Positions 1-64,000 of a DNA stretch of 64,000 nt are shown here, piece after piece (the first letter of the stretch is position 1; each line of letters begins with the position of its first letter). The stretch covers positions 2,542,001-2,606,000 of the forward strand of contig NZ_AP027058.1 of NCBI RefSeq assembly GCF_027925025.1, in the 5' to 3' direction. The position numbers and the translations under genes were made by a program. The notes under the pieces were generated by a model that saw only the letters and a list, made by a program, of their open reading frames with translations, made no database searches and was not told the DNA's origin. The DNA comes from Limnohabitans sp. MORI2. Lineage in GTDB: Bacteria; Pseudomonadota; Gammaproteobacteria; Burkholderiales; Burkholderiaceae_C.

Positions 1-1373
1 CTATTCGCAGCGAGCCCCCCAAACACACAGCAGGGGACATCGGCCAATTGCCACCCGAGGTCATGGCCGCGCTGCAACGCGCCAAAGTGCCAAGCGACAA
101 CTTCCATGTGATGGTGGTCGACACCCAAGCCACCAGCACGCCGCGCCTGAGCCACCAAGCGCAAGTGCGCGTGAACCCAGCGTCCTTGATGAAGCTGGCC
201 ACCACCACGGCGGCACTCGATACGCTTGGCCCCGCGTTTGTGTGGCGCACACCAGTGTACGTGGACGGCCCCGTGCGTGACGGCGTGTTGCAAGGCAATG
301 TTTACATCAAAGGCAGCGGCGACCCGCGCTTTGTGGTGGAACGCTTGTGGCTGTTGATGCGACGTATTCAAGGCTTGGGCATTCAAAAAATTCAAGGCGA
401 CATCGTGCTCGACCGCAGTGCGTTTGATGTGCCTGCGCGTGATGCCGCCAGCTTTGATGGCGAGCCCCTGCGCCCCTACAACGCCGCACCTGATGCGCTG
501 CTGCTCAACTTCAAATCGCTACTCATTCAGTTCGTGCCCGACCGCTCTGCCAATGTGGCGCGTGTGCAGATTGAACCGCCCTTGGCAGGTGTGCAATTCC
601 CTGCCACAGTGCCACTGAGCAATGGCGATTGCAGCGACTACCGCAGCGCTTTGCGTGCCGATTGGAGCGACCCCACACGCATCCGCTTTGCTGGCAACTT
701 CCCCGCGGTGTGCGGCGAAAAAATGTGGCCCATCGCCTACGCCGCACCTCAACAATTTGCGCAGCGCGCCATCGCAGGCATGTGGCAGCAGGTGGGTGGC
801 CAACTGAGCGGCCAAGTGCGCGATGGCAACGTGCCTGCCAACTTGCAGCCCGCGTTCCAAATGGAATCCGCCAGCTTGGCCGAGACCATTCGCGACATCA
901 ACAAATACAGCAACAACGTGATGGCACAGCATGTGTTTCTCACACTCAGTCAACAGCAGCGCGGCGTGGGCAGCTTTGACGCGTCGCGTGAACTGATGCA
1001 ACGTTGGTGGCACGAGCGCGTGGGTGGCGATGTGCCCACGTTTGACAACGGCTCGGGCCTGAGCCGCGAAGAACGCATCAGTGCTCAAGCCTTGGCACGT
1101 TTACTACAGGTGGCGTGGGCCTCACCCACCATGTCTGAACTGATGAGCTCGCTGCCAGTCACGGGCTTAGACGGCACGATGAAACGCAGCAAAGCACAAG
1201 CCAGCGCCCACTTGAAAACCGGCAGCTTGCGTGATGTGGCGGGTGTAGCAGGCTATGTAGACACGGCCAGCGGCAAACGCTTGGTGGTAGTCGCTGTTCT
1301 GCACCACGCCAATGCCAACGCCGCACGCCCTGCACTAGACGCCATGATTGACTGGGCCGGCAAGCAGCCCTGA
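1..1373 (+). CDS. dacB: D-alanyl-D-alanine carboxypeptidase/endopeptidase PBP4 (5' end outside window)
   Basis: Low-molecular-mass penicillin-binding protein of peptidase family S13, which trims or cleaves cross-linked peptidoglycan in the periplasm. The reading frame is open from base 3 of the window, so the signal peptide and first residues lie upstream; a TTG at 48 is only an internal codon. All three active-site motifs of the family are visible: SxxK as SLMK (Ser codon at 183), SxN as SNN in the second half, and KTG as KTGS about 50 residues before the C-terminus. The large insertion between SxxK and SxN is typical of PBP4. The next gene starts 15 bases after the stop, probably co-transcribed. 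Function is confident from family motifs; the start cannot be given. Confidence 0.93.
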   Translation, partial: IRSEPPKHTAGDIGQLPPEVMAALQRAKVPSDNFHVMVVDTQATSTPRLSHQAQVRVNPASLMKLATTTAALDTLGPAFVWRTPVYVDGPVRDGVLQGNVYIKGSGDPRFVVERLWLLMRRIQGLGIQKIQGDIVLDRSAFDVPARDAASFDGEPLRPYNAAPDALLLNFKSLLIQFVPDRSANVARVQIEPPLAGVQFPATVPLSNGDCSDYRSALRADWSDPTRIRFAGNFPAVCGEKMWPIAYAAPQQFAQRAIAGMWQQVGGQLSGQVRDGNVPANLQPAFQMESASLAETIRDINKYSNNVMAQHVFLTLSQQQRGVGSFDASRELMQRWWHERVGGDVPTFDNGSGLSREERISAQALARLLQVAWASPTMSELMSSLPVTGLDGTMKRSKAQASAHLKTGSLRDVAGVAGYVDTASGKRLVVVAVLHHANANAARPALDAMIDWAGKQP

Positions 1374-1388
1374 TTTTGAAAGACAAGA

Positions 1389-1664
1389 ATGAACTACACC
1401 GAATGGATCGGCTACGCCGCCGCCAGCCTCACCACCGCGAGCTTTGTGCCACAAGCATGGCTCACGTTCAAAACACGCGACGTGAGCGGTATTTCATTGG
1501 GGATGTACAGCGCGTTCACCCTCGGCATTGCGCTGTGGTTGGCCTACGGCTTGCTGATCGAAGCTTGGCCCGTGGTGATTGCCAACGTGATCACGCTGGT
1601 GTTGGCGGCCAGCATTTTGGTGATGCGCTTGCGCTTTGGGCGCAAGGCATCAGCCATGGATTAA
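1389..1664 (+). CDS. SemiSWEET-type sugar transporter (MtN3/PQ-loop)
   Basis: A 91-residue protein with three hydrophobic segments (about residues 7-27, 38-58 and 61-83) and the PQ motif at the end of the first segment (SFVPQAW), as in bacterial SemiSWEETs. These form dimers in the inner membrane and let small sugars move down their gradient. The length equals the family norm. The gene follows dacB by 15 bases and its stop overlaps the stop of the convergent lipoprotein gene. The substrate cannot be predicted from sequence. Confidence 0.85.
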   Translation: MNYTEWIGYAAASLTTASFVPQAWLTFKTRDVSGISLGMYSAFTLGIALWLAYGLLIEAWPVVIANVITLVLAASILVMRLRFGRKASAMD

Positions 1665-2533
1665 CGCCAGCCTTGGCGTGTGGCATTGAACATATAGCTC
1701 GCCACCCAACGGTTGCCGGCGGGCGTTAAGTTCACGCCATCGGCAAACAAGTAGTTGCTGTCGCTGGACTGAGGGCCGCAACCCGTGAGAGTGGAAGCCG
1801 AGCCACAAATGGGTGCAGTAGAGTTGGCAAACACGCCAACCACACCGCGAGACACATAGTCATTGAATGTGGATGACAGCCCAGCGCCACCAAAAATAAC
1901 AGGGTTGTAGCTATAGCCAGCTCGGCTCACATACCTCTGCAAATCACCAGCCACTTTGGCGTTGAATTTGGCTGTGGGTGAGGTGGTGAGATCCAGCGCA
2001 TAGGTACCACGCAAGCTCGCGGCATACGGTGTCAACGAGAACTCCAGCGGCTGCATGATCAGGATGTGTTTTGCGCCATCCGCAATCAGCTGCTCGATTT
2101 GCAACGTGAAAGCATCTGCAGCAGCTTCAGCCGCAACTGTGGGGTTGGCAGCGCCATAAGCGGCCTTGATGTCTTCTGTGCCTGCAGTGACCACGATCAA
2201 GTCTGTCGCGGCAAAACTACCACCCACCGCGCTTTTGGCGGCGCTGATTTGTGCCGTCAAGGAACTGATGTTGCTGCCACTGGCCGCATAGCTGCTGACA
2301 TTGCTAGAGGCTGTGCCAAACCAAACTGCCACTTGCGCCACCACGGATTCCACCGTGCCCGTTCCTCGCACGGTGTAGATGCTGCTTGTGGTGTCGTTGT
2401 ACGCGTCGCCAAGGCCAATGATGCGTGTCGGCACAAAAGGATCGACCGTATGGCTGGCCCCGCAGGCTGACAACAGGGCGGCCGCCAACACGGAGCAAAA
2501 GGCTTTGAGGGTTCGACTAAAAATTGGGTTCAT
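1661..2533 (-). CDS. SGNH/GDSL-fold lipoprotein lacking catalytic residues
   Basis: Starts with a lipoprotein signal peptide whose lipobox is LSAC (Cys24), so it is probably anchored in a membrane and faces the periplasm. The rest reads as an SGNH (GDSL) esterase fold: block I is GLGDAYND (residues 41-48), block III GTED (118-121) and block V DGVNLTPAGN (265-274). Active family members have Ser where this protein has Ala44, Asn where it has Glu120, and His where it has Asn268. I checked all three codons (GCG, GAA, AAC) in the DNA, so a pseudoenzyme or binding protein is likely. The ATG at 2533 is preceded by an AGAG-type ribosome site; a GTG one codon upstream is less likely. Ends convergently on the SemiSWEET gene with a 4-base overlap. 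Confidence 0.75.
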   Translation of the reverse strand: MNPIFSRTLKAFCSVLAAALLSACGASHTVDPFVPTRIIGLGDAYNDTTSSIYTVRGTGTVESVVAQVAVWFGTASSNVSSYAASGSNISSLTAQISAAKSAVGGSFAATDLIVVTAGTEDIKAAYGAANPTVAAEAAADAFTLQIEQLIADGAKHILIMQPLEFSLTPYAASLRGTYALDLTTSPTAKFNAKVAGDLQRYVSRAGYSYNPVIFGGAGLSSTFNDYVSRGVVGVFANSTAPICGSASTLTGCGPQSSDSNYLFADGVNLTPAGNRWVASYMFNATRQGWR

Positions 2534-2563
2534 CACAGGCTCTCTTTTGAGTACTGCATTAGT

Positions 2564-3574
2564 TTAACGAGTTGGCGCGGCTGCCCGCGTGAGGCGGTCT
2601 CGCACCCCATCCCATGGCGGGGTCAAGGGCGGAATTTCAACCCAGATGTGCGCGACGCCTTGGGCATCAAAGCTTCGCAATTGGGCAAACAGTTGGTGTG
2701 CACAGTCTTGAGCCGATGCCGGCATCGCTTGGCATTTGAACAGACCGGCGCTGCCGGGTGGTATGCGCACAGCACTGCCAGACCAGATGGCAACTGCACC
2801 CTGGGTCTGCGCATGTGCATACGCATCCACTGCTTTTTGCAGGTCCGTTGCGGTCATGAGTTGCACTTTGGCTGTGGGTGCGTAATGCGATTCAAGTGTG
2901 CCTGAGGCACGTGGTGCATCCGCATCGGGTGCGTGGGGGGTGACAACCGCAACACCACAAGCAGCACTGAGCTGCTGGGGCGTGAGCACACCGGGACGCA
3001 GCAACACAGGGACACCGCGCGTGCAGTCGACGATGGTGGACTCGATGCCTACCTCGCACGCGCCGCCATCGATGATGAGCAAGCCCTCGCCAAATTCACC
3101 CGCCACATGCGCGGCGGTGGTGGGGCTGACGCGGCCAAACAGATTGGCGCTGGGCGCGGCCACACCATACACGCCCAAGGCTTGAGCGGCTTGCAGCACG
3201 GCACGGGCTGTGGCGTGCGATGGGCAGCGCACGCCTACTGAGTTTTGACCACCCGCAGCAGCAGCGGCCACTTCGGGGCGACGGGGCAAGATGAGCGTCA
3301 AGGGGCCGGGCCAAAACGCATCCATTAAGCGCTGCGCAAAGTCAGGGATGCTGGATGCGAAACGCGTCACCTCTTGCGCGCTGGCCACGTGCACGATGAG
3401 TGGGTGGTTGGCAGGACGGCCTTTGGCTTCAAAAATTTTGGCCACGGCTTGGTCGTTGCCTGCGTCAGCGGCTAGGCCGTAGACCGTCTCGGTGGGCAAG
3501 CCCAACAACTCACCGCGCTGCAAGGCTTGTGCAGCGGCGGTGATAGAGCTAGGGAGTTGGCCGTCGAGGATCAT
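2564..3574 (-). CDS. tsaC: L-threonylcarbamoyladenylate synthase (Sua5/YrdC/YwlC family)
   Basis: Makes threonylcarbamoyl-AMP from threonine, bicarbonate and ATP, the first step of t6A37 tRNA modification. The N-terminal 200 residues form the YrdC domain, with the typical start LLGLPTETVYGLAADA and the KGRPANHPL motif. The extra 130 residues form the C-terminal Sua5 domain (SHYAPTA motif), so this is the long Sua5-type form (336 aa) rather than the short TsaC. The ATG directly follows the TAA of purK with no spacing, so translation is probably coupled. The purE-purK-tsaC order is common in Burkholderiales. Confidence 0.92.
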   Translation of the reverse strand: MILDGQLPSSITAAAQALQRGELLGLPTETVYGLAADAGNDQAVAKIFEAKGRPANHPLIVHVASAQEVTRFASSIPDFAQRLMDAFWPGPLTLILPRRPEVAAAAAGGQNSVGVRCPSHATARAVLQAAQALGVYGVAAPSANLFGRVSPTTAAHVAGEFGEGLLIIDGGACEVGIESTIVDCTRGVPVLLRPGVLTPQQLSAACGVAVVTPHAPDADAPRASGTLESHYAPTAKVQLMTATDLQKAVDAYAHAQTQGAVAIWSGSAVRIPPGSAGLFKCQAMPASAQDCAHQLFAQLRSFDAQGVAHIWVEIPPLTPPWDGVRDRLTRAAAPTR

Positions 3575-4762
3575 TTAAAACGCGGCGATACCCAAAATGG
3601 CCGCCGCCTGCAAAGCCACAGCACGCGCAGCCTCGGGCGTGGCGGCAGTGATGTTGAGATGACCCATCTTGCGAGCCTTGCGCGCTTCACGCTTGCCGTA
3701 CAAATGCAGGTGCGTGCCGGGCAGCGCCAGCACTTGTGCCCATGCGGGTTCGGTTTGTGTGTCGCCATGGGTGAACCACAAGTCGCCCAGCAGGTTAAGC
3801 ATGATGGCTGGGCTGTGTTGGCGCGGTTGCGTCAAGGGCAGGTCGGCCATGGTGCGCACTTGCAGTTCAAACTGCGACACATCGCAAGCGTCTTGGCTGT
3901 AGTGGCCGCTGTTGTGCGGGCGGGGGGCGATTTCGTTGACCACCAAATGGCCATCGGCCAACACAAAAAATTCGACGCACAACACGCCCACGTAGTTCAG
4001 CTCTTGCGCCACCGCTTTGGCGGCGGTGATGGCTTGGATCGCCAGCGCCTCGGGCACGTTGCCCGCAAACACTTCGGTCACGGCCAAGATGCCATCGCGG
4101 TGCAGGTTGCGTTGCACGGGCAAGTTGACCATCGCACCATCGCGACCACGGGCGATGATGACGGAACACTCGCTGGCCAAGGGCAGCATTTTTTCGAGCA
4201 CGCAAGGCACTTGGCCGAGCTTGGCCCAACCAGCGTTGAGCTCGTCACGCGTGGTCACGCGCAGCTGGCCTTTGCCGTCGTAGCCCATGCGCGAGGTTTT
4301 CAAAATGCCGGGCAATAAGTTGTCTGCTTTGGCTGTGTCGGTCAGCAGCGCCGCGAGTTGCTCGGCTGTGTCGATCACTGCATGCGGAGCTACAGGCACA
4401 CCGCAGGCCACAAAGTGCGCCTTCTCACGCGCACGGTCTTGCGCCACGGCCACAGCGGATGCAGCGGGCGACACGGGCAAACTAGCAGCAAGTTGCGCCA
4501 GCGCGTCAGCGGGCACGTTCTCAAACTCGGTGGTCACCGCTTGGCAAGTGGTCGCGAGTTGCTTCAAACCAGCTGCGTCCAAGTAATCGGTGTGAATGTG
4601 GTGATGGCTCACCAGCCCTGCGGGGCTGTGTGCATCGGGGTCGAGCACCGCCGTGTTGTAGCCCATGCGCTGCGCCTCGTGCGCCCACATGCGGCCCAAC
4701 TGTCCACCGCCCAAAACGCCCAAAGTTGAGCCGGGTGGCAAAGGTTTCAGCGTGGCGCTCAT
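3575..4762 (-). CDS. purK: N5-carboxyaminoimidazole ribonucleotide synthase
   Basis: ATP-grasp enzyme of de novo purine synthesis that converts AIR, bicarbonate and ATP to N5-CAIR, the substrate of PurE. The protein begins with the dinucleotide-like glycine loop [11 protein letters not shown] and has the conserved C-terminal segment [14 protein letters not shown]. At 395 aa it has normal length. Its ATG overlaps the stop of purE by 4 bases (ATGA) and its TAA touches the ATG of tsaC, so the three genes form one minus-strand operon. Confidence 0.95.
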
Positions 4763-5250
4763 ACGGGTGGCAGGGCCATGTTGCGGGCCACTTCGGTTTG
4801 GGCCGCGCGGAAGGCTTGCAGTTTGTCGGCCAGCGCGGCATCCGTCGATGCCAGCAAGGCCACCGCAAACAACGCTGCGTTGGCCGCACCTGCATTGCCA
4901 ATGGCAAAGGTGGCCACGGGAATGCCTTTGGGCATTTGCACAATGCTGTGCAACGAGTCCACGCCTTGCAAATGTTTGCTGGCCACGGGCACGCCCAACA
5001 CGGGCACGATGGTTTTGGCGGCGATCATGCCGGGCAAGTGCGCTGCACCGCCCGCACCCGCGATGATGGCGCGCAGGCCACGGCCTTGGGCAGCTTCAGC
5101 GTAGGCAAACATGTCGTCGGGCATGCGGTGGGCAGAAACGACGCGGGTTTCAAAAGAGACGCCAAATTCTTGGAGAATCTGGGCTGCATGTTGCATGGTG
5201 TCCCAATCAGAGTTGGAACCCATGACGACACCGACTTGGCACTGGGTCAT
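4759..5250 (-). CDS. purE: N5-carboxyaminoimidazole ribonucleotide mutase, catalytic PurE
   Basis: Converts N5-CAIR to CAIR in purine synthesis. The class I PurE signature is present: [10 protein letters not shown] near the N-terminus, SAHRMPDD for substrate binding (catalytic His) and the [11 protein letters not shown] loop. The start is set at ATG 5250 because family members have only a few residues before [11 protein letters not shown]; a TTG at 5271 would extend it by seven residues. No strong ribosome site is seen before either. First gene of purE-purK-tsaC, divergent from the thioredoxin gene 46 bases away. Confidence 0.94.
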
Positions 5251-5296
5251 GATGTGGCTGTGTGTGAGCAAAAACGAATTTTAAGACGGGACCCCC

Positions 5297-6253
5297 ATGA
5301 TTGATGTGACGATGGCAAATTTCGAGACCGATGTGATCGCGGCCTCTCAAACCACCCCCGTGTTGGTGGACTTCTGGGCCGATTGGTGCGGCCCCTGCAA
5401 ATCGCTCGGCCCTGTGCTGGAAAAACTCGAAGCCGACTACCAAGGGCGTTTCACGCTGGTCAAAATCAACGCGGACACCGAGCAACAACTGGCTGGCGCG
5501 TTTGGCGTGAAGAGCCTGCCCACTTGCATCTTGCTCATGGGTGGCCGCCCTGTGGACGGCTTCATGGGCGCCTTGCCCGAGGGCAAAGTGCGCGAATTCT
5601 TGGACAAGCATTTGCCATCTGACAGCGACTTGGCCGCGCAAGCCGATGCGCAAGAAGCCGAGCAGCTCATCCACGCAGGCGACGCACATGCCGCCATTGC
5701 CAAACTGCAAGAGGCCTTGAGCCTCAACACGACTGACGATGAGACCCGTTACAACTTGGTCAAGTTGCTCATCTCGGTGGGCGAACTCGAAGAAGCCGAA
5801 GCCACGCTGCACCCGAAGCTCAGCGAAATTCCGTTGCAACTGCGCTTTGATGCGCTCAACTACTGGCTGCAGGCTTTGCAGTTTGTGTCGACCGACCCAC
5901 GCGCCGAATGGACGTTTGAACAATTCGATGCCGCCATCGCCCAAAACAAACGCGACTTCGACACCCGCTTGGCCAAAGCCCGCGTGTTGATTGCCGCCGA
6001 GCTGTTTGAAAACGCGATGGAAGAACTGCTTGAAATCATCATGCGCGACAAAACGTGGAACAACGAAGTGGCCCGTAAAACCTATGTGGCCATCCTCGAA
6101 TTGCTCACGCCACCCAAGCCCAAAACAGAAAATGCCGCCGTCGGTAAAACCGCAGGCGGCATCGAGTTAACGGGCAAAGCTGCGGTCCAAGAAGACCCCG
6201 TGTTGGAGATGATTTCTCGCTACCGCCGCAAGCTCAGCATGGCGCTGAACTGA
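5297..6253 (+). CDS. cnoX: Thioredoxin-TPR co-chaperone, CnoX/YbbN family
   Basis: The N-terminal 110 residues are a thioredoxin domain with a complete WCGPC active site (residues 30-34) and the cis-proline segment SLPTC. The remaining 200 residues are helical TPR-like repeats (two modules around residues 115-280), the architecture of CnoX (YbbN). CnoX proteins hold oxidation-damaged proteins and pass them to GroEL or DnaK. The E. coli protein lacks the CxxC pair, whereas this one keeps it, so it may also reduce disulfides. The gene is monocistronic and sits between the purine genes purE and purC, with no obvious functional link. Confidence 0.9.
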   Translation: MIDVTMANFETDVIAASQTTPVLVDFWADWCGPCKSLGPVLEKLEADYQGRFTLVKINADTEQQLAGAFGVKSLPTCILLMGGRPVDGFMGALPEGKVREFLDKHLPSDSDLAAQADAQEAEQLIHAGDAHAAIAKLQEALSLNTTDDETRYNLVKLLISVGELEEAEATLHPKLSEIPLQLRFDALNYWLQALQFVSTDPRAEWTFEQFDAAIAQNKRDFDTRLAKARVLIAAELFENAMEELLEIIMRDKTWNNEVARKTYVAILELLTPPKPKTENAAVGKTAGGIELTGKAAVQEDPVLEMISRYRRKLSMALN

Positions 6254-6269
6254 TCGCGGCAAAAGGGGC

Positions 6270-7163
6270 TTAATCCTTCAACCGCTCCCAGGCCTCTTGG
6301 TACTTGGCGGCGGTTTGGGCGATCACCTCTTGCGGCAAATGCGGCGCGGGAGGCGATTTGCTCCAAGGCTTGCCTTGCACTTGCGCGGTTTCTAGCCAAT
6401 CGCGCAAGAACTGCTTGTCGTAACTCGGTGGGTTCACGCCTTCTTGGTAACTGTCAGCGGGCCAGTAGCGCGATGAATCGGGTGTGAGCACCTCGTCCAT
6501 CAACACGAGGTTGTTGTTGGCATCCAAACCAAACTCAAACTTCGTGTCGGCAATGATGATGCCTTTGGCCGCCGCCACGTCACGCGCGGTTTCGTACAAG
6601 GCGATGCTGACGGTTTTGATTTTCTCGGCCAAGCCGCCACCAATCATCTCGACCACTTGTTCGTAGGTGATGTTCTCGTCGTGATCACCCACGGCCGCTT
6701 TGGCAGCGGGTGTGAAGATGGGCTCTGGCAACTTGCTGGCATTCTTCAAGCCTTTGGGCAACTTGACGCCGCACACCGCTTGGTTTTCTTGGTATTCGGC
6801 CCAGCCGCTGCCTGCCAAATAACCACGCACCACCGCTTCCACAGGGATGGGCTTCAAGCGTTTGACCAGCATGGAGCGGCCTTTGACCTGCGCCACTTCG
6901 TCTGCGCTCACCACGCTCTCGGGCGCTTCGCCTGTGAGGTGGTTGGGGCAAATGTGACCGAGCTTGCCAAACCAAAACAAGGCCATCTTGGTCAGCAATT
7001 CGCCCTTGCCGGGAATGGCCTCGCCCATGATGACGTCAAACGCGCTGATGCGATCAGACGCGACCATCAAGATGCGGTCGTCGCCCACCGCGTAGTTGTC
7101 ACGCACTTTGCCGCGTGCGAGCAAAGGCAAAGAAGTAAGCGCAGAGGTGTGCAGTGCTGACAT
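6270..7163 (-). CDS. purC: Phosphoribosylaminoimidazole-succinocarboxamide synthase (SAICAR synthetase)
   Basis: Ligates aspartate to CAIR in purine synthesis. Visible hallmarks are [29 protein letters not shown] near the N-terminus (read here as the GKVRD loop followed by SDRISAFD), and [13 protein letters not shown] near the C-terminus. The 297-residue length fits the longer form found in eukaryotes and many proteobacteria. It starts 3 bases after the fba stop, so it is translated from a pyk/fba-side transcript and not with purE-purK, from which it is separated by the oppositely oriented cnoX. Confidence 0.94.
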
Positions 7164-7166
7164 GGA

Positions 7167-8231
7167 TTACTTCACCAACTGAGCGAGTTCGCCCTTGGCG
7201 TACTTGGCTGCCACCACAGAGAGGCTATCGCCCTTGACCTTTGCACCTTGGCCTTCACAACCGAATTCCAAATAGCGTTGCTTGCAAATGTTCATCGCGG
7301 CTTCGCGGGCTGGCTTGAGCCATTCGCGGGCGTCGAATTTTTCTGGGTTCTCAAACATGAACTTGCGCGCCGCAGCCGTCATGGCCAAGCGGATGTCGGT
7401 GTCGATGTTGACCTTGCGCACGCCGTGTTTGATGGCTTCTTGAATTTCAGACACAGGCACGCCGTAGGTCTGTTTCATCTTGCCGCCGTATTGGTTGATG
7501 AGGGCCAGCAGGTCTTGCGGCACGCTGCTAGAGCCGTGCATGACCAAGTGGGTGTTGGGAATGCGTGCGTGAATTTCTTTGACGCGGCTGATGGCCAAGA
7601 TGTCGCCGGTGGGCTCGCGGGTGAACTTGTATGCACCGTGGCTGGTACCGATGGCAATCGCCAAGGCATCGAGCTGCGTGGCCTTCACAAACTGTGCAGC
7701 TTCTTCTGGGTCGGTCAGCATTTGGCTGTGGTCGAGCTTGCCTTCTGCACCGATGCCGTCTTCTTCACCGGCTTCGCCAGTTTCCAAGTTGCCCAAGCAA
7801 CCCAATTCGCCCTCGACCGACACGCCCACTTTGTGCGCCATCGCCACCACTTGTTGGGTGACTTGCACGTTGTACTCAAAGCTCGATGGCGTTTTGCCGT
7901 CTTCCATCAACGAGCCGTCCATCATGACGGAGCCAAAGCCAAGGTCAATCGCGCCTTGGCAAACCTTAGGCGATGTGCCGTGGTCTTGGTGCATGACCAA
8001 AGGAATGTGTGGGTAGGCTTCGGTGGCTGCTTGAATCAAATGCTTGATGAAGGGCTCGCCCGCGTATTTGCGTGCGCCAGCACTGGCTTGCAAGATCACC
8101 GGTGCGCCCACGGCGTCAGCAGCGGCCATGACGGCTTGCACTTGCTCCAAGTTGTTGACGTTGAAAGCTGGAATGCCGTAACCGTGCTCTGCAGCGTGGT
8201 CCAAAAGTTCGCGCATCGATACGAGTGCCAT
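7167..8231 (-). CDS. fba: Fructose-1,6-bisphosphate aldolase, class II
   Basis: Zinc-dependent aldolase interconverting fructose 1,6-bisphosphate with glyceraldehyde 3-phosphate and dihydroxyacetone phosphate. The zinc ligand motif HQDHG (about residues 81-85), the signature [10 protein letters not shown], and GELGCLGN (Glu ligand) are present. At 354 aa it matches the Calvin-cycle/beta-proteobacterial subtype. A TGAGGA ribosome site lies 7 bases before ATG 8231. It is followed after 3 bases by purC and preceded by pyk with a 119-base gap that contains a stem-loop. Confidence 0.95.
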
Positions 8232-8299
8232 GGGGGAATCCTCAAAAATTAAAAACTGATCTAACTGCTAGCAATTTTAAAGGCCGCAGCATCGCACCC

Positions 8300-8327
8300 A
8301 GCTGACAGGCGCGAAGGCCCGCCAGCT
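8300..8327 (-). repeat. Stem-loop between pyk and fba
   Basis: An 11-base inverted repeat (arms 8300-8310 and 8317-8327, 6-base loop) with two G-U pairs when read as RNA on the minus strand. No T-run follows on the minus strand, so it is not a classical terminator. It could stabilise the 3' end of the pyk message, attenuate read-through, or mark a processing site before fba. Confidence 0.45.
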
Positions 8328-8350
8328 TTGCATCTCGATGATTTTGGGTG

Positions 8351-9784
8351 TCAGCGCACTTCGCAAATACGCAGCATGTTGGTACCGCCGGGCGTGCCCA
8401 TCGGGTCGCCGCAGGTGATGGCGTACACGTCGCCCGTGTCCACGATTTCACGCAGCTTCAGATGCGCTTCGGCTTGCGCCAACGCGGTGTCGCGGTCGGC
8501 GCTGGTGTCCATCAACAAGGGGCGCACATTGCGGAACAAAGCCATGCGCCGTTGCGACGCCACTTTGGTGGTCACCGCGTAGATGGGGATGTGAATGCGA
8601 TGGCGGCTCATCCACAAAGCGGTCGAACCCGATTCGGTCAAAGCCACGATGGCTTTGCAACCCAAGTGGTGAGCGGTAAACAGAGCACCCATCGCAATGG
8701 TTTGGTCAATGCGGGTGAAGGTTTGGCCTTGAAAGTCCGCGTCCAACTCCACGTCTTCGGCGGCCTCGGCAGCGGCGCAAATTTTGGACATTTCTTGCAC
8801 GGTTTCGAGCGGGTATTTGCCTGCGGCCGTTTCGGCGCTGAGCATCACAGCATCGGTACCGTCAATCACGGCGTTGGCCACGTCACTCACTTCCGCGCGG
8901 GTGGGCACAGGGTTGGTGATCATGCTCTCCATCATTTGCGTGGCGGTGATCACCACTTTGTCGTGCTCGCGGGCGAGTTTGATCATGCGTTTTTGCAGAG
9001 CCGGCACTGCCGCGTGACCCACCTCCACGGCCAAGTCACCACGCGCCACCATGATGCCGTCGCTGGCCTTCAGAATTTCGTCCAGCAGCGGAATCGCCTC
9101 GGCACGTTCAATCTTGGCAATCAGGCCCGGCTTGTGTTTGTACTCAGCACCGGCCACGTTGGCGAGTTGGCGCGCCATTTCCATGTCCGTCGCGTTTTTG
9201 GGGAAGCTCACGGCGAGGTAGTCGGCTTGGAAGCTCATCGCGGTTTTGATGTCTTCCATGTCCTTGCCAGTCAGGGCTGGTGCGGTCAAGCCACCGCCTT
9301 GTTTGTTGATGCCTTTGTTGTTGGACAACTCGCCACCAATCTTGACGGTGGTGTGGACTTGCTCACCACGCACTGCATCGACCGTCAACACAATCAAACC
9401 GTCGTTGAGCAACAACAAGTCGCCGGGCTTCACATCGCGAGGCAGCTCTTTGTAGTCCAAGCCCACGCCTTGCAAATCGCCGGGTTCGGTGCGAGAGGCG
9501 TCGAGCACAAACTTGGCGCCGTTCTCGAGCATGACCTTGCCATCCACAAACTTACCCACGCGAATTTTGGGCCCCTGCAAGTCGGCCATGATGGCCACTT
9601 CGCGGCCCGCGCGGGCGGCGGCTTCGCGCACCAAACGGGCGCGGTCAATGTGGTCTTGGGCTTTGCCGTGGCTGAAGTTCAGGCGCACCACGTTCACGCC
9701 AGCGCGAATCATCGCCTCTAACAGAGCGGGGTCGCTAGAGGCGGGGCCTAAAGTGGCAACAATTTTGGTGGCGTGACGGGCCAT
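8351..9784 (-). CDS. pyk: Pyruvate kinase
   Basis: Last enzyme of glycolysis, transferring phosphate from phosphoenolpyruvate to ADP. The N-terminus ATKIVATLGPASSD and the RLNFSHG segment are typical; the active-site signature appears as GLIAKIERAEAI, with MVARGDLAVEVG following. Length (477 aa) matches the family. An AGGAG ribosome site precedes the ATG by 8 bases. It heads the minus-strand group pyk, fba, purC and is divergent from the desaturase gene across a 237-base gap. Confidence 0.95.
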   Translation of the reverse strand: MARHATKIVATLGPASSDPALLEAMIRAGVNVVRLNFSHGKAQDHIDRARLVREAAARAGREVAIMADLQGPKIRVGKFVDGKVMLENGAKFVLDASRTEPGDLQGVGLDYKELPRDVKPGDLLLLNDGLIVLTVDAVRGEQVHTTVKIGGELSNNKGINKQGGGLTAPALTGKDMEDIKTAMSFQADYLAVSFPKNATDMEMARQLANVAGAEYKHKPGLIAKIERAEAIPLLDEILKASDGIMVARGDLAVEVGHAAVPALQKRMIKLAREHDKVVITATQMMESMITNPVPTRAEVSDVANAVIDGTDAVMLSAETAAGKYPLETVQEMSKICAAAEAAEDVELDADFQGQTFTRIDQTIAMGALFTAHHLGCKAIVALTESGSTALWMSRHRIHIPIYAVTTKVASQRRMALFRNVRPLLMDTSADRDTALAQAEAHLKLREIVDTGDVYAITCGDPMGTPGGTNMLRICEVR

Positions 9785-9910
9785 GTGCGTGTCTCCTGTT
9801 GGTTTTAGTTTGCTTGATTCTTACATGTTTGAAAGCCACATTCGCGTTGGTTTTCAGCACACAAACCCTTGCAAACGCACCCTTTATGTCTCCTTTACGC
9901 GCCATAGCCT

Positions 9911-9939
9911 TTGCTTAACAACGGGTAAACACCCATTAT
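9911..9939 (+). promoter_or_regulatory. Candidate sigma-70 promoter of the desaturase gene
   Basis: TTGCTT (9911-9916) and CATTAT (9934-9939) separated by 17 bases. The spacer holds a short inverted repeat GGGT-AAAC-ACCC (9923-9934), a possible operator. The predicted start point lies about 75 bases upstream of the desaturase ATG. The match to consensus is modest. The rest of the 9785-10021 gap shows only the pyk ribosome site and no other gene. Confidence 0.35.
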
Positions 9940-10021
9940 TTAGGCTTCTGCGGCGATAATCATGGGAGTAATTGATGCAAATCAGTGCACATCTGCACCG
10001 GCTACCTAAGATTCACTTCCT

Positions 10022-11107
10022 ATGACCACACATATCCAACCCATTCTTCCCGGCGAACCGATGCCTCACCGCAAAGTCATGCGCGAGTGGCTAATCCCTT
10101 TGGCTGAGCGCACCACCCTGCGCGCCATCGTGATGCTCGTCGTTGACCTCGTGCTGTGGGGCGCTCTCATGGCCGGTACTGTTTTGTTTGAATCTTGGTG
10201 GGCCAAGCTCTTGAGCGGCTGCGCAGCAGGTTTCGTGATTGGCCGTTTGTTCATCATCGGCCACGATGCTTGCCACCAAAGCCTCACACCCCACCGCACC
10301 CTCAACAAGTGGTTGGGCCGCATTGCGTTCTTGCCTTCGTTAACCGCCTACAGCTTGTGGGACATCGGCCACAACGTGGTGCACCACGGTTACACCAACC
10401 TCAAAAACTTCGACTTCGTGTGGGCCCCTTACACCCCCGAAGAGTTTGCCGCCCTGAGCAAGTGGGAACAACTCAAAGACCGCGTGTACCGCAGCGGCTG
10501 GGCGCCTGGCCTGTACTACATGATCGAAATCTGGTGGAACAAGATGGTGTTCCCCAACGAGAAGAACATGCCTACACGCCGCCCCATCTTCACCAAAGAC
10601 TGCTTGCTCATCACCGCTTTTGGTGCCGCTTGGGTGGCTGTCATGGTGTGGGCTGCGATTGCAACCGACCAAACCATTGGCTACATCTTGTTGATGGGTT
10701 TTGTGGTGCCTTTCTTCTTCTGGGTGACCATGATTGGTTTCGTGGTGTACGTACACCACACCCATGTGGACGTGTCTTGGCACGAAGAGCGCACAGGCTG
10801 GTCTAAAGCGTCGCCTTTTGTGTCAACCACCGTGCACTTGACCTTCCCCTTCAACATCGGCGCGTTGATGCACCACATCATGGAACACACTGCGCACCAC
10901 TTGGACATGAGCATCCCTCTGTACAAGTTGAAACAAGCACAAAGCAAACTCGAAGAGTTGCTGCCAGAGCGCATCATCGTTCAGCCCTTCTCTTGGAGCT
11001 GGTATGTGCAAACCGCGCGCGACTGCAAGCTGTACGATTTCAAGACTGACAGCTGGATGACCTACGACGGCAAGGTCACTAGCCCCCGCGCTATGAAAGC
11101 TGCTTAA
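10022..11107 (+). CDS. Membrane fatty acid desaturase (DesA/omega-6 type)
   Basis: Integral membrane di-iron enzyme that introduces a double bond into acyl chains. The three histidine boxes are visible: HDACH (around residue 81), HNVVHH (around 118) and HTAHH (around 295), with hydrophobic segments near residues 35-75 and 195-245. The length of 361 aa fits acyl-lipid desaturases. It stands alone, with its own promoter region upstream and a strong terminator downstream, suggesting independent control, for example by temperature or oxygen. No clear ribosome site precedes the ATG. Regiospecificity cannot be read from the sequence. Confidence 0.87.
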   Translation: MTTHIQPILPGEPMPHRKVMREWLIPLAERTTLRAIVMLVVDLVLWGALMAGTVLFESWWAKLLSGCAAGFVIGRLFIIGHDACHQSLTPHRTLNKWLGRIAFLPSLTAYSLWDIGHNVVHHGYTNLKNFDFVWAPYTPEEFAALSKWEQLKDRVYRSGWAPGLYYMIEIWWNKMVFPNEKNMPTRRPIFTKDCLLITAFGAAWVAVMVWAAIATDQTIGYILLMGFVVPFFFWVTMIGFVVYVHHTHVDVSWHEERTGWSKASPFVSTTVHLTFPFNIGALMHHIMEHTAHHLDMSIPLYKLKQAQSKLEELLPERIIVQPFSWSWYVQTARDCKLYDFKTDSWMTYDGKVTSPRAMKAA

Positions 11108-11123
11108 CCAGCCAAGCCACCTC

Positions 11124-11161
11124 AAGCCCCGCAACTTCACACGAATTTGCGGGGCTTTTTC
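11124..11161 (+). terminator. Rho-independent terminator of the desaturase gene
   Basis: Perfect 11-base inverted repeat (11124-11134 with 11147-11157, arms AAGCCCCGCAA/TTGCGGGGCTT) followed by a T-rich run, 16 bases after the desaturase stop. Confidence 0.9.
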
Positions 11162-11178
11162 TTGTACGCTTCACACCC

Positions 11179-11550
11179 ATGAAACGCTTTGTCTTGTTTT
11201 CGCTTTTGCTGGCCTCGGCTGCTGCACACGCCATGTGGGTGACTGTTACGCGCAACGAAATAGCCACGGTCTACATCGACTCTATGTCGATTGAAAAGCT
11301 AGGCTACAACCGTCGCGTGTGGGTGGTGTATGACCTGACCAGCCCCGACAAAACAGGACAACAGTCGGTCAAATCACACATCGACTACGACTGCACCGAA
11401 GGCAAATACAAAACCCTCAGCGCCAGCAGCCACCCCAACAAAATGGGCAACGGCCCCGCCATCAAAGCGCTGCCCGTGCCAGAAGGCTGGCGTCCTGTAA
11501 GCCAAGACGCCATGAGCCGACAGCTGTTTGCGTTTGCTTGTGCTTGGTAA
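11179..11550 (+). CDS. Small secreted protein, surface-adhesin E-like
   Basis: A 123-residue protein with a clear signal peptide (cleavage predicted after AHA, residue 18). The mature part is short, with the pattern VYIDSMSIEK and RRVWVVYDL, followed by a conserved Cys in YDCTEG and a C-terminal Cys. This resembles the surface-adhesin protein E-like domain found in many small betaproteobacterial periplasmic proteins; I assign only that fold. The two cysteines could form a disulfide. It abuts the convergent pgk stop with no bases between. Function unknown. Confidence 0.7.
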   Translation: MKRFVLFSLLLASAAAHAMWVTVTRNEIATVYIDSMSIEKLGYNRRVWVVYDLTSPDKTGQQSVKSHIDYDCTEGKYKTLSASSHPNKMGNGPAIKALPVPEGWRPVSQDAMSRQLFAFACAW

Positions 11551-12744
11551 TTAACCCGCAGCGCGCTTGGTCAAAATTTCAAACGCGGGCAAGGTCTTGC
11601 CTTCGAGCACTTCCAAGAAAGCACCACCACCGGTAGAGATGTAGCCCACTTGTTTGTCGATGCCGTACTTGGCAATCGCTGCCAAGGTATCGCCACCGCC
11701 AGCGATGCTGAAAGCGCTGGATTCGGCAATCGCGTGTGCAATGGTTTTCGTGCCGTTCTCAAACGCAGCAAACTCGAACACGCCCACAGGGCCGTTCCAC
11801 ACAATGGTGCCGGCCGCTTTGAGCTGCTCGGCCAGCTTGGCTGCTGTCTCTGGGCCAATGTCCAAAATCATGTCGTCGTCGGCCACGTCGGTGGCTTTCT
11901 TCACAGTAGCTGGGGCATCGGCTGCAAAAGTTTTCGCGGTTACAACGTCAGTGGGAATTGGCACTTCAGCACCACGAGACTTCATCAACTCGATCACGGC
12001 CTTGGCTTCGTCCACCAAGTCGTGCTCAGCCAAGCTCTTGCCGATGTTCAAGCCAGCGGCGAGCATGAAGGTATTGGCAATGCCGCCGCCCACAATGAGC
12101 TGGTCTACGTTGTTGGCCAAGCTCTTCAAGATGGTCAGCTTGGTCGACACCTTGCTGCCGGCCACGATGGCAGCCAGTGGGCGTTTGGGGTTGGCCAAGG
12201 CTTTGGTGATGGCGTCAATTTCTGCTGCGAGCAGAGGACCTGCGCAAGCGATAGGCGCGTATTGCGCGATACCGTAAGTGGTGCCTTCGGCGCGGTGCGA
12301 TGTGCCAAACGCGTCGTGCACAAAGATGTCGCAGAGTGCGCCCAACTTGCGGGCCAATTCGTCGTTGTTCTTTTTTTCGCCCTTGTTCACGCGGCAGTTT
12401 TCCAGCAGCACCACATGGCCGGGCTCAACGTCCACACCGTCCACCCAGTTAGACACCAGCGGCACGCGACGTCCGAGCAACTCGCTCAAACGCTCAGCCA
12501 CGGGGGCCAATGAATCTTTAGGCTTGAATTCGCCTTCGGTGGGGCGGCCCAAGTGCGATGTGACCATCACCGCTGCACCCACTTCGAGCGCCATGCGAAT
12601 GGCAGGCACGCTGGCACGGATACGCGTGTCTTCGGTGATCTGACCATCATCGTCTTGCGGCACGTTCAGGTCGGCGCGGATGAAAACACGTTTGCCTTTG
12701 GCCGAGCCGTTGGCGCACAAATCAGAGAAGCGAATGACGTTCAT
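11551..12744 (-). CDS. pgk: Phosphoglycerate kinase
   Basis: Transfers phosphate from 1,3-bisphosphoglycerate to ADP. The N-terminal signature [13 protein letters not shown], the [10 protein letters not shown] segment, [11 protein letters not shown] and the C-terminal nucleotide motif GGGDTLAAI are all present; 397 aa is standard. It stands alone on the minus strand with its own leader, which contains an inverted repeat (12752-12777). Its stop codon touches the stop of the convergent small secreted protein gene. Confidence 0.96.
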
Positions 12745-12751
12745 AGAAGTA

Positions 12752-12783
12752 AGCGGTAAAAGTTAAAAACTACCGCTATTCTA
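12752..12783 (-). promoter_or_regulatory. pgk promoter -10 element and leader inverted repeat
   Basis: On the minus strand TAGAAT (12783-12778) is a good -10 element, placing the transcript start near 12771. Immediately downstream a perfect 7-base inverted repeat, AGCGGTA/TACCGCT (12752-12758 and 12771-12777) with an A/T-rich 12-base centre, occupies the first 20 bases of the leader. It could be an operator or a 5' RNA hairpin. No convincing -35 is visible. Confidence 0.4.
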
Positions 12784-12835
12784 AAAGTTCAGCCTTGCGC
12801 GAAATTGGCAATCTAGGCTGTGCGCTTCAGGCCCT

Positions 12836-13585
12836 TTAACCACGCCCCACAAACGGCATTTTGGTGGCCATCACGGTCATGAAGAGCACATTGGCCGACA
12901 GCGGCAAACGCGCCATGGCCATGAAGGTGTCGACCACGCCCTGCATGTCCATGCGGGCCTCGGGCTTGACGCTGCCATCGGCCTGCAGCGCGCCTGCGGC
13001 GAACTTCTCGGTCATGTCGCTGGCCACGTTGCCAATGTCAATCTGCCCCACCGCAATGTCAAACGCACGGCCATCGAGTGCGGCCGCTTTGGTCATGCCC
13101 GTGATCGCGTGTTTGGTGGCCGTGTAGGCGATGGAGCCGGGGCGTGGCGCGTGCGCCGAAATCGAACCGTTGTTGATGATGCGACCACCTTGTGGGTTTT
13201 GCGTTTTCATCAACTTGAACGCGTGCGAGAGGCAATAAAACGCGCCATTGAAATTCACATCCACTGACTTACGCCAGTCTTCGCCCGACAAATCGCCAGG
13301 CATGGTGGCGGGCAAAAATACACCCGCGTTGTTGAACAGCAAATCCAAACGGCCAAAGTTGGCGCGCACCTGTTCAAACAGCTTGGCCACTTCGTCTTCA
13401 TGACTTACGTCACACGGCACGGCCAGCGCATTGCCTGCGTGTCCGCCCGCTGCTTGCACAGTGGCTTGCAACGCGTCGGCGCGCCGCCCCACCAACACCA
13501 CCTTCCAACCTTCGGCCAACAAGGCTAAGGCACATGCTTTGCCAATACCAGAACTGGCGCCTGTGACGAGTGCGATTTTGCTCAT
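12836..13585 (-). CDS. Short-chain dehydrogenase/reductase
   Basis: Classical SDR of about 249 residues. The cofactor loop TGASSGIG lies at residues 8-15, NNAG at about 90, the catalytic Ser in NNGSISAH, and the YxxxK pair in SIAYTATKHA. The start is ATG 13585, which has CAGGAG 8 bases upstream; a longer frame reaching 13672 would add 29 residues of non-homologous sequence. Resembles NAD(P)-dependent SDRs related to YdfG; the substrate is unknown. Divergent from the cupin gene. Confidence 0.88.
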   Translation of the reverse strand: MSKIALVTGASSGIGKACALALLAEGWKVVLVGRRADALQATVQAAGGHAGNALAVPCDVSHEDEVAKLFEQVRANFGRLDLLFNNAGVFLPATMPGDLSGEDWRKSVDVNFNGAFYCLSHAFKLMKTQNPQGGRIINNGSISAHAPRPGSIAYTATKHAITGMTKAAALDGRAFDIAVGQIDIGNVASDMTEKFAAGALQADGSVKPEARMDMQGVVDTFMAMARLPLSANVLFMTVMATKMPFVGRG

Positions 13586-13698
13586 GGGGATGCTCCTGTG
13601 TAATGCCTTGATTGTGAACAAGCTGGCGGCACGTTCAAGCCACGATTGTCTCGTGCGCGAAAGTCTGCCCACGCCAGAGCCAAGTAAAGTAGTGCCCT

Positions 13699-14085
13699 AT
13701 GAATCCAATTTTCAACAAAGTCATCCTCTTCACCGACACCGACGGCTTCGCGCGTTTCCGCGAGGAAACGGTCGAACTCACCGAGGGCAAACCACAAGCG
13801 CGTCTGTCGCCCCTCATGGCCAGCGGCGGCATGCAGCTGCGCCGCAGCCCTGTGGGGTTTCGCAGCGACTTTCATTGCACCGACAACCCGCAGTGGTTGT
13901 TTGTTTTGGAAGGTCAGATGGAAATTTTTTTGCAAGACGGCACGTCGCGCATCTTTGGCCCGGGCGAGCACTTTTACTCGGCTGATGTGTTGCCTGCAGG
14001 TGCCACGTTTGACCCCAAGGTGCACGGGCACTGGAGCCGCCAAGTGGGGCCTGACGAGCTCGTCACGCTCTTTGTTCGCGGCTAA
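13699..14085 (+). CDS. Cupin-domain protein
   Basis: A 128-residue single-domain protein. Cupin motif 1 is degenerate, but GFRSDFHCTDNPQWLFVLEG followed by a glycine-rich turn (FGPGEHFYSADVLP) is the double-stranded beta-helix pattern. The histidines in DFHCT and GEHF may bind a metal. No operon partner: the azlD gene converges and stops one base after its own stop. A -10-like TAAAGT (13685-13690) ends only 8 bases before the ATG, and no ribosome site is visible, so the message may be nearly leaderless. Function unknown. Confidence 0.75.
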   Translation: MNPIFNKVILFTDTDGFARFREETVELTEGKPQARLSPLMASGGMQLRRSPVGFRSDFHCTDNPQWLFVLEGQMEIFLQDGTSRIFGPGEHFYSADVLPAGATFDPKVHGHWSRQVGPDELVTLFVRG

Positions 14086-14436
14086 TTACCAACCAAGCCC
14101 CAAGTGCAGCGGTAAATAAACGCCCATGCCCAAGATGATCGTGAGCAACACATTGCGCTTGGCAAAGTAAACCGCCACGCCCACTGCTGCCGCAAAAATG
14201 CGGGCGTCTTGCCAAGTGGCGATCAGCTCGCCTTGCGTCATCACAATCTCGGGCACCACCACGGCTGACAGCGCGGCGATGGGTGCGTATTGCAAGCCGC
14301 GTTGCGCCCAATGGGGCAAGTGCCATTCGGTGTTGCTTAAAAAGAAAAAGCAGCGCGTGACCACGGTGATGATGGCTAAGCCGACGATGACCCACAGCGT
14401 CCATGCGTCGGTCACGTTCAAGTCGGTGCTGCTCAT
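14086..14436 (-). CDS. azlD: Branched-chain amino acid exporter small subunit, AzlD family
   Basis: A 116-residue membrane protein with four hydrophobic segments (about residues 12-34, 45-65, 75-92 and 96-114). It has the family pattern VVTRCFFF near the N-terminus and LQYAPIAALSAVVVPEI in the centre. It works with the large subunit AzlC in exporting branched-chain amino acids. The ATG overlaps the azlC stop by 4 bases. A longer frame exists upstream but runs through azlC in another frame and is not used. Confidence 0.9.
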   Translation of the reverse strand: MSSTDLNVTDAWTLWVIVGLAIITVVTRCFFFLSNTEWHLPHWAQRGLQYAPIAALSAVVVPEIVMTQGELIATWQDARIFAAAVGVAVYFAKRNVLLTIILGMGVYLPLHLGLGW

Positions 14437-15164
14437 GCAAGCCTCTCTTTCGCGGCCTTGAGCTGCTCTGCCATCAAACACGCGAACACCGCCATGAGAA
14501 TGGCTACCACGATGTTGAGTTTCAAAGGCAAGGCGTACGCCAGCACCGCCACAATGCCGGCCACGATGGCCGACAACACACGCAAACGCGAGCTGGCCAA
14601 CGAGCATTGAATACCCAACAAACACAAGATGCCCGCAAAGCCCAAACCCCATGAGGTGGGAATGGCGTTGGCCAAGGCAATGCCCAACAAGCTGCACGAA
14701 ATCCAGCTGGTCCAGTTGGCAAAACTCAAACCCGCCAAATAGGCTTGTTGTGTGAGGCGTCCTTCCTCGGTGTTCGCAGGGTGTGCGAAACGGCGAGTGA
14801 ACAACACATAGGTGGGATCGGTGTTGAAGTACCCCGTCACGATGCGCGGCCAACGCGGCAAGTGCATGAGGTAGCCACGCATGTGCAAGCTAAACACCAC
14901 AAAGCGCAAGTTCACACAAAATCCCGCAGCCAACACCACCCAAGCAGGCGCGCCAGCCACGATGAGTGGCGTTGCCGCCAACTGAGAGCTACCGGCATAC
15001 ACCACCAAAGTCATGAACACAGCCTCAAACACGCTCATGCCCGACTTGACCAAAGCCACGCCGGTCATGAGTGCCCATGCAATTTGGCCAAAGGCTTGCG
15101 GCGCGAGGTCGCGCATGCCGAGTTTGAACTCAGGGTGTTGATACAGATGGCGTTGCCAAAACAT
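14433..15164 (-). CDS. azlC: Branched-chain amino acid exporter large subunit, AzlC family
   Basis: A 243-residue inner-membrane protein with about six to seven hydrophobic segments. The family signature FMTLVVYAGSSQLAA and VNLRFVVFSLHMR are recognisable. It is one half of the AzlCD exporter. Its ATG overlaps the TGA of fmt by one base, so it belongs to the def-fmt operon, an unusual pairing of an exporter with peptide-start processing enzymes. Confidence 0.92.
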   Translation of the reverse strand: MFWQRHLYQHPEFKLGMRDLAPQAFGQIAWALMTGVALVKSGMSVFEAVFMTLVVYAGSSQLAATPLIVAGAPAWVVLAAGFCVNLRFVVFSLHMRGYLMHLPRWPRIVTGYFNTDPTYVLFTRRFAHPANTEEGRLTQQAYLAGLSFANWTSWISCSLLGIALANAIPTSWGLGFAGILCLLGIQCSLASSRLRVLSAIVAGIVAVLAYALPLKLNIVVAILMAVFACLMAEQLKAAKERLA

Positions 15165-16132
15165 CAGACGTTGAACCGCTGGCCCGCTGTGAGCACGAAG
15201 CCACGCAAAAAGTCAGCGGCGTTAAGGCGCTTGCCGCCTGCACGCTGCAGCTCGGTCACGCACAACACGCCCTCGCCGCAAGCCACGCGCACGCCGTGCT
15301 CGTCGGCGCTCAGCACTGTGCCTACGGGCTTGTTGTGCGCGGTGTTTTCCACAGAAGCGCGCCATAGCTTGATCACGTCATCACCCAACTGAGCGGATGC
15401 CGCAGGAAAAGGGTTGAACGCACGCACGCGCTGGCCAATGGTTTGGGCCGAGTCGGCCCACTTCACTGCCGCTTCGGCTTTTTCAATTTTGTGGGCGTAG
15501 GTGATGCCCGCTTCGGGTTGTTTGACGGGTTGCAACTTGCTCATCTGCGCATCGGCCAAAGCACGCACGATCAAGGCGCCGCCCATATCTGCCAAGCGGT
15601 CGTGCAAAGTGGCAGTGGTGTCATCTGCGGCGATGTCGAGCACATCGGTCAGCAGCATGTCGCCGGTATCAAGACCCGCATCCATTTGCATGATGACCAC
15701 GCCCGTTTGCGCGTCGCCCGCTTCAATCGCGCGGTGAATCGGTGCAGCGCCGCGCCAGCGGGGCAAGAGCGAGGCGTGAATGTTGAGGCAGCCCAAGCGT
15801 GGCGCATCGAGCGTCCACTGCGGCAGGATGAGGCCATAGGCGGCCACCACCATCACATCCGCTTTCGCTTCGGCAATAGCGGCTTGTGCAGCGGCTGCAT
15901 CGTCTGGGTATTTGCCGTCCAGACGCAGGCTCAAGGGTTGCGCCACGGGGATGTTGTGTTGCACGGCCAATTGCTTCACCGCCGAGGCTTGCAACTTCAT
16001 GCCGCGACCTGCGGGGCGGTCGGGTTGGGTCAACACCAATGGCACGGTATAGCCTGCGGCCAAAATTTTGGCCAAGGCCTCAGCCGCAAATTCGGGCGTG
16101 CCGGCAAAGATAACGCGAAGCGATGAACTCAT
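15164..16132 (-). CDS. fmt: Methionyl-tRNA formyltransferase
   Basis: Transfers a formyl group from 10-formyltetrahydrofolate to initiator Met-tRNA. The N-terminal hydrolase-like domain starts [15 protein letters not shown] and contains the catalytic [16 protein letters not shown] (Asn, His) and the Asp in [12 protein letters not shown]; a C-terminal tRNA-binding domain follows. The 322-residue length is normal. Its ATG directly follows the def TAA without spacing, and azlC follows with a one-base overlap. Confidence 0.96.
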
Positions 16133-16639
16133 TTATTCGCCGTCGCGCTGGGCTTTGAGCAACTTGGTTTTGATGCGGTTGCGTTTCAACGGTGAGAGGT
16201 GCTCCACAAACACCTTGCCCATCAAGTGGTCGAGCTCGTGCTGCAGGCACACGGCCAACAAACCATCGGCTTCGATGGTGCGTTCTTTGCCATCAAGGTC
16301 GAGCGCTTTCACTTTCACTTCGGTGGCGCGTTCTACACCGTCATAGATGCCAGGCACCGACAAGCAGCCTTCGTCGCCCTTGACGCGCTCGTCGTTCATC
16401 CACGTGATCTCGGGGTTGATGAGCACCATCGGTTGATCACGCTCCTCTGAGGTGTCAATCACCACCACGCGCTCGTGCACGTCAATTTGCGTCGCTGCCA
16501 GGCCAATGCCGTTGGCGTCATACATGGTTTCCAGCATGTCGGCGACGAGGGTTTTGATGCGGGCGTCAATCTCTTTCACCGGCTTGGCGACGGTGGTGAG
16601 TTTGGGGTCGGGGTATCGAAGAATGTCTAACTTGGCCAT
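16133..16639 (-). CDS. def: Peptide deformylase
   Basis: Removes the formyl group from nascent N-terminal methionine. All three motifs are intact: [13 protein letters not shown] (metal-binding Cys) and HELDH (two metal-binding His and catalytic Glu). At 168 aa it is a class I enzyme. A -10-like GACAAT ends 7 bases before the ATG and no ribosome site is seen, so its transcript may be leaderless or nearly so. First gene of def-fmt-azlC-azlD. Confidence 0.96.
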
Positions 16640-16715
16640 GGCTCTATTGTCTCTGCTTCTGATCGCAACTTCGCCTCTCGCCGCAATGCCCCCGCGAAGG
16701 GGATGAAATTGAGCT

Positions 16716-19124
16716 TTAAGGCGTCAGCACCAGTTCATGCGCCCAAGCCTCGGGCTTGCTGCGCAAGGGTCGGTATTTGCCTGCAGCCCATTCTGTTTTC
16801 ATGTTGCTGTACTGGTCGGACCACACCAAACCGCTTTGACCCGTTTGGTAAATGAACTGCGATTGCTCTAGATCTGACAAGTCGTACACCACACGCAACG
16901 AGGCGGCGTGACGGTTGGCAAAAGGCAGGTATTTTTCGCCCGCCCAATATTGGCCCACGTTGACGGTGAACAAGTCGCCATCCGAGGGCGTGCGAACGCT
17001 GAACCAGTCACGCAGTACGGGCACTTGACCAAAGGGCTTGTGGGTGCTGAGCGCCGAATGCGCCTCGCCCCATTTCCAACTCGCGGGCGTTTTACCTTGC
17101 ATGGCAGCAATGCGATCAAGCGCACGATCAAGCGCCGCGCTAGATTGCTCGGCACACGTTTTGGGTGCGCACCAAGGGCTATTGGTTTGCTGCATGACGC
17201 TTTCTAGCAGCAATCTGAAATGGCGTTTGCCGTATTGCGCTTTGAACACATCGGCACCTAGCTTAGGCTCGACCAAACCGCGCGTGAGTTCGTCAGCCCA
17301 CACGGCAAACAAAAGTGGCGCGGCTTTGTCGGCATCCATGCGGCCATCAAAACCTTCTAAAGTTTGCAGCGCTTTGGCGGCCAGCGGGTGTTGCGATGGT
17401 GTGGCTTTGAGCACGGGCAAGAGCGTCAGTGTAGACAACGACAACGTGTCGTTCTGCAAAGCCTGCATGTCTTTGAAGCTGTGTTGTGGCTTGGCTTTGA
17501 GCACTTGCTCGATGCGATCAAAACGGTGCGGTGTGTTCCAGTCTTGACCCAAAAAGTGCGCGTAATTAGGCGGCGTGATGCGTTGGTTGGCCGTGGACAC
17601 CCAGCCTTTTTTGCCGTCGTCCGCAGGCATGTCGGCATACGCGATCCAGCCTGTCCAGTCGTAGCGCGCATCCCAGCCGGGAGCGGGGGCCACGCCACGA
17701 ATGTCGTTGGCTGCGCTGCGCACGGGCACACGACCCGCCGCCTTGTACGCAATGTGCCCTTGCGTGTCGGCCATGACGATGTTTTGCGTGGGCGAATGGT
17801 TGTCGCCATAGGCTTTCAACAAGTCGGCCACGCTTTGCGCTTGCTGCGCTTTGAGGCCGCCGACCAAGGTGCGGTTGTCGGCGTCTAGCGCGGTCCAACG
17901 CAAGGCCAACACAAAGCGCGACATGTCCAATACTTCTGCATGAACGGCTTGCGCATCACTGATGACGGGGCCATGGCGCGTGCTGCGCACCACATGCGTG
18001 ACATCCGGCTTGCCTTTGACCGCGATGGTCTCTGTGCGAGTGTCAAACGTTTGCCAGCCCGTAGGCGTTTTGTAGCGTGTGGGATTGGTTGCATCGATTT
18101 GTTCTAAATACAAATCTTGCACATCAGGGCCAGTGTTGGTAAATCCCCAGGCCACCTGCGCATTGCGACCTAGTACGACAAAAGGCAAGCCCGGCAAGCT
18201 GGCTCCCATCACATCGGTGTTCGGTGTTTTTAAATGGGTGTAGTACCAAATGGCGGGTGCGCTCAAAGCGAGGTGCGGGTCATTGGCCAGCAGCGGTTTG
18301 CCCGTGGTGGTGTGCGAGCCTGCCACCACCCAGTTGTTGCTGCCACGGCCTTCGTTGAACCCGGGCTCGCCAATGATGGGAAGAGAAAAAGATGTTTTCA
18401 ACGCCTCATCATTTTTGTAGACGCCCAAGTCTCGGTAGAGCTTGGCGAGGTCCACAGCAGAAGCTGGTTTTTCGCCGGGATACGGTGGGTATAAATCCCA
18501 CAGCTGCGCTGTGCTCAACTTGCGTGCAGCGGCCAAACGGGCAAACTCATTACCCCAGTTACCCCCTAAATCCAACGCCATCACGAGTGACCACGCCACG
18601 CTATTGACAGGCTGCCACGCCACGCCTTTTTTGCCGCCGGGCTGGGTACGCATCAGCGCAAACTCTGGGGGCAAGCCTTGTGGACGGTTGGCATGAAAAG
18701 CGTTGATGCCATCGCTGTACGCTTGCAACTGTTCGCGCACATCAATGGGTAATTGTTCGAGCTGTTTTTGTGCGGCTTGCATCAGCCCCAAGGTACGCAT
18801 GAGCTTGTCGGTGGGCAAAGTGGTTTCGCCCAAGATTTCAGACAACTCGCCTTGCATGATGCGACGGTTGAACTCGAGTTGCCAGCTTCGATCTTGCGCA
18901 TGCGCAAAGCCCAAGGCGAACGCGGCATCACGATCGCTCTGCGCAAAGATGTGCACCACATCAGCGGCATCGCGCTTGATGTTGACTCGCTCTTTCAAGC
19001 CTTCGCTTCTGAGCTGCCCGTCATACATCGGCTGTGTATGAAACACCCACAACCCTAAGCCTGCGGCTGACAAAATGCACAGCCCCAGCAGTGCTTTAAA
19101 AATTCGTTTGAACCAGCGCGTCAT
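16716..19124 (-). CDS. Penicillin acylase family (Ntn-hydrolase) protein
   Basis: An 802-residue precursor of the penicillin G acylase / acyl-homoserine-lactone acylase family. Residues 9-29 form a signal anchor. The chain would be cut before Ser262 in the segment GRGSNNWVV, exposing the Ser nucleophile of the beta subunit; the conserved NDPHLAL and the oxyanion Asn region follow. Such enzymes hydrolyse amide bonds of beta-lactams, acyl-homoserine lactones or similar acyl amides in the periplasm. An AAGGAC ribosome site precedes ATG 19124. Substrate unknown. Divergent from dprA across 127 bases. Confidence 0.88.
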
Positions 19125-19251
19125 AAACGTCCTTTGCGTGTGCCTGTTGGACTTTAACTAATCCATGCACTTTATAAGTTTTCGAGCTTTGGCCGCGCAC
19201 GCAGGTGACACGCCTTCTGACAATGGGTTTTCAAATTCCACAGGAGGGCAC

Positions 19252-20394
19252 ATGAACAAAGACGAGTTACGTGCTTGGCTGCGCCTGAGCATGACCGAGG
19301 GCGTGGGCAACGAGGCAGCGCGCAATCTGCTGGCCTGCTTCGGCAGCCCACAAGCGGTGTTTGAACAAAGCGAATCGGCTCTGTGCCAAGTGGTCACGCC
19401 CAAGCAAGCGCAAGCGCTGCTAACCGTGCCCAACGAGCTCGCCGTGCAATGCGTGCGCACCCACCAGTGGCTGGCCCACCAACCCGACAGACACAGTCAT
19501 GCCTTGTGGACACTGGGCGACCCACACTACCCGCCCGAGTTGATGCAACTGGCCGACCCGCCACTGATGATTTATGTGTCCGGACAAACCGAACGCACCT
19601 TGGGCAACGCCGTGGCCGTCGTGGGTAGCCGCAACCCCACACCGCAAGGTGCAGAGATCGCCACTCAGTTTGGCGAGGCCTTGTGCGCTGCTGGTTTGTG
19701 CGTGGTGTCAGGCTTGGCTTTGGGCGTCGATGGTGCGGCACACACCGGCGCGCTGCGAGGCGGGAAAACCTCTGCGCACTGGCACACCGTGGCGGTGGTG
19801 GGCACAGGGCTGGACCGCGTGTACCCGAGCAAACACAAGGTACTGGCTCAACAGATTGCCTTACACGGTTTGCTCATCAGCGAGTACCACCTGGGCACTG
19901 CACCACTCGCACACAATTTTCCGAAACGCAATCGCATCATTGCGGCTTTAGGTTTGGGCACCTTGGTGGTGGAGGCCGCCTTGAAATCGGGCTCGCTGAT
20001 CACCGCCAAGATGGCGCTGGAGTTGAATCGCGAAGTGCTGGCCATCCCCGGCTCAATCTACGCGACGCAATCGCACGGTTGCCACGCACTCATTCGCCAA
20101 GGCGCTAAATTGGTTGAAAACGCGCAAGACGTATTGGAAGAATTGCAGCTTGCGCCGCAGCAGCAAGTCAATTTGTTTGCCGATGCACTCGCAACGGATG
20201 ACCCCATGCCAAGTGACGACTGCGAACACCCACTGCTCTCCCACATGGGCTACGCGCCCGTGAGCTTAGATGCTTTGCAAGCACGTTGTGGACTAGACAC
20301 CGCCGCACTGCAAGCGCAACTGCTCACCCTAGAACTCGATGGTGCAATCGGCCGCTTGCCCGGTGGTTTGTTTCAACGATTGGCAGCTGGCTAA
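19252..20394 (+). CDS. dprA: DNA-processing protein DprA
   Basis: Binds incoming single-stranded DNA during transformation and loads RecA. The Rossmann core reads VAVVGSRNPTPQG, GLALGVDGAAH, GTGLDRVYP, FPKRNRIIA and SGSLITA, all typical. A C-terminal winged-helix domain (last 70 residues) is also present. The start is set by a strong AGGAGG 6 bases before ATG 19252; the frame is open 29 codons further but without homology. It suggests natural competence or a competence ancestor. Followed by smg. Confidence 0.95.
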   Translation: MNKDELRAWLRLSMTEGVGNEAARNLLACFGSPQAVFEQSESALCQVVTPKQAQALLTVPNELAVQCVRTHQWLAHQPDRHSHALWTLGDPHYPPELMQLADPPLMIYVSGQTERTLGNAVAVVGSRNPTPQGAEIATQFGEALCAAGLCVVSGLALGVDGAAHTGALRGGKTSAHWHTVAVVGTGLDRVYPSKHKVLAQQIALHGLLISEYHLGTAPLAHNFPKRNRIIAALGLGTLVVEAALKSGSLITAKMALELNREVLAIPGSIYATQSHGCHALIRQGAKLVENAQDVLEELQLAPQQQVNLFADALATDDPMPSDDCEHPLLSHMGYAPVSLDALQARCGLDTAALQAQLLTLELDGAIGRLPGGLFQRLAAG

Positions 20395-20410
20395 TCAGGG
20401 TCAACACCGA

Positions 20411-20433
20411 TATTTCGCGGCAATTGCGAAATA
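20411..20433. repeat. Inverted repeat in the smg leader
   Basis: Perfect 8-base inverted repeat TATTTCGC/GCGAAATA with a 7-base centre, 16 bases after the dprA stop and 21 bases before the smg start at 20455. The A-run after it and the absence of a T-run rule out a plus-strand terminator. It could be an operator or a hairpin in the dprA-smg transcript. Confidence 0.5.
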
Positions 20434-20454
20434 AAAAACATGTATATTGGCCCC

Positions 20455-20937
20455 ATGTTTGAAGTGCTCGTATTCGTCTATGAAAACTATTGGCGAGGCG
20501 ATGCGTGTCCAGAGCTAGAACAACTGGGCCGCAAACTCAGCGCTGCTGGTTTTAACGTAGAAGACATCCAACAAGCTCTGTCGTGGCTCGACGAGCTGAA
20601 TTTGGCATCGCACAAAACAGAGCTGATCGACATCAGCCAAGCCGAGCGCGAACATCACACCGAGTCAGCCCACAGCATGCGCGTGTACTCGGTGGCTGAG
20701 CAAGACCACTTGGGTGCCGAGTGCTTGGGCTTCATCAACTTCCTCGAATCCGCCGACGTGCTCTCGCCTCACATGCGCGAAATCGTGCTGGACCGTGCGA
20801 TGGCCATTCCTGGCAACCCCATCCACTTAGACGACCTCAAAATCATCGTGTTGATGGTGTACTGGAGTATTGGCCTAGAGCCCGACGCACTGGTACTGGA
20901 TGAGTTGTGCGATGACGCGGATCGGGTGGCGCACTGA
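20455..20937 (+). CDS. smg: Smg family protein (DUF494)
   Basis: A 160-residue acidic protein with the family N-terminus MFEVLVFVYENYWRG; family members lie beside dprA in many proteobacteria. The start is placed at 20455 because the E. coli homologue begins at the equivalent MF; an upstream in-frame ATG at 20440 would add five residues. Its molecular function is not established. Here topA, the usual next gene in betaproteobacteria, is absent; a bidirectional terminator and secF follow. Confidence 0.9.
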   Translation: MFEVLVFVYENYWRGDACPELEQLGRKLSAAGFNVEDIQQALSWLDELNLASHKTELIDISQAEREHHTESAHSMRVYSVAEQDHLGAECLGFINFLESADVLSPHMREIVLDRAMAIPGNPIHLDDLKIIVLMVYWSIGLEPDALVLDELCDDADRVAH

Positions 20938-20962
20938 GCTCAGGTTCAAAACACACAGACAC

Positions 20963-20996
20963 AAAAAAGCCGGTTCACAAACCGGCTTTTCTTTTT
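20963..20996. terminator. Bidirectional rho-independent terminator between smg and secF
   Basis: Perfect 11-base inverted repeat (AAAAGCCGGTT at 20965-20975, AACCGGCTTTT at 20980-20990, 4-base loop), with a T-run on each strand, ends both smg and the convergent secF. Confidence 0.9.
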
Positions 20997-21008
20997 GGTT
21001 GCAGCGGC

Positions 21009-21965
21009 TTAAACCACCGCGCCTGAGTTTTCATCCTCTGGATCATGCGCAGCTTTGTTGCCATGGTGCTTGATCAGGTCTTCACGACGAATGCCCAACC
21101 ACATGGCAATCGCAGCGGCCACGAACACGGATGAGTAAATGCCAAAGCAAATGCCAATGGTCAATGCCAACGCAAAGTAGTGCAGCGTTGCACCACCAAA
21201 CAGCAACATGGACAACACCATGAGCTGCGTACAACCGTGGGTGATGATGGTACGGCTGATGGTGGAGGTGATGGCGTTGTCGATGATCTCGACCGTGCTC
21301 ATCTTGCGGTAGCGACGGAAGTTTTCACGGATACGGTCAAAGATCACCACCGATTCGTTGACGGAGTAACCCAACACCGCAAGCACAGCAGCCAACACAG
21401 GCAGCGAGAACTCCCACTGGAAGAACGCGAAGAAGCCCAAGATGATGACCACGTCATGCAAGTTCGCAATGATGGCGGCCACGGCAAACTTCCACTCGAA
21501 GCGCATGGCCAAATAAATCATGATGCCCACCACCACAAAGGCCAAGGCCTTGAGGCCGTCAGCCGCCAACTCGTCACCCACTTGCGGGCCGACAAACTCG
21601 GTGCGACGCAACTGCACATTGGCGTCGCTGGCTTTGAGTGCGCTCAGCACTTGTTCGCTTTGTTGCGCAGAGCTTTGACCTTTGACCGCGGGCATGCGAA
21701 TCATCACATCACGCGCGGTGCCAAAGTTTTGCACTTGCACATCGGTCAGGCCGAGCTTGGCGATTTGATCGCGCACGGCGTTGAGGTCGGCGGGCTGGCT
21801 GTAGCTGACTTCCATCAGCGTGCCGCCCGTGAACTCGACCGACAGATGCAAACCACGGCTGAACAAGAAGAACACCGCCGCCACAAATGTGATGAACGAG
21901 ATGGCGTTGAACGCCACCGCGTGCTTCATGAACGGGATGTCTTTACGAATCTTGAAAAACTCCAT
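21009..21965 (-). CDS. secF: Protein translocase subunit SecF
   Basis: Inner-membrane component of the SecDF complex that uses the proton gradient to pull exported proteins. Six membrane segments are visible, the first at residues 15-36, then a periplasmic domain (about 37-135) and five clustered segments; the conserved GYSVNESVVIFDRIRENFR follows the fourth helix. The length of 318 aa is normal. It follows secD after 12 bases in the order yajC-secD-secF. Confidence 0.96.
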   Translation of the reverse strand: MEFFKIRKDIPFMKHAVAFNAISFITFVAAVFFLFSRGLHLSVEFTGGTLMEVSYSQPADLNAVRDQIAKLGLTDVQVQNFGTARDVMIRMPAVKGQSSAQQSEQVLSALKASDANVQLRRTEFVGPQVGDELAADGLKALAFVVVGIMIYLAMRFEWKFAVAAIIANLHDVVIILGFFAFFQWEFSLPVLAAVLAVLGYSVNESVVIFDRIRENFRRYRKMSTVEIIDNAITSTISRTIITHGCTQLMVLSMLLFGGATLHYFALALTIGICFGIYSSVFVAAAIAMWLGIRREDLIKHHGNKAAHDPEDENSGAVV

Positions 21966-21977
21966 CTCAATCTCCTC

Positions 21978-23831
21978 TTACCCGCGCCACACAGTGCCGA
22001 TCGACACGCTTTGCAATTTCTTCTTGCGGCCATACCAAGCGTTGACCAAGCCACGCGAGAAGAACACCGCAGAGAACATGCTGGTCAAAATGCCGAGGCA
22101 GTGCACCACGGCAAAGCCGCGCACAGGGCCAGAACCAAAAGCCAACAAAGCCAAGCCCGCAATCAAGGTGGTGACGTTGGAGTCGAGAATGGTGGCCCAC
22201 GCACGGTCATAGCCGGCATGGATAGCAGACTGGGGCGATGCGCCATTGCGCAACTCTTCACGCACGCGCTCGTTGATGAGCACGTTGGCGTCAATCGCCA
22301 TACCCAACACCAAGGCCATCGCGGCCATGCCGGGCAATGTCAACGTGGCTTGCAGCATGGAGAGCACGGCCACCAAGAGCAACAAGTTCACGGCCAAGGC
22401 CACGCTGGAGAACACGCCAAACAACATGTAATAAATACACATGAAGGCGGTCACGGCCACAAAGCCCCAAGTGACAGAGTCAAAACCTTTGGCAATGTTT
22501 TCAGCACCGAGGCTTGGGCCAATGGTGCGTTCTTCGATGATTTCCATCGGTGCAGCGAGCGAGCCAGCGCGCAACAACAACGCGGTATCGTTGGCTTCCA
22601 CGGTGCTCATGCGACCCGAAATTTGCACACGACCACCGCCAATTTCGCTGCGAATCACAGGCGCGGTGACGACTTCGCCCTTGCCTTTTTCGAACAACAA
22701 GATGGCCATGCGTTTGCCCACGCTCTCACGCGTCACATCTTTGAAAATGCGTGCGCCTTTGGCGTCGAGCGTCAAGTGAACGGCGGCTTCTTGGTTTTGG
22801 GTGTCAAAGCCGGGTTGCGCGTCGGTGAGGTTTTCGCCGGTCAAGATGACTTGCTTTTTCACGATCACAGCTTGGCCGTTGCGGTCCATGAAACGCTCTG
22901 TGCCAAACGGCACGGGACCGTTGCCAAACTCGGCACTGCGGGCTTCGGCGCTGTCGTCCACCATGCGAATTTCCAGCGTGGCGGTGCGGCCCAAAATGTC
23001 TTTGGCCTTGGCCGTGTCTTGCACGCCTGGCAGTTGCACCACGATGCGGTCGGTACCTTGCTGTTGAATCACAGGCTCAGCCACGCCCAACTCGTTGATA
23101 CGGTTGTGCAGTGTGGTGATGTTTTGTTTGATGGCTTGCTCTTGCACGCGCTTGGCAGCCACGGGGTTGATCACCGCCGTGAGCTTGAAGTCAGCGCCGT
23201 CCGCTGCACTGGTGATTTGCAAATCCAAGAACTGGTCTTGAATCACGCGTTGCGCGGCTTCGAGGGTTTCCATGTCACGAAAACGAATCTCGATGGTTTG
23301 GTTGTTGCGGCTGATGCCGCTGTGGCGCACATTCTTTTCGCGCAGACCGCTGCGAATATCACCGGCCAATGATTCAGCTTTTTTGCTGAGTGCTGCAGGC
23401 ATGTCGACTTGCAACATGAAGTGCACGCCACCGCGCAAGTCCAAACCCAAATACATGGGCGCGGCGTTGAGCGAGGTCAGCCACGCGGGTGAGCGGGCCA
23501 ACAAATTGAGGGCGACCACATACGACGCATCGTTGGCGTCAGGCACCAAGGCTTGCTGGATAGCGTCCTTGGCTTTGAGCTGTTGGTCGGTGTTGTCAAA
23601 GCGCACCTTGAGCGAGCTGTTGTCTAACGTGACGGCATCGGGCTTCAGGTTGGCCTCGGTCAAAGCAGCTTGCACGCGCTCTTGCACAGCAACGTCAACT
23701 TTGACGGATGACTTAGCGGCAGACACCTGCACCGCAGGCGCTTCGCCAAAAAAGTTAGGCAGCGTGTAGAGGCTGCCAACCAACAAAGCGATCACGATGA
23801 TCGCGTACTTCCAAAGGGGGTAACGGTTCAT
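21978..23831 (-). CDS. secD: Protein translocase subunit SecD
   Basis: Partner of SecF in protein export. N-terminal membrane helix (residues 8-26), a large periplasmic domain beginning with GLDLRGGVHFMLQVD, and five C-terminal helices containing MAIDANVLINERVREELRNG, the signature segment of the family. Length 617 aa is normal. Same operon as secF and yajC. A long frame on the opposite strand across secD and secF is a coding shadow. Confidence 0.96.
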   Translation of the reverse strand: MNRYPLWKYAIIVIALLVGSLYTLPNFFGEAPAVQVSAAKSSVKVDVAVQERVQAALTEANLKPDAVTLDNSSLKVRFDNTDQQLKAKDAIQQALVPDANDASYVVALNLLARSPAWLTSLNAAPMYLGLDLRGGVHFMLQVDMPAALSKKAESLAGDIRSGLREKNVRHSGISRNNQTIEIRFRDMETLEAAQRVIQDQFLDLQITSAADGADFKLTAVINPVAAKRVQEQAIKQNITTLHNRINELGVAEPVIQQQGTDRIVVQLPGVQDTAKAKDILGRTATLEIRMVDDSAEARSAEFGNGPVPFGTERFMDRNGQAVIVKKQVILTGENLTDAQPGFDTQNQEAAVHLTLDAKGARIFKDVTRESVGKRMAILLFEKGKGEVVTAPVIRSEIGGGRVQISGRMSTVEANDTALLLRAGSLAAPMEIIEERTIGPSLGAENIAKGFDSVTWGFVAVTAFMCIYYMLFGVFSSVALAVNLLLLVAVLSMLQATLTLPGMAAMALVLGMAIDANVLINERVREELRNGASPQSAIHAGYDRAWATILDSNVTTLIAGLALLAFGSGPVRGFAVVHCLGILTSMFSAVFFSRGLVNAWYGRKKKLQSVSIGTVWRG

Positions 23832-23859
23832 GATCGCTTCGTCGTCTCGTCGCTAATAT

Positions 23860-24189
23860 TTACAGAGTGCCTTTAGGGAGCACTTGCACCACGGCTTGGC
23901 GCTGCAATTGCACTTCCACGCCAGCGGCGATTTCGATCGACACAGTGGCGTCAGCCAACTTGGTCACTTTGCCGAGCAAGCCACCTGCGGTTGCGATTTC
24001 GTCGCCCTTAGCGAGTGCATCGATCATGGCTTTGTGTTCTTTTTGACGCTTCATTTGTGGGCGAATCATCACAAAATACAAAACCACAAACATCAACACC
24101 AAAGGCAACATGCCTTGCAATGAAGTCATCAAGTCACCGCCTGCGGCTGCGGCAGGTGCGGTTTGGGCAAAAGCAGAAGAAATCAACAC
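23860..24189 (-). CDS. yajC: Sec translocon accessory protein YajC
   Basis: A small membrane protein that associates with SecDF. One transmembrane helix (about residues 27-47) precedes the typical RPQMKRQKEH and GDEIATAGGLLGKV segments. I place the start at GTG 24189: a GGAG ribosome site lies 7 bases upstream, whereas a TTG at 24195 would be too close to it. The leader carries an inverted repeat (24215-24240). Unlike in many relatives, queA/tgt do not precede it. Confidence 0.92.
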   Translation of the reverse strand: MLISSAFAQTAPAAAAGGDLMTSLQGMLPLVLMFVVLYFVMIRPQMKRQKEHKAMIDALAKGDEIATAGGLLGKVTKLADATVSIEIAAGVEVQLQRQAVVQVLPKGTL

Positions 24190-24214
24190 GGTCAAACTCC
24201 AATTTGAGGGACTG

Positions 24215-24257
24215 CTGCTGGTGCAAAAACGCCCCAGCAGACCAACCGCGGATTGTA
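24215..24257 (-). promoter_or_regulatory. yajC promoter -10 element and leader hairpin
   Basis: On the minus strand TACAAT (24257-24252) is a good -10 element for the yajC-secD-secF operon. The leader then contains a 7-base inverted repeat CTGCTGG/CCAGCAG (24215-24221 and 24234-24240). No -35 of quality is seen. Confidence 0.35.
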
Positions 24258-24275
24258 TGCGGCTGGCTCAGTGAC

Positions 24276-27200
24276 TCAGTTGGGGGTCGACCACTGCGCT
24301 TTCAAGCTGTTCCACTTCTCACGCGCCGCCGCCAAGTTGCGCGCCTTCACATGGCCAAAGCCTTTGATTTGTTCAGGTATTCGCGCCATCTCTACAGCCA
24401 ACGCGTGGTTGCTCGCGTTGAGCTGGCCCAGCATGGTGTCGACGCTACTTTTGTACTGCGCGATCAAGGCGCGCTCGGTGCGACGCTCTTCGCTGTAACC
24501 AAACACATCCAAAGCAGTGCCGCGCAACCACTTGAAGTGTTTGAGCACTTTAAAGCCCGTCAGCATGAGCGGCCCAAATTTTTGCTTTTGCAACTCGCCT
24601 TTGGCATTGGTCTTGGCCATGAGCGGTGGGGCCAAGTGGTAGTTGAGTGAGTAGTCGCCCTCAAACATGCCATTGATTTTTTTCAAGAAGGCTGCGTCGG
24701 TGTGCAGACGAGCCACCTCGTACTCATCCTTGTAGGCCATGAGCTTGAAGAGGTTACGTGCCACGGCTTCGGTGAGCGTGGTTTTATTCAGCCCCGCCTC
24801 TGCCTCGCGCACGCGCTCGACCACTGAACGGTAACGCTTGGCATAGGCTGCGTTTTGGTAACTGGTGAGAAATTCCACACGTTTGGCGATGACGGCATCC
24901 AAGCCTTCGGGCTTGTGGAACTGCACCACTTGTGCAGGGGCCAGCAAAGCCTGCACGGCGTCCCAATGCACAGCGCAGTGGCGACCCCATTCAAAAGCGA
25001 TTTTGTTTTGCGCCACCGCCATGTCGTTGAGTTCCATCGCACGCATCAAAGCTTCTAGCCCCAGAGGTACCCAGCCTTTTTGCCACGCAAAGCCCAAGAC
25101 CATCGGGTTCACGTAGATGCTGTCGCCCAACACTTGGGTGGCAACGCGATCCGCATCAAAGGCACTCACACCTGCCACGCCCACAGCCTGTGCGATGGTG
25201 GCCACACAAGCCTCACCCGGGTTTTGCCAATTGCCATTGCGCACAAAGGCAGCGGTGGGTGCGCTGTGTGCATTGAGCGCCACATGCGTGCGACCTTCGC
25301 GCATGCGTTGCAAGGTTTCTTTGCCCGCCACCACGATGGGATCGCAGCCGATGACAAGGTCTGCTGCCGCTGTGCCCACACGCGTGGTGCGAATGTCGTC
25401 TTGGTGGTTGGCAATGAGCACATGGCTCCATGTAGCGCCGCCTTTTTGCGCAAGGCCTGCCGCGTCTTGCGTGACAACGCCTTTGCCTTCAATGTGCGCG
25501 GCCATGCCCAACAGCTGGCCAATGGTGATGACACCTGTGCCACCCACACCCGCCACCACCATGCCCCACGCATGCGTGGCGTCGGGCAAGGTGGGCTGTG
25601 GCAATGCCAGCGCTGGCAATTCAATGCGCGACACACCCTTGGCTTTCTTCTTCAAGCTGCCACCTTCCACCGTGACGAAGCTCGGGCAAAAGCCTTTGAC
25701 GCAGCTGATGTCTTTGTTGCACGTACTTTGGTTGATGGTGCGCTTGCGGCCAAACTCGGTTTCGAGTGGCTCCACGCTCATGCAGTTGCTTTGCACGCCA
25801 CAGTCGCCACAGCCTTCGCACACCAGTTCATTGATGAACACGCGCGTGGCAGGATCGGCCATCGTGCCGCGTTTGCGACGGCGACGTTTTTCGGTGGCAC
25901 AGGTTTGGTCGTAGATGATGACCGTGCAACCTTTGATCTCGCGCATCTCGCGCTGAATGCGGTCCAGTTCATCGCGGTGGAACACGGCCACGCCGTCGAC
26001 CAAGCCTGCGCCTTCGTATTTCTCAGGCTCGTCGGTCACCACCGTGATGCGTTGTGCGCCTTCGGCCTTCATGCTTTGGGCGATTTGTAAAACGCTGTGC
26101 CCCTCGGGACGCTCACCCACACGCTGCCCACCCGTCATCGCCACCGCATCGTTGTACAGCAGCTTATAGGTGATGTTCACGCCCGCCGCAATGCTTTGGC
26201 GAATGGCCAAAATGCCGCTGTGAAAGTAAGTGCCATCGCCCAAGTTGGCGAAGATGTGTTGGTCGTTCACAAACGGTTGTTGGCCCACCCATGGCACGCC
26301 CTCGCCGCCCATTTGCGTGAAGCCGTTCGTGTCACGGTCCATCCACAACACCATGAAGTGGCAACCAATGCCGGCCATCGCACGCGAGCCTTCTGGCACT
26401 TTGGTGGAGGTGTTGTGCGGGCAACCCGAGCAAAACCAAGGCATGCGATCGGCCTTGAGCGTGATGGTTTGCATCTGCGTTTCTTTGGCACTGATGATGG
26501 CCAGTTGTGCGTTGATGCGTGCGGTGGTGTCGGCATCCACGCCGAGCTTCAACACACGTTGCGCAATGGCTTTGGCAATGAGCGCAGGGTTCAGGTCGGC
26601 GTTGGCACGCAACAGAGTATTGGCGCTTGGGTTGGGCATGGACCATTCGCCGCCACTGTGATCATCACCGATCTCGTTGAACTTGCCCAACACATTGGGC
26701 CGCACATCGGCGCGCCAGTTGTACAGCTCTTCCTTGAGTTGGTACTCAATGACTTGGCGCTTTTCCTCAATCACCAAAATCTCTTGCAGGCCCGTGGCGA
26801 ATTCGCGCGTGAGTTGCGCATCCAACGGCCACACCACCGCGACCTTGTGCAGGCGAATGCCAAGGCGTTGACAGGTCGCATCGTCCAGCCCCAAATCCAA
26901 CAAAGCTTGGCGTGTGTCGTTATAGGCCTTGCCACTGGCCATCAAACCCAGCCGATCATTCGGCCCTTCGATGACGTTGTGGTTCAAACGGTTGGCACGC
27001 ACATAGGCGAGTGCGGCGTACCACTTGTAGTCAAACAAACGCGCCTCTTGCTCGAGCGCCGTATCGGGCCAGCGGATGTGCAAGCCGCCTGAAGGCATTT
27101 CAAACTCTGGAATGACGATGTTCACGCGGTGTGGATCAATCACCGCCGTCGAGCTCGATTCCACAATCTCTTGAATCGTCTTCATGCCCGACCACACGCC

Positions 27201-27815
27201 GCTGAAGCGGCTCATGGCGATGGCGTGCAAACCCAAGTCCAAAATTTCTTGCACGTTGCTGGGGAAGAACACGGGCGTGCCACAGGCTTTGAAGATGTGG
27301 TCGCTTTGATGGGCTGCGGTTGAGCTTTTGGCCACATGGTCGTCGCCCGCGACAGCCAACACCCCGCCCCAAGGCGTGGTGCCCGCCATGTTGGCGTGCT
27401 TGAACACATCCGAGCAACGGTCCACGCCAGGGCCCTTGCCATACCAAATGCCAAACACACCATCAAACTTGTTGCTGCCCGCAGGTGCAAAGCCCAGTTG
27501 CTGCGTGCCCCACAGTGCGGTGGCAGCCAGCTCTTCATTGACGCCTGGTTGAAAGACGATGTTTTGCGCTTCTAAATACGGCTTGGCTTTCCACAACGAT
27601 TGGTCATAGGTGCCAAGCGGAGAACCGCGATAACCGCTGATGAAGCCCGCCGTGTTTTTACCTTGCAAGGCATCGCGTTGGCGCTGCAGCATGGGCAGCT
27701 TGACCAAAGCCTGCACACCGCTCATAAAGGCGCGGCCCACATCGAGGCTGTATTTGTCGTCCAGCGTTACGGTGTCGAGTGCGCGACGAATATGCTCGGG
27801 CAATGGGGCGTTCAT
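24276..27815 (-). CDS. Fused indolepyruvate ferredoxin oxidoreductase
   Basis: Oxidatively decarboxylates arylpyruvates, and perhaps branched 2-oxo acids, to acyl-CoA with ferredoxin as acceptor in amino acid breakdown. One 1179-residue chain combines the pyruvate-ferredoxin-oxidoreductase-type alpha domain (residues 30-400), the thiamine diphosphate domain (CSGCPHNTST near 465), a ferredoxin-like cluster (CEGCGDCGVQSNC then CNKDISCVKGFCP, about 660-710) and the gamma domain (VAGVGGTGVIT near 750). The start is ATG 27815 with CAGGAG upstream; longer frames lack homology. It is monocistronic. Confidence 0.92.
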   Translation of the reverse strand: MNAPLPEHIRRALDTVTLDDKYSLDVGRAFMSGVQALVKLPMLQRQRDALQGKNTAGFISGYRGSPLGTYDQSLWKAKPYLEAQNIVFQPGVNEELAATALWGTQQLGFAPAGSNKFDGVFGIWYGKGPGVDRCSDVFKHANMAGTTPWGGVLAVAGDDHVAKSSTAAHQSDHIFKACGTPVFFPSNVQEILDLGLHAIAMSRFSGVWSGMKTIQEIVESSSTAVIDPHRVNIVIPEFEMPSGGLHIRWPDTALEQEARLFDYKWYAALAYVRANRLNHNVIEGPNDRLGLMASGKAYNDTRQALLDLGLDDATCQRLGIRLHKVAVVWPLDAQLTREFATGLQEILVIEEKRQVIEYQLKEELYNWRADVRPNVLGKFNEIGDDHSGGEWSMPNPSANTLLRANADLNPALIAKAIAQRVLKLGVDADTTARINAQLAIISAKETQMQTITLKADRMPWFCSGCPHNTSTKVPEGSRAMAGIGCHFMVLWMDRDTNGFTQMGGEGVPWVGQQPFVNDQHIFANLGDGTYFHSGILAIRQSIAAGVNITYKLLYNDAVAMTGGQRVGERPEGHSVLQIAQSMKAEGAQRITVVTDEPEKYEGAGLVDGVAVFHRDELDRIQREMREIKGCTVIIYDQTCATEKRRRRKRGTMADPATRVFINELVCEGCGDCGVQSNCMSVEPLETEFGRKRTINQSTCNKDISCVKGFCPSFVTVEGGSLKKKAKGVSRIELPALALPQPTLPDATHAWGMVVAGVGGTGVITIGQLLGMAAHIEGKGVVTQDAAGLAQKGGATWSHVLIANHQDDIRTTRVGTAAADLVIGCDPIVVAGKETLQRMREGRTHVALNAHSAPTAAFVRNGNWQNPGEACVATIAQAVGVAGVSAFDADRVATQVLGDSIYVNPMVLGFAWQKGWVPLGLEALMRAMELNDMAVAQNKIAFEWGRHCAVHWDAVQALLAPAQVVQFHKPEGLDAVIAKRVEFLTSYQNAAYAKRYRSVVERVREAEAGLNKTTLTEAVARNLFKLMAYKDEYEVARLHTDAAFLKKINGMFEGDYSLNYHLAPPLMAKTNAKGELQKQKFGPLMLTGFKVLKHFKWLRGTALDVFGYSEERRTERALIAQYKSSVDTMLGQLNASNHALAVEMARIPEQIKGFGHVKARNLAAAREKWNSLKAQWSTPN

Positions 27816-27930
27816 GGCTGGCTCCTGATTCAGCGTTTGCGTTTTGAGTTTAGGCCGCAATGACGGCACGCGCAGGAACTTGCGTGACATGAAAACCCTG
27901 AGTCATCCCAAGGCACACCCTTTGCATGAA

Positions 27931-29112
27931 TTATTTAGGCCACAACACCCACAAACGCAAGCTTTGCTTCATACGACCGGCATACTCGCCAGCTTCTGCC
28001 CCTGTGCCAGCAAAGTAATCTGCACGCACCGCACCCACAATGGCGCTGCCCGTATCTTGCGCAAACACCATGCGTTGCAAATTGCCGTTAGGTCCGGTGC
28101 TCGCCAACCACACAGGTGTGCCGTAGGGAATCGAATCTTTGTCGACAGCGATCGAGCGGCCTGCCGTGAGGGGCACACCTTGTGCGCCGCGAGGCCCCAG
28201 ATCAGCGTCGGCAGCGCTACGCACTTCTTCGCGGAAAAACACATAGCGCGGATTGCTCCAAAACATCTCTTGCACCAAACGCGGGTTGCTTTGTTGGGTG
28301 CTGACAATCCAGGCTTTGATGCCCTGCCATGAGGCATCTTTGATCAACCCACGATCCAACAACCAACGGCCCACGCTCTGGTAAGGCTGTTCGTTCGAGC
28401 CAGCAAATGCCAAACGCACCACACGGACGCTGCCATCTGGGTTGACCATGCGCACACGACCAGAGCCTTGGATGTGCAGCACCAACGCATCAATCGGATC
28501 CGCCAACCATGCCACTTCGCGGCCACGTAAGGCATCGCGTGCTTGTGACTGGGTGTCAATCTCTTGGCGACTGAACCACGCACGCCCTGCGCGGCGCAAC
28601 TCAGCCAAGCCATCAGGAGGGGCGTACAACGGCACCTCAAAGCCGGGGCGCATTTGCGCAGAAGCATCAAACATCGGTTCGTAGTAGCTGGTGAGCAAGC
28701 CATCGACTGCACCGTCGAGCGCCTCTACGCGATAAGGTTGCAAGCGACTCATCATCCACAAGCGACGGTCGTCGTCGCTACCGAGCATGAGTTGTCGCAC
28801 GTCTTTGCACAGCGGTGCAAACAAGGGTCCGGGGCGTTCGCAGTTTTGCAACCAAGCATTCCACGCATCTTGTAAATTGTCGTTTTGCCAGCCAGGCACC
28901 TCGTTCCACGACGTCGCCACCCATCGGCTGCGATAGCTTTGCTGCGGATTAGGCGTGCCAGGTGTACCCGCCAGGCCACCCGTAGCGCGCGGTGCATCTG
29001 CGGGGGTACGGGAGGCGGAATTGGGGCGTCCGTAGTCCACCACAGGCGCTTGGCGTGGTGTGCTGCAGGCCACCAAAGTCGTGACCATCAAGACCCACCA
29101 CAAACGAACCAT
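27931..29112 (-). CDS. mltA: Membrane-bound lytic murein transglycosylase A
   Basis: Cleaves glycan strands of peptidoglycan to 1,6-anhydromuropeptides at the outer membrane. A lipoprotein signal with lipobox LVAC ends near residue 16. The MltA domain (LLTSYYEPMF, IQGSGRVRM) and the C-terminal 3D domain (SIPYGTPVWL, QDTGSAIVGAVRADYF with its catalytic Asp) are visible. Start 29112 has a GAGG site 7 bases upstream; an ATG at 29124 overlapping the regulator stop is the alternative. Last gene of the yhdP-kinase-regulator-mltA chain. Confidence 0.93.
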   Translation of the reverse strand: MVRLWWVLMVTTLVACSTPRQAPVVDYGRPNSASRTPADAPRATGGLAGTPGTPNPQQSYRSRWVATSWNEVPGWQNDNLQDAWNAWLQNCERPGPLFAPLCKDVRQLMLGSDDDRRLWMMSRLQPYRVEALDGAVDGLLTSYYEPMFDASAQMRPGFEVPLYAPPDGLAELRRAGRAWFSRQEIDTQSQARDALRGREVAWLADPIDALVLHIQGSGRVRMVNPDGSVRVVRLAFAGSNEQPYQSVGRWLLDRGLIKDASWQGIKAWIVSTQQSNPRLVQEMFWSNPRYVFFREEVRSAADADLGPRGAQGVPLTAGRSIAVDKDSIPYGTPVWLASTGPNGNLQRMVFAQDTGSAIVGAVRADYFAGTGAEAGEYAGRMKQSLRLWVLWPK

Positions 29113-29120
29113 GATGTGCC

Positions 29121-29756
29121 TCATTCGCCACGCAAGAGGTTTGCAAGCTCCACCGCTGATTTGACATTCATCTTGTCAAACACACGGGCCCGATGCACTT
29201 CCACTGTGCGCACGCTGATGTCTAGCTGATCGGCAATGAGTTTGTTGGGCAACCCCTCGATCACCAAATGCATCACATCGCGTTCACGGTCCGTGAGGTC
29301 CGCCAAATTTTGTTGCAAGCTTTGTTTGCTGCGCATGCTTTTCAATGTTTGCGCTGACCGCACCAAGGCTTGCTCAATGCGATCGACCAGTGCATTGTCT
29401 GAAAATGGTTTTTCGCAAAAATCAAACGCGCCGCGTTTGACGGCATCGACCGCCGTGGGGACATCCGCATGTCCAGTTAAGAAAATCACTGGCAACACAT
29501 CCAACAAGCGACGCTCGATGAGTTGTTCAAACAAAGCCAAACCACTCATGCCTGGCATGCGCACATCCAACAACAAACACCCAGGTTGCATAGGCTGCCA
29601 CGGCATTGAACCTTGGCTAAGGAAGTCTGCAAACGCATCAGCACTGACAAACGATTGACTGGGCAAGCGACGTGAACGAAGCAGCCAAGCAAGCGCTTCG
29701 CGCACGCCCGCGTCGTCATCAACAATAAATACCAGTGCGTCTTCTGTAGGTTGCAT
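29121..29756 (-). CDS. FixJ/NarL-family response regulator
   Basis: A 211-residue two-domain transcription factor. The receiver domain has the acidic pocket in FIVDDDAG, the phosphorylation Asp64 in LLLDVRMPGMSG, and the Lys in CEKPF. The C-terminal LuxR-type helix-turn-helix reads LTDRERDVMHLVIEGLPNKLIADQLDIS in two parts (about 145-172). It lies 15 bases after the kinase gene, which is its likely partner, and its stop lies 8 bases from the preferred mltA start. Targets are unknown. Confidence 0.92.
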   Translation of the reverse strand: MQPTEDALVFIVDDDAGVREALAWLLRSRRLPSQSFVSADAFADFLSQGSMPWQPMQPGCLLLDVRMPGMSGLALFEQLIERRLLDVLPVIFLTGHADVPTAVDAVKRGAFDFCEKPFSDNALVDRIEQALVRSAQTLKSMRSKQSLQQNLADLTDRERDVMHLVIEGLPNKLIADQLDISVRTVEVHRARVFDKMNVKSAVELANLLRGE

Positions 29757-29771
29757 AAGTCCAGCCTTTGA

Positions 29772-31760
29772 TCACGATTGTGGCAGGGTAAAACCAAACA
29801 CGGTGCCTCGCGGAATATTGGGTTGGTGGCTTAAAAAGCCGCCGTGTTGTTCGACCACCGTGCGACACAAACTCAACCCTAAACCCATACCCTCTTGCTT
29901 GGTGGTGAAAAAGGGGGTGAAGAGTTTTTCGGCCACACCCTCTGGGATGCCATGGCCCAAATCGGCCACCAAAAACTCAATCCATCGGCTGCTGGCGTTG
30001 GACGCGGCACGGCGCACCGCGAGGGTGAGTACCTTATGGGGGGTGTCATCCGCCATGGCCTGCATGCCATTGCGCGCCAGATTAAGCAACACTTGTTCAA
30101 CCATGGTGCGGTCACACAAAACGGGTGGCAAATCGGCCGGGCAATTCACCACCACGCGCACGCCCAGTTTGCGTGCTTGCAAACTCACCAAAGGCATCAC
30201 GTCGTCTAGTAGTGCACGCGGTGTTACGGCCTCACGCGCTTGGTCTCGGCGGCGCACAAAGTCATGCACACTTTTAATGACTTTGCCTGCGCGTTCTGCT
30301 TGCTGCGCGATGCGTTGAATCGCCGTGCCCAAGGTTTCTGCGAGCTGCGGGTCTTTGTTGGCCGCATCCTCGAGCAAATTCATGCTCCCTGTGGCGTAAC
30401 TTGAGATCGCGGCAAGCGGCTGGTTCAATTCATGACTCAGCAACGAAGCCATTTCGCCAACGGTGGCCAAACGAGCGGTGGCTTGCAAACGCTCTTGGCT
30501 GGCACGCGAGACTTCTTCGACACGACGCTGCTCGCTGATGTCCAGCACAGCACCCATCCAACCCGTTTGCTCACCCAAGGCATTGATGAGTGGCGCCTCG
30601 AAAATCAACACCGGAAAACGTTCACCGTTTTTGCGCATGAACACCGACTCGGCACCTTCGCGTGGCGGGGCGTTGCCAGCCAAACGAAGCGCTTGGCGTT
30701 GACCGTACTCATCCACCATTTCGGGCGGCCAATACGGCGCTGGAATGCTTTGGCCAATCAGTTCTCTCGCCTCAAACCCTACCATCTCACAAAACGCGGG
30801 GTTCACATAGGTGATGCGACCTTGCTTGTCGCGCGCGCGCAATCCTGTGACCAACGAATCTTCCATGGCCTTGCGAAAAGCCAAGGCATCGGCCAGGTCC
30901 AATTCGACACGTTGGCGTCGACGCATGTCGCGCGCCAGCATCAGCAACACCGTCACCAAGGCAATGGCCATGGCGGTCACCAAGGCCGTGAGGACGTTCG
31001 GGAACAAATCGGGCGCACCCCGCCAGCTGTCCATTCGAAGAACCATGGTGTGACCAGGCAAGTCCAACAACTGCTTGGCCACGAACATGCGTGAACCACG
31101 ACGCGCGGTGCCATGCATCGCCAAGCGCGTGCCATCAGACTCCGTGAAAGACACCTCTTGGCTGCGCGTGAGTTGAGGCCCCACCATGTTGACCAATATT
31201 TCACTCAACGAATACGTGGCGATGGTGTAGCCCGTCAGCACCCCATCGGTGATCACTGGCAAACACAAATCCATGATTTCCAAACCCAAGCCATTGGACT
31301 GAGGCACGTAGGTGCTGGTGCCATAACCAGGGCCACTGTGTCGCCGTGCGACGCCGCACGCCTGCACGACTTCGGGCTGATTGGCCTCACGTCCATACCG
31401 GCTGAACACGGGCGCACGAAAAGGCGTGTCGATGCTTTTGATGACGCGTAAATTGATGTCGCGCAACTCTAGGCGTAACCACTCGCGGTGCTCACGCATC
31501 ATGGTGGGGGCTTCATGCTCCCACGGCGAGGCACTGCGGTCTGCGTATTGCAAGGCCTGCAAACTTTGTACGTTGCGCGTGAGGGCTGTGCGAATGTCGC
31601 TGACAGCGTCTGCCGCATCGCGCTCTAAACGGCTCTGCTCTTGCCCAACCTCATAGCGTCCCGCCAACCACACCAACGTACTGAGCATGGTGAGGACCAA
31701 TGCCATCAACAAGCCCCACAAGACCCAACGGCGAATTTGCGGAGCAGGGGCGAACCACAT
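29772..31760 (-). CDS. Membrane sensor histidine kinase with PAS domain (FixL/DctB-like)
   Basis: 662 residues: a membrane helix at residues 11-33, a periplasmic sensing region to about 255, a second helix (about 258-280), a PAS domain (about 300-415; DKQGRITYVNPAFCEMVGF), a HisKA domain with the phospho-acceptor His in SHELNQPLAAISS (about 440) and a HATPase domain with GMGLGLSLCRTVVEQHGG. ATG 31760 overlaps the yhdP stop by one base and has AAAGG upstream; an ATG-less extension to 31793 is not needed. The ligand is unknown. Confidence 0.9.
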   Translation of the reverse strand: MWFAPAPQIRRWVLWGLLMALVLTMLSTLVWLAGRYEVGQEQSRLERDAADAVSDIRTALTRNVQSLQALQYADRSASPWEHEAPTMMREHREWLRLELRDINLRVIKSIDTPFRAPVFSRYGREANQPEVVQACGVARRHSGPGYGTSTYVPQSNGLGLEIMDLCLPVITDGVLTGYTIATYSLSEILVNMVGPQLTRSQEVSFTESDGTRLAMHGTARRGSRMFVAKQLLDLPGHTMVLRMDSWRGAPDLFPNVLTALVTAMAIALVTVLLMLARDMRRRQRVELDLADALAFRKAMEDSLVTGLRARDKQGRITYVNPAFCEMVGFEARELIGQSIPAPYWPPEMVDEYGQRQALRLAGNAPPREGAESVFMRKNGERFPVLIFEAPLINALGEQTGWMGAVLDISEQRRVEEVSRASQERLQATARLATVGEMASLLSHELNQPLAAISSYATGSMNLLEDAANKDPQLAETLGTAIQRIAQQAERAGKVIKSVHDFVRRRDQAREAVTPRALLDDVMPLVSLQARKLGVRVVVNCPADLPPVLCDRTMVEQVLLNLARNGMQAMADDTPHKVLTLAVRRAASNASSRWIEFLVADLGHGIPEGVAEKLFTPFFTTKQEGMGLGLSLCRTVVEQHGGFLSHQPNIPRGTVFGFTLPQS

Positions 31761-34700
31761 CAGTCGACCTTTGTGACGCGAGGATCTGACCAAGTGCCAT
31801 CGACGTGGAACTCACTGGTCCCAGCGCGAATCAACGGCTTGCTCAACACCATTTGTGCCAAATAACTGGTCAAACCGATCAACGGGTTGATCGTGGCCAC
31901 GTAAAGCGAAGCCGTGCCGGCATTGATTTCGGGAACCACCACCACCTTAAGGTCTTGGGTCTCACGCACCAAATCTGCTCGACCCTCAATCAAGGCTCCC
32001 GCCACAACACCTTTCATTTGCAAGTTGTTGGTGGAGGCAATGCCTCGCTCGATGCGCAGATCGCCACGCACGAAATCAAACGCAAACCCATCGCTGAACA
32101 GGTCGCTGAAATCGAGTGTCAATCGGCGTGGCAACGCCTGCAAATTCAACACACCCAGTAGACGCGCAGCCCCTGGCTCGGTTTTAAGAAATTGCCCCTT
32201 GTCGATGGCCAGGCTCATCTTGCCGCTCATGCTCGCGTAATCCAGCGTGATGGGCGAACCTTGCCACGCCACTTCGCCTTCTAAGCGCCCTTCGCCATCA
32301 CGAATAGCACCAGGCGTTCCCAAACGAGTCAACAAATCACCGCTGTCACGAATGGCCAAAACAAAGCTCAACTGCGTGCGACGTGCGCGAGGGCCATCCG
32401 CCACCCAACTGCCATTGGCTGTGAAATTGGCCTCTGGCATTTGAAGGTTGAGTTTGTTCAAACGCCACTCGCGCGTGGCGTTGTTACCCCCACGATTGAC
32501 CGCTTCAATTTCCAAGCGACCGAGTTTTTTGCCGCGCAAAGTCAGATCCGTCACCACAATATCCAAGGTGGGAATGCTGCTGGGTTGATCGCTCAGCATG
32601 CGCTCCACATCAGGCACCGAGCTTGGCGGAATATTGAGGTACGCCAACCGCACAAAAAGCTGCGCAGGCACATTGCCATTGGGTGGACGCACTTCGGCTG
32701 AGCCGTTGAGTTCATCGGCCCCGATGTTCAATCGCCACAAGTCACCCTGGCGGGTGCCCCCGACCACCACTTTGTGAATCCAACGGTCTGACACTTTGAT
32801 TTGGCCGGCTTGCAAGGCAGCGAAGGTGGGCATGTAGTCTTGCGCGTCGTCGTCGAGCGCTTGCACGCCCACCAAGGGGCTGGCGTTGGTTTTGCGCTTG
32901 ATGGGTGATGTTCCGGTGAGTTGGGTCAATGCCGTGTTCCATGCGTCCATGTCCACTGTTGGCAATTGCAAATTCAACGTCACCGCGTTATCGCGCATAG
33001 GCACCGCATCAATGACGGACTGCCCCACCGCAATGCCGCCCCGCACCACGCGAGGGCGTGCCCCGCTGAGATCGCGGACATAGATCACAGACAGCAAACG
33101 ATCCAACGTCACCGTGATTTGATCGTGCAACACCTTTGACTTAGGCGCCAACGACTCTTTGGTCAGTTGCGAAGCAATGCGTAACGGCATTTTGGCGGCT
33201 GCCGCCTTGTTCAAAGGGGCGGGCAAGCCAAGTGCCATGCCATTGAGCTCACTGGTGATGACCAACTCTGGATGGCCCTGGCGCAACCCCAAGGTCGCGT
33301 TGTAGTTAGTTTTACCCGAGGCACGTTGTGCCAAGCGCGATGCAAAGCCCAGTTCACGGGCTTGGCGCAAACCCTCAGCGGTGAGCGTGCCATTGATTTT
33401 GAGTTGCAGCGCGGTTTGGCCTTCTTGCGCCACAAAAGACAAGCCCCCGTCCAAGGTGCTTTCTCCACCCAATAACTGCGCCTGCACACCTTTGAGCGTG
33501 AACCCTGTTTCGCTGAACTGCAACGTGCCCCGCGTGCGATTGAGTACGGGCGTGCCGGGTATCACTTGCAACGCGTTGTCTGAAAAATCCACCGAGCCTT
33601 GCACTTGTGTTTGGTTCAATTGTTGGATCGGCAATGTCAAGGCGAGCTTGTAGGCAGCATCTCCGCTGGCTTGGCTTTTGTTCAACACGGCGCCTGTCAA
33701 CTCGTTCAAGGCAGTTTTGGTCACCGTGTCGAGCACTTGTTGCAAAGGCCCGCGTGCTTCGCCTGTGACGCTCACCACGGTTTGCGTCAAATCAGGGATG
33801 TGCGCTTGCACTTTTTGCCAAACCACATCGGGGGCACCGACCAGTTGGGTGCGGCCCTTGAAATGCATCGAACGGCGATCAAACACCAGCTCACCATTGA
33901 CCTTGGTCAGTGCTGGCCAAACAGATGCCGTCTTGGTTTTAGCGGGTTCGCTGGGGACATAGGCATAGTGCCCATCCACCACTTGCGCCACCACGCGGAA
34001 ATCTCCTTGTTTGGCGTTGTCAAACGGCATGTCCTCTAAACGGCCTCGCAAGCGCAAGCTGGCTTGACTTGCTTCGCCTGCTTTCACGGCTTGCTGTACA
34101 TACAAACGCACATCTGCAGGCAATGTGTTGGGCAGGTAGCGATGCACATGCGCCAACTTGGCGCGTCCCAATGACGCAGTCAAGTCCAACACGCCGGGTA
34201 AACGCGCAGACCCTTCGCCCGTTTTCCAACTGCCGTTGAATTCGCCGCTCACATCGTCATTCACCACGCGACCTTGGTTGAACTGAACCGCCACATCGTC
34301 GCCCTTGGTTTGCCAAGCCAATTGCGCAGAAGCCTCATGCAGGGCAATGCGAGGCTCATCCAAGCCCCATGGCAATGTCAAACTGCCTTGGTGGATATTC
34401 ACATGTGCTTTGCCGCCTTTTTGGGTCACATCAAATTCGACTTGCGCCGACTGCACACCCGGCATCTGCGCCAGCCAACCTTCTGTCGATGTATCGCGCT
34501 CAAGACTGAGGCCGCGCACTTGCCCCTTGGCTGTGAAATGCAAGGGCTGGTTGTCCATTTTTTTCCAAGTCGCTTTGAGCTGGTTGACTTGACCCTGCGG
34601 TTGCATGCGGACCAAAAGCGCTCGCCAATCTTCGGGCAAAGGCAAGCGCTGGCTGATTTGATTCAATGCATCTAAGTCCAAGCGGTCAGCGTGAAAGGTG

Positions 34701-35812
34701 CCAGATGCCAAGGTGTCCGCCGCCCAACTCACGCGCACCACGCCACCAGGCCAGTGCTCGCCTTCTTGGGTATCAAATACCAAATCGTGGCTACTGAGCT
34801 CGATCTCACCACCCGCCGACTGCATGGCAACGCGTCCGTGCACATGTCGCAAGCTCAGAGGCTGCAAATTGGCACCTAGACGTGCATCCACGGCATCGAG
34901 CGCTACATCAGCCGTCAACCCATTGAACTCGCCTTTTTGCACATCCGCCCACAGGCGCACAGCACCCCGACCTTCTTGCAATGACAGACCCTTGTCCATC
35001 GCCACCCATTGGCGCAAGCTGGCAAGGCTCACGTAGGGCAGATGGACAAACATTTCGCCTGACCACTTGCTCAAGTCTCCTGCAGCCTGCCAAGGGAGTT
35101 GAAAAAATTTGCCTTGCACCGACACACGCTGACCCAATGCGATGGGAGGCGTGACGTCGGCACGCAACTCATGCCTGAACCATTCGTTTTGAATCGAGAC
35201 ATCTACCCCTTGCAGCGTTAACTCTGTTGCAGTCGCTTGCATGACCGCACTGCGATGCTCATCGCGCCAATGCAAGACGCCGCCGCGCACCACCCATTGC
35301 GGCTGAGAGAAGAACCAGTCGGCGCCACCACCTTCGCCACCCACTTGCGTGTCTAAGCCCGCCACCCACACATGGCCATTGGCATCGCGACGAATTTCCA
35401 ACTCTGGCTGGTCAACCGCCAATTGCTCAAATCGTCCACGCAACACGGACAAGGGCGATACCGCAGCCATCACGCGAGGCAAGCGCAAAGCTTCACGCCC
35501 CTCTTTGTCAAACAAGCGAATGTCCTGCAGCTCGAGCCACGGCACCCACCAACCCCCTTGGACGTTGACGGCACCCAGCTCAACCTTTAAACCCAGAGCA
35601 CGTGTGGCTTGCTGCTGCAACGTCTCGCGGTAGTCCCCAATTCGCGGCACAATGAAAACGTGCAGGGCACTCCAAGCCATGAGCACCACAAACCATGCCA
35701 CGACCAGCAAGCCCAGCATCCATTCGAGCGCACGTCGCCAACCCGACTTGTGGGCCAAGTCAAGCAATGGGTCGTAGGAGCTTGGGTTCACTGAATCAGA
35801 CAAATGTTTCAC
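31760..35812 (-). CDS. yhdP: YhdP family AsmA-like protein
   Basis: Very large envelope protein (about 1350 aa) with a single N-terminal membrane helix (MLGLLVVAWFVVLMAW...) followed by a repetitive beta-rich region (DUF3971, AsmA-like C-terminus). E. coli YhdP, TamB and YdbH form bridge-like structures that move phospholipids to the outer membrane. The exact start is uncertain: GTG 35812 (VKHLSDSV) leaves the shortest overlap with the divergent glnE, while the frame is open to 35917. Its TGA overlaps the kinase start by one base, so both are likely co-transcribed. Confidence 0.9.
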   Translation of the reverse strand: MKHLSDSVNPSSYDPLLDLAHKSGWRRALEWMLGLLVVAWFVVLMAWSALHVFIVPRIGDYRETLQQQATRALGLKVELGAVNVQGGWWVPWLELQDIRLFDKEGREALRLPRVMAAVSPLSVLRGRFEQLAVDQPELEIRRDANGHVWVAGLDTQVGGEGGGADWFFSQPQWVVRGGVLHWRDEHRSAVMQATATELTLQGVDVSIQNEWFRHELRADVTPPIALGQRVSVQGKFFQLPWQAAGDLSKWSGEMFVHLPYVSLASLRQWVAMDKGLSLQEGRGAVRLWADVQKGEFNGLTADVALDAVDARLGANLQPLSLRHVHGRVAMQSAGGEIELSSHDLVFDTQEGEHWPGGVVRVSWAADTLASGTFHADRLDLDALNQISQRLPLPEDWRALLVRMQPQGQVNQLKATWKKMDNQPLHFTAKGQVRGLSLERDTSTEGWLAQMPGVQSAQVEFDVTQKGGKAHVNIHQGSLTLPWGLDEPRIALHEASAQLAWQTKGDDVAVQFNQGRVVNDDVSGEFNGSWKTGEGSARLPGVLDLTASLGRAKLAHVHRYLPNTLPADVRLYVQQAVKAGEASQASLRLRGRLEDMPFDNAKQGDFRVVAQVVDGHYAYVPSEPAKTKTASVWPALTKVNGELVFDRRSMHFKGRTQLVGAPDVVWQKVQAHIPDLTQTVVSVTGEARGPLQQVLDTVTKTALNELTGAVLNKSQASGDAAYKLALTLPIQQLNQTQVQGSVDFSDNALQVIPGTPVLNRTRGTLQFSETGFTLKGVQAQLLGGESTLDGGLSFVAQEGQTALQLKINGTLTAEGLRQARELGFASRLAQRASGKTNYNATLGLRQGHPELVITSELNGMALGLPAPLNKAAAAKMPLRIASQLTKESLAPKSKVLHDQITVTLDRLLSVIYVRDLSGARPRVVRGGIAVGQSVIDAVPMRDNAVTLNLQLPTVDMDAWNTALTQLTGTSPIKRKTNASPLVGVQALDDDAQDYMPTFAALQAGQIKVSDRWIHKVVVGGTRQGDLWRLNIGADELNGSAEVRPPNGNVPAQLFVRLAYLNIPPSSVPDVERMLSDQPSSIPTLDIVVTDLTLRGKKLGRLEIEAVNRGGNNATREWRLNKLNLQMPEANFTANGSWVADGPRARRTQLSFVLAIRDSGDLLTRLGTPGAIRDGEGRLEGEVAWQGSPITLDYASMSGKMSLAIDKGQFLKTEPGAARLLGVLNLQALPRRLTLDFSDLFSDGFAFDFVRGDLRIERGIASTNNLQMKGVVAGALIEGRADLVRETQDLKVVVVPEINAGTASLYVATINPLIGLTSYLAQMVLSKPLIRAGTSEFHVDGTWSDPRVTKVD

Positions 35813-35824
35813 AGCGCTAGCAAT

Positions 35825-38542
35825 ATGACTGGAATTATCCCCTCCCCCATGCAAGATTTGAGTGCCCATTCGCGCTTCGTGCAACGTTTGCGTCGCCGCT
35901 ACGCGAATGAGCTGCATCTGCTAGCGGAGGGAGCACCCGTTTTGGCCACGATGCAGGCTTGTTTTGAGGCTTTGCGTCAAACCCACAACTGCAGCAACGC
36001 CTTGCGCATCTTGCGCCAGTTGGTGATGGAACGCTTGGTGGTGCTGGACTGCAACCATCGCACGGACTTAGATGTCATTACCCGCGCCGTGACTGAGCTG
36101 GGTGAGTTCACACTGGACGCAGCCTTCAAAGATGCCCAAGCCCAGCTAGACGCGAGCTATGGCATGCCCACCACGCCCAACGGCGAACGTGCCACCCTGT
36201 GGATCATTGGCATGGGCAAATTTGGCGCGCGTGAGCTGAATGTATCGAGCGACATCGACCTGATTTATGTGTATGACGAAGACGGCGAAACCACAGGTTT
36301 GCCAGATGGCCGAGGCCGCATCAGCAACCACGATTACTTTGCTCGCGCCGTCAAACTGATTTATGCCTTGATTGGCGACACCACGGAGCACGGTTTTGTG
36401 TTTCGTATGGACTTAGCCTTGCGTCCCAATGGCAATTCAGGCCCAAGCGTGGTGTCACGGCAAGCCTTGGAAGAATATTTCTTGGTACAAGGTCGCGAAT
36501 GGGAGCGCTTTGCTTGGCTCAAAAGCCGTGTGGTCGCCCCCTTCAGCGCACAAGCCAATGCGCATGAGTTGCGTGACACGGTGTTGCCGTTTGTGTTCCG
36601 CCGCTACTTGGACTACAGCGTCTTTGAGTCGCTGCGGGGTCTGCACCAACAAATTCGTAACCACTCAGCCAAGCAAAGCGCTGGACGCCCTGAACGCGCG
36701 AACGATGTGAAGCTCTCGCGTGGCGGCATTCGTGAGATTGAATTCACAGTGCAACTGCTGCAAGTGGTGCGCGGTGGTCATTTCCCTGAGTTGCGCACGC
36801 GCCCTACCTTAGGCGCTTTGCAACGGGTGAGCCAAGCCAACTTGATGCCAGCTGCCACCGCCGAGGCGCTGACAAAAGCTTATGTGTTTTTGCGACAAGT
36901 CGAACACCGCATTCAGTACTTGGACGACCAACAAACCCATGTGCTCCCCACCAACGACGATGACTTGAATTGGATGGCACTCACGCTAGGTTTTGGCGAC
37001 ACCAGCGACTTTTTGGCACAACTCGACGCCCATCGTGAATTGGTGGCACAAGAGTTTGACCGTTTGCTGGGACTGGGCGAGAAAACAGAGGCCAAAGCCA
37101 ACGGCGAATGCAAAGGCTGCACACCCAAGAACGACTATGTGGATTTGGCTTCCTTGCTGCCTGATTTGAACGAGCGCTTGCGCGAGCGCGTGGCGCATTG
37201 GTCGGAGCAGCCGCGCATTCGGGCCTTGCGTGATGACGGTGTGCAACGCTTGCTCAAGTTGTTGCAACGCACCAATGCGTGGATTGATGACGGCCGCGTG
37301 AGCGAGGAAGCCGCAGTGCGTTGGAGTGACTGGATGGAGCCATTGCTTCGCCGCGAAAGCTATTTGGCTTTGCTGATAGAGCGGCCTCGTGTGCACGAAC
37401 AACTCATGCGTTTGCTTGGGCTGGCACGCTGGCCCGCTAAATATTTACAGCAGCACCCTGGCGTGATTGATGAACTCGCAGGCGAAGCCTTGCTGGCCGA
37501 GCGCTTTGTGCCAGCGGAGTTTGAAGAAGAGCTAGAGCGTCGTTTGGCATCCCTGCAATCCACTGGACAAGCCGATGAAGAAACGTTGCTCAATCTGCTA
37601 CGCCGTGCACACCACGCCGAAGTGTTCCGTACCCTGGCGCGAGACGTGGAAGGTCGCATCAGCGTCGAACAAGTAGCGGATGACTTGAGCGCCTTGGCTG
37701 ACAGCGTGCTCAAAGTCACCAGCCGCTGGGTGTGGCAAAACTTCAAACAACGCCACCGTGATGAGCCCTTGTTTGCCATCCTCGCCTACGGCAAATTAGG
37801 CGGCAAAGAGCTGGGCTACGGCAGCGACTTGGACATTGTGTTTGTTTACGAAGACTCGCATGAACGCGCAGGCGAAATTTATGCAGCCTATGTGCGCAAA
37901 CTCATCAACTGGTTGACGGTGAAAACCGGTGATGGCGATTTGTACGAAATCGACACCGCCTTACGACCCAACGGCAACTCGGGCCTCTTGGTGTCGACGT
38001 TTGACGCTTATGCTGACTACCAATGTCAGCGTGGCGAGAACACCGCGTGGACGTGGGAACACCAAGCCATGACACGCGCCCGTTTTTGCTTGGGCTCCGC
38101 CGAGTTGCAAGTCCACTTTGATGCAGTGCGTGCAAATGTCATCAACGCCAGGCGCGACCAAACGGCTCTGCGTCAAGAGATTGTGGCTATGCGCGACAAA
38201 CTCCGCGCTGCCCACAGCGTCAAGCCCGAGTTGTTTGACGTCAAACACAGCGCAGGCGGCATGGTCGATGTGGAGTTTGCGGTGCAATACTTGGTGTTGG
38301 CACACGCCCAACAACACCCCAGTTTGTTGGCCAACGTGGGCAATATCGCTTTGTTGCTCAGCGCCGAAAAAGCGGGCTTGCTACCTGCGGGAGTAGGTGA
38401 AGCTGCAGGCAGTGCGTACCGTGAGTTACGAAGAATTCAACACCGCGCACGCTTGGACGAGCAACCTACACAAGTCCCAGCGGTGAATCTAACGAAAGAA
38501 GCAAGCGCCATTCAGGCGCTGTGGCATGCGGTGTTTGGCTGA
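35825..38542 (+). CDS. glnE: Bifunctional glutamine synthetase adenylyltransferase/deadenylylase
   Basis: Controls glutamine synthetase activity by adding or removing AMP in response to the PII signal. Two nucleotidyltransferase domains each show the GSD/GxGxxG pattern: GMGKFGARELNVSSDIDLIY (N-terminal, deadenylylase) and AYGKLGGKELGYGSDLDIVF (C-terminal, adenylylase). Length about 905 aa, slightly shorter than E. coli. The start is not certain: ATG codons at 35804, 35825 and 35849 are possible and none has a good ribosome site. Divergent from yhdP, convergent with the heptose gene, stop codons abutting. Confidence 0.95.
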   Translation: MTGIIPSPMQDLSAHSRFVQRLRRRYANELHLLAEGAPVLATMQACFEALRQTHNCSNALRILRQLVMERLVVLDCNHRTDLDVITRAVTELGEFTLDAAFKDAQAQLDASYGMPTTPNGERATLWIIGMGKFGARELNVSSDIDLIYVYDEDGETTGLPDGRGRISNHDYFARAVKLIYALIGDTTEHGFVFRMDLALRPNGNSGPSVVSRQALEEYFLVQGREWERFAWLKSRVVAPFSAQANAHELRDTVLPFVFRRYLDYSVFESLRGLHQQIRNHSAKQSAGRPERANDVKLSRGGIREIEFTVQLLQVVRGGHFPELRTRPTLGALQRVSQANLMPAATAEALTKAYVFLRQVEHRIQYLDDQQTHVLPTNDDDLNWMALTLGFGDTSDFLAQLDAHRELVAQEFDRLLGLGEKTEAKANGECKGCTPKNDYVDLASLLPDLNERLRERVAHWSEQPRIRALRDDGVQRLLKLLQRTNAWIDDGRVSEEAAVRWSDWMEPLLRRESYLALLIERPRVHEQLMRLLGLARWPAKYLQQHPGVIDELAGEALLAERFVPAEFEEELERRLASLQSTGQADEETLLNLLRRAHHAEVFRTLARDVEGRISVEQVADDLSALADSVLKVTSRWVWQNFKQRHRDEPLFAILAYGKLGGKELGYGSDLDIVFVYEDSHERAGEIYAAYVRKLINWLTVKTGDGDLYEIDTALRPNGNSGLLVSTFDAYADYQCQRGENTAWTWEHQAMTRARFCLGSAELQVHFDAVRANVINARRDQTALRQEIVAMRDKLRAAHSVKPELFDVKHSAGGMVDVEFAVQYLVLAHAQQHPSLLANVGNIALLLSAEKAGLLPAGVGEAAGSAYRELRRIQHRARLDEQPTQVPAVNLTKEASAIQALWHAVFG

Positions 38543-39046
38543 TCAGCCTTGACGAATTTTCTTCACCAACGCCGTGGTGGAGTAGCCATCGACAAATGGG
38601 ATCGCTTGGGCACGCCCGCCATAGCTTTCGACCACTTGGGTTTCGGCGAGTTTGTGCATGTCGTAGTCGCCGCCCTTGACCAACACATCGGGCCGCAGCT
38701 CGGTGATGAGTTCCAGGGGTGTGTCTTCGTCAAACCATGTGACCAAGCTGACCGACTCCAAAGCCGCCATCAATGCGGCGCGGTCAAGCTCATTGTTCAA
38801 AGGGCGATCTGGGCCTTTGCCCAAACGGCGCGCGGAAGCATCGCTGTTGAGGGCCACCACCAAGCTGCCCCCTAAGCTGCGGGCTTGTGCCAAGTACGAG
38901 GCGTGACCGCGGTGGAGTACATCAAATACGCCATTGGTAAACACCACTGGGCCATTGGCTCGCAATGCTGCCATGCGTTGCACCGCCTCTTGACGCGAAG
39001 CCAGTTTGGACAGAAAAGCAGGAGGTGAAAAAGTAGAGTCGCTCAT
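38543..39046 (-). CDS. hldC: D-glycero-beta-D-manno-heptose 1-phosphate adenylyltransferase
   Basis: Activates heptose 1-phosphate to ADP-heptose for the lipopolysaccharide inner core. The single cytidylyltransferase-like domain (167 aa) has VVFTNGVFDVLHRGH (HxGH motif at the end) and VALNSDASARRLGKG. The kinase half (HldE N-domain) is not fused, so this is the split form called RfaE2/HldC. It lies 41 bases downstream of the MerR regulator gene on the same strand. In E. coli the two domains are joined as HldE. Confidence 0.93.
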   Translation of the reverse strand: MSDSTFSPPAFLSKLASRQEAVQRMAALRANGPVVFTNGVFDVLHRGHASYLAQARSLGGSLVVALNSDASARRLGKGPDRPLNNELDRAALMAALESVSLVTWFDEDTPLELITELRPDVLVKGGDYDMHKLAETQVVESYGGRAQAIPFVDGYSTTALVKKIRQG

Positions 39047-39087
39047 GGTGGTGCCATTCTAGGTGGGCCACACCGCGACTCAGCCGA

Positions 39088-40059
39088 TCATGACCAACTG
39101 TTCGCTTGGCGCTCTGCTTTGCTTTTGTGTTGACGCCATTGTTTCACGGCCTCGTTGATGGCAGCCAGGTCGTGCATGACACACACGCGATCAATTTGTC
39201 GACGGCGCAACGCGGGGGCTGCACCACCAGCCCACACCTCCACAGAATCTGGCAACAAGGAATTGAGCTCCATCAAACCATCCACCACATGGTTGGGATT
39301 CATATTGACGCTAAAGCTCAAAGCCACCACATCTGCGCCGTGCGCTCTGGCTGCTTGTGCAATGTCACGCACAGGTGTTTGGGTTCCCAATGACACGCAG
39401 CGGCAACCTTGCAATGTGAGCAAACTCTCGACCATCAGCAGACCCAAGCCATGCGCTTCTTGCGGAAATGTGGTGAGCAGCACCGTGGGCTCCCCACCGC
39501 TGGCCGCTTGTGGAATCGCGACGATCGCTTGTCGCATCAAACTACCCGCACACTCGGTGTACAGATGCTCTTCATGCACCGCCAAATCACCACGCGCCCA
39601 GCCATCCCCCACCAGTGTGGTGAGCGGAGCCACCACATCGATCACAAAATTTTGCAGGCCATGCTGCGAGAGAGTTTTTAACAACTCTCGGCGTAGGCCT
39701 TCATGGTCTTGGGTTTTGAGCATCTCAATGTAGCGCATCAAATCTTCACGCACCTGCCCAGTGCCTCTAGTCTGACCTTCTTTCAAATGCGCCTCGCCAC
39801 GACTCAAGTGTTGTAAGACATCCATCGACAACGCCACGATGCGCCCAGGACGGTGGCCCTGGTCCATCAACCGCTTGATCACCCGTAACTTCTCAACCTG
39901 CGCCATGGGATACGTACGCTCATCGTTCGCATCACGACCTGGCATGGGAAAGCCATAGCGACGCTCCCAGACGCGCAAGGTGTCTTTGCCAATGCCCGTA
40001 TCACGCTCAACAGCAGCAATCGACAACGTCAAATTTGAATGGTCATCACGTGAGTTCAT
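39088..40059 (-). CDS. litR: MerR-type regulator with B12 photoreceptor domain (CarH/LitR class)
   Basis: Light-controlled repressor by homology. The MerR helix-turn-helix covers residues 11-75 (TGIGKDTLRVWERRYGFP). The C-terminal domain keeps the Wx9EH signature of adenosylcobalamin photoreceptors: Trp154, Glu164 and His165, exactly the CarH spacing. It also keeps the lower-axial cobalt ligand His203 in QEAHGLG. In the dark such proteins bind DNA with adenosylcobalamin; light breaks the Co-C bond and releases DNA. Start ATG 40059 has GGGAG upstream; the frame is open 78 codons further without homology. Divergent from the gpx-led operon it probably controls. Confidence 0.85.
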   Translation of the reverse strand: MNSRDDHSNLTLSIAAVERDTGIGKDTLRVWERRYGFPMPGRDANDERTYPMAQVEKLRVIKRLMDQGHRPGRIVALSMDVLQHLSRGEAHLKEGQTRGTGQVREDLMRYIEMLKTQDHEGLRRELLKTLSQHGLQNFVIDVVAPLTTLVGDGWARGDLAVHEEHLYTECAGSLMRQAIVAIPQAASGGEPTVLLTTFPQEAHGLGLLMVESLLTLQGCRCVSLGTQTPVRDIAQAARAHGADVVALSFSVNMNPNHVVDGLMELNSLLPDSVEVWAGGAAPALRRRQIDRVCVMHDLAAINEAVKQWRQHKSKAERQANSWS

Positions 40060-40095
40060 GACATGGAATCTCCCGTTGGTGAAAATGGAGAATAA

Positions 40096-40112
40096 TTCTG
40101 TCCTAGACAAAA
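40096..40112. promoter_or_regulatory. Candidate LitR operator palindrome
   Basis: An imperfect palindrome of the form TT-n-TGTC-n3-GACA-n-AA midway in the 99-base gap between the regulator gene and the gpx operon, 36 bases from the regulator start and 46 from gpx. A second TTGTCCT half-site lies at 40132-40138. MerR proteins bind dyad sites inside promoters. TAGACA (40104-40109) and CATGAT (40127-40132), 17 bases apart, could be the gpx promoter, so bound protein would cover it. Assignment to LitR is inference. Confidence 0.4.
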
Positions 40113-40158
40113 ATGGAATACTACGCCATGATTGTCCTCTATTCGGGAAGGGCTTGGC

Positions 40159-40743
40159 ATGAAATATCGTTTTGTTTTGATCTTTTTTTCTTTGTTGACA
40201 AGCCTCAGCGGGGCAAAGGCTGCCTCGGATGGCGCCACAACTGGGATTGACGCCTGTCCACGGGTGTTGCAACACACGGTTGCGCGTTTGCAAGACGAAA
40301 AGCCTCAGAACCTGTGTCAGTACGCCGGGCGCGTGGTGGTTGTCGTGAACACCGCCAGTTTTTGCGGGTTCACCTCACAGTACAAAGGACTCGAGGCCTT
40401 GCACGCCAAATACAAAGACCGTGGCTTGGTGGTGTTGGGCTTTCCCAGCAACGATTTCTCACAAGAGCCTGAGAGCAACGCCAAGATTGCCGACTTTTGC
40501 GAAAACACCTTTGGGGTGAAGTTCCCTATGTTTGTCAAAACCACGGTACGGGGCAAAGATGCATTACCGCTCTACCAGCAACTCGCCGAACAAACTGGCA
40601 CAACACCTAAGTGGAACTTTTACAAATACATCATCAGCCGAGACGGCAAAGACATCAAAAGCTACAACAGCATGACAGGCCCACAGGACAAAAGCTTTGT
40701 TCAAGAAATTGAAAAGCAGCTCGCCGCGAAAGGTACGTCTTGA
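40159..40743 (+). CDS. Secreted glutathione peroxidase family protein
   Basis: 194 residues with a signal peptide (cleavage after AKA, about residue 22), so a periplasmic member of the GPx (BtuE/Gpo) family. The peroxidatic Cys lies in NTASFCGFTSQYKGL, the catalytic Trp/Asn in PKWNFYKYI. The usual Gln motif is GFPSNDF, as in a branch of bacterial enzymes. It reduces lipid or other peroxides, probably with thioredoxin-like donors. Start ATG 40159 follows GGAAGGG. First gene of the six-gene operon; its TGA overlaps the next ATG. Confidence 0.88.
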   Translation: MKYRFVLIFFSLLTSLSGAKAASDGATTGIDACPRVLQHTVARLQDEKPQNLCQYAGRVVVVVNTASFCGFTSQYKGLEALHAKYKDRGLVVLGFPSNDFSQEPESNAKIADFCENTFGVKFPMFVKTTVRGKDALPLYQQLAEQTGTTPKWNFYKYIISRDGKDIKSYNSMTGPQDKSFVQEIEKQLAAKGTS

Positions 40744-42035
40744 TGAAACCTCGTATAGCCATTGTAGGCTCAGGCATATCGGGTCTGTCAGCTGCGCACC
40801 ATTTGCAGGGCCACGTCGAACTGACCCTGTTTGAAGCCGGCGACTACTTCGGTGGCCACACGCACACAGTCGATGTGACCTTGCCCACATCTACGGGCAT
40901 GCAAACCCACGGGGTGGATACCGGATTTTTGGTCTACAACGAACGCACCTACCCCGGTTTGATTGGCTTGTTTGAGACCCTAGGCGTTGAAACCGCGCCC
41001 TCAGACATGTCGTTTTCAGTGCAAGTGCCACACGCCAACGGCAAGGGCGCATTAGAGTGGAATGGGGCCAATCTCAACACCGTGTTTGCACAGCGCAGCA
41101 ATTTGCTCAAACCTCGCTTTTTGCGCATGCTGCAAGATGTGATTCGTTTCAACACCTTGGCCACCGAGCTGGCCGAACGCAACCAAGACCATGAGTTGGC
41201 GCAACCCCTGAGCGGTTTTTTGTTTTCGCACAAATTCAGCGATGCGTTTCGCGACTGGTATTTGTTGCCCATGTTGGGGTGCATTTGGAGTTGCCCCACT
41301 GATCAAATGCTCAAGTTCCCCGTGGCCACCATGATTCGGTTTTGTCACAACCACGGCTTGATCCAAGTAAACAACCGACCACAGTGGTACACCGTTGCAG
41401 GCGGGGCCCGCCACTACGTGGAAAAAATCGTCAGCCAAATCACCAACAAGCGACTCAACACACCCGTGCAACGCATCGTGCGCGATGCCCACAGCGTGAC
41501 GCTGCAAACCCACGCCGGGGCAGAGCGATTTGACCAAGTGATTTTGGCCAGCCATGCGGATCAGTCTTTAGCCATGCTCGCCGAACCCACAGCGCAAGAG
41601 CTCGCCACGCTGAGTGCCATTCGTTACCACCCCAATCGTGCGGTGCTACATACCGACACGTCGGTGATGCCGCAGAAAAAATTGGCCTGGGCGGCCTGGA
41701 ACTACGAGCGAGCAGCACAAGACAGCACAGAGTCCACCCGGGTGTGTTTGCACTACTGGCTCAATCTGTTGCAACCGTTACCGTTCACACAAAACGTGAT
41801 CGTCTCACTCAACCCAGTGCGTGACATCGATCCAGCCCATGTACTTGGTGAGTATGAGTACGCACACCCCGTGTTTGATCTGCCTGCCATCGAGGCACAA
41901 ACCCGCATGGCTGAACTGCAAGGCCAACACCACACATGGTATGCCGGCGCGTGGATGGGCTACGGGTTCCATGAGGACGGATTCAAAGCTGGCCGCGCAG
42001 CGGCGCAAGACCTACTGGCACGACTTGCCGCATGA
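40743..42035 (+). CDS. FAD-dependent amine-oxidase-like flavoprotein (COG2907 type)
   Basis: A 430-residue flavoprotein with the N-terminal FAD loop IAIVGSGISGLSAAHHL, a distal GxxxxG motif near GGHTHTVD, and the C-terminal signature WYAGAWMGYGFHEDGF. It is linked in many bacteria to DUF1365 and CFA-synthase-like genes, including the light- or singlet-oxygen-controlled clusters. There a flavoprotein of this type acts on methylated fatty acyl chains. Start ATG 40743 overlaps the gpx stop; its own stop overlaps DUF1365 by 4 bases. The reaction is inferred from context only. Confidence 0.85.
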   Translation: MKPRIAIVGSGISGLSAAHHLQGHVELTLFEAGDYFGGHTHTVDVTLPTSTGMQTHGVDTGFLVYNERTYPGLIGLFETLGVETAPSDMSFSVQVPHANGKGALEWNGANLNTVFAQRSNLLKPRFLRMLQDVIRFNTLATELAERNQDHELAQPLSGFLFSHKFSDAFRDWYLLPMLGCIWSCPTDQMLKFPVATMIRFCHNHGLIQVNNRPQWYTVAGGARHYVEKIVSQITNKRLNTPVQRIVRDAHSVTLQTHAGAERFDQVILASHADQSLAMLAEPTAQELATLSAIRYHPNRAVLHTDTSVMPQKKLAWAAWNYERAAQDSTESTRVCLHYWLNLLQPLPFTQNVIVSLNPVRDIDPAHVLGEYEYAHPVFDLPAIEAQTRMAELQGQHHTWYAGAWMGYGFHEDGFKAGRAAAQDLLARLAA

Positions 42036-42811
42036 ACCGCCAAGCACCCGCGCCATCACCACAGGCCTTGATCGGCTTTGGCCAAGTGCGTCACACGCGC
42101 TTGCGCCCCAAACGACATGCTTTCGCCTATAAGACCTTTTTTTTGATGCTCCCCATGCGAACCTTGTGCGCACAGGGGCATGAGCACCTGCCTATCAACC
42201 GTGCAGGTGCCATCAGTTTCCATGACGTGGATCACGGCGATGGCCGCCCTCTGCAAGCGGGCGGTGCTCTTGCATGGCTCGATGATTTGCTGCACAGCCA
42301 AGGCATTCATGACGCCACGGGTGAGGCGTGGTTGCACTGCTACCCGCGCGTGCTGGGCTACACCTTCAAACCCGTGAGCTTTTGGCATTGCCACACGGCC
42401 GATGACCGCTTGCGTGCGATCGTTGTCGAAGTCAACAACACCTTTGGCGAGCGTCATTGCTACTTGTTGGATGCCCCTCGCTACGGCCATGAACAGCGCG
42501 CCAGCAAAGTGTTTCATGTGTCTCCGTTTTGCCAAGTAGAAGGCGACTATCGATTCCGATTCATGCGCACAAAAAATCGCACCATCGCTTGTGTTGACCA
42601 CGACGATGCGCGTGGCCCCCTGATTCAAACCAGCGTCAGCGGACAGCTTGAACCCATCACAGCGGCCCAGCTACGGCATGCCCTTTGGGGCTACCCCCTG
42701 ATGACACTGATGGTGGTGGCGCGCATTCACTGGCAGGCCTTGAAGTTGTGGCTCAAGCGTGTGCCTTTTTTCACCAAACCCTCCCCTCCCCAAGATTTTG
42801 TGACCCGTTGA
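42032..42811 (+). CDS. DUF1365 protein
   Basis: A 259-residue protein of the DUF1365 family (COG3496) with the typical segments GFGQVRHTRLRPKRHAF, YPRVLGYTFKPVSFWHC and KVFHVSPFCQVEGDYRF. Function is not established biochemically; it nearly always lies next to the COG2907 flavoprotein and a CFA-like methyltransferase. Its ATG overlaps the previous stop (ATGA), so translation is coupled. A hydrophobic stretch near residue 225 may contact the membrane. Confidence 0.9.
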   Translation: MNRQAPAPSPQALIGFGQVRHTRLRPKRHAFAYKTFFLMLPMRTLCAQGHEHLPINRAGAISFHDVDHGDGRPLQAGGALAWLDDLLHSQGIHDATGEAWLHCYPRVLGYTFKPVSFWHCHTADDRLRAIVVEVNNTFGERHCYLLDAPRYGHEQRASKVFHVSPFCQVEGDYRFRFMRTKNRTIACVDHDDARGPLIQTSVSGQLEPITAAQLRHALWGYPLMTLMVVARIHWQALKLWLKRVPFFTKPSPPQDFVTR

Positions 42812-42828
42812 TTGAAAGAGCTTCTGCC

Positions 42829-44064
42829 ATGAACACCACCACCAGCCATGCCTTGCTTTCGAGCACAACGCACACACCACCTCGCAGCGTACAGCGCGTC
42901 ATAGCCCTGCTGCAACGCTTGAAACACGGCACACTGCATGTGCAGTGGCCCGATGGGCGTGTCGAGCAATTTGGTGACGCGTCCCCTGACGGCAAAGGCC
43001 TGAATGCCACCTTGCATTTGCACAGCTGGGCACCACTGACTCAAGCCTTGAAATCTGGCGACATTGGTTTTGCCGAAAGCTACATTGCGGGTGAATGGAC
43101 CACGAACAATTTAGCTGACTTGTTGCAGCTCCTAGTAGCCAACCGTCGCGACATGGAGGCTTTGATTTACGGACACTGGCTGGGCCGCTTGTTTTATCGC
43201 GTGCGTCATTTGCTCCACCGCAACACACGCAGCAACAGCAAGAAAAACATCCATGCCCACTACGACCTCGGCAATGCGTTTTATGAGCTGTGGCTTGACC
43301 CCACGATGAATTATTCATCTGCATGGTTTGACAACGACCGCACGCAGCCTATGGCTCAAGCACAAACCGCCAAAGTGCGCCGCGCCTTACGTATGGTCGA
43401 CGCCAAAGCAGGCGATCGCATTTTGGAAATCGGTTGCGGCTGGGGCGCTCTTGCCGAACTTGGCGGTCAAGAATTTGGTGCGCGCATGAGCGGCGTCACC
43501 TTGAGCCACGAACAACTCGCTTTCGCCAACGCGCGCATGCAAAGGTTGGGCTTATCCAACACCACCGATTTGCGTTTGCAAGATTACCGTGACATCCATG
43601 ATGGCCCCTACGACGCCATTTGCTCAATTGAAATGTTAGAGGCCGTGGGTCAAGAATATTGGCCCACGTATTTCGACACCGTAGCGCGTTTGTTGAAATC
43701 TGGCGGTAAAGCGTGCATCCAAACCATCGTGATCGATGACACCCTGTTTGATCGCTACGTCAAAAGCACCGACTTCATCCAGCAATACATCTTCCCCGGC
43801 GGCTGCTTGCCTTGCCCGCGCGAGTTCCGCAAGCAAGCCGAACGTGCAGGCCTGAAGGTGATCGACGAGTTGGCATTTGGACTGGACTACGCCGAGACCC
43901 TACGCCGGTGGCGTCACCAATTCATGGCCGATAAAGCACACGTGTTACAGCTTGGATTTGACGAACGATTCATTCGCATTTGGGAGTTTTATCTGGCGTA
44001 TTGCGAAGCCGCATTTGAACAACACAACACCGATGTGGTTCAATTCACCTTGATCAAACCTTAA
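42829..44064 (+). CDS. Cyclopropane-fatty-acid-synthase-like methyltransferase
   Basis: 411-residue SAM-dependent enzyme acting on unsaturated phospholipid acyl chains. The SAM loop is ILEIGCGWGALAE, and the Cfa signature segments YDLGNAFYELWLDPTMNYSSAWF (in two parts) and FIQQYIFPGGCLP are present. It could form cyclopropane rings or, as in alphaproteobacterial photo-oxidative clusters, methylate vaccenoyl chains on the way to furan fatty acids. Start ATG 42829 has AAAGAG upstream; a frame reaching 42685 is an extension inside DUF1365. The operon context favours a stress-inducible role. Confidence 0.9.
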   Translation: MNTTTSHALLSSTTHTPPRSVQRVIALLQRLKHGTLHVQWPDGRVEQFGDASPDGKGLNATLHLHSWAPLTQALKSGDIGFAESYIAGEWTTNNLADLLQLLVANRRDMEALIYGHWLGRLFYRVRHLLHRNTRSNSKKNIHAHYDLGNAFYELWLDPTMNYSSAWFDNDRTQPMAQAQTAKVRRALRMVDAKAGDRILEIGCGWGALAELGGQEFGARMSGVTLSHEQLAFANARMQRLGLSNTTDLRLQDYRDIHDGPYDAICSIEMLEAVGQEYWPTYFDTVARLLKSGGKACIQTIVIDDTLFDRYVKSTDFIQQYIFPGGCLPCPREFRKQAERAGLKVIDELAFGLDYAETLRRWRHQFMADKAHVLQLGFDERFIRIWEFYLAYCEAAFEQHNTDVVQFTLIKP

Positions 44065-44082
44065 ACCGTCTACTGCTTGCCG

Positions 44083-44868
44083 ATGTCCCTCTTTTTCAAG
44101 CCCATGAATCCACCGATCCAAGATTGGCGAGGTAGAAGTGTGTGGCTGATCGGCGCCTCCAGCGGCATCGGCTTAGCGACAGCCAAAGCGCTGCATGCAG
44201 CAGGCGCACGCGTGGTGGTATCCGCGCGTAACGCCGCAGCGTTGCAGCAATTTGTGGATGCGCATCCTGGTGCACAAGCGGTTGTACTGGACGTCACCGA
44301 CAAAGAGGCCATCACTGCGGCAGCCCGGTACGTTAGAAGTCAACAAGGTTTGGATGTGGTCATGTACTGCGCCGGCTATTACCAAGCGGTACGTGCGTCC
44401 ACCTATTCACTGCCCGAGATGCTGAAGCATCAAGAGATCAACTACACCGGCGCCCTACGCGTCCTAGACGCGGTCATTCCCGAACTGCTGCCGCAACAGC
44501 GTGGGCACATCAGTTTCATTTCTAGCGTGGCCGGTTTTCGCGGCTTGCCCAAGAGCTTGGCCTACGGCCCCACCAAGGCCGCACTCATTAACCTTGCTGA
44601 AGCCTTGTATTACGACTTGTCCGTTCACGGCATCGGCGTCAGCTTGATCGACCCAGGGTTTGTTGCAACACCCCTGGTTGCTGGCAATGACTTTCCCATG
44701 CCCGCACTCATCACCCCAGAAATAGCAGCCCAAGAAATCCTAAAAGGGTGGCGAAAAGGCGAATTCCACATCCATTTCCCCAAGCGCTTCACGCGCTTGT
44801 TGTTGCTGTTACGAGTCTTGCCCTACCGCGCATACTTTGCCTTGGTTCGCCAAGGTACGGGCATGTAA
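44083..44868 (+). CDS. Short-chain dehydrogenase/reductase of the lipid cluster
   Basis: SDR of about 261 aa with IGASSGIGLATAKAL (cofactor loop), the Ser in FISSVAGF, and YGPTK as YxxxK. The C-terminus is basic and hydrophobic (RFTRLLLLLRVLPYR), suggesting membrane association. It follows the methyltransferase by 18 bases. ATG 44083 is chosen; TTG 44077 and ATG 44104 are alternatives. Substrate unknown, likely a lipid intermediate given its neighbours. Confidence 0.88.
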   Translation: MSLFFKPMNPPIQDWRGRSVWLIGASSGIGLATAKALHAAGARVVVSARNAAALQQFVDAHPGAQAVVLDVTDKEAITAAARYVRSQQGLDVVMYCAGYYQAVRASTYSLPEMLKHQEINYTGALRVLDAVIPELLPQQRGHISFISSVAGFRGLPKSLAYGPTKAALINLAEALYYDLSVHGIGVSLIDPGFVATPLVAGNDFPMPALITPEIAAQEILKGWRKGEFHIHFPKRFTRLLLLLRVLPYRAYFALVRQGTGM

Positions 44869-44874
44869 AAACCC

Positions 44875-45339
44875 ATGGACATGCACGCAACGCCCGACAC
44901 AGTTGAAGCGGCCGCACAACGTGTGGTGGTATTTTTTGAGAACTTGCAACCCTCCGATCTCACTCGCCTTGAGACAATTTATACCGCTGATGCGTGTTTC
45001 AAAGATCCCTTTAACGACGTGCAAGGAATTGCGGCAATCAACCAGATCTTCGCCCACATGTTCGATGCACTTGACGCACCTCGTTTTGTGATCACGCAAT
45101 GCGTGCAGCAAGACACGCAATGCTTCGTGACATGGGACTTTTTGTTTGCGATACCACGCATGAACCAAGGCGCCACCCAAACCATACGTGGCGCTACCCA
45201 CTTAGTCCTGCGAGAAGAGCACGGCATGTGGCGCGTGGCTGTGCACCGCGATTACTGGGATGCCGCTGAAGAGCTGTACGAAAAGCTGCCTGTTTTAGGC
45301 AGCCTGATGCGCTGGCTCAAAAAACGGGTCAACCGTTAA
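44875..45339 (+). CDS. SnoaL/NTF2-like protein
   Basis: 154-residue protein with the NTF2-like cone fold pattern: RVVVFFENLQPSDLTRLETIY, a conserved CFKDPFNDV and C-terminal WRVAVHRDYWDAAEELYEKLP. Proteins of this group accompany DUF1365/CFA clusters. It may be a small enzyme or ligand binder for an oxidised lipid. Starts 6 bases after the SDR stop and ends the operon, just before a strong bidirectional terminator. Confidence 0.85.
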   Translation: MDMHATPDTVEAAAQRVVVFFENLQPSDLTRLETIYTADACFKDPFNDVQGIAAINQIFAHMFDALDAPRFVITQCVQQDTQCFVTWDFLFAIPRMNQGATQTIRGATHLVLREEHGMWRVAVHRDYWDAAEELYEKLPVLGSLMRWLKKRVNR

Positions 45340-45353
45340 CTTCATGACCTCAC

Positions 45354-45383
45354 AAAAAAGCCCTTCAGTGAAGGGCTTTTTGT
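45354..45383. terminator. Bidirectional terminator after the lipid cluster
   Basis: Perfect 12-base inverted repeat (AAAAAGCCCTTC at 45355-45366, GAAGGGCTTTTT at 45370-45381) with a 3-base loop; the T-rich 3' flanks work on both strands, ending the SnoaL-like gene and the convergent GST gene. Confidence 0.9.
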
Positions 45384-45384
45384 A

Positions 45385-45999
45385 TTAACTTGGCACTGTG
45401 TCTTTGAAGCTTTGACGTTGTGACAAGCGCTCATACAACGCAGCCAAATTTGGATGCTGCCCACGCCAATCAATTTGCGGGAAACGGAAATCCAAGTAGC
45501 CAACTGCAACGCCTACGGCAATATCTGCCAAGCTCAAATGAATGCCGACACAATTGCTTCGCTCGGCCAATGCTCGGTCCATAGCAATCAAACTGTCATC
45601 GATTTTTTTCAGTTGACGATCAATCCATGCCTGGCTGCGTTCACCTTCTTTGCGGCCTGGCCAAGTAGCCTCTAGGCGAGCCAAGATAGCGGCATCCAAC
45701 AACCCATCTGACAAAGCTTCCCAAGTTTTCACTTCGGCACGTTCGCGGCCAGCGCCAGGAATGAGCTTGCCCACTGGCGAGAGCGTGTCCACGTATTCAA
45801 CGATGACACGTGAATCAAACAAAGCCTCGCCGCCTTCCATGATGAGGCACGGCACTTTGCCCAATGGGTTAGAGGCAGAAATGTTGGTGTCAGCCGACCA
45901 CACGTCCTCATTCACAAACTGGTAATCCAGTTTTTTTTCGGCCATGACGATGCGCACTTTGCGCACATAGGGGCTAGTGGTAGAACCAATCAGTTTCAT
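45385..45999 (-). CDS. Glutathione S-transferase
   Basis: 204 residues: thioredoxin-like N-terminal domain with STTSPYVRKVRI (catalytic Ser/Thr region) and NPLGKVPCLI (cis-Pro), followed by an all-helical C-terminal domain (RERAEVKTWEALSDG...). Resembles the YibF/GstB class of bacterial GSTs. Substrate unknown. Monocistronic; a -10 TAAAAT-like element lies about 30 bases before ATG 45999. Confidence 0.92.
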   Translation of the reverse strand: MKLIGSTTSPYVRKVRIVMAEKKLDYQFVNEDVWSADTNISASNPLGKVPCLIMEGGEALFDSRVIVEYVDTLSPVGKLIPGAGRERAEVKTWEALSDGLLDAAILARLEATWPGRKEGERSQAWIDRQLKKIDDSLIAMDRALAERSNCVGIHLSLADIAVGVAVGYLDFRFPQIDWRGQHPNLAALYERLSQRQSFKDTVPS

Positions 46000-46082
46000 A
46001 TGGTTTCGCTTGTTTTCTAAGGCCTCATTTTATCTGGCTAGGCGTATACATGTCACTGGAGGCGACCACCTAAAATCAAAGT

Positions 46083-47489
46083 ATGAGCAATACCCACAGC
46101 CCCCTCCACCCCAACGTTTCCCAAGTGACCGCCTTATCGCCTTTAGATGGTCGCTACGCCAGCAAAGTCTCTGCCTTGCGCCCCCTCATGAGCGAGCAAG
46201 GCTATATGCACCGCCGCGTGCAAGTTGAAATCGCATGGTTCATCGCCTTGAGTGATGCCGGCTTTGCCGAGTTCAAACCTTTGAGCGCCGCCTCGCGCGA
46301 GTATCTGATCAGCTTGGTGACCAACTTCAGCACCGAAGACGCCTTGGCCATCAAGGACGAAGAGAAGGTCACGAACCACGACGTGAAGGCCGTGGAGTAT
46401 TGGATTAAGAAAAAATTCAAAGGCCACGCCGAGCTTGAAGCCGCCGCCGAGTTTGTGCACTTTGCTTGCACCAGCGAAGACATCAACAACACCAGCCACG
46501 CCTTGCAAATTCAAGCCGGCCGTGACCAAGTGATCTTGCCCGCCATCGACGGGATGATCGCCAAACTGCGCGACATGGCCCACGCCTATGCCGAGGTGCC
46601 CATGCTCAGCCGCACCCACGGCCAAACCGCCAGCCCCACCACCGTGGGCAAGGAAATTGCCAACATCGTCATGCGTTTGCGCCAAGCACGCGAGCGCATT
46701 GCCAACGTCAAGATCATGGCCAAGATGAACGGCGCAGTGGGCAACTACAACGCACACATGTCGGCTTGGCCTGACTTCGACTGGGAAGCCTTCAGCCGCA
46801 AAGTGGTGGAAACGCCCGCGCCTTTGGGCTTGGGTCTGACCTTCCAGCCCTACAGCATTCAAATTGAACACCACGACTACATGGCCGAGTTGTTTGACGC
46901 TGTGGCACGCACCAACACCATTCTGATTGACTGGGCACGTGACGTGTGGGGCTATGTGTCGCTGGGTTACTTCAAGCAAAAGCTCAAAGACGGTGAGATT
47001 GGCTCGTCCACCATGCCGCACAAAGTCAACCCCATTGACTTTGAAAATGCCGAAGGCAATCTGGGCTTGTCCAATGCAATGCTCAAGCACCTGAGCGAGA
47101 AGCTGCCCATCAGCCGCTGGCAACGTGACCTGACCGACTCCACCGTGTTGCGCAACATCGGCGTAGCGCTGGGCTACGCCGCGTTGGCATACCAATCGAT
47201 GATGGTCGGCCTGAACAAACTCGAACTCAACGAAGAAGCCTTGGCCGCAGACCTCGACGCCGCATGGGAAGTGTTGGCCGAGCCCATCCAAACCGTCATG
47301 CGTCGCTACGCGGTGCAAGGCGCGTACGAGCATTTGAAAGAAGCCACACGTGGCAAAGTGGTGCGCCCCGAAGACATGCACAAGGTCATCGAGGGTTTGG
47401 CCATTCCTCAATCGGAAAAAGACCGCTTGCTGGCCATGACGCCTGCGAGCTACGTGGGCAAAGCGGCCGAGCTGGCCCGTCGCGTCTAA
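46083..47489 (+). CDS. purB: Adenylosuccinate lyase
   Basis: Cleaves adenylosuccinate and SAICAR in purine synthesis. The fumarase/aspartase superfamily signature SSTMPHKVNPIDFENAEGN and the catalytic His segments (TSEDINNT, SRTHGQTASPT) are present; 468 aa is normal for proteobacteria. TAAAAT (46071-46076) lies only 6 bases before the ATG and no ribosome site is visible, so the transcript may be leaderless. Followed by yaeQ after 14 bases. Confidence 0.96.
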   Translation: MSNTHSPLHPNVSQVTALSPLDGRYASKVSALRPLMSEQGYMHRRVQVEIAWFIALSDAGFAEFKPLSAASREYLISLVTNFSTEDALAIKDEEKVTNHDVKAVEYWIKKKFKGHAELEAAAEFVHFACTSEDINNTSHALQIQAGRDQVILPAIDGMIAKLRDMAHAYAEVPMLSRTHGQTASPTTVGKEIANIVMRLRQARERIANVKIMAKMNGAVGNYNAHMSAWPDFDWEAFSRKVVETPAPLGLGLTFQPYSIQIEHHDYMAELFDAVARTNTILIDWARDVWGYVSLGYFKQKLKDGEIGSSTMPHKVNPIDFENAEGNLGLSNAMLKHLSEKLPISRWQRDLTDSTVLRNIGVALGYAALAYQSMMVGLNKLELNEEALAADLDAAWEVLAEPIQTVMRRYAVQGAYEHLKEATRGKVVRPEDMHKVIEGLAIPQSEKDRLLAMTPASYVGKAAELARRV

Positions 47490-47503
47490 GCGGCGGCTGG
47501 CTC

Positions 47504-48064
47504 ATGGCACTCAAATCCACCATCTTCAAAGCGAACGTTCAGATCGCCGACATTGACCACGGCTACTACGCCGACCACGCGCTCACGCTTGCGCGCCACC
47601 CCAGCGAGACCGACGAGCGCATGATGGTGCGCTTGGTCGCGCTCTCGCTGCAAGCACACCAGCTGCAAGACCTCTGCGGTGGCGATGCCACCCTGAGCTT
47701 TGGCGCGGGCTTGTCTGACCCCGACGAACCCGATGTGATGTTGACCGACTTCACCGGTCGCAAACGTTTGTGGATTGAGGTGGGCCAGCCCGAAGAAAAG
47801 CCCCTGCTCAAAGCGTGCAGCAAGGCCGACCAAGTGGTGTTGTATGTGTTTGCCAGCTCAGGCGAGGTGTGGTGGAAGACCATGCAAAACAAACTCATCA
47901 AGCCCACGGCTCTAGAAATTTGGCGTATTCCAAGCAGTGCCTCGCAAGAGTTGGCGCAACTCGCCGAGCGCAGCATGCAACTGCAAGCCACGATTCAAGA
48001 AGGTGCATTGATGCTCAGCAATGGCTCACACACCGTCACGATTGAGTGCGAGCGCTGGAAATAA
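47504..48064 (+). CDS. yaeQ: YaeQ family protein
   Basis: 186-residue cytosolic protein with the family N-terminus MALKSTIFKANVQIADIDH and the PD-(D/E)xK-like core TDFTGRKRLWIEVGQPEEKP. Structures of relatives show a nuclease-like fold, but the role is unknown (a transcription antitermination link was proposed for E. coli). Start ATG 47504; an in-frame extension overlaps purB and is rejected. Ends with a strong terminator 20 bases after the stop. Confidence 0.92.
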   Translation: MALKSTIFKANVQIADIDHGYYADHALTLARHPSETDERMMVRLVALSLQAHQLQDLCGGDATLSFGAGLSDPDEPDVMLTDFTGRKRLWIEVGQPEEKPLLKACSKADQVVLYVFASSGEVWWKTMQNKLIKPTALEIWRIPSSASQELAQLAERSMQLQATIQEGALMLSNGSHTVTIECERWK

Positions 48065-48083
48065 ACCAATCGCACACACAGAC

Positions 48084-48109
48084 AAAGCGCACTTAAGGTG
48101 CGCTTTTTT
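48084..48109 (+). terminator. Rho-independent terminator of yaeQ
   Basis: 9-base inverted repeat AAAGCGCAC/GTGCGCTTT (48084-48092 and 48098-48106), 5-base loop, six T residues on the plus strand. The last codons and stop of the convergent DUF3717-DUF1289 gene lie inside the loop and 3' arm. Confidence 0.88.
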
Positions 48110-48572
48110 CTTCCCCGTCTGCTTTCACGTCGCTCTCTGGATCAGGCGCGCCAACATCGACAGACGCACAGGCCAAGGCACGCTCAGCGTATTTATTAAA
48201 ACGCCAAGACGTGCCGATCATGGTGATACGCCGCCAAGTACTGCGTTTTTCAGCGGGCGACATCTCCGGCCAATACTGCACCTCTTCAAATGTACGGCCA
48301 CAGCCTTTGCATTCTTCATCACCTTGGCTGGTTGAACAAATGGCAATACAGGGTGCATCGGGCGTGGTGCGATACCAAGCCAACCACGCGTCATACGCTT
48401 TTGCAGGAAAGCCCTTTTCCGCCGCCTCTTCGTGGTGGTAGTAAATCATCAAGGCATACACCTCCGCCAACGCGCGAATTTCGGGCGCAAGCGTCACGCC
48501 ATCAGGCGAGGGCTTTTGTTCGCGCCAATAGTTGATGGCCGCTTCTATGTCGGTGATGTGAATGCCAGCCAT
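48093..48572 (-). CDS. DUF3717-DUF1289 fusion protein
   Basis: 159 residues with two small domains: DUF3717 (ITDIEAAINYWREQKP, residues 5-55, seen in Burkholderiales) followed by DUF1289 (about 80-125) with the Cys pattern PCIAICSTSQGDEECKGCGRT, a likely metal-binding site. The tail is acidic. Function unknown. The stop codon is inside the yaeQ terminator hairpin. ATG 48572 is the only reasonable start. Confidence 0.82.
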   Translation of the reverse strand: MAGIHITDIEAAINYWREQKPSPDGVTLAPEIRALAEVYALMIYYHHEEAAEKGFPAKAYDAWLAWYRTTPDAPCIAICSTSQGDEECKGCGRTFEEVQYWPEMSPAEKRSTWRRITMIGTSWRFNKYAERALACASVDVGAPDPESDVKADGEEKSAP

Positions 48573-48651
48573 CGCGTTAGAGTCTGTTACCTAAAAATGC
48601 AGGTGAAAGTCGGGGTGTGGATGATAGCGGCAATGCTATGCTGATCGCGCA

Positions 48652-49011
48652 ATGAAACTACTTTTAACTTGGGTACTGCATGCCACCGCCTTGATGGCTT
48701 TGGCACATTTTTACAGTGGCGTTGAAGTCACGAGCTTTGGATCGGCCATGACGGCAGCCTTGGTCATTGGCATCTTCAACCTGATTGTGCGGCCAGCTTT
48801 GGTGGTGCTGACCTTGCCTGTGACATTCTTCACACTGGGTCTGTTCTTGTTTGTCATCAACGCCGTCATGTTTTGGGCCGCCGCTGGATTGCTAGAAGGT
48901 TTTTGGGTGCGCAGCTTTGGCTCAGCCTTGTTGGGCTCGCTGATTTATTCAGCCTTTGGCGTGGTGATTGACTCAGCGCTCGAGCGCTTGTTCCCGACGG
49001 AGCTTCTCTAA
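48652..49011 (+). CDS. YvlD-like four-helix membrane protein (phage holin family 4 annotation)
   Basis: 119-residue membrane protein with four hydrophobic segments and the family signature GIFNLIVRPALVVLTLPVTFFTLGLF. Such proteins are labelled phage holin family 4 by similarity, but they are chromosomal and occur in most proteobacteria; no phage genes are nearby. Role unknown, probably envelope related. Its 3' end overlaps the convergent peptidase gene by 39 bases. Confidence 0.85.
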   Translation: MKLLLTWVLHATALMALAHFYSGVEVTSFGSAMTAALVIGIFNLIVRPALVVLTLPVTFFTLGLFLFVINAVMFWAAAGLLEGFWVRSFGSALLGSLIYSAFGVVIDSALERLFPTELL

Positions 49012-50568
49012 CTCGCGTAAACGGGCGTCAATGATGGAGGCCTCCATGTGGCCCGCCGCATCCAACTGTTTTTCGCTGGCCATTTGATGCGCCAGCAACT
49101 GTGCCGCCTTGAATCGATCCACCGCAGCGGCATAGTCCAACTCCATCGCGCGTGCCTCTGCTTGTGCGCGAATGGCACGTAAACCATCGCCTTGCAGCTC
49201 AAAAGCCGAGGCTTGTACCAACCAAGCAGTGGCATCTCTTGGGTGCTGGCTCAGCCACAAAGACATATCACTCGCGGCTAATTTGCCCTGCGCTGGTTTA
49301 TGTGTGGCAACCCGACTTTGCGCCAGCTGAATACGCGTGGCTCGGTCGTTGTTTGCAAGAGCCGTTGCCTTGACTTCTAAAAGAGCTACGGCTTGGTTGG
49401 CGTCTCCACTGGTCAATGCCATCTCTGCAGACAACAAGCGAATGACGCGTTGTGCGCTGGCATCTAATCCGGTCAAGGCTTGCAAACGGACGAGGTGTTG
49501 GCGGGCTTCACCAAAATTGCGCTGGGTCAACTCGGCCAAAGCCGCACCATACAAAACACCGGCTTGTTTGGCCTTAGGACTTATTGCCAAGCCACTGGCA
49601 TGCGCCTGTGCGGCTAGGGTACGCAAAACATCCACGCCCGGCTTGACCAACACCTGCGCCCGCGCGGCCATCATGGCATGCAGCGATGTTGTGGGTATGA
49701 GCCCACGCTTGGGCATGAGCTGTTGGCGGGCTTGCGCATCAGAAATGCGCTCCGTCGTCATGGGGTGGCTACGCAAATAGGGGAATGAGCCGTTGTCATT
49801 CAAACGGGCCGCTTGCTGAAGTTTTTCAAACATACCGACAAAGCCTTGTGGCTCGTAGCCTGCCTCGGTCATCACGCCATAACCCACACGGTCCGCCTCA
49901 CGCTCCATGTCGCGTGAAAAATTCAACTGGCTTTGAATTGCAGCGGCCTGTCCACCCACCATCACCGCATTCGCGGCGCTCATGCCACTGGCACTGGGTG
50001 TACGGCTAGCCGCCAGCATGCCCAAAATCATCGCGCCCATCACCATCGGGCCTTGACGCCCCTGCTGCGCAATCATGCGTGCTATGTGGCGTTGTGTGAC
50101 GTGGCTCAATTCGTGCGCCAACACCGAGGCCAACTCATCGCCGTTACTGACCGCTGAAATCAGCCCCAAATGCACACCCAAATAGCCCCCGGGCAGCGCA
50201 AACGCGTTGATGCTGCGATCCCGAATCAAAGCCACATCCCATGCAAATTGCTGCTCTAGCTCTGGCGTTAATTCCCCTCGCTGACGCGCCGACGCGAGTA
50301 GCGGTTGCCAAATAGATTGCAAGTAGTCGCCCAAAACCGGATCGTCTAAGTAATCAGGATCACGGTAAATTTCGCGCGCAATGCTTTCACCCAAACGTCG
50401 CTCCACGCCCAAGGGGACTTCTGCGCCGTCCCCCAAATTGGGCAAGCGATTACCTTGAGACTGCGCCTGCAATGGCGCTACAGGTAGCACCATGGCAAAG
50501 CAAATTGCCAACACGCCTAAACGGCGCTGCCAATGGGACAGAAGCATTGAAGAAAACATATGAGCCAT
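48973..50568 (-). CDS. bepA: M48 family metallopeptidase with TPR domain (BepA-like)
   Basis: 531 residues: a signal peptide ending near AQA (residue 36), a zinc peptidase domain with the catalytic HELSH (HExxH, about residue 149) and the downstream Glu in MEREADRVGYG, then a C-terminal TPR region (about 290-520). This is the architecture of BepA, a periplasmic protease and chaperone for outer-membrane protein assembly. Starts at 50568 or 50559 are possible and neither has a clear ribosome site. Divergent from moaC across 46 bases. Confidence 0.9.
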   Translation of the reverse strand: MAHMFSSMLLSHWQRRLGVLAICFAMVLPVAPLQAQSQGNRLPNLGDGAEVPLGVERRLGESIAREIYRDPDYLDDPVLGDYLQSIWQPLLASARQRGELTPELEQQFAWDVALIRDRSINAFALPGGYLGVHLGLISAVSNGDELASVLAHELSHVTQRHIARMIAQQGRQGPMVMGAMILGMLAASRTPSASGMSAANAVMVGGQAAAIQSQLNFSRDMEREADRVGYGVMTEAGYEPQGFVGMFEKLQQAARLNDNGSFPYLRSHPMTTERISDAQARQQLMPKRGLIPTTSLHAMMAARAQVLVKPGVDVLRTLAAQAHASGLAISPKAKQAGVLYGAALAELTQRNFGEARQHLVRLQALTGLDASAQRVIRLLSAEMALTSGDANQAVALLEVKATALANNDRATRIQLAQSRVATHKPAQGKLAASDMSLWLSQHPRDATAWLVQASAFELQGDGLRAIRAQAEARAMELDYAAAVDRFKAAQLLAHQMASEKQLDAAGHMEASIIDARLRELEKLRREQALER

Positions 50569-50614
50569 GCGCCGTATGATGCGGCTTTGATGTTAACCCG
50601 TTGTAAATAAGCGC

Positions 50615-51091
50615 ATGTCCACACTGACCCACTTTGACGCACAAGGCCAAGCCCACATGGTGGATGTGGCCGACAAGGCCCACACCAAACGCGTGGGCGT
50701 GGCCACGGGCCGCATTGTCATGTTGCCCGCCACCTTAGCGTTGATTCAAAGCGGCACAGCCAAGAAAGGCGATGTATTGGGCATTGCACGCATTGCGGGC
50801 ATTCAAGCGGCCAAAAAAACCAGCGATTTGATCCCGCTGTGCCACCCACTTGCGCTGACGCGCGTGGCCGTCGAGTTTGCAATTGAAGAAGCCACACACA
50901 GCGTGCAGTGCACCGCCACGGTAGAAACGGTGGGCCAAACTGGCGTCGAGATGGAGGCGCTTACCGCTGTGCAGGTAGCGCTGCTCACGATCTATGACAT
51001 GTGCAAAGCGGTGGACCGTGGCATGACGATGACCGATGTGCATTTGTTGGAAAAGCATGGCGGCAAATCGGGCAGCTACGTCGCGGCATAA
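50615..51091 (+). CDS. moaC: Cyclic pyranopterin monophosphate synthase
   Basis: Second step of molybdenum cofactor synthesis. The family signatures [31 protein letters not shown] and [14 protein letters not shown] are present in 158 aa. No other moa gene is nearby. A glycosyltransferase follows after 36 bases, probably independent. Confidence 0.96.
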
Positions 51092-51127
51092 ATTTTTCCT
51101 TCTACTCACCCACACCCTCAGCACATC

Positions 51128-51883
51128 ATGGCCACTCTCAGCATCATCATTGCCGCTAAGAACGAAGCACGCAATATTTCTGACTGCGTTCAATCAGCGT
51201 CGTTCGCTGACGAAGTCATTGTTTTGGATTCAGGCAGCACCGACGGCACAGCGCAATTGGCCGAAGCAGCCGGCGCGAAAGTTGTTTCCACTGACTGGCC
51301 TGGTTATGGTCCACAGCAATCGCGTGGCATCGGGCTTGCCACTTCAGATTGGGTTTTGTCGTTGGACGCTGATGAGCGCATCAGCCCAGCGTTAAAAGCA
51401 GAAGTGCTGGAGGCCATCCAAAGCAACCGTGCCGATGGTTATCGCTTGCCCCGTCTGTCTAGCTTGTGCGGCACATTCATTCACCATGGTGGCTGGCGAC
51501 CTGATTACACCTTGCGCCTCGTCAAGCGCGAAAAAGCCGGGTTCACCCATCACTTCTTGCATGCGCACATGACAGTTGATGGGACAAAGGCTGACCTCAA
51601 AGAAAGCTTGATTCACTACAGCTATCGTGACTTAGACGATGTTTTAGAGAAGCTCAACCGCTACGCCTCAGGCAACGCCAAGGACCTGCACAACAAAGGC
51701 GTTAAAGGCTCTTTCAGCAAAGCCATTACCCATGGCATCTGGGCATTTTTGCGCACCTATGTGTTTCGGGCTGGCTTTTTAGATGGGCGGTACGGTTTTA
51801 TTTTGGCGGTCTACAACGCCGAAAGCACGTATTACAAATATCTGAAATTGCTGGCTTTGCAAGAACAACGCGATCAGGTTTGA
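51128..51883 (+). CDS. Glycosyltransferase family 2, WaaE/KdtX-like
   Basis: 251 residues with the GT2 N-terminus LSIIIAAKNEARNISDCV, the nucleotide-sugar region VIVLDSGSTDGT and the DxD-like LDADERISP, then RPDYTLRLVKRE. It matches the lipopolysaccharide core beta-1,4-glucosyltransferase (WaaE) family. The acceptor is inferred to be lipid A-core. Converges with the PglL gene, with 12 bases between stops. Confidence 0.9.
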   Translation: MATLSIIIAAKNEARNISDCVQSASFADEVIVLDSGSTDGTAQLAEAAGAKVVSTDWPGYGPQQSRGIGLATSDWVLSLDADERISPALKAEVLEAIQSNRADGYRLPRLSSLCGTFIHHGGWRPDYTLRLVKREKAGFTHHFLHAHMTVDGTKADLKESLIHYSYRDLDDVLEKLNRYASGNAKDLHNKGVKGSFSKAITHGIWAFLRTYVFRAGFLDGRYGFILAVYNAESTYYKYLKLLALQEQRDQV

Positions 51884-51895
51884 GCTCAATCGCTC

Positions 51896-53581
51896 TTACT
51901 TGATCGATTGCTGCGCCTGTTTCGCGTCTTCTAAGCGCTGCGCTAACAGCTGCGTTTGTGTCTCGTGTCCTAGCAACTGGCCACTGTCAATAGCCCGTTG
52001 TACAACCCTTGCTTCAGGCGAGTAATGCATTAACCGTTGCGCTTGCGAATACACACTGGCTGCGTTGTCTTCATTCACGGTTTGCGTGGTCAGCTCAGCA
52101 AAGTCGGCTTGGTTTTTAAAGAGCCACGATTGCTTGGCATGGTGCAAAGGGTTGTCTTTGTATGCCGCATCACGCGAAGCAGCTTGTCGATAGATTTGAC
52201 CGACGCGGTTGAAATCCCATGCGGCATACAAACATCCGATGAATAAGACGGCGGCCACCAGCATCGGGCCCTCTTGCCGAGCTTGCACCGTAGGGGCATT
52301 GTGTTGGGCCCACAACAAGCCAATGGCTAACCCCAATGTCATTTGGAACGGGCCGTACCAAAGCGGGTACTCCAGCAGGCTGTGCAAACCGAGCACCACC
52401 ACCAAGCACCACGCCATCACACGCCATGGATGCTGTTCGCGCCACGGTGTGCGACGCAAAATCCATACACCGATGATCGCCATCACAGCCAATGCAAACG
52501 GCACACCAAACTCCAGCGCCAAATGCAAAGGAAAGTCATGTGCGTTGTCCAACATGTCGCAAAAACGCATGCTGCTGTACGCAGTCATGAAGTGCGCATA
52601 GTCGGTTTCACCCCAGCCCCAACCCAACCACGGATGCTGCGCAATCAGCGCGAGCACATTGCTCCACAACACACGACGACCGCCACAGGCTGCGTAGTCT
52701 TGTGCTTGACCTGTGACGCGCAAGATCATGCTGGCACCCCATTCACCTGTGGTTTGCAAAGCCAGCCAAGGCATGATGACTGACCAAACAGCCACCAACA
52801 CAGGCGCGGCCAAAGCCAGCCATACCACGCCCTTGAGCTGTGCCGCTTCATTCTTGAGGCTGCGCCAAGCCCACAGCGCCATCAGCGCGCCCACAAGCGC
52901 CCATTGCACAGCCCCCGTGCGTGATACCGAGCAGGCCACGCCAGCGGCGAGCACATTGAGCAGCACCAAGGCCAAACCCCAGCAAACCTGCGTCATCGCA
53001 TTGACTTTTGCACGTGCCGCAATCCAGCCCAGCACAGCCACAAGACCTAAACTGGTGAGCGATGCAAATTGGTTACGCTGTCGCAAGTTGGCAAAAGCAT
53101 CGCCCTTGAGCGGCTGGTTCACCCAAGGTGACATCTCACGCGCCAAGCCCAAATACTGCAACGCCCCCAACACGGCACTGATGACCGCCGCCACCAATAA
53201 ACCGGCGACCAACCAACGCAACAAGCCCTCATCTGCGGCGGCACGTCGCCCTACCGCAACCATGAGCCACACACACAGCAGCGAAGCCATCAAGCCCATG
53301 GTCAAACCGTGATCCACTACTTGCGGCACAAACACCAAAGATGCAGCCAAGCAAACCACCATGACGCTGCACACGGCCACATCTAAGCGTGTCCAGCGCG
53401 GCTGGGCCAACGGCAGCTCCACGACCGCCAGCAAGGCACAGGCAGCCATCATCCAACTCACCAACAGCGGGATGACCGAGGTCGATGGACTGCTGGCAAA
53501 CGGATTGAGCCAGGGCAAGGCCACGCACAAAAGCAGTATGAGATTGCGCATGAAGATGCTTTGGCTAGCGGAAGAATTCAT
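51896..53581 (-). CDS. pglL: PglL-type O-oligosaccharyltransferase (Wzy_C family)
   Basis: 561-residue polytopic membrane protein with 11-12 hydrophobic segments, a large periplasmic loop containing GWGWGETDYAHFM and DNAHDFPLHLALEFG (the conserved His typical of WaaL/PglL), and a C-terminal soluble helical tail. Such enzymes transfer a lipid-linked glycan to Ser/Thr of periplasmic proteins. It lies just downstream of a type IV pilin, the arrangement seen in pilin-glycosylating TfpO/PilO enzymes, so the pilin is the likely acceptor. Start ATG 53581 chosen; GTG 53599 is an alternative. Confidence 0.85.
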   Translation of the reverse strand: MNSSASQSIFMRNLILLLCVALPWLNPFASSPSTSVIPLLVSWMMAACALLAVVELPLAQPRWTRLDVAVCSVMVVCLAASLVFVPQVVDHGLTMGLMASLLCVWLMVAVGRRAAADEGLLRWLVAGLLVAAVISAVLGALQYLGLAREMSPWVNQPLKGDAFANLRQRNQFASLTSLGLVAVLGWIAARAKVNAMTQVCWGLALVLLNVLAAGVACSVSRTGAVQWALVGALMALWAWRSLKNEAAQLKGVVWLALAAPVLVAVWSVIMPWLALQTTGEWGASMILRVTGQAQDYAACGGRRVLWSNVLALIAQHPWLGWGWGETDYAHFMTAYSSMRFCDMLDNAHDFPLHLALEFGVPFALAVMAIIGVWILRRTPWREQHPWRVMAWCLVVVLGLHSLLEYPLWYGPFQMTLGLAIGLLWAQHNAPTVQARQEGPMLVAAVLFIGCLYAAWDFNRVGQIYRQAASRDAAYKDNPLHHAKQSWLFKNQADFAELTTQTVNEDNAASVYSQAQRLMHYSPEARVVQRAIDSGQLLGHETQTQLLAQRLEDAKQAQQSIK

Positions 53582-53620
53582 GGCCAGATTTTCCACCACT
53601 CACGTTCCAGATCGACGAAC

Positions 53621-53648
53621 AAAAACAAAGGCGCCAGAAGGCGCCTTG
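53621..53648 (-). terminator. Rho-independent terminator of the pilin gene
   Basis: On the minus strand, a GGCGCC/GGCGCC stem (53630-53635 and 53640-53645) with AT extensions and a 4-base loop is followed by TTTGTTTTTG. It lies 19 bases beyond the pilin stop and before pglL, so only part of the pilin transcripts should read into pglL. Confidence 0.82.
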
Positions 53649-53666
53649 TTAGATGAATCGGGAGAC

Positions 53667-54179
53667 TTATTTGCAGTCACTCGGCACATACTTTTTGTCG
53701 AGCGCATCAGTGGGCACCGAGACGCCTACAAAAGTATCTGCGCCTTTGGCCATGCACTTCCACTGCACCGTGCCTTCAATCGTCACGCTGGTGGCTGTTG
53801 GCGCTGGCAGCGCTGAATCGGTTGTGCCACTCTTCGTGAATGGAACCAACAGCAAACTGCCGCCACCCGCGGCCGCCGTGGTCGTGATGGTGATCACACC
53901 CGTGCTGGCCGCAATGTCAATGCTGCTGATGTTCTTGGTCGCACCACCAAAAACGTAGCCTGTTTTGTAACCATTGGCGGCCGTCGCCACATTGCCGCTG
54001 TTGGCCACATCCAGCACATTGGTTTTGGCAGCAGCAGCGAGGCCTAAGCCTTCACTCACGCGGGCGCGCACCATGTAGTCTTGGTAGGCTGGCAAAGCCA
54101 CCGAAGCCAGCACGCCAATGATGGCCACCACGATCATGAGTTCAATCAGCGTAAAGCCGCGTTGCAAAGTGTGTTTCAT
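53667..54179 (-). CDS. pilA: Type IV pilin (PilA-like major or minor pilin)
   Basis: 170 residues. Short basic leader followed by the prepilin peptidase site RG|FTLIELM (cleavage after Gly8; mature N-terminal Phe, Glu at +5), then the hydrophobic helix [26 protein letters not shown]. The C-terminal half is Ala/Gly/Thr-rich with many Ser and Thr, and a Cys pair (WKC...SDC) would close the D-loop. An AAAGGA site lies before the ATG. The next gene downstream is a PglL-type glycosyltransferase that may modify it. Confidence 0.93.
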
Positions 54180-54250
54180 CGCCAGGTCCTTTGAGAGTTG
54201 GGCACAAATTCTAGGCAGCGGTTTCAGACCACAAGCCCATGCATGAGTTC

Positions 54251-54285
54251 AAAAAAAAGCGAGCGGTGAAACACCGCTCGCTTTT
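54251..54285 (-). terminator. Rho-independent terminator of sucCD
   Basis: Perfect 14-base inverted repeat (54255-54268 with 54272-54285, 3-base loop) followed on the minus strand by a run of eight T residues, about 24 bases past the sucD stop. Confidence 0.92.
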
Positions 54286-54308
54286 GGTTTGGTAATTTCC
54301 GAAGAAGA

Positions 54309-55205
54309 TTACTTCAACTGAGCCTTGAGCAACTTGCCCAATTCAGATGGGTTGCGTGTGATGGTGAAACCACACTCTTCCATGATCGCAAGCTTAGCGT
54401 CGGCTGTGTCAGCGCCGCCAGAGATCAACGCGCCTGCATGGCCCATGCGCTTGCCGGGAGGGGCAGTCACACCAGCGATGAAGCCAACGATCGGCTTCTT
54501 CATGTTGGCCTTGCACCACTGTGCAGCTTCAGCTTCGTCTGGACCACCGATTTCACCGATCATGATGACGGCGTCTGTGTCGGGATCGTCGTTGAAAGCT
54601 TTCATCACGTCGATGTGCTTCAAACCGTTGATGGGGTCACCACCGATACCGACGGCGCTGGATTGGCCCAAGCCCACTTCGGTCAACATCGCCACAGCTT
54701 CGTAAGTCAATGTGCCTGAACGAGACACAACGCCGATACGGCCTTTGCGGTGGATGTGACCGGGCATGATGCCGATCTTGATTTCGTCAGGGGTGATCAA
54801 GCCAGGGCAGTTAGGGCCGAGCAACAAGGTTTTCTTGCCGCCTTTGGCTTCTTTTTCCTTCATCTTGTTACGCACTTCGAGCATGTCGCGAACTGGAATG
54901 CCTTCGGTGATACAGATGGCCAAGTCGAGGTCAGCTTCCACAGCTTCCAAGATGGCAGCTGCTGCACCTGCTGGAGGCACGTAGATCACAGACACAGTAG
55001 CGCCTGTTTGCTGAGCGGCTTCTTTGACGCTGGCGTAGATTGGTACGTCGAAGATTTTTTCGCCGGCTTTCTTGGGGTTCACACCAGCGACGAAACAGTT
55101 TTTGCCGTTTGCGTACTCGATGCACTTTTCAGTGTGGAACTGACCAGTTTTACCAGTGATGCCCTGGGTGATGACTTTGGTGTCTTTATTGATATAGATG
55201 GACAT
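54309..55205 (-). CDS. sucD: Succinyl-CoA synthetase alpha subunit
   Basis: TCA-cycle enzyme making ATP or GTP from succinyl-CoA. The CoA-binding N-terminus [16 protein letters not shown] and the phosphohistidine loop [17 protein letters not shown] segment (here [15 protein letters not shown]) are present; 298 aa is normal. It follows sucC after 9 bases. Confidence 0.96.
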
Positions 55206-55214
55206 GTCGGTTCC

Positions 55215-56375
<1,161 letters not shown>

Positions 56376-56546
56376 GAGATCTCTCTTAGTAATCGGTGGA
56401 TTTGTAACGTTTTGTGCCAGCGCAAACTCTGAAAAGCCGCGTAGCGCAAAGCCTTATGACTGTATCATGCTGCATCGCGTCAAACTTTTAATTGGCTTAC
56501 AAGAGCTCAGAGACGCCCAACTTTTTTGTACTTTTTGGCGACATCC

Positions 56547-57464
56547 ATGTCTAAAGTCTTCATCGACGGCGAAGCCGGCACCACAGGTCTACAAATTCGC
56601 GAACGTTTGGCCACCATGCCAGCCGTGCAAGTGGTCAGCATCGACCCCGCCAAACGCAAAGACCCACAAGCCAAACGCGAGCTCATGGCTGGCGTGGACA
56701 TGGTCATTCTGTGCCTGCACGACGACCACGCCCGCGAGTCAGTCGCCATGATCGACAGCCTGAGCGGCAAAAAGCCCAAAATCATCGACGCCTCCACCGC
56801 GCACCGTGTAACTCCAGGTTGGGTTTATGGCTTTCCCGAATTGGCCGCTGGTCAGCGCGAGGCCGTGATCAAGGCCGAACGTGTGGCCAACCCCGGCTGC
56901 TACGCCACGGGTGCCATTGCGTTGCTGCGCCCCTTGGTGGATGCAGGCTTGGTGCCTGCCGATTTCCCTGTGGCGCTGCCTTCGGTCAGCGGCTACTCGG
57001 GTGGCGGTCGCACCATGATCGAAGACTACGAAGCGGGCAAGGCCCCGCTGTTTGAAGCCTATGCCTTGGGCCTTGAGCACAAGCACATCCCCGAAATCAT
57101 GGCCTACACCGGCCTGAAACGCCGCCCATTGTTTGTGCCGTCGGTTGGCAACTTCCGCCAAGGCATGTTGGTGCAACTGCCTTTGCATTTGGACGAACTG
57201 CCCGGTCAACCCAAAGCCGCTGACTTGCATGACGCCTTGGCCAAGCACTACGCCCAAAGCCCTGACGGCTGGGTGAGCGTGCACCCCGCCACCGACAACG
57301 GCAAGCTCGACGCCGCCGCGCTGAACGACACCAACAAATTAGAAATTCGCGTCTTCGCGAACGAAGCCCATCGCCATGCCGTGCTCATCGCACGTTTGGA
57401 CAACTTGGGCAAAGGCGCCAGCGGCGCTGCGGTGCAGAACTTGCAACTGATGCTGGGCGTTTAA
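56547..57464 (+). CDS. argC: N-acetyl-gamma-glutamyl-phosphate reductase, type 2
   Basis: Third step of arginine synthesis. N-terminal Rossmann loop [14 protein letters not shown], the catalytic Cys in [11 protein letters not shown] and the His in [10 protein letters not shown] define it; the short length (305 aa) places it with type 2 ArgC enzymes. Start ATG 56547; a TTG at 56526 would add seven residues. Convergent with recX. Confidence 0.94.
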
Positions 57465-57483
57465 AGCTCGTCAGTGATGCAGG

Positions 57484-57990
57484 TTAGAAGTCTTCTGAGC
57501 CAGCCACCACGCGCTTGACGACTTCCGGCGCAAAACCACGGCTCACTAAAAAACGCACTTGCTTGACGCGGGCCGCTTGGTCGGCGGGCGGCTCTCCGAA
57601 CTTCTTTCGCCAGACTTCGCGGGCTCGCTCTAGCTCGGTGCTGCGCATCGTTTGCACGGCCTCGGCGATGGCCTCGGCGGGCAATCCTTTGGCTTGCAAT
57701 TCTTGACGCACCCGGGATGCACCGAGCTTGCGAGAGCGACTGTTGACCACCGACTCCACCACGCGCTGCTCGTTGATGAAGTCTTTGGCCTGCAAAAAAT
57801 CCAAGGCCTCGGCCAGCTCGCCCGGCGTTTCTTCAAACGGTTTGAGCTTGCGTTCGAGTTCTTGACGCGAATGCTCGCGCAGCGACAACAACCTCAGCGC
57901 GCGCCCTTTGAGCGAAGGCTGAAACCCTTTGGCCCTTTTCGCCTTGGGTTCGCCCTCCGCCATCGATGGATCGTGCGCGTTGGATGTCAC
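57484..57990 (-). CDS. recX: RecA regulator RecX
   Basis: 168-residue protein built of three-helix repeats (LLSLREHSRQELERKL, SRKLGASRVRQEL, VRFLVSRGFAPEVVKRVV). RecX caps RecA filaments and limits recombination. It lies 20 bases downstream of recA and is presumably co-transcribed by read-through. The N-terminus (about 25 residues) is unconserved and rich in Lys and Ala. Confidence 0.93.
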   Translation of the reverse strand: MTSNAHDPSMAEGEPKAKRAKGFQPSLKGRALRLLSLREHSRQELERKLKPFEETPGELAEALDFLQAKDFINEQRVVESVVNSRSRKLGASRVRQELQAKGLPAEAIAEAVQTMRSTELERAREVWRKKFGEPPADQAARVKQVRFLVSRGFAPEVVKRVVAGSEDF

Positions 57991-58010
57991 GTCGTGTCTC
58001 GCAAAACCTC

Positions 58011-59135
58011 TTAGAGCACCACGCCGTCAGCGTCAACTTCGGCGGCTTTCGCTTCTTTCGCAGCCTTGCTGGCCTTGGGTGCTTTTTCTTCTTTGGCAGC
58101 GGGGACTTCGGGGCCACCGGCCAACAAAGGAATGCCCAAAGATTCGCGCACTTTGTTTTCAATCTCAAACGCGAGCGCTTCGTTTTCGCGCAAGAACTCA
58201 CGGGCATTGTCCCGACCTTGGCCAATTTTTTCGCCGTTGTAGGCATACCAAGCGCCCGACTTTTCAATGACTTTGGCGTTCACACCCATGTCAATGATTT
58301 CGCCTTGGCGGCTGATACCTTCACCAAACAAGATGTCGAACTCAGCCGTCTTGAAGGGGGGCGACACTTTGTTCTTCACCACCTTGACTTTGGTCTCGTT
58401 ACCCACGGCTTCGTCGCCACGTTTGATGGTGCCGGTGCGGCGAATGTCCAAACGCACCGAGGCATAGAACTTGAGCGCGTTACCACCCGTTGTAGTTTCG
58501 GGCGAGCCAAACATCACGCCAATCTTCATGCGGATTTGGTTGATGAAGATCACCGTGCAATTGGTCTTCTTGATGGAGGCCGTCAATTTCCGTAGCGCTT
58601 GGCTCATCAAGCGGGCTTGCAGGCCGGGCAATGAATCGCCCATGTCGCCTTCGAGTTCGGCCTTAGGGGTGAGGGCGGCCACGGAGTCGACCACCACCAA
58701 GTCCACCGCGCCAGAGCGCACGAGGCTGTCCACCACTTCAAGCGCTTGTTCGCCGGTGTCGGGCTGGCTGATGAGCAAGTCTTGCAAGTTCACACCGAGC
58801 TTTTGAGCGTATTGCGAATCCAGTGCATGCTCAGCGTCCACAAACGCGCAAGTGCCGCCTTGCTTTTGCATCTCGGCAATCACTTGCAAGGTGAGGGTGG
58901 TTTTGCCTGACGATTCAGGGCCGTAAATTTCGATCACGCGGCCACGGGGCAGGCCGCCAACGCCCAAGGCGATGTCCAGACCCAAGGAGCCAGTGGACAC
59001 GACTTGGATGTCGTCCACCACCTCACCCTCGCCCAAACGCATGATGGTGCCTTTGCCAAATTGCTTTTCAATTTGGGCCAGCGCGGCTTGCAGGGCTTTG
59101 GCTTTTTCACTATCGACGGCGGGTTTGGTGCTCAT
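58011..59135 (-). CDS. recA: Recombinase A
   Basis: 374 aa. Walker [11 protein letters not shown], Walker [11 protein letters not shown], loop 2 region [21 protein letters not shown] (in parts), and an acidic/lysine-rich C-tail. Start ATG 59135 has GGAGA upstream; an ATG at 59165 is a possible longer form without homology. A degenerate LexA-type box lies 34-49 bases upstream. Confidence 0.97.
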
Positions 59136-59168
59136 GGTGTTCTCCGGTTTGGGTTTGATTTCCAACCA

Positions 59169-59229
59169 CTGATTGAATCAACAGCTGGATGCTTGACCAG
59201 TACTTTACCGCAAAGTCAAAACTTGTAAA
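59169..59229 (-). promoter_or_regulatory. recA promoter and candidate LexA box
   Basis: On the minus strand TTTACA (59229-59224) and TAAAGT (59207-59202), 16 bases apart, form a plausible promoter. Just downstream, CTGTTGATTCAATCAG (59184-59169) fits CTGT-N8-ACAG with one mismatch in the eight defined bases and is close to a perfect dyad. That position allows LexA to block transcription. Sequence-based inference only. Confidence 0.5.
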
Positions 59230-59264
59230 CACTTTTTTTGGTCAGTTTGCCTTACCATTTAGAC

Positions 59265-59774
59265 ATGGCCACAAACCCCACAAATGCCCCCCATCAAGAC
59301 TGGCGACAAATCCACCTCGGCCGCTTGCTCGGCCACGCCATGCGCCGCTTCGATGCCCGCGTGCTGCACCTGATGGCGCACAACGTCGAGGTGCCGCTGG
59401 CCTTGTCTAACCTCGCGGCCCGCGCCCAAGTGAGCGCCGCGCACATCCACATCACACGCCACCTGAGCCTTGAGGGCTCGCGCCTGAGCGAGCTGGCCGA
59501 GAGTGCCGGCATGACCAAACAAGCCATGGGCGATTTGGTCACCCAGTGCGAAGCGTGGGGTTTGGTGGAGCGCACGCCCGACCCCAGCGATGCGCGTGCA
59601 CGGCGCATCGTGTTCACCGACACGGGCTTGGCTTGGCTACGAGCGTTCGAGCAAGCGGTGGCGCAAGCCGAGGCTGAGTTCAAACAAGAGGTCGGCGCTG
59701 ACGTGGCCACCGTGGTTAGCCTAGGTCTAGAGGCCTATGCGGGCGGTTACTCCAGCCTAGAATCTAGCCCTTGA
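59265..59774 (+). CDS. MarR family transcriptional regulator
   Basis: 169 residues with a winged helix: SRLSELAESAGMTKQAMGDLVTQCEAWGLVERTPDPSDARARRI (recognition helix, then the wing with the DxRxRxI signature), flanked by dimerisation helices. The inducer is unknown. Divergent from recA across 129 bases and 33 bases upstream of the response regulator, with which it may be co-transcribed. Start ATG 59265; an upstream GTG-led frame at 59238 is less likely. Confidence 0.88.
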   Translation: MATNPTNAPHQDWRQIHLGRLLGHAMRRFDARVLHLMAHNVEVPLALSNLAARAQVSAAHIHITRHLSLEGSRLSELAESAGMTKQAMGDLVTQCEAWGLVERTPDPSDARARRIVFTDTGLAWLRAFEQAVAQAEAEFKQEVGADVATVVSLGLEAYAGGYSSLESSP

Positions 59775-59807
59775 CCCGAAAACACGCGAAGAAGCTGGAG
59801 ACAACAC

Positions 59808-60482
<675 letters not shown>

Positions 60483-60500
60483 TCCACCACACGCACGCGC

Positions 60501-61943
60501 ATGGCCAAGCTGTTTAGGCGCGAGCAACACTCGCTGTTCGGCGAGATTTTGGATTGGATGCTCACGCCGCTCTTGCTGCTGTGGCCCGTGAGCTTGGCGC
60601 TGACTTGGCTAGTCGCGCAAAACATTGCAGGACGCCCGTTTGACCGAGGTTTGGAATACAACGTTCAAGCGCTGGCTCAGCTCGTCAAGAGCGACCAGAC
60701 GCACATGTATTTCAACTTGCCTTTGCCTGCCCGCGAAATTTTGCGTGCCGATGAAGCCGACTTGATTTACTACCAAGTGTTGGGAACACGCGGTGAGTTC
60801 GTGAGTGGTGAACGCGACTTCCCTCTGCCGCCCGATGAAGAGCAACCTCTCGCAGGCGAAGTCCGCATTCGCGACGACGAAATGCGCGGCGCTGATGTGC
60901 GCGTGGCCTACACCTGGGTTCGCGTCGACATCCCCGGCACAAAGCCTGTGTTGGTGCAAGTGGGCGAGACGCTCGAAAAGCGCTCGGTGCTCGCCACAGA
61001 AATTATCAAAGGCGTCATGCTGCCGCAATTCGTCATCTTGCCGTTGGCCGTGTTGTTGGTGTGGTTGGCGTTGGCACGCGGCATTCGCCCATTGAGCAAA
61101 CTGGAAGAGCGCATTCGCCTGCGCAAGCCCGATGACCTGAGCCCCCTCGACGAATCAGCCGTGCCACAAGAAGTGGCACCACTGGTGGCCTCCATCAACG
61201 ATTTGCTCACACGGCTCAAAGAATCCATCGCCACACAAAAACGCTTCTTGGCCGATGCCGCGCATCAGCTCAAAACACCACTTGCGGGCTTGCGCATGCA
61301 AGCCGACTTGGCACAGCGCGAAGACTCGAGCGCAGACGAATTGAAACAATCGCTCAAGCTCATTGGTCGCGCCAGCATTCGTGCCACACACACGGTGAAC
61401 CAACTGCTGTCGCTCGCTCGTGCTGAAAGCAGCACCAGCAATATCGCGCGCAGCCCATGCGACTTGGTTGAATTGGTGAGCGATGTGATTCAAGACTCAC
61501 TGCCACGCGCGATGGACAAATACATTGACCTCGGCTACGAAGGTGCGGAGATGGGCAGCACCGGCGTACGCGTGATGGGCAACCCCACGCTGCTCAAAGA
61601 AATGGTGCGCAATTTGGTGGACAACGCCATCAACTACACGCCCTCTAGCGAAGATGCGCCGGGTGTCATCACGGTGCGTTTGCTGGCCGACAAGTTTGGC
61701 AAAGTCGTCGTGTTGCAAGTGGAAGATTCAGGCCCCGGCATACCCGAAGCCGAGCGCGATCTGGTGTTCCAACCCTTCTACCGTGCCTTGGGCACAGAGG
61801 CGGACGGGTCTGGTTTGGGCTTGCCCATCGTGATTGAAATTGCGCACCAACACGCCGCCGTGGTGACACTGGAAGATGCTTTCCCAGGCAAGCCCATGCC
61901 AGGCGCCCGATTCACCGTGCGGTTTTCTAACACGCAGGCTTAA
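60501..61943 (+). CDS. tctE: Sensor histidine kinase (TctE-like)
   Basis: 480 residues. Membrane helix at about 23-41, periplasmic 2CSK_N-type domain to about 165, second helix about 168-190, HAMP-like linker, HisKA with the phospho-acceptor His in FLADAAHQLKTPLAGLRMQ (about 254), and HATPase motifs EDSGPGIPEAERD and GSGLGLPIV. Partner of the preceding response regulator. Signal unknown. Confidence 0.92.
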   Translation: MAKLFRREQHSLFGEILDWMLTPLLLLWPVSLALTWLVAQNIAGRPFDRGLEYNVQALAQLVKSDQTHMYFNLPLPAREILRADEADLIYYQVLGTRGEFVSGERDFPLPPDEEQPLAGEVRIRDDEMRGADVRVAYTWVRVDIPGTKPVLVQVGETLEKRSVLATEIIKGVMLPQFVILPLAVLLVWLALARGIRPLSKLEERIRLRKPDDLSPLDESAVPQEVAPLVASINDLLTRLKESIATQKRFLADAAHQLKTPLAGLRMQADLAQREDSSADELKQSLKLIGRASIRATHTVNQLLSLARAESSTSNIARSPCDLVELVSDVIQDSLPRAMDKYIDLGYEGAEMGSTGVRVMGNPTLLKEMVRNLVDNAINYTPSSEDAPGVITVRLLADKFGKVVVLQVEDSGPGIPEAERDLVFQPFYRALGTEADGSGLGLPIVIEIAHQHAAVVTLEDAFPGKPMPGARFTVRFSNTQA

Positions 61944-61948
61944 TCCGT

Positions 61949-61977
61949 TTGAGCCGAGCTGTTATCGTTCGTGTATT
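61949..61977 (+). promoter_or_regulatory. Candidate fur promoter
   Basis: TTGAGC (61949-61954) and TGTATT (61972-61977) with a 17-base spacer, giving a start about 9 bases before the ATG at 61993. I see no convincing Fur box in the gap. Confidence 0.35.
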
Positions 61978-61992
61978 CGATGAAAGAACACC

Positions 61993-62430
61993 ATGGATAC
62001 AGATAAGTATTCTTCGCAATTAAAAAGCAAGGGGCTCAAGGTCACCAGCCAGCGCATCACCGTTTTGGATATTTTTCACCAAAGCGATGCAAGGCACCTC
62101 TCGGCCGAAGATGTTTACAAAAAAGTGTTGCAACACGAAAGCGACATCGGTATCGCCACGGTTTATCGCGTGTTAACTCAATTTGCAGATGCAGGCATTT
62201 TGGTCGCGACCAATTTTGAAACTGGCAAAACCACCTTCGAGCTGAACGAAGGCGGGCATCACGATCACTTGGTCTGTCTGAGCTGCGGATCCGTGGTCGA
62301 ATTTCACGATGAAGACATCGAATCCAAGCAAGAAAAAATCGCCAAAAAACACGGCTTCAAATTGATCAACCACTCCATGTCTCTGTACGGGCTGTGTTCC
62401 AAACCAGAATGTGCTGAATCAGCACCGTGA
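61993..62430 (+). CDS. fur: Ferric uptake regulator Fur
   Basis: 145-residue iron-responsive repressor. Winged helix GLKVTSQRITVLDIF and SDIGIATVYRVLTQFADAGI, metal site HHDHLVC, and the two zinc pairs CLSCG and GLCSKPEC, as in E. coli Fur. Base composition looks more A/T-rich and Lys-rich than its neighbours. Located between the kinase and an iron transporter. Betaproteobacteria usually keep fur elsewhere, so this may be a second copy; the window cannot tell. Confidence 0.9.
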   Translation: MDTDKYSSQLKSKGLKVTSQRITVLDIFHQSDARHLSAEDVYKKVLQHESDIGIATVYRVLTQFADAGILVATNFETGKTTFELNEGGHHDHLVCLSCGSVVEFHDEDIESKQEKIAKKHGFKLINHSMSLYGLCSKPECAESAP

Positions 62431-62436
62431 CAGAAA

Positions 62437-63597
62437 TTAAGCCGCCGCTTTGACGTGAAAGTGCACGGGCTGTTCGTGCGGTGCTTCGTGATCTGCGCAC
62501 GGCATATTGCACAAGTCGTGGCCATTCACAGGGCACGCACGGTTAAAGGTAACCACATGGTCAACCTCAGCGCGAATGCCTATCCACTCACCCACCACAT
62601 GGTCATGGTGACTAGGCACATGCGCCATGACCGTCTCACCTGTTTTCAGGCGTAGGGTGTACAAAAACTCTGAACCGCGAAATGATTTGCGAATGATTTC
62701 CGCTTTCACGGGCGCATCGTCGTCGTGCACGATGTCATCGGCACGCAGCAATACATCGCACTCGCCCGCCGCAAAAGTACAAGGCAGTGGACACTCAGCC
62801 ACATCCACCAAATCACCCATCGGGGTACTGACCACGACTTGGTTGTTCACCTCTCGCAAAGTGGCAGGCGTAAACACGCCGTGACCAATGAACTCGGCCA
62901 CAAAGCGTGTGGCGGGTCGGTGATAGAGCGTGTAGGCGTCGTCCCACTGGTGCAAACGACCTTCAGACATGACGCCAATCACATCACCAATGGCAAAGGC
63001 TTCCATTTGGTCGTGCGTCACAAATAAAGCGGTGGTTTGTGCTTCTTTCAAAATGCCGCGCACCTCTAAGGCCAAGCGCTCGCGCAACTCAACGTCGAGG
63101 TTGGAAAAAGGCTCATCGAGCAACAACAGCTGGGGCCTAGGCGCTAACGCACGGGCCAAGGCCACGCGCTGCTGCTGGCCGCCCGACAACTCATGCGGGT
63201 AACGCTGCGCACTGCTAGACAAGCCCACCAGCGCCAGCACCTCACGCACACGCGCCTCGCGCTCGGCGCGTGGCTGCTTGTGCAGGCCAAAGCTGATGTT
63301 GTCTTGCACGCTCAGGTGAGGAAAAAGGGCGTAGTCTTGAAAGACCATACCGATGCGACGCGCTTCTGGCGCCACATGCGCCGTAGCACTGCTGACCACC
63401 GATTGAGCCAAGCGGATTTCACCCGCACTGACACGCTCTAGCCCTGCGACGGCACGTAACAAAGTGGTTTTACCGCAGCCCGAGGGACCAATGAGCACGC
63501 CCATTTCGCCCGCGCGCAACCCTAAAGTGACGCGATCCACCGAAGGACGGGCGCGTTCTGGGTAATTGACCGAGAGCTGGACGACATCTAAAAACAT
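62437..63597 (-). CDS. fbpC: Iron(III) ABC transporter ATP-binding protein (FbpC-like)
   Basis: 386 residues: Walker A GPSGCGKTT, signature LSGGQQQR, Walker B LLLLDEPFSNLD and a switch His in VTHDQ, then a TOBE-type C-terminal domain. The last 32 residues hold three Cys and five His, a possible metal-binding tail. Converges with fur, 6 bases apart. ATG 63597 has a TACAAT 6 bases upstream and no ribosome site; an ATG at 63621 is possible. Divergent from fbpB. Confidence 0.9.
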   Translation of the reverse strand: MFLDVVQLSVNYPERARPSVDRVTLGLRAGEMGVLIGPSGCGKTTLLRAVAGLERVSAGEIRLAQSVVSSATAHVAPEARRIGMVFQDYALFPHLSVQDNISFGLHKQPRAEREARVREVLALVGLSSSAQRYPHELSGGQQQRVALARALAPRPQLLLLDEPFSNLDVELRERLALEVRGILKEAQTTALFVTHDQMEAFAIGDVIGVMSEGRLHQWDDAYTLYHRPATRFVAEFIGHGVFTPATLREVNNQVVVSTPMGDLVDVAECPLPCTFAAGECDVLLRADDIVHDDDAPVKAEIIRKSFRGSEFLYTLRLKTGETVMAHVPSHHDHVVGEWIGIRAEVDHVVTFNRACPVNGHDLCNMPCADHEAPHEQPVHFHVKAAA

Positions 63598-63603
63598 AGG
63601 CCC

Positions 63604-63666
63604 ATTGTAGAGAGAGCGCATGAACACCACGTCTTCACGCCATGCCTTGTGCGGCCTCCCTACAAT
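63604..63666. promoter_or_regulatory. Symmetric -10 elements for the divergent fbpC and fbpB genes
   Basis: Inverted octamers CATTGTAG and CTACAATG flank the gap. Each contains TACAAT on its own strand: 63609-63604 for fbpC (6 bases before ATG 63597) and 63661-63666 for fbpB (5 bases before ATG 63672). Start points would fall at or beside the start codons, giving leaderless messages. No good -35 is visible on either side. Confidence 0.45.
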
Positions 63667-63671
63667 GCCGC

Positions 63672-64000
63672 ATGGTTTTTAGCGCTCGCTTGTTTTTACG
63701 CTGTGTGTTGGTCGTGCTGGCTTTGTGGTTGGCGCTGCCAGTATTGACTGTGCTGTTTTCGTGGGGGCAGTGGAACTCGGTATCAGCCAGCATCTTGGCG
63801 GAAATGGCCAGCACTGTGTTGCCAGACTACGTGGGCACATCCTTGTTGTTATGCGCCTTGGTGAGCTTGGGCGTCATCAGCATGGGTACGGTGTCTGCGG
63901 CAGCTGTGACGCTGTTTGACTTTCCGATGCGACGCAGTTTGGAATGGGCGCTGCTCTTGCCATTGGCCATGCCCGCCTATGTGGTGGCGTATGCCTACAC
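63672..64000 (+). CDS. fbpB: Iron(III) ABC transporter permease (FbpB-like), cut by window end
   Basis: Reads MVFSARLFLRCVLVVLALWL and continues open to the last base, so the gene is truncated at the window edge. Visible: a first membrane helix (about residues 8-28), then LPDYVGTSLLLCALVSLGVI and LLLPLAMPAYVVAYAY, the ThiP/FbpB permease pattern with the start of the first transport domain. Partner of fbpC. The ATG at 63672 lies beside TACAAT; an upstream in-frame ATG at 63642 is possible. Confidence 0.82.
   Translation, partial: MVFSARLFLRCVLVVLALWLALPVLTVLFSWGQWNSVSASILAEMASTVLPDYVGTSLLLCALVSLGVISMGTVSAAAVTLFDFPMRRSLEWALLLPLAMPAYVVAYAY

What the first reader, a model, noticed from the sequence alone, without database searches (positions are those of the whole stretch)
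39088..45339. Light- and B12-gated lipid modification cluster
The regulator at 39088-40059 keeps Trp154, Glu164, His165 and the cobalt-ligand His203, so it should bind adenosylcobalamin and respond to light like CarH/LitR. It is divergent from six overlapping genes: secreted glutathione peroxidase, COG2907 flavoprotein, DUF1365, CFA-like methyltransferase, SDR, SnoaL-like. Related flavoprotein-DUF1365-CFA sets occur in LitR-controlled clusters and in ChrR/singlet-oxygen operons, where they make methylated or furan fatty acids that quench singlet oxygen. The secreted peroxidase at the head of the operon and the lack of an ECF sigma factor suggest a distinct, B12-photoreceptor-controlled version. 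Product and regulatory link are inference.
Basis: partly seen in the sequence, partly recalled or inferred. Interest (0 to 1): 0.72.

Follow-up and report, generated by a model that had tools for sequence, protein, structure and literature searches.

The report
Putative B12 light-switched membrane lipid operon
A freshwater-type bacterium carries a probable vitamin-B12 light sensor that, through a DNA site conserved in many relatives, seems to control a set of membrane-fat-modifying genes; the control link is well supported by comparison, but the light response and the fat that is made are untested.

Summary
In detail: a MerR/cobalamin-domain regulator (39088-40059, -) is divergent from gpx-flavoprotein-DUF1365-CFA-SDR-SnoaL (40159-45339, +); only 2 of 5 junctions overlap.

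New here: (1) A palindrome TGTC-N3-GACA (window 40099-40109, over a predicted -35) is exact in 80 of 111 orthologous divergent regions, but in 0 of 57 regions upstream of the same enzyme genes where no such regulator adjoins. (2) Trp, Glu, His and the cobalt-ligand His are kept in 113 of 116 orthologs; two lost all four, and the operator too. (3) His132, the light-state ligand of Thermus CarH, is never His (Met/Ala/Leu/Val/Ile in 114 of 116), so release by bis-His ligation is not expected. (4) Flavoprotein-DUF1365-CFA is the ufaD-ufaO-ufaM order of furan fatty acid synthesis; the CFA has C139S/H266Q, unlike the host's second Cfa, but cotton cyclopropane synthases share these changes, so the product is open. 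(5) Across 150 family genomes the gene set adjoins LitR (52), ChrR (12) or neither (47), never both.

LitR-controlled ufaM operons are known in Pseudomonas (LOV-gated, no B12). This is a new variant; light and B12 effects are predicted, not shown.

The parts
39088..40059 (-). LitR/CarH-like regulator: MerR HTH + four-helix bundle + cobalamin-binding Rossmann domain
40099..40109 (.). Predicted operator TGTCCTAGACA (palindrome TGTC-N3-GACA)
   Evidence: Exact in 80 of 111 orthologous divergent regions, 0 of 57 controls
40104..40132 (+). Predicted sigma-70 promoter TAGACA-17-CATGAT, -35 inside the operator
   Evidence: Consensus scan, 9 of 12; 2 sites found on 251 bp, 0.4 expected
40159..40743 (+). 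gpx: probably exported Cys-type glutathione peroxidase family protein
   Evidence: GSHPx E 3.4e-31; both Cys, Trp, Asn kept, usual Gln is Asp
40743..42035 (+). UfaD-like FAD flavoprotein (amine oxidase fold)
   Evidence: Amino_oxidase E 1.7e-18; solved relative LkcE E 2.8e-34
42032..42811 (+). UfaO-like DUF1365 protein
   Evidence: DUF1365 E 1.7e-79
42829..44064 (+). UfaM-like CFA-family methyltransferase, active site S-E-A-Q-I-Y
   Evidence: CMAS E 2.5e-82; residue comparison
44077..44868 (+). Short-chain dehydrogenase/reductase
   Evidence: adh_short E 9.6e-38
44875..45339 (+). SnoaL-like (NTF2-fold) protein
   Evidence: SnoaL_2 E 2.6e-13

Best explanation
A B12-domain LitR/CarH-family repressor controls a divergent membrane-lipid operon. 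In the dark the AdoCbl-loaded regulator sits on TGTC-N3-GACA over the -35 of the gpx promoter. Light breaks the Co-C bond, the regulator leaves, and gpx-ufaD-ufaO-ufaM-SDR-SnoaL are made. The UfaM-like enzyme methylates the double bond of unsaturated phospholipid chains, the UfaD-like flavoprotein adds a second double bond, the UfaO-like DUF1365 protein inserts oxygen from O2 to give a furan fatty acid that scavenges singlet oxygen, and the exported peroxidase removes lipid hydroperoxides. Because residue 132 is never His, the light state is expected to be of the CtMerR type (water and Glu at the cobalt) or to use another ligand, not bis-His. Shown by comparison: gene set, operator, coupling of operator to regulator, conserved cobalamin site. 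Inferred: AdoCbl binding, light gating, repression rather than activation, lipid product, scavenging.
For: Cobalamin site W-E-H-H in 113 of 116 orthologs; nearest folds are B12 photoreceptors; PduO-type adenosyltransferase in the genome. Operator exact in 80 of 111, at most one mismatch in 106 of 108 loci with an intact site and flank, 0 of 57 exact without an adjoining regulator. Both orthologs that lost all four residues also lack the operator. Independent pairs on the tree: operator goes with LitR in 5.2 of 8 on average, against in 0.0. Operator over the -35, as in CarH (PMC8156234, PMC9304148, passages). ufaDOM order and activities: PMC7380195. UfaM pattern A240/Q266 in 94 of 94 LitR-linked CFA rows and in the CFA next to DUF1365 of 20 of 20 LitR-less loci.
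Against: His132 absent in the whole clade and Thermus H132A mostly fails to dissociate. The GxxH element of the published light signature reads QxxH; NCBIfam's CarH model scores 112 against a cut-off of 400; the full classic B12 motif is matched by 32 of 116 and not by the window, a relaxed form by 100. Phylogeny-corrected pair test is only borderline: median p 0.06 exact, 0.03 with one mismatch. 31 of 111 loci have no exact operator, and L192 has an operator without ufa genes in reach. Cotton cyclopropane synthases share C139S/H266Q. Similarity to the tested Rhodobacter or Rhodopseudomonas enzymes was not measured.
Confidence: 0.55

Rival explanations
1. The regulator binds cobalamin and controls this operon but is no light switch: it reports AdoCbl supply or redox/oxygen state, or acts without B12 like CarA.
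For: No His132 in 116 of 116 orthologs; Thermus H132A stays mostly tetrameric in light (PMC10442372); CarA binds its operator without B12 (PMC8156234).
Against: CarA lacks the Trp of Wx9EH (PMC9304148), kept here in 113 of 116; CtMerR without that His is light-responsive (PMC11796333); any bound AdoCbl would be photolabile.
Confidence: 0.25
2. The operon makes cyclopropane or only methyl-branched fatty acids, not furan fatty acids. (About the product; compatible with the best explanation's regulation.)
For: Cotton cyclopropane synthases carry Q at 266 and, in two of three, S at 139 (PMC3132707, passages). Halomonas UfaM in E. coli gave the methylated acid, and cyclic acids were also seen (PMC12089945, passages).
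Against: Operon holds DUF1365 (UfaO) and the flavoprotein (UfaD) in the tested order; the host has a separate Cfa with the E. coli-type active site.
Confidence: 0.3
3. Light is sensed by another protein (a short LOV partner, as with class II LitR of Pseudomonas) and the cobalamin domain is only structural.
For: PmSB-LOV inactivates PmlR2 at a ufaM operon promoter in P. mendocina (PMC9758184).
Against: Class II LitRs lack the second B12 domain; here it is present with its ligand His. A LOV search of the genome was not run.
Confidence: 0.05

Closest known systems
CarH of Thermus thermophilus / class I LitR
   Same: MerR HTH plus two-part cobalamin domain, Wx9EH, ligand His, operator over a sigma-70 -35
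   Different: About 31% identity; no His132, no R176/D201 pair (A202/Q227; the role of that pair is recalled); palindromic operator; lipid genes instead of carotenoid genes
CtMerR (Chloracidobacterium thermophilum), PDB 8JBS
   Different: Arg at that position; 20% identity over the aligned part
PmlR/PplR class II LitR with ufaM operon, Pseudomonas
   Same: LitR-family control of an operon with FAD oxidoreductase, UfaM and SDR (PMC9758184)
   Different: No B12, LOV partner, TGTACA-type sites, photolyase in the cluster
RpoE/ChrR furan fatty acid genes, Rhodobacter sphaeroides
   Same: UfaD, UfaO, UfaM and companion genes (PMC7380195)
   Different: Control by an ECF sigma factor; no ChrR cupin found in this genome
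Class III LitR of Burkholderia multivorans
   Same: Same bacterial order, LitR family
   Different: Said to use another chromophore and to have an unrelated C-terminus (second-hand); the paper itself is not held

Membership tests
LitR/CarH family, AdoCbl type (class I) | MerR HTH with RxWERRY-type recognition helix | tested here: met
   R.W[EQ][RK]RY in 116 of 116; MerR_1 E 1.7e-10
LitR/CarH family, AdoCbl type (class I) | Both B12 domains (PF02607 and PF02310) | tested here: met
   26.2 and 46.1 bits, above cut-offs 23 and 32.1
LitR/CarH family, AdoCbl type (class I) | Wx9EH and lower-ligand His (E-x-H-x2-G) | tested here: met
   Window W154...E164H165, E201-A-H203-G-L-G206; W-E-H-H in 113 of 116
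LitR/CarH family, AdoCbl type (class I) | Full classic motif D/ExHx2G/Px41SxT/Vx22-27GG | tested here: not met
   Window fails (S instead of T/V); 32 of 116 match, relaxed form 100 of 116
LitR/CarH family, AdoCbl type (class I) | AdoCbl binding and light release | not testable with these tools
   Needs protein
CarH proper (Thermus-type) | Upper light-state ligand His132 | tested here: not met
   Ala155; never His in 116. Not universal among light-responsive members
CarH proper (Thermus-type) | NCBIfam CarH equivalog cut-off | tested here: not met
   112.3 bits against 400
CarH proper (Thermus-type) | Tandem 11-bp repeats TnnACA as operator | tested here: inconclusive
   ACA 11 bp downstream of the palindrome's ACA in 7 of 39 sites, 0-3 at most other offsets, 6 at +4
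SignatureFinder B12 photoreceptors | GxxW, EH, GxxH, GxxxP | tested here: not met
   Three of four; GxxH is QxxH in the window, G in 35 of 116 orthologs
Furan fatty acid (ufaD-ufaO-ufaM) operon | FAD flavoprotein, DUF1365 and CFA-family genes in that order | tested here: met
   order of RPA2571-2570-2569 from PMC7380195
Furan fatty acid (ufaD-ufaO-ufaM) operon | Orthology to the tested R. sphaeroides/R. palustris enzymes and furan product | not tested
   Those sequences were not obtained; a Paracoccus ECF-linked copy is 46% identical in CFA and has the same S-E-A-Q-I-Y pattern
Canonical (E. coli-type) cyclopropane synthase | C139, E239, H266, I268, Y317 | tested here: not met
   S, E, Q, I, Y; cotton enzymes deviate likewise yet belong to cyclopropane synthases
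RpoE/ChrR system | ChrR cupin (PF12973) | tested here: not met
   0 matches in the own genome; 5 of 14 control genomes ring

The most novel reading that the evidence does not exclude
A large betaproteobacterial clade of B12 photoreceptors has given up the bis-His light state (His132 replaced by Met, Ala, Leu, Val or Ile) and uses another cobalt chemistry, perhaps Met ligation in over a third of members, to gate furan fatty acid shielding of the membrane through its own palindromic operator, as an interchangeable alternative to ChrR on the same enzyme genes.
Probability: 0.4. Interest if true: 0.72.

Novelty: new variant of a known kind. Interest (0 to 1): 0.58.

Why it matters
It would tie B12 light sensing to membrane lipid chemistry rather than pigments in common freshwater bacteria (Limnohabitans, Polynucleobacter, Rubrivivax). 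It supplies an operator to test and more than 100 natural sequences for the open question whether the bis-His state is needed for light release. Regulator swapping (LitR, ChrR/ECF, TetR) on one enzyme set also lets the trigger of furan fatty acid synthesis be compared across species.
Full report
WHAT IS THERE. The regulator (39088-40059, -) and the six genes to its right are open reading frames with clear family matches. The genome is one contig of 2.65 Mb. The closest named relatives of the regulator are Burkholderiales/Comamonadaceae MAGs and Limnohabitans. The flanks (glnE-like, a cytidylyltransferase of rfaE2 type by my reading, GST, purB-like) are shared with relatives.

OPERATOR. In a first set of 37 upstream regions (4 of 41 loci were dropped for lack of an exact recognition-helix string), TGTC-N3-GACA was the most frequent spaced 4-base palindrome, exact in 27; mononucleotide shuffles gave 0.15 on average, at most 2 in 200. 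In the larger set it is exact between the regulator and the first gene in 80 of 111 loci. With an intact W-E-H-H site and enough flank, 79 are exact, 27 have one mismatch and 2 have more. The centre base is A or T in 83 of 84 sites. In the window it is TGTCCTAGACA at 40099-40109, covering the -35 of the predicted promoter TAGACA-17-CATGAT. Of the 12 TGTCHDDGACA places on the + strand of the own genome it is the only one with a C/T-A/T-A/G centre. The same-genus genome G080 has it with one mismatch. A second ACA 11 bp on, as in CarH repeats, is seen in 7 of 39 sites, which is weak.

CONTROLS. Fifty-seven flavoprotein-DUF1365 loci without this regulator in the stretch (11 beside ChrR, 46 not; five of these genomes, G030, G037, G111, G117 and G143, carry LitR elsewhere, and in G037 a contig break may part them) have 0 exact sites and 4 with one mismatch in the 300 bp upstream of the first gene (155 bp in one). 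LitR-linked loci by the same measure have 59 exact, 21 with one mismatch and 28 with more, of 108. With 450 bp: 21 of 36 exact against 0 of 56; with one mismatch allowed, 31 of 36 against 6 of 56. On a quick tree of flavoprotein+DUF1365 (93 rows) the LitR label changes at least 22 times, 8 forced by well-supported branches. Of 8 independent pairs the operator went with LitR in 5.2 on average, against in 0.0, no difference in 2.8; median sign-test p 0.06 for exact sites, 0.03 with one mismatch: right direction, borderline weight. Two orthologs (L057 GQRE, L062 GQRG) lost all four cobalamin residues and have no operator within one mismatch; L057 also lacks flavoprotein, DUF1365 and CFA, and whether the two losses are independent is unclear. 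A counter-example is L192 (WEQH), with an operator but no ufa genes in reach. A stricter pattern, TTGTCHDDGACAAA, has 38 matches (both strands, the clusters' own sites included) in 20 LitR+ genomes against 7 for the reversed pattern, and 6 against 3 in 20 genomes without an ortholog. The window's own site does not meet the stricter pattern.

ENZYMES. PMC7380195 (passages) shows that UfaM, UfaD and UfaO act in sequence to a furan fatty acid, that UfaO is a DUF1365 protein and that R. palustris RPA2571-2570-2569 are UfaD, UfaO and UfaM; the window has that order. Flavoprotein, DUF1365 and CFA are each in 92 of 96 LitR loci with at least 5.2 kb of flank, gpx in 61, SDR in 83, SnoaL in 76, and three genes the window lacks, chalcone-isomerase-like, MFS and DUF3833, in 71, 65 and 66. 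The CFA protein has S, E, A, Q, I, Y where E. coli Cfa has C139, E239, H240, H266, I268, Y317; the host's other full-length CFA gene has the E. coli pattern. All 94 LitR-linked rows (window included) carry A240 and Q266, and so do the CFA genes next to DUF1365 in the 20 LitR-less loci compared and an ECF-linked Paracoccus plasmid copy. Glu239, His266 and Tyr317 hold the catalytic bicarbonate in E. coli Cfa (PMC11387697, passages). But cotton cyclopropane synthases carry Q266 and, in two of three, S139 (PMC3132707, passages), so the pattern marks a class, not a product. The peroxidase keeps both cysteines and has Asp for the usual Gln in 68 of 69 orthologs.

REGULATOR SWAPPING. Of 150 genomes of the family, 111 have DUF1365. 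By positions have LitR within 8 kb, 12 have ChrR within 8 kb, none both, 47 neither. The ChrR list is cut at weak E-values, so ChrR linkage may be undercounted, and the 64 genomes I called LitR+ include some partial or weak matches. LitR and DUF1365 co-occur in 58 genomes, LitR alone 6, DUF1365 alone 53, neither 33 (Fisher p 5.7e-5, not corrected for kinship). In G061 a TetR-family gene stands in LitR's place, and on a Cupriavidus plasmid a helix-turn-helix gene that looks TetR-like by eye.

KNOWN OR NEW. In Pseudomonas, class II LitR without B12 and with a LOV partner controls an operon with FAD oxidoreductase, UfaM and SDR (PMC9758184: abstract, introduction, first part of results, discussion). 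In V. cholerae a MerR-like protein and ChrR share the blue-light response, and a CFA gene is light-induced (PMC5241685, passages). So the theme is known; a B12-domain regulator with its own operator on a ufa operon is the variant. Listings of searches did not show it described. Named relatives with the cluster and an exact operator include Limnohabitans Jir61 and B9-3, Rubrivivax gelatinosus IM 151 (cut by the contig end), R. benzoatilyticus JA2 and three Polynucleobacter, and outside the family Azoarcus sp. KH32C, on a plasmid.

LIMITS. No light, B12, DNA-binding or lipid data exist for this organism here. An adenosyltransferase is present; photosynthetic reaction-centre genes were not found. 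The fold of DUF1365 gave no firm relative.

Noticed in passing
window 44064-44077; L032 12248-13449 (G080): The window lacks the chalcone-isomerase-like, MFS and DUF3833 genes that most relatives have between CFA and SDR; the same-genus genome keeps the first and third.
   Followed up: partly
L036 9045-9935, L139 11869-12744 and others: A ferritin-like diiron protein with a weak acyl-ACP-desaturase match (PF03405, E 5.1e-07) lies on the regulator's side in 47 of 116 loci; not found beside the window's regulator.
   Followed up: partly
L090, L093, L096, L269; L105, L267; L114, L117; L107: In some LitR+ relatives the strict operator also lies near iscR (G012, G064, G103, G114), between two TerC-family genes (G064, G113), about 95 bp upstream of a chemotaxis-receptor-like gene (G014, G062) and by a transglutaminase-like gene (G113): a possible wider regulon.
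   Followed up: partly
L270 (Azoarcus sp. KH32C plasmid pAZKH, 711500-724500): A plasmid classed as mobilizable carries the whole regulator plus flavoprotein-to-SnoaL cluster, with an exact TTTGTCCTAGACAAA.
   Followed up: partly
L122-L126, L129-L131: Eight of the nine ChrR-linked loci among L122-L141 hold a second CFA-like gene with an E-H-H-F-Y pattern; role unknown.
   Followed up: no
L158, L173: MAG records titled Bordetella parapertussis hold orthologs closest to freshwater-type Burkholderiales; the titles look wrong (not tested).
   Followed up: no
window 40159-40743: The gpx family keeps both cysteines but has Asp for the catalytic Gln in 68 of 69 members.
   Followed up: partly
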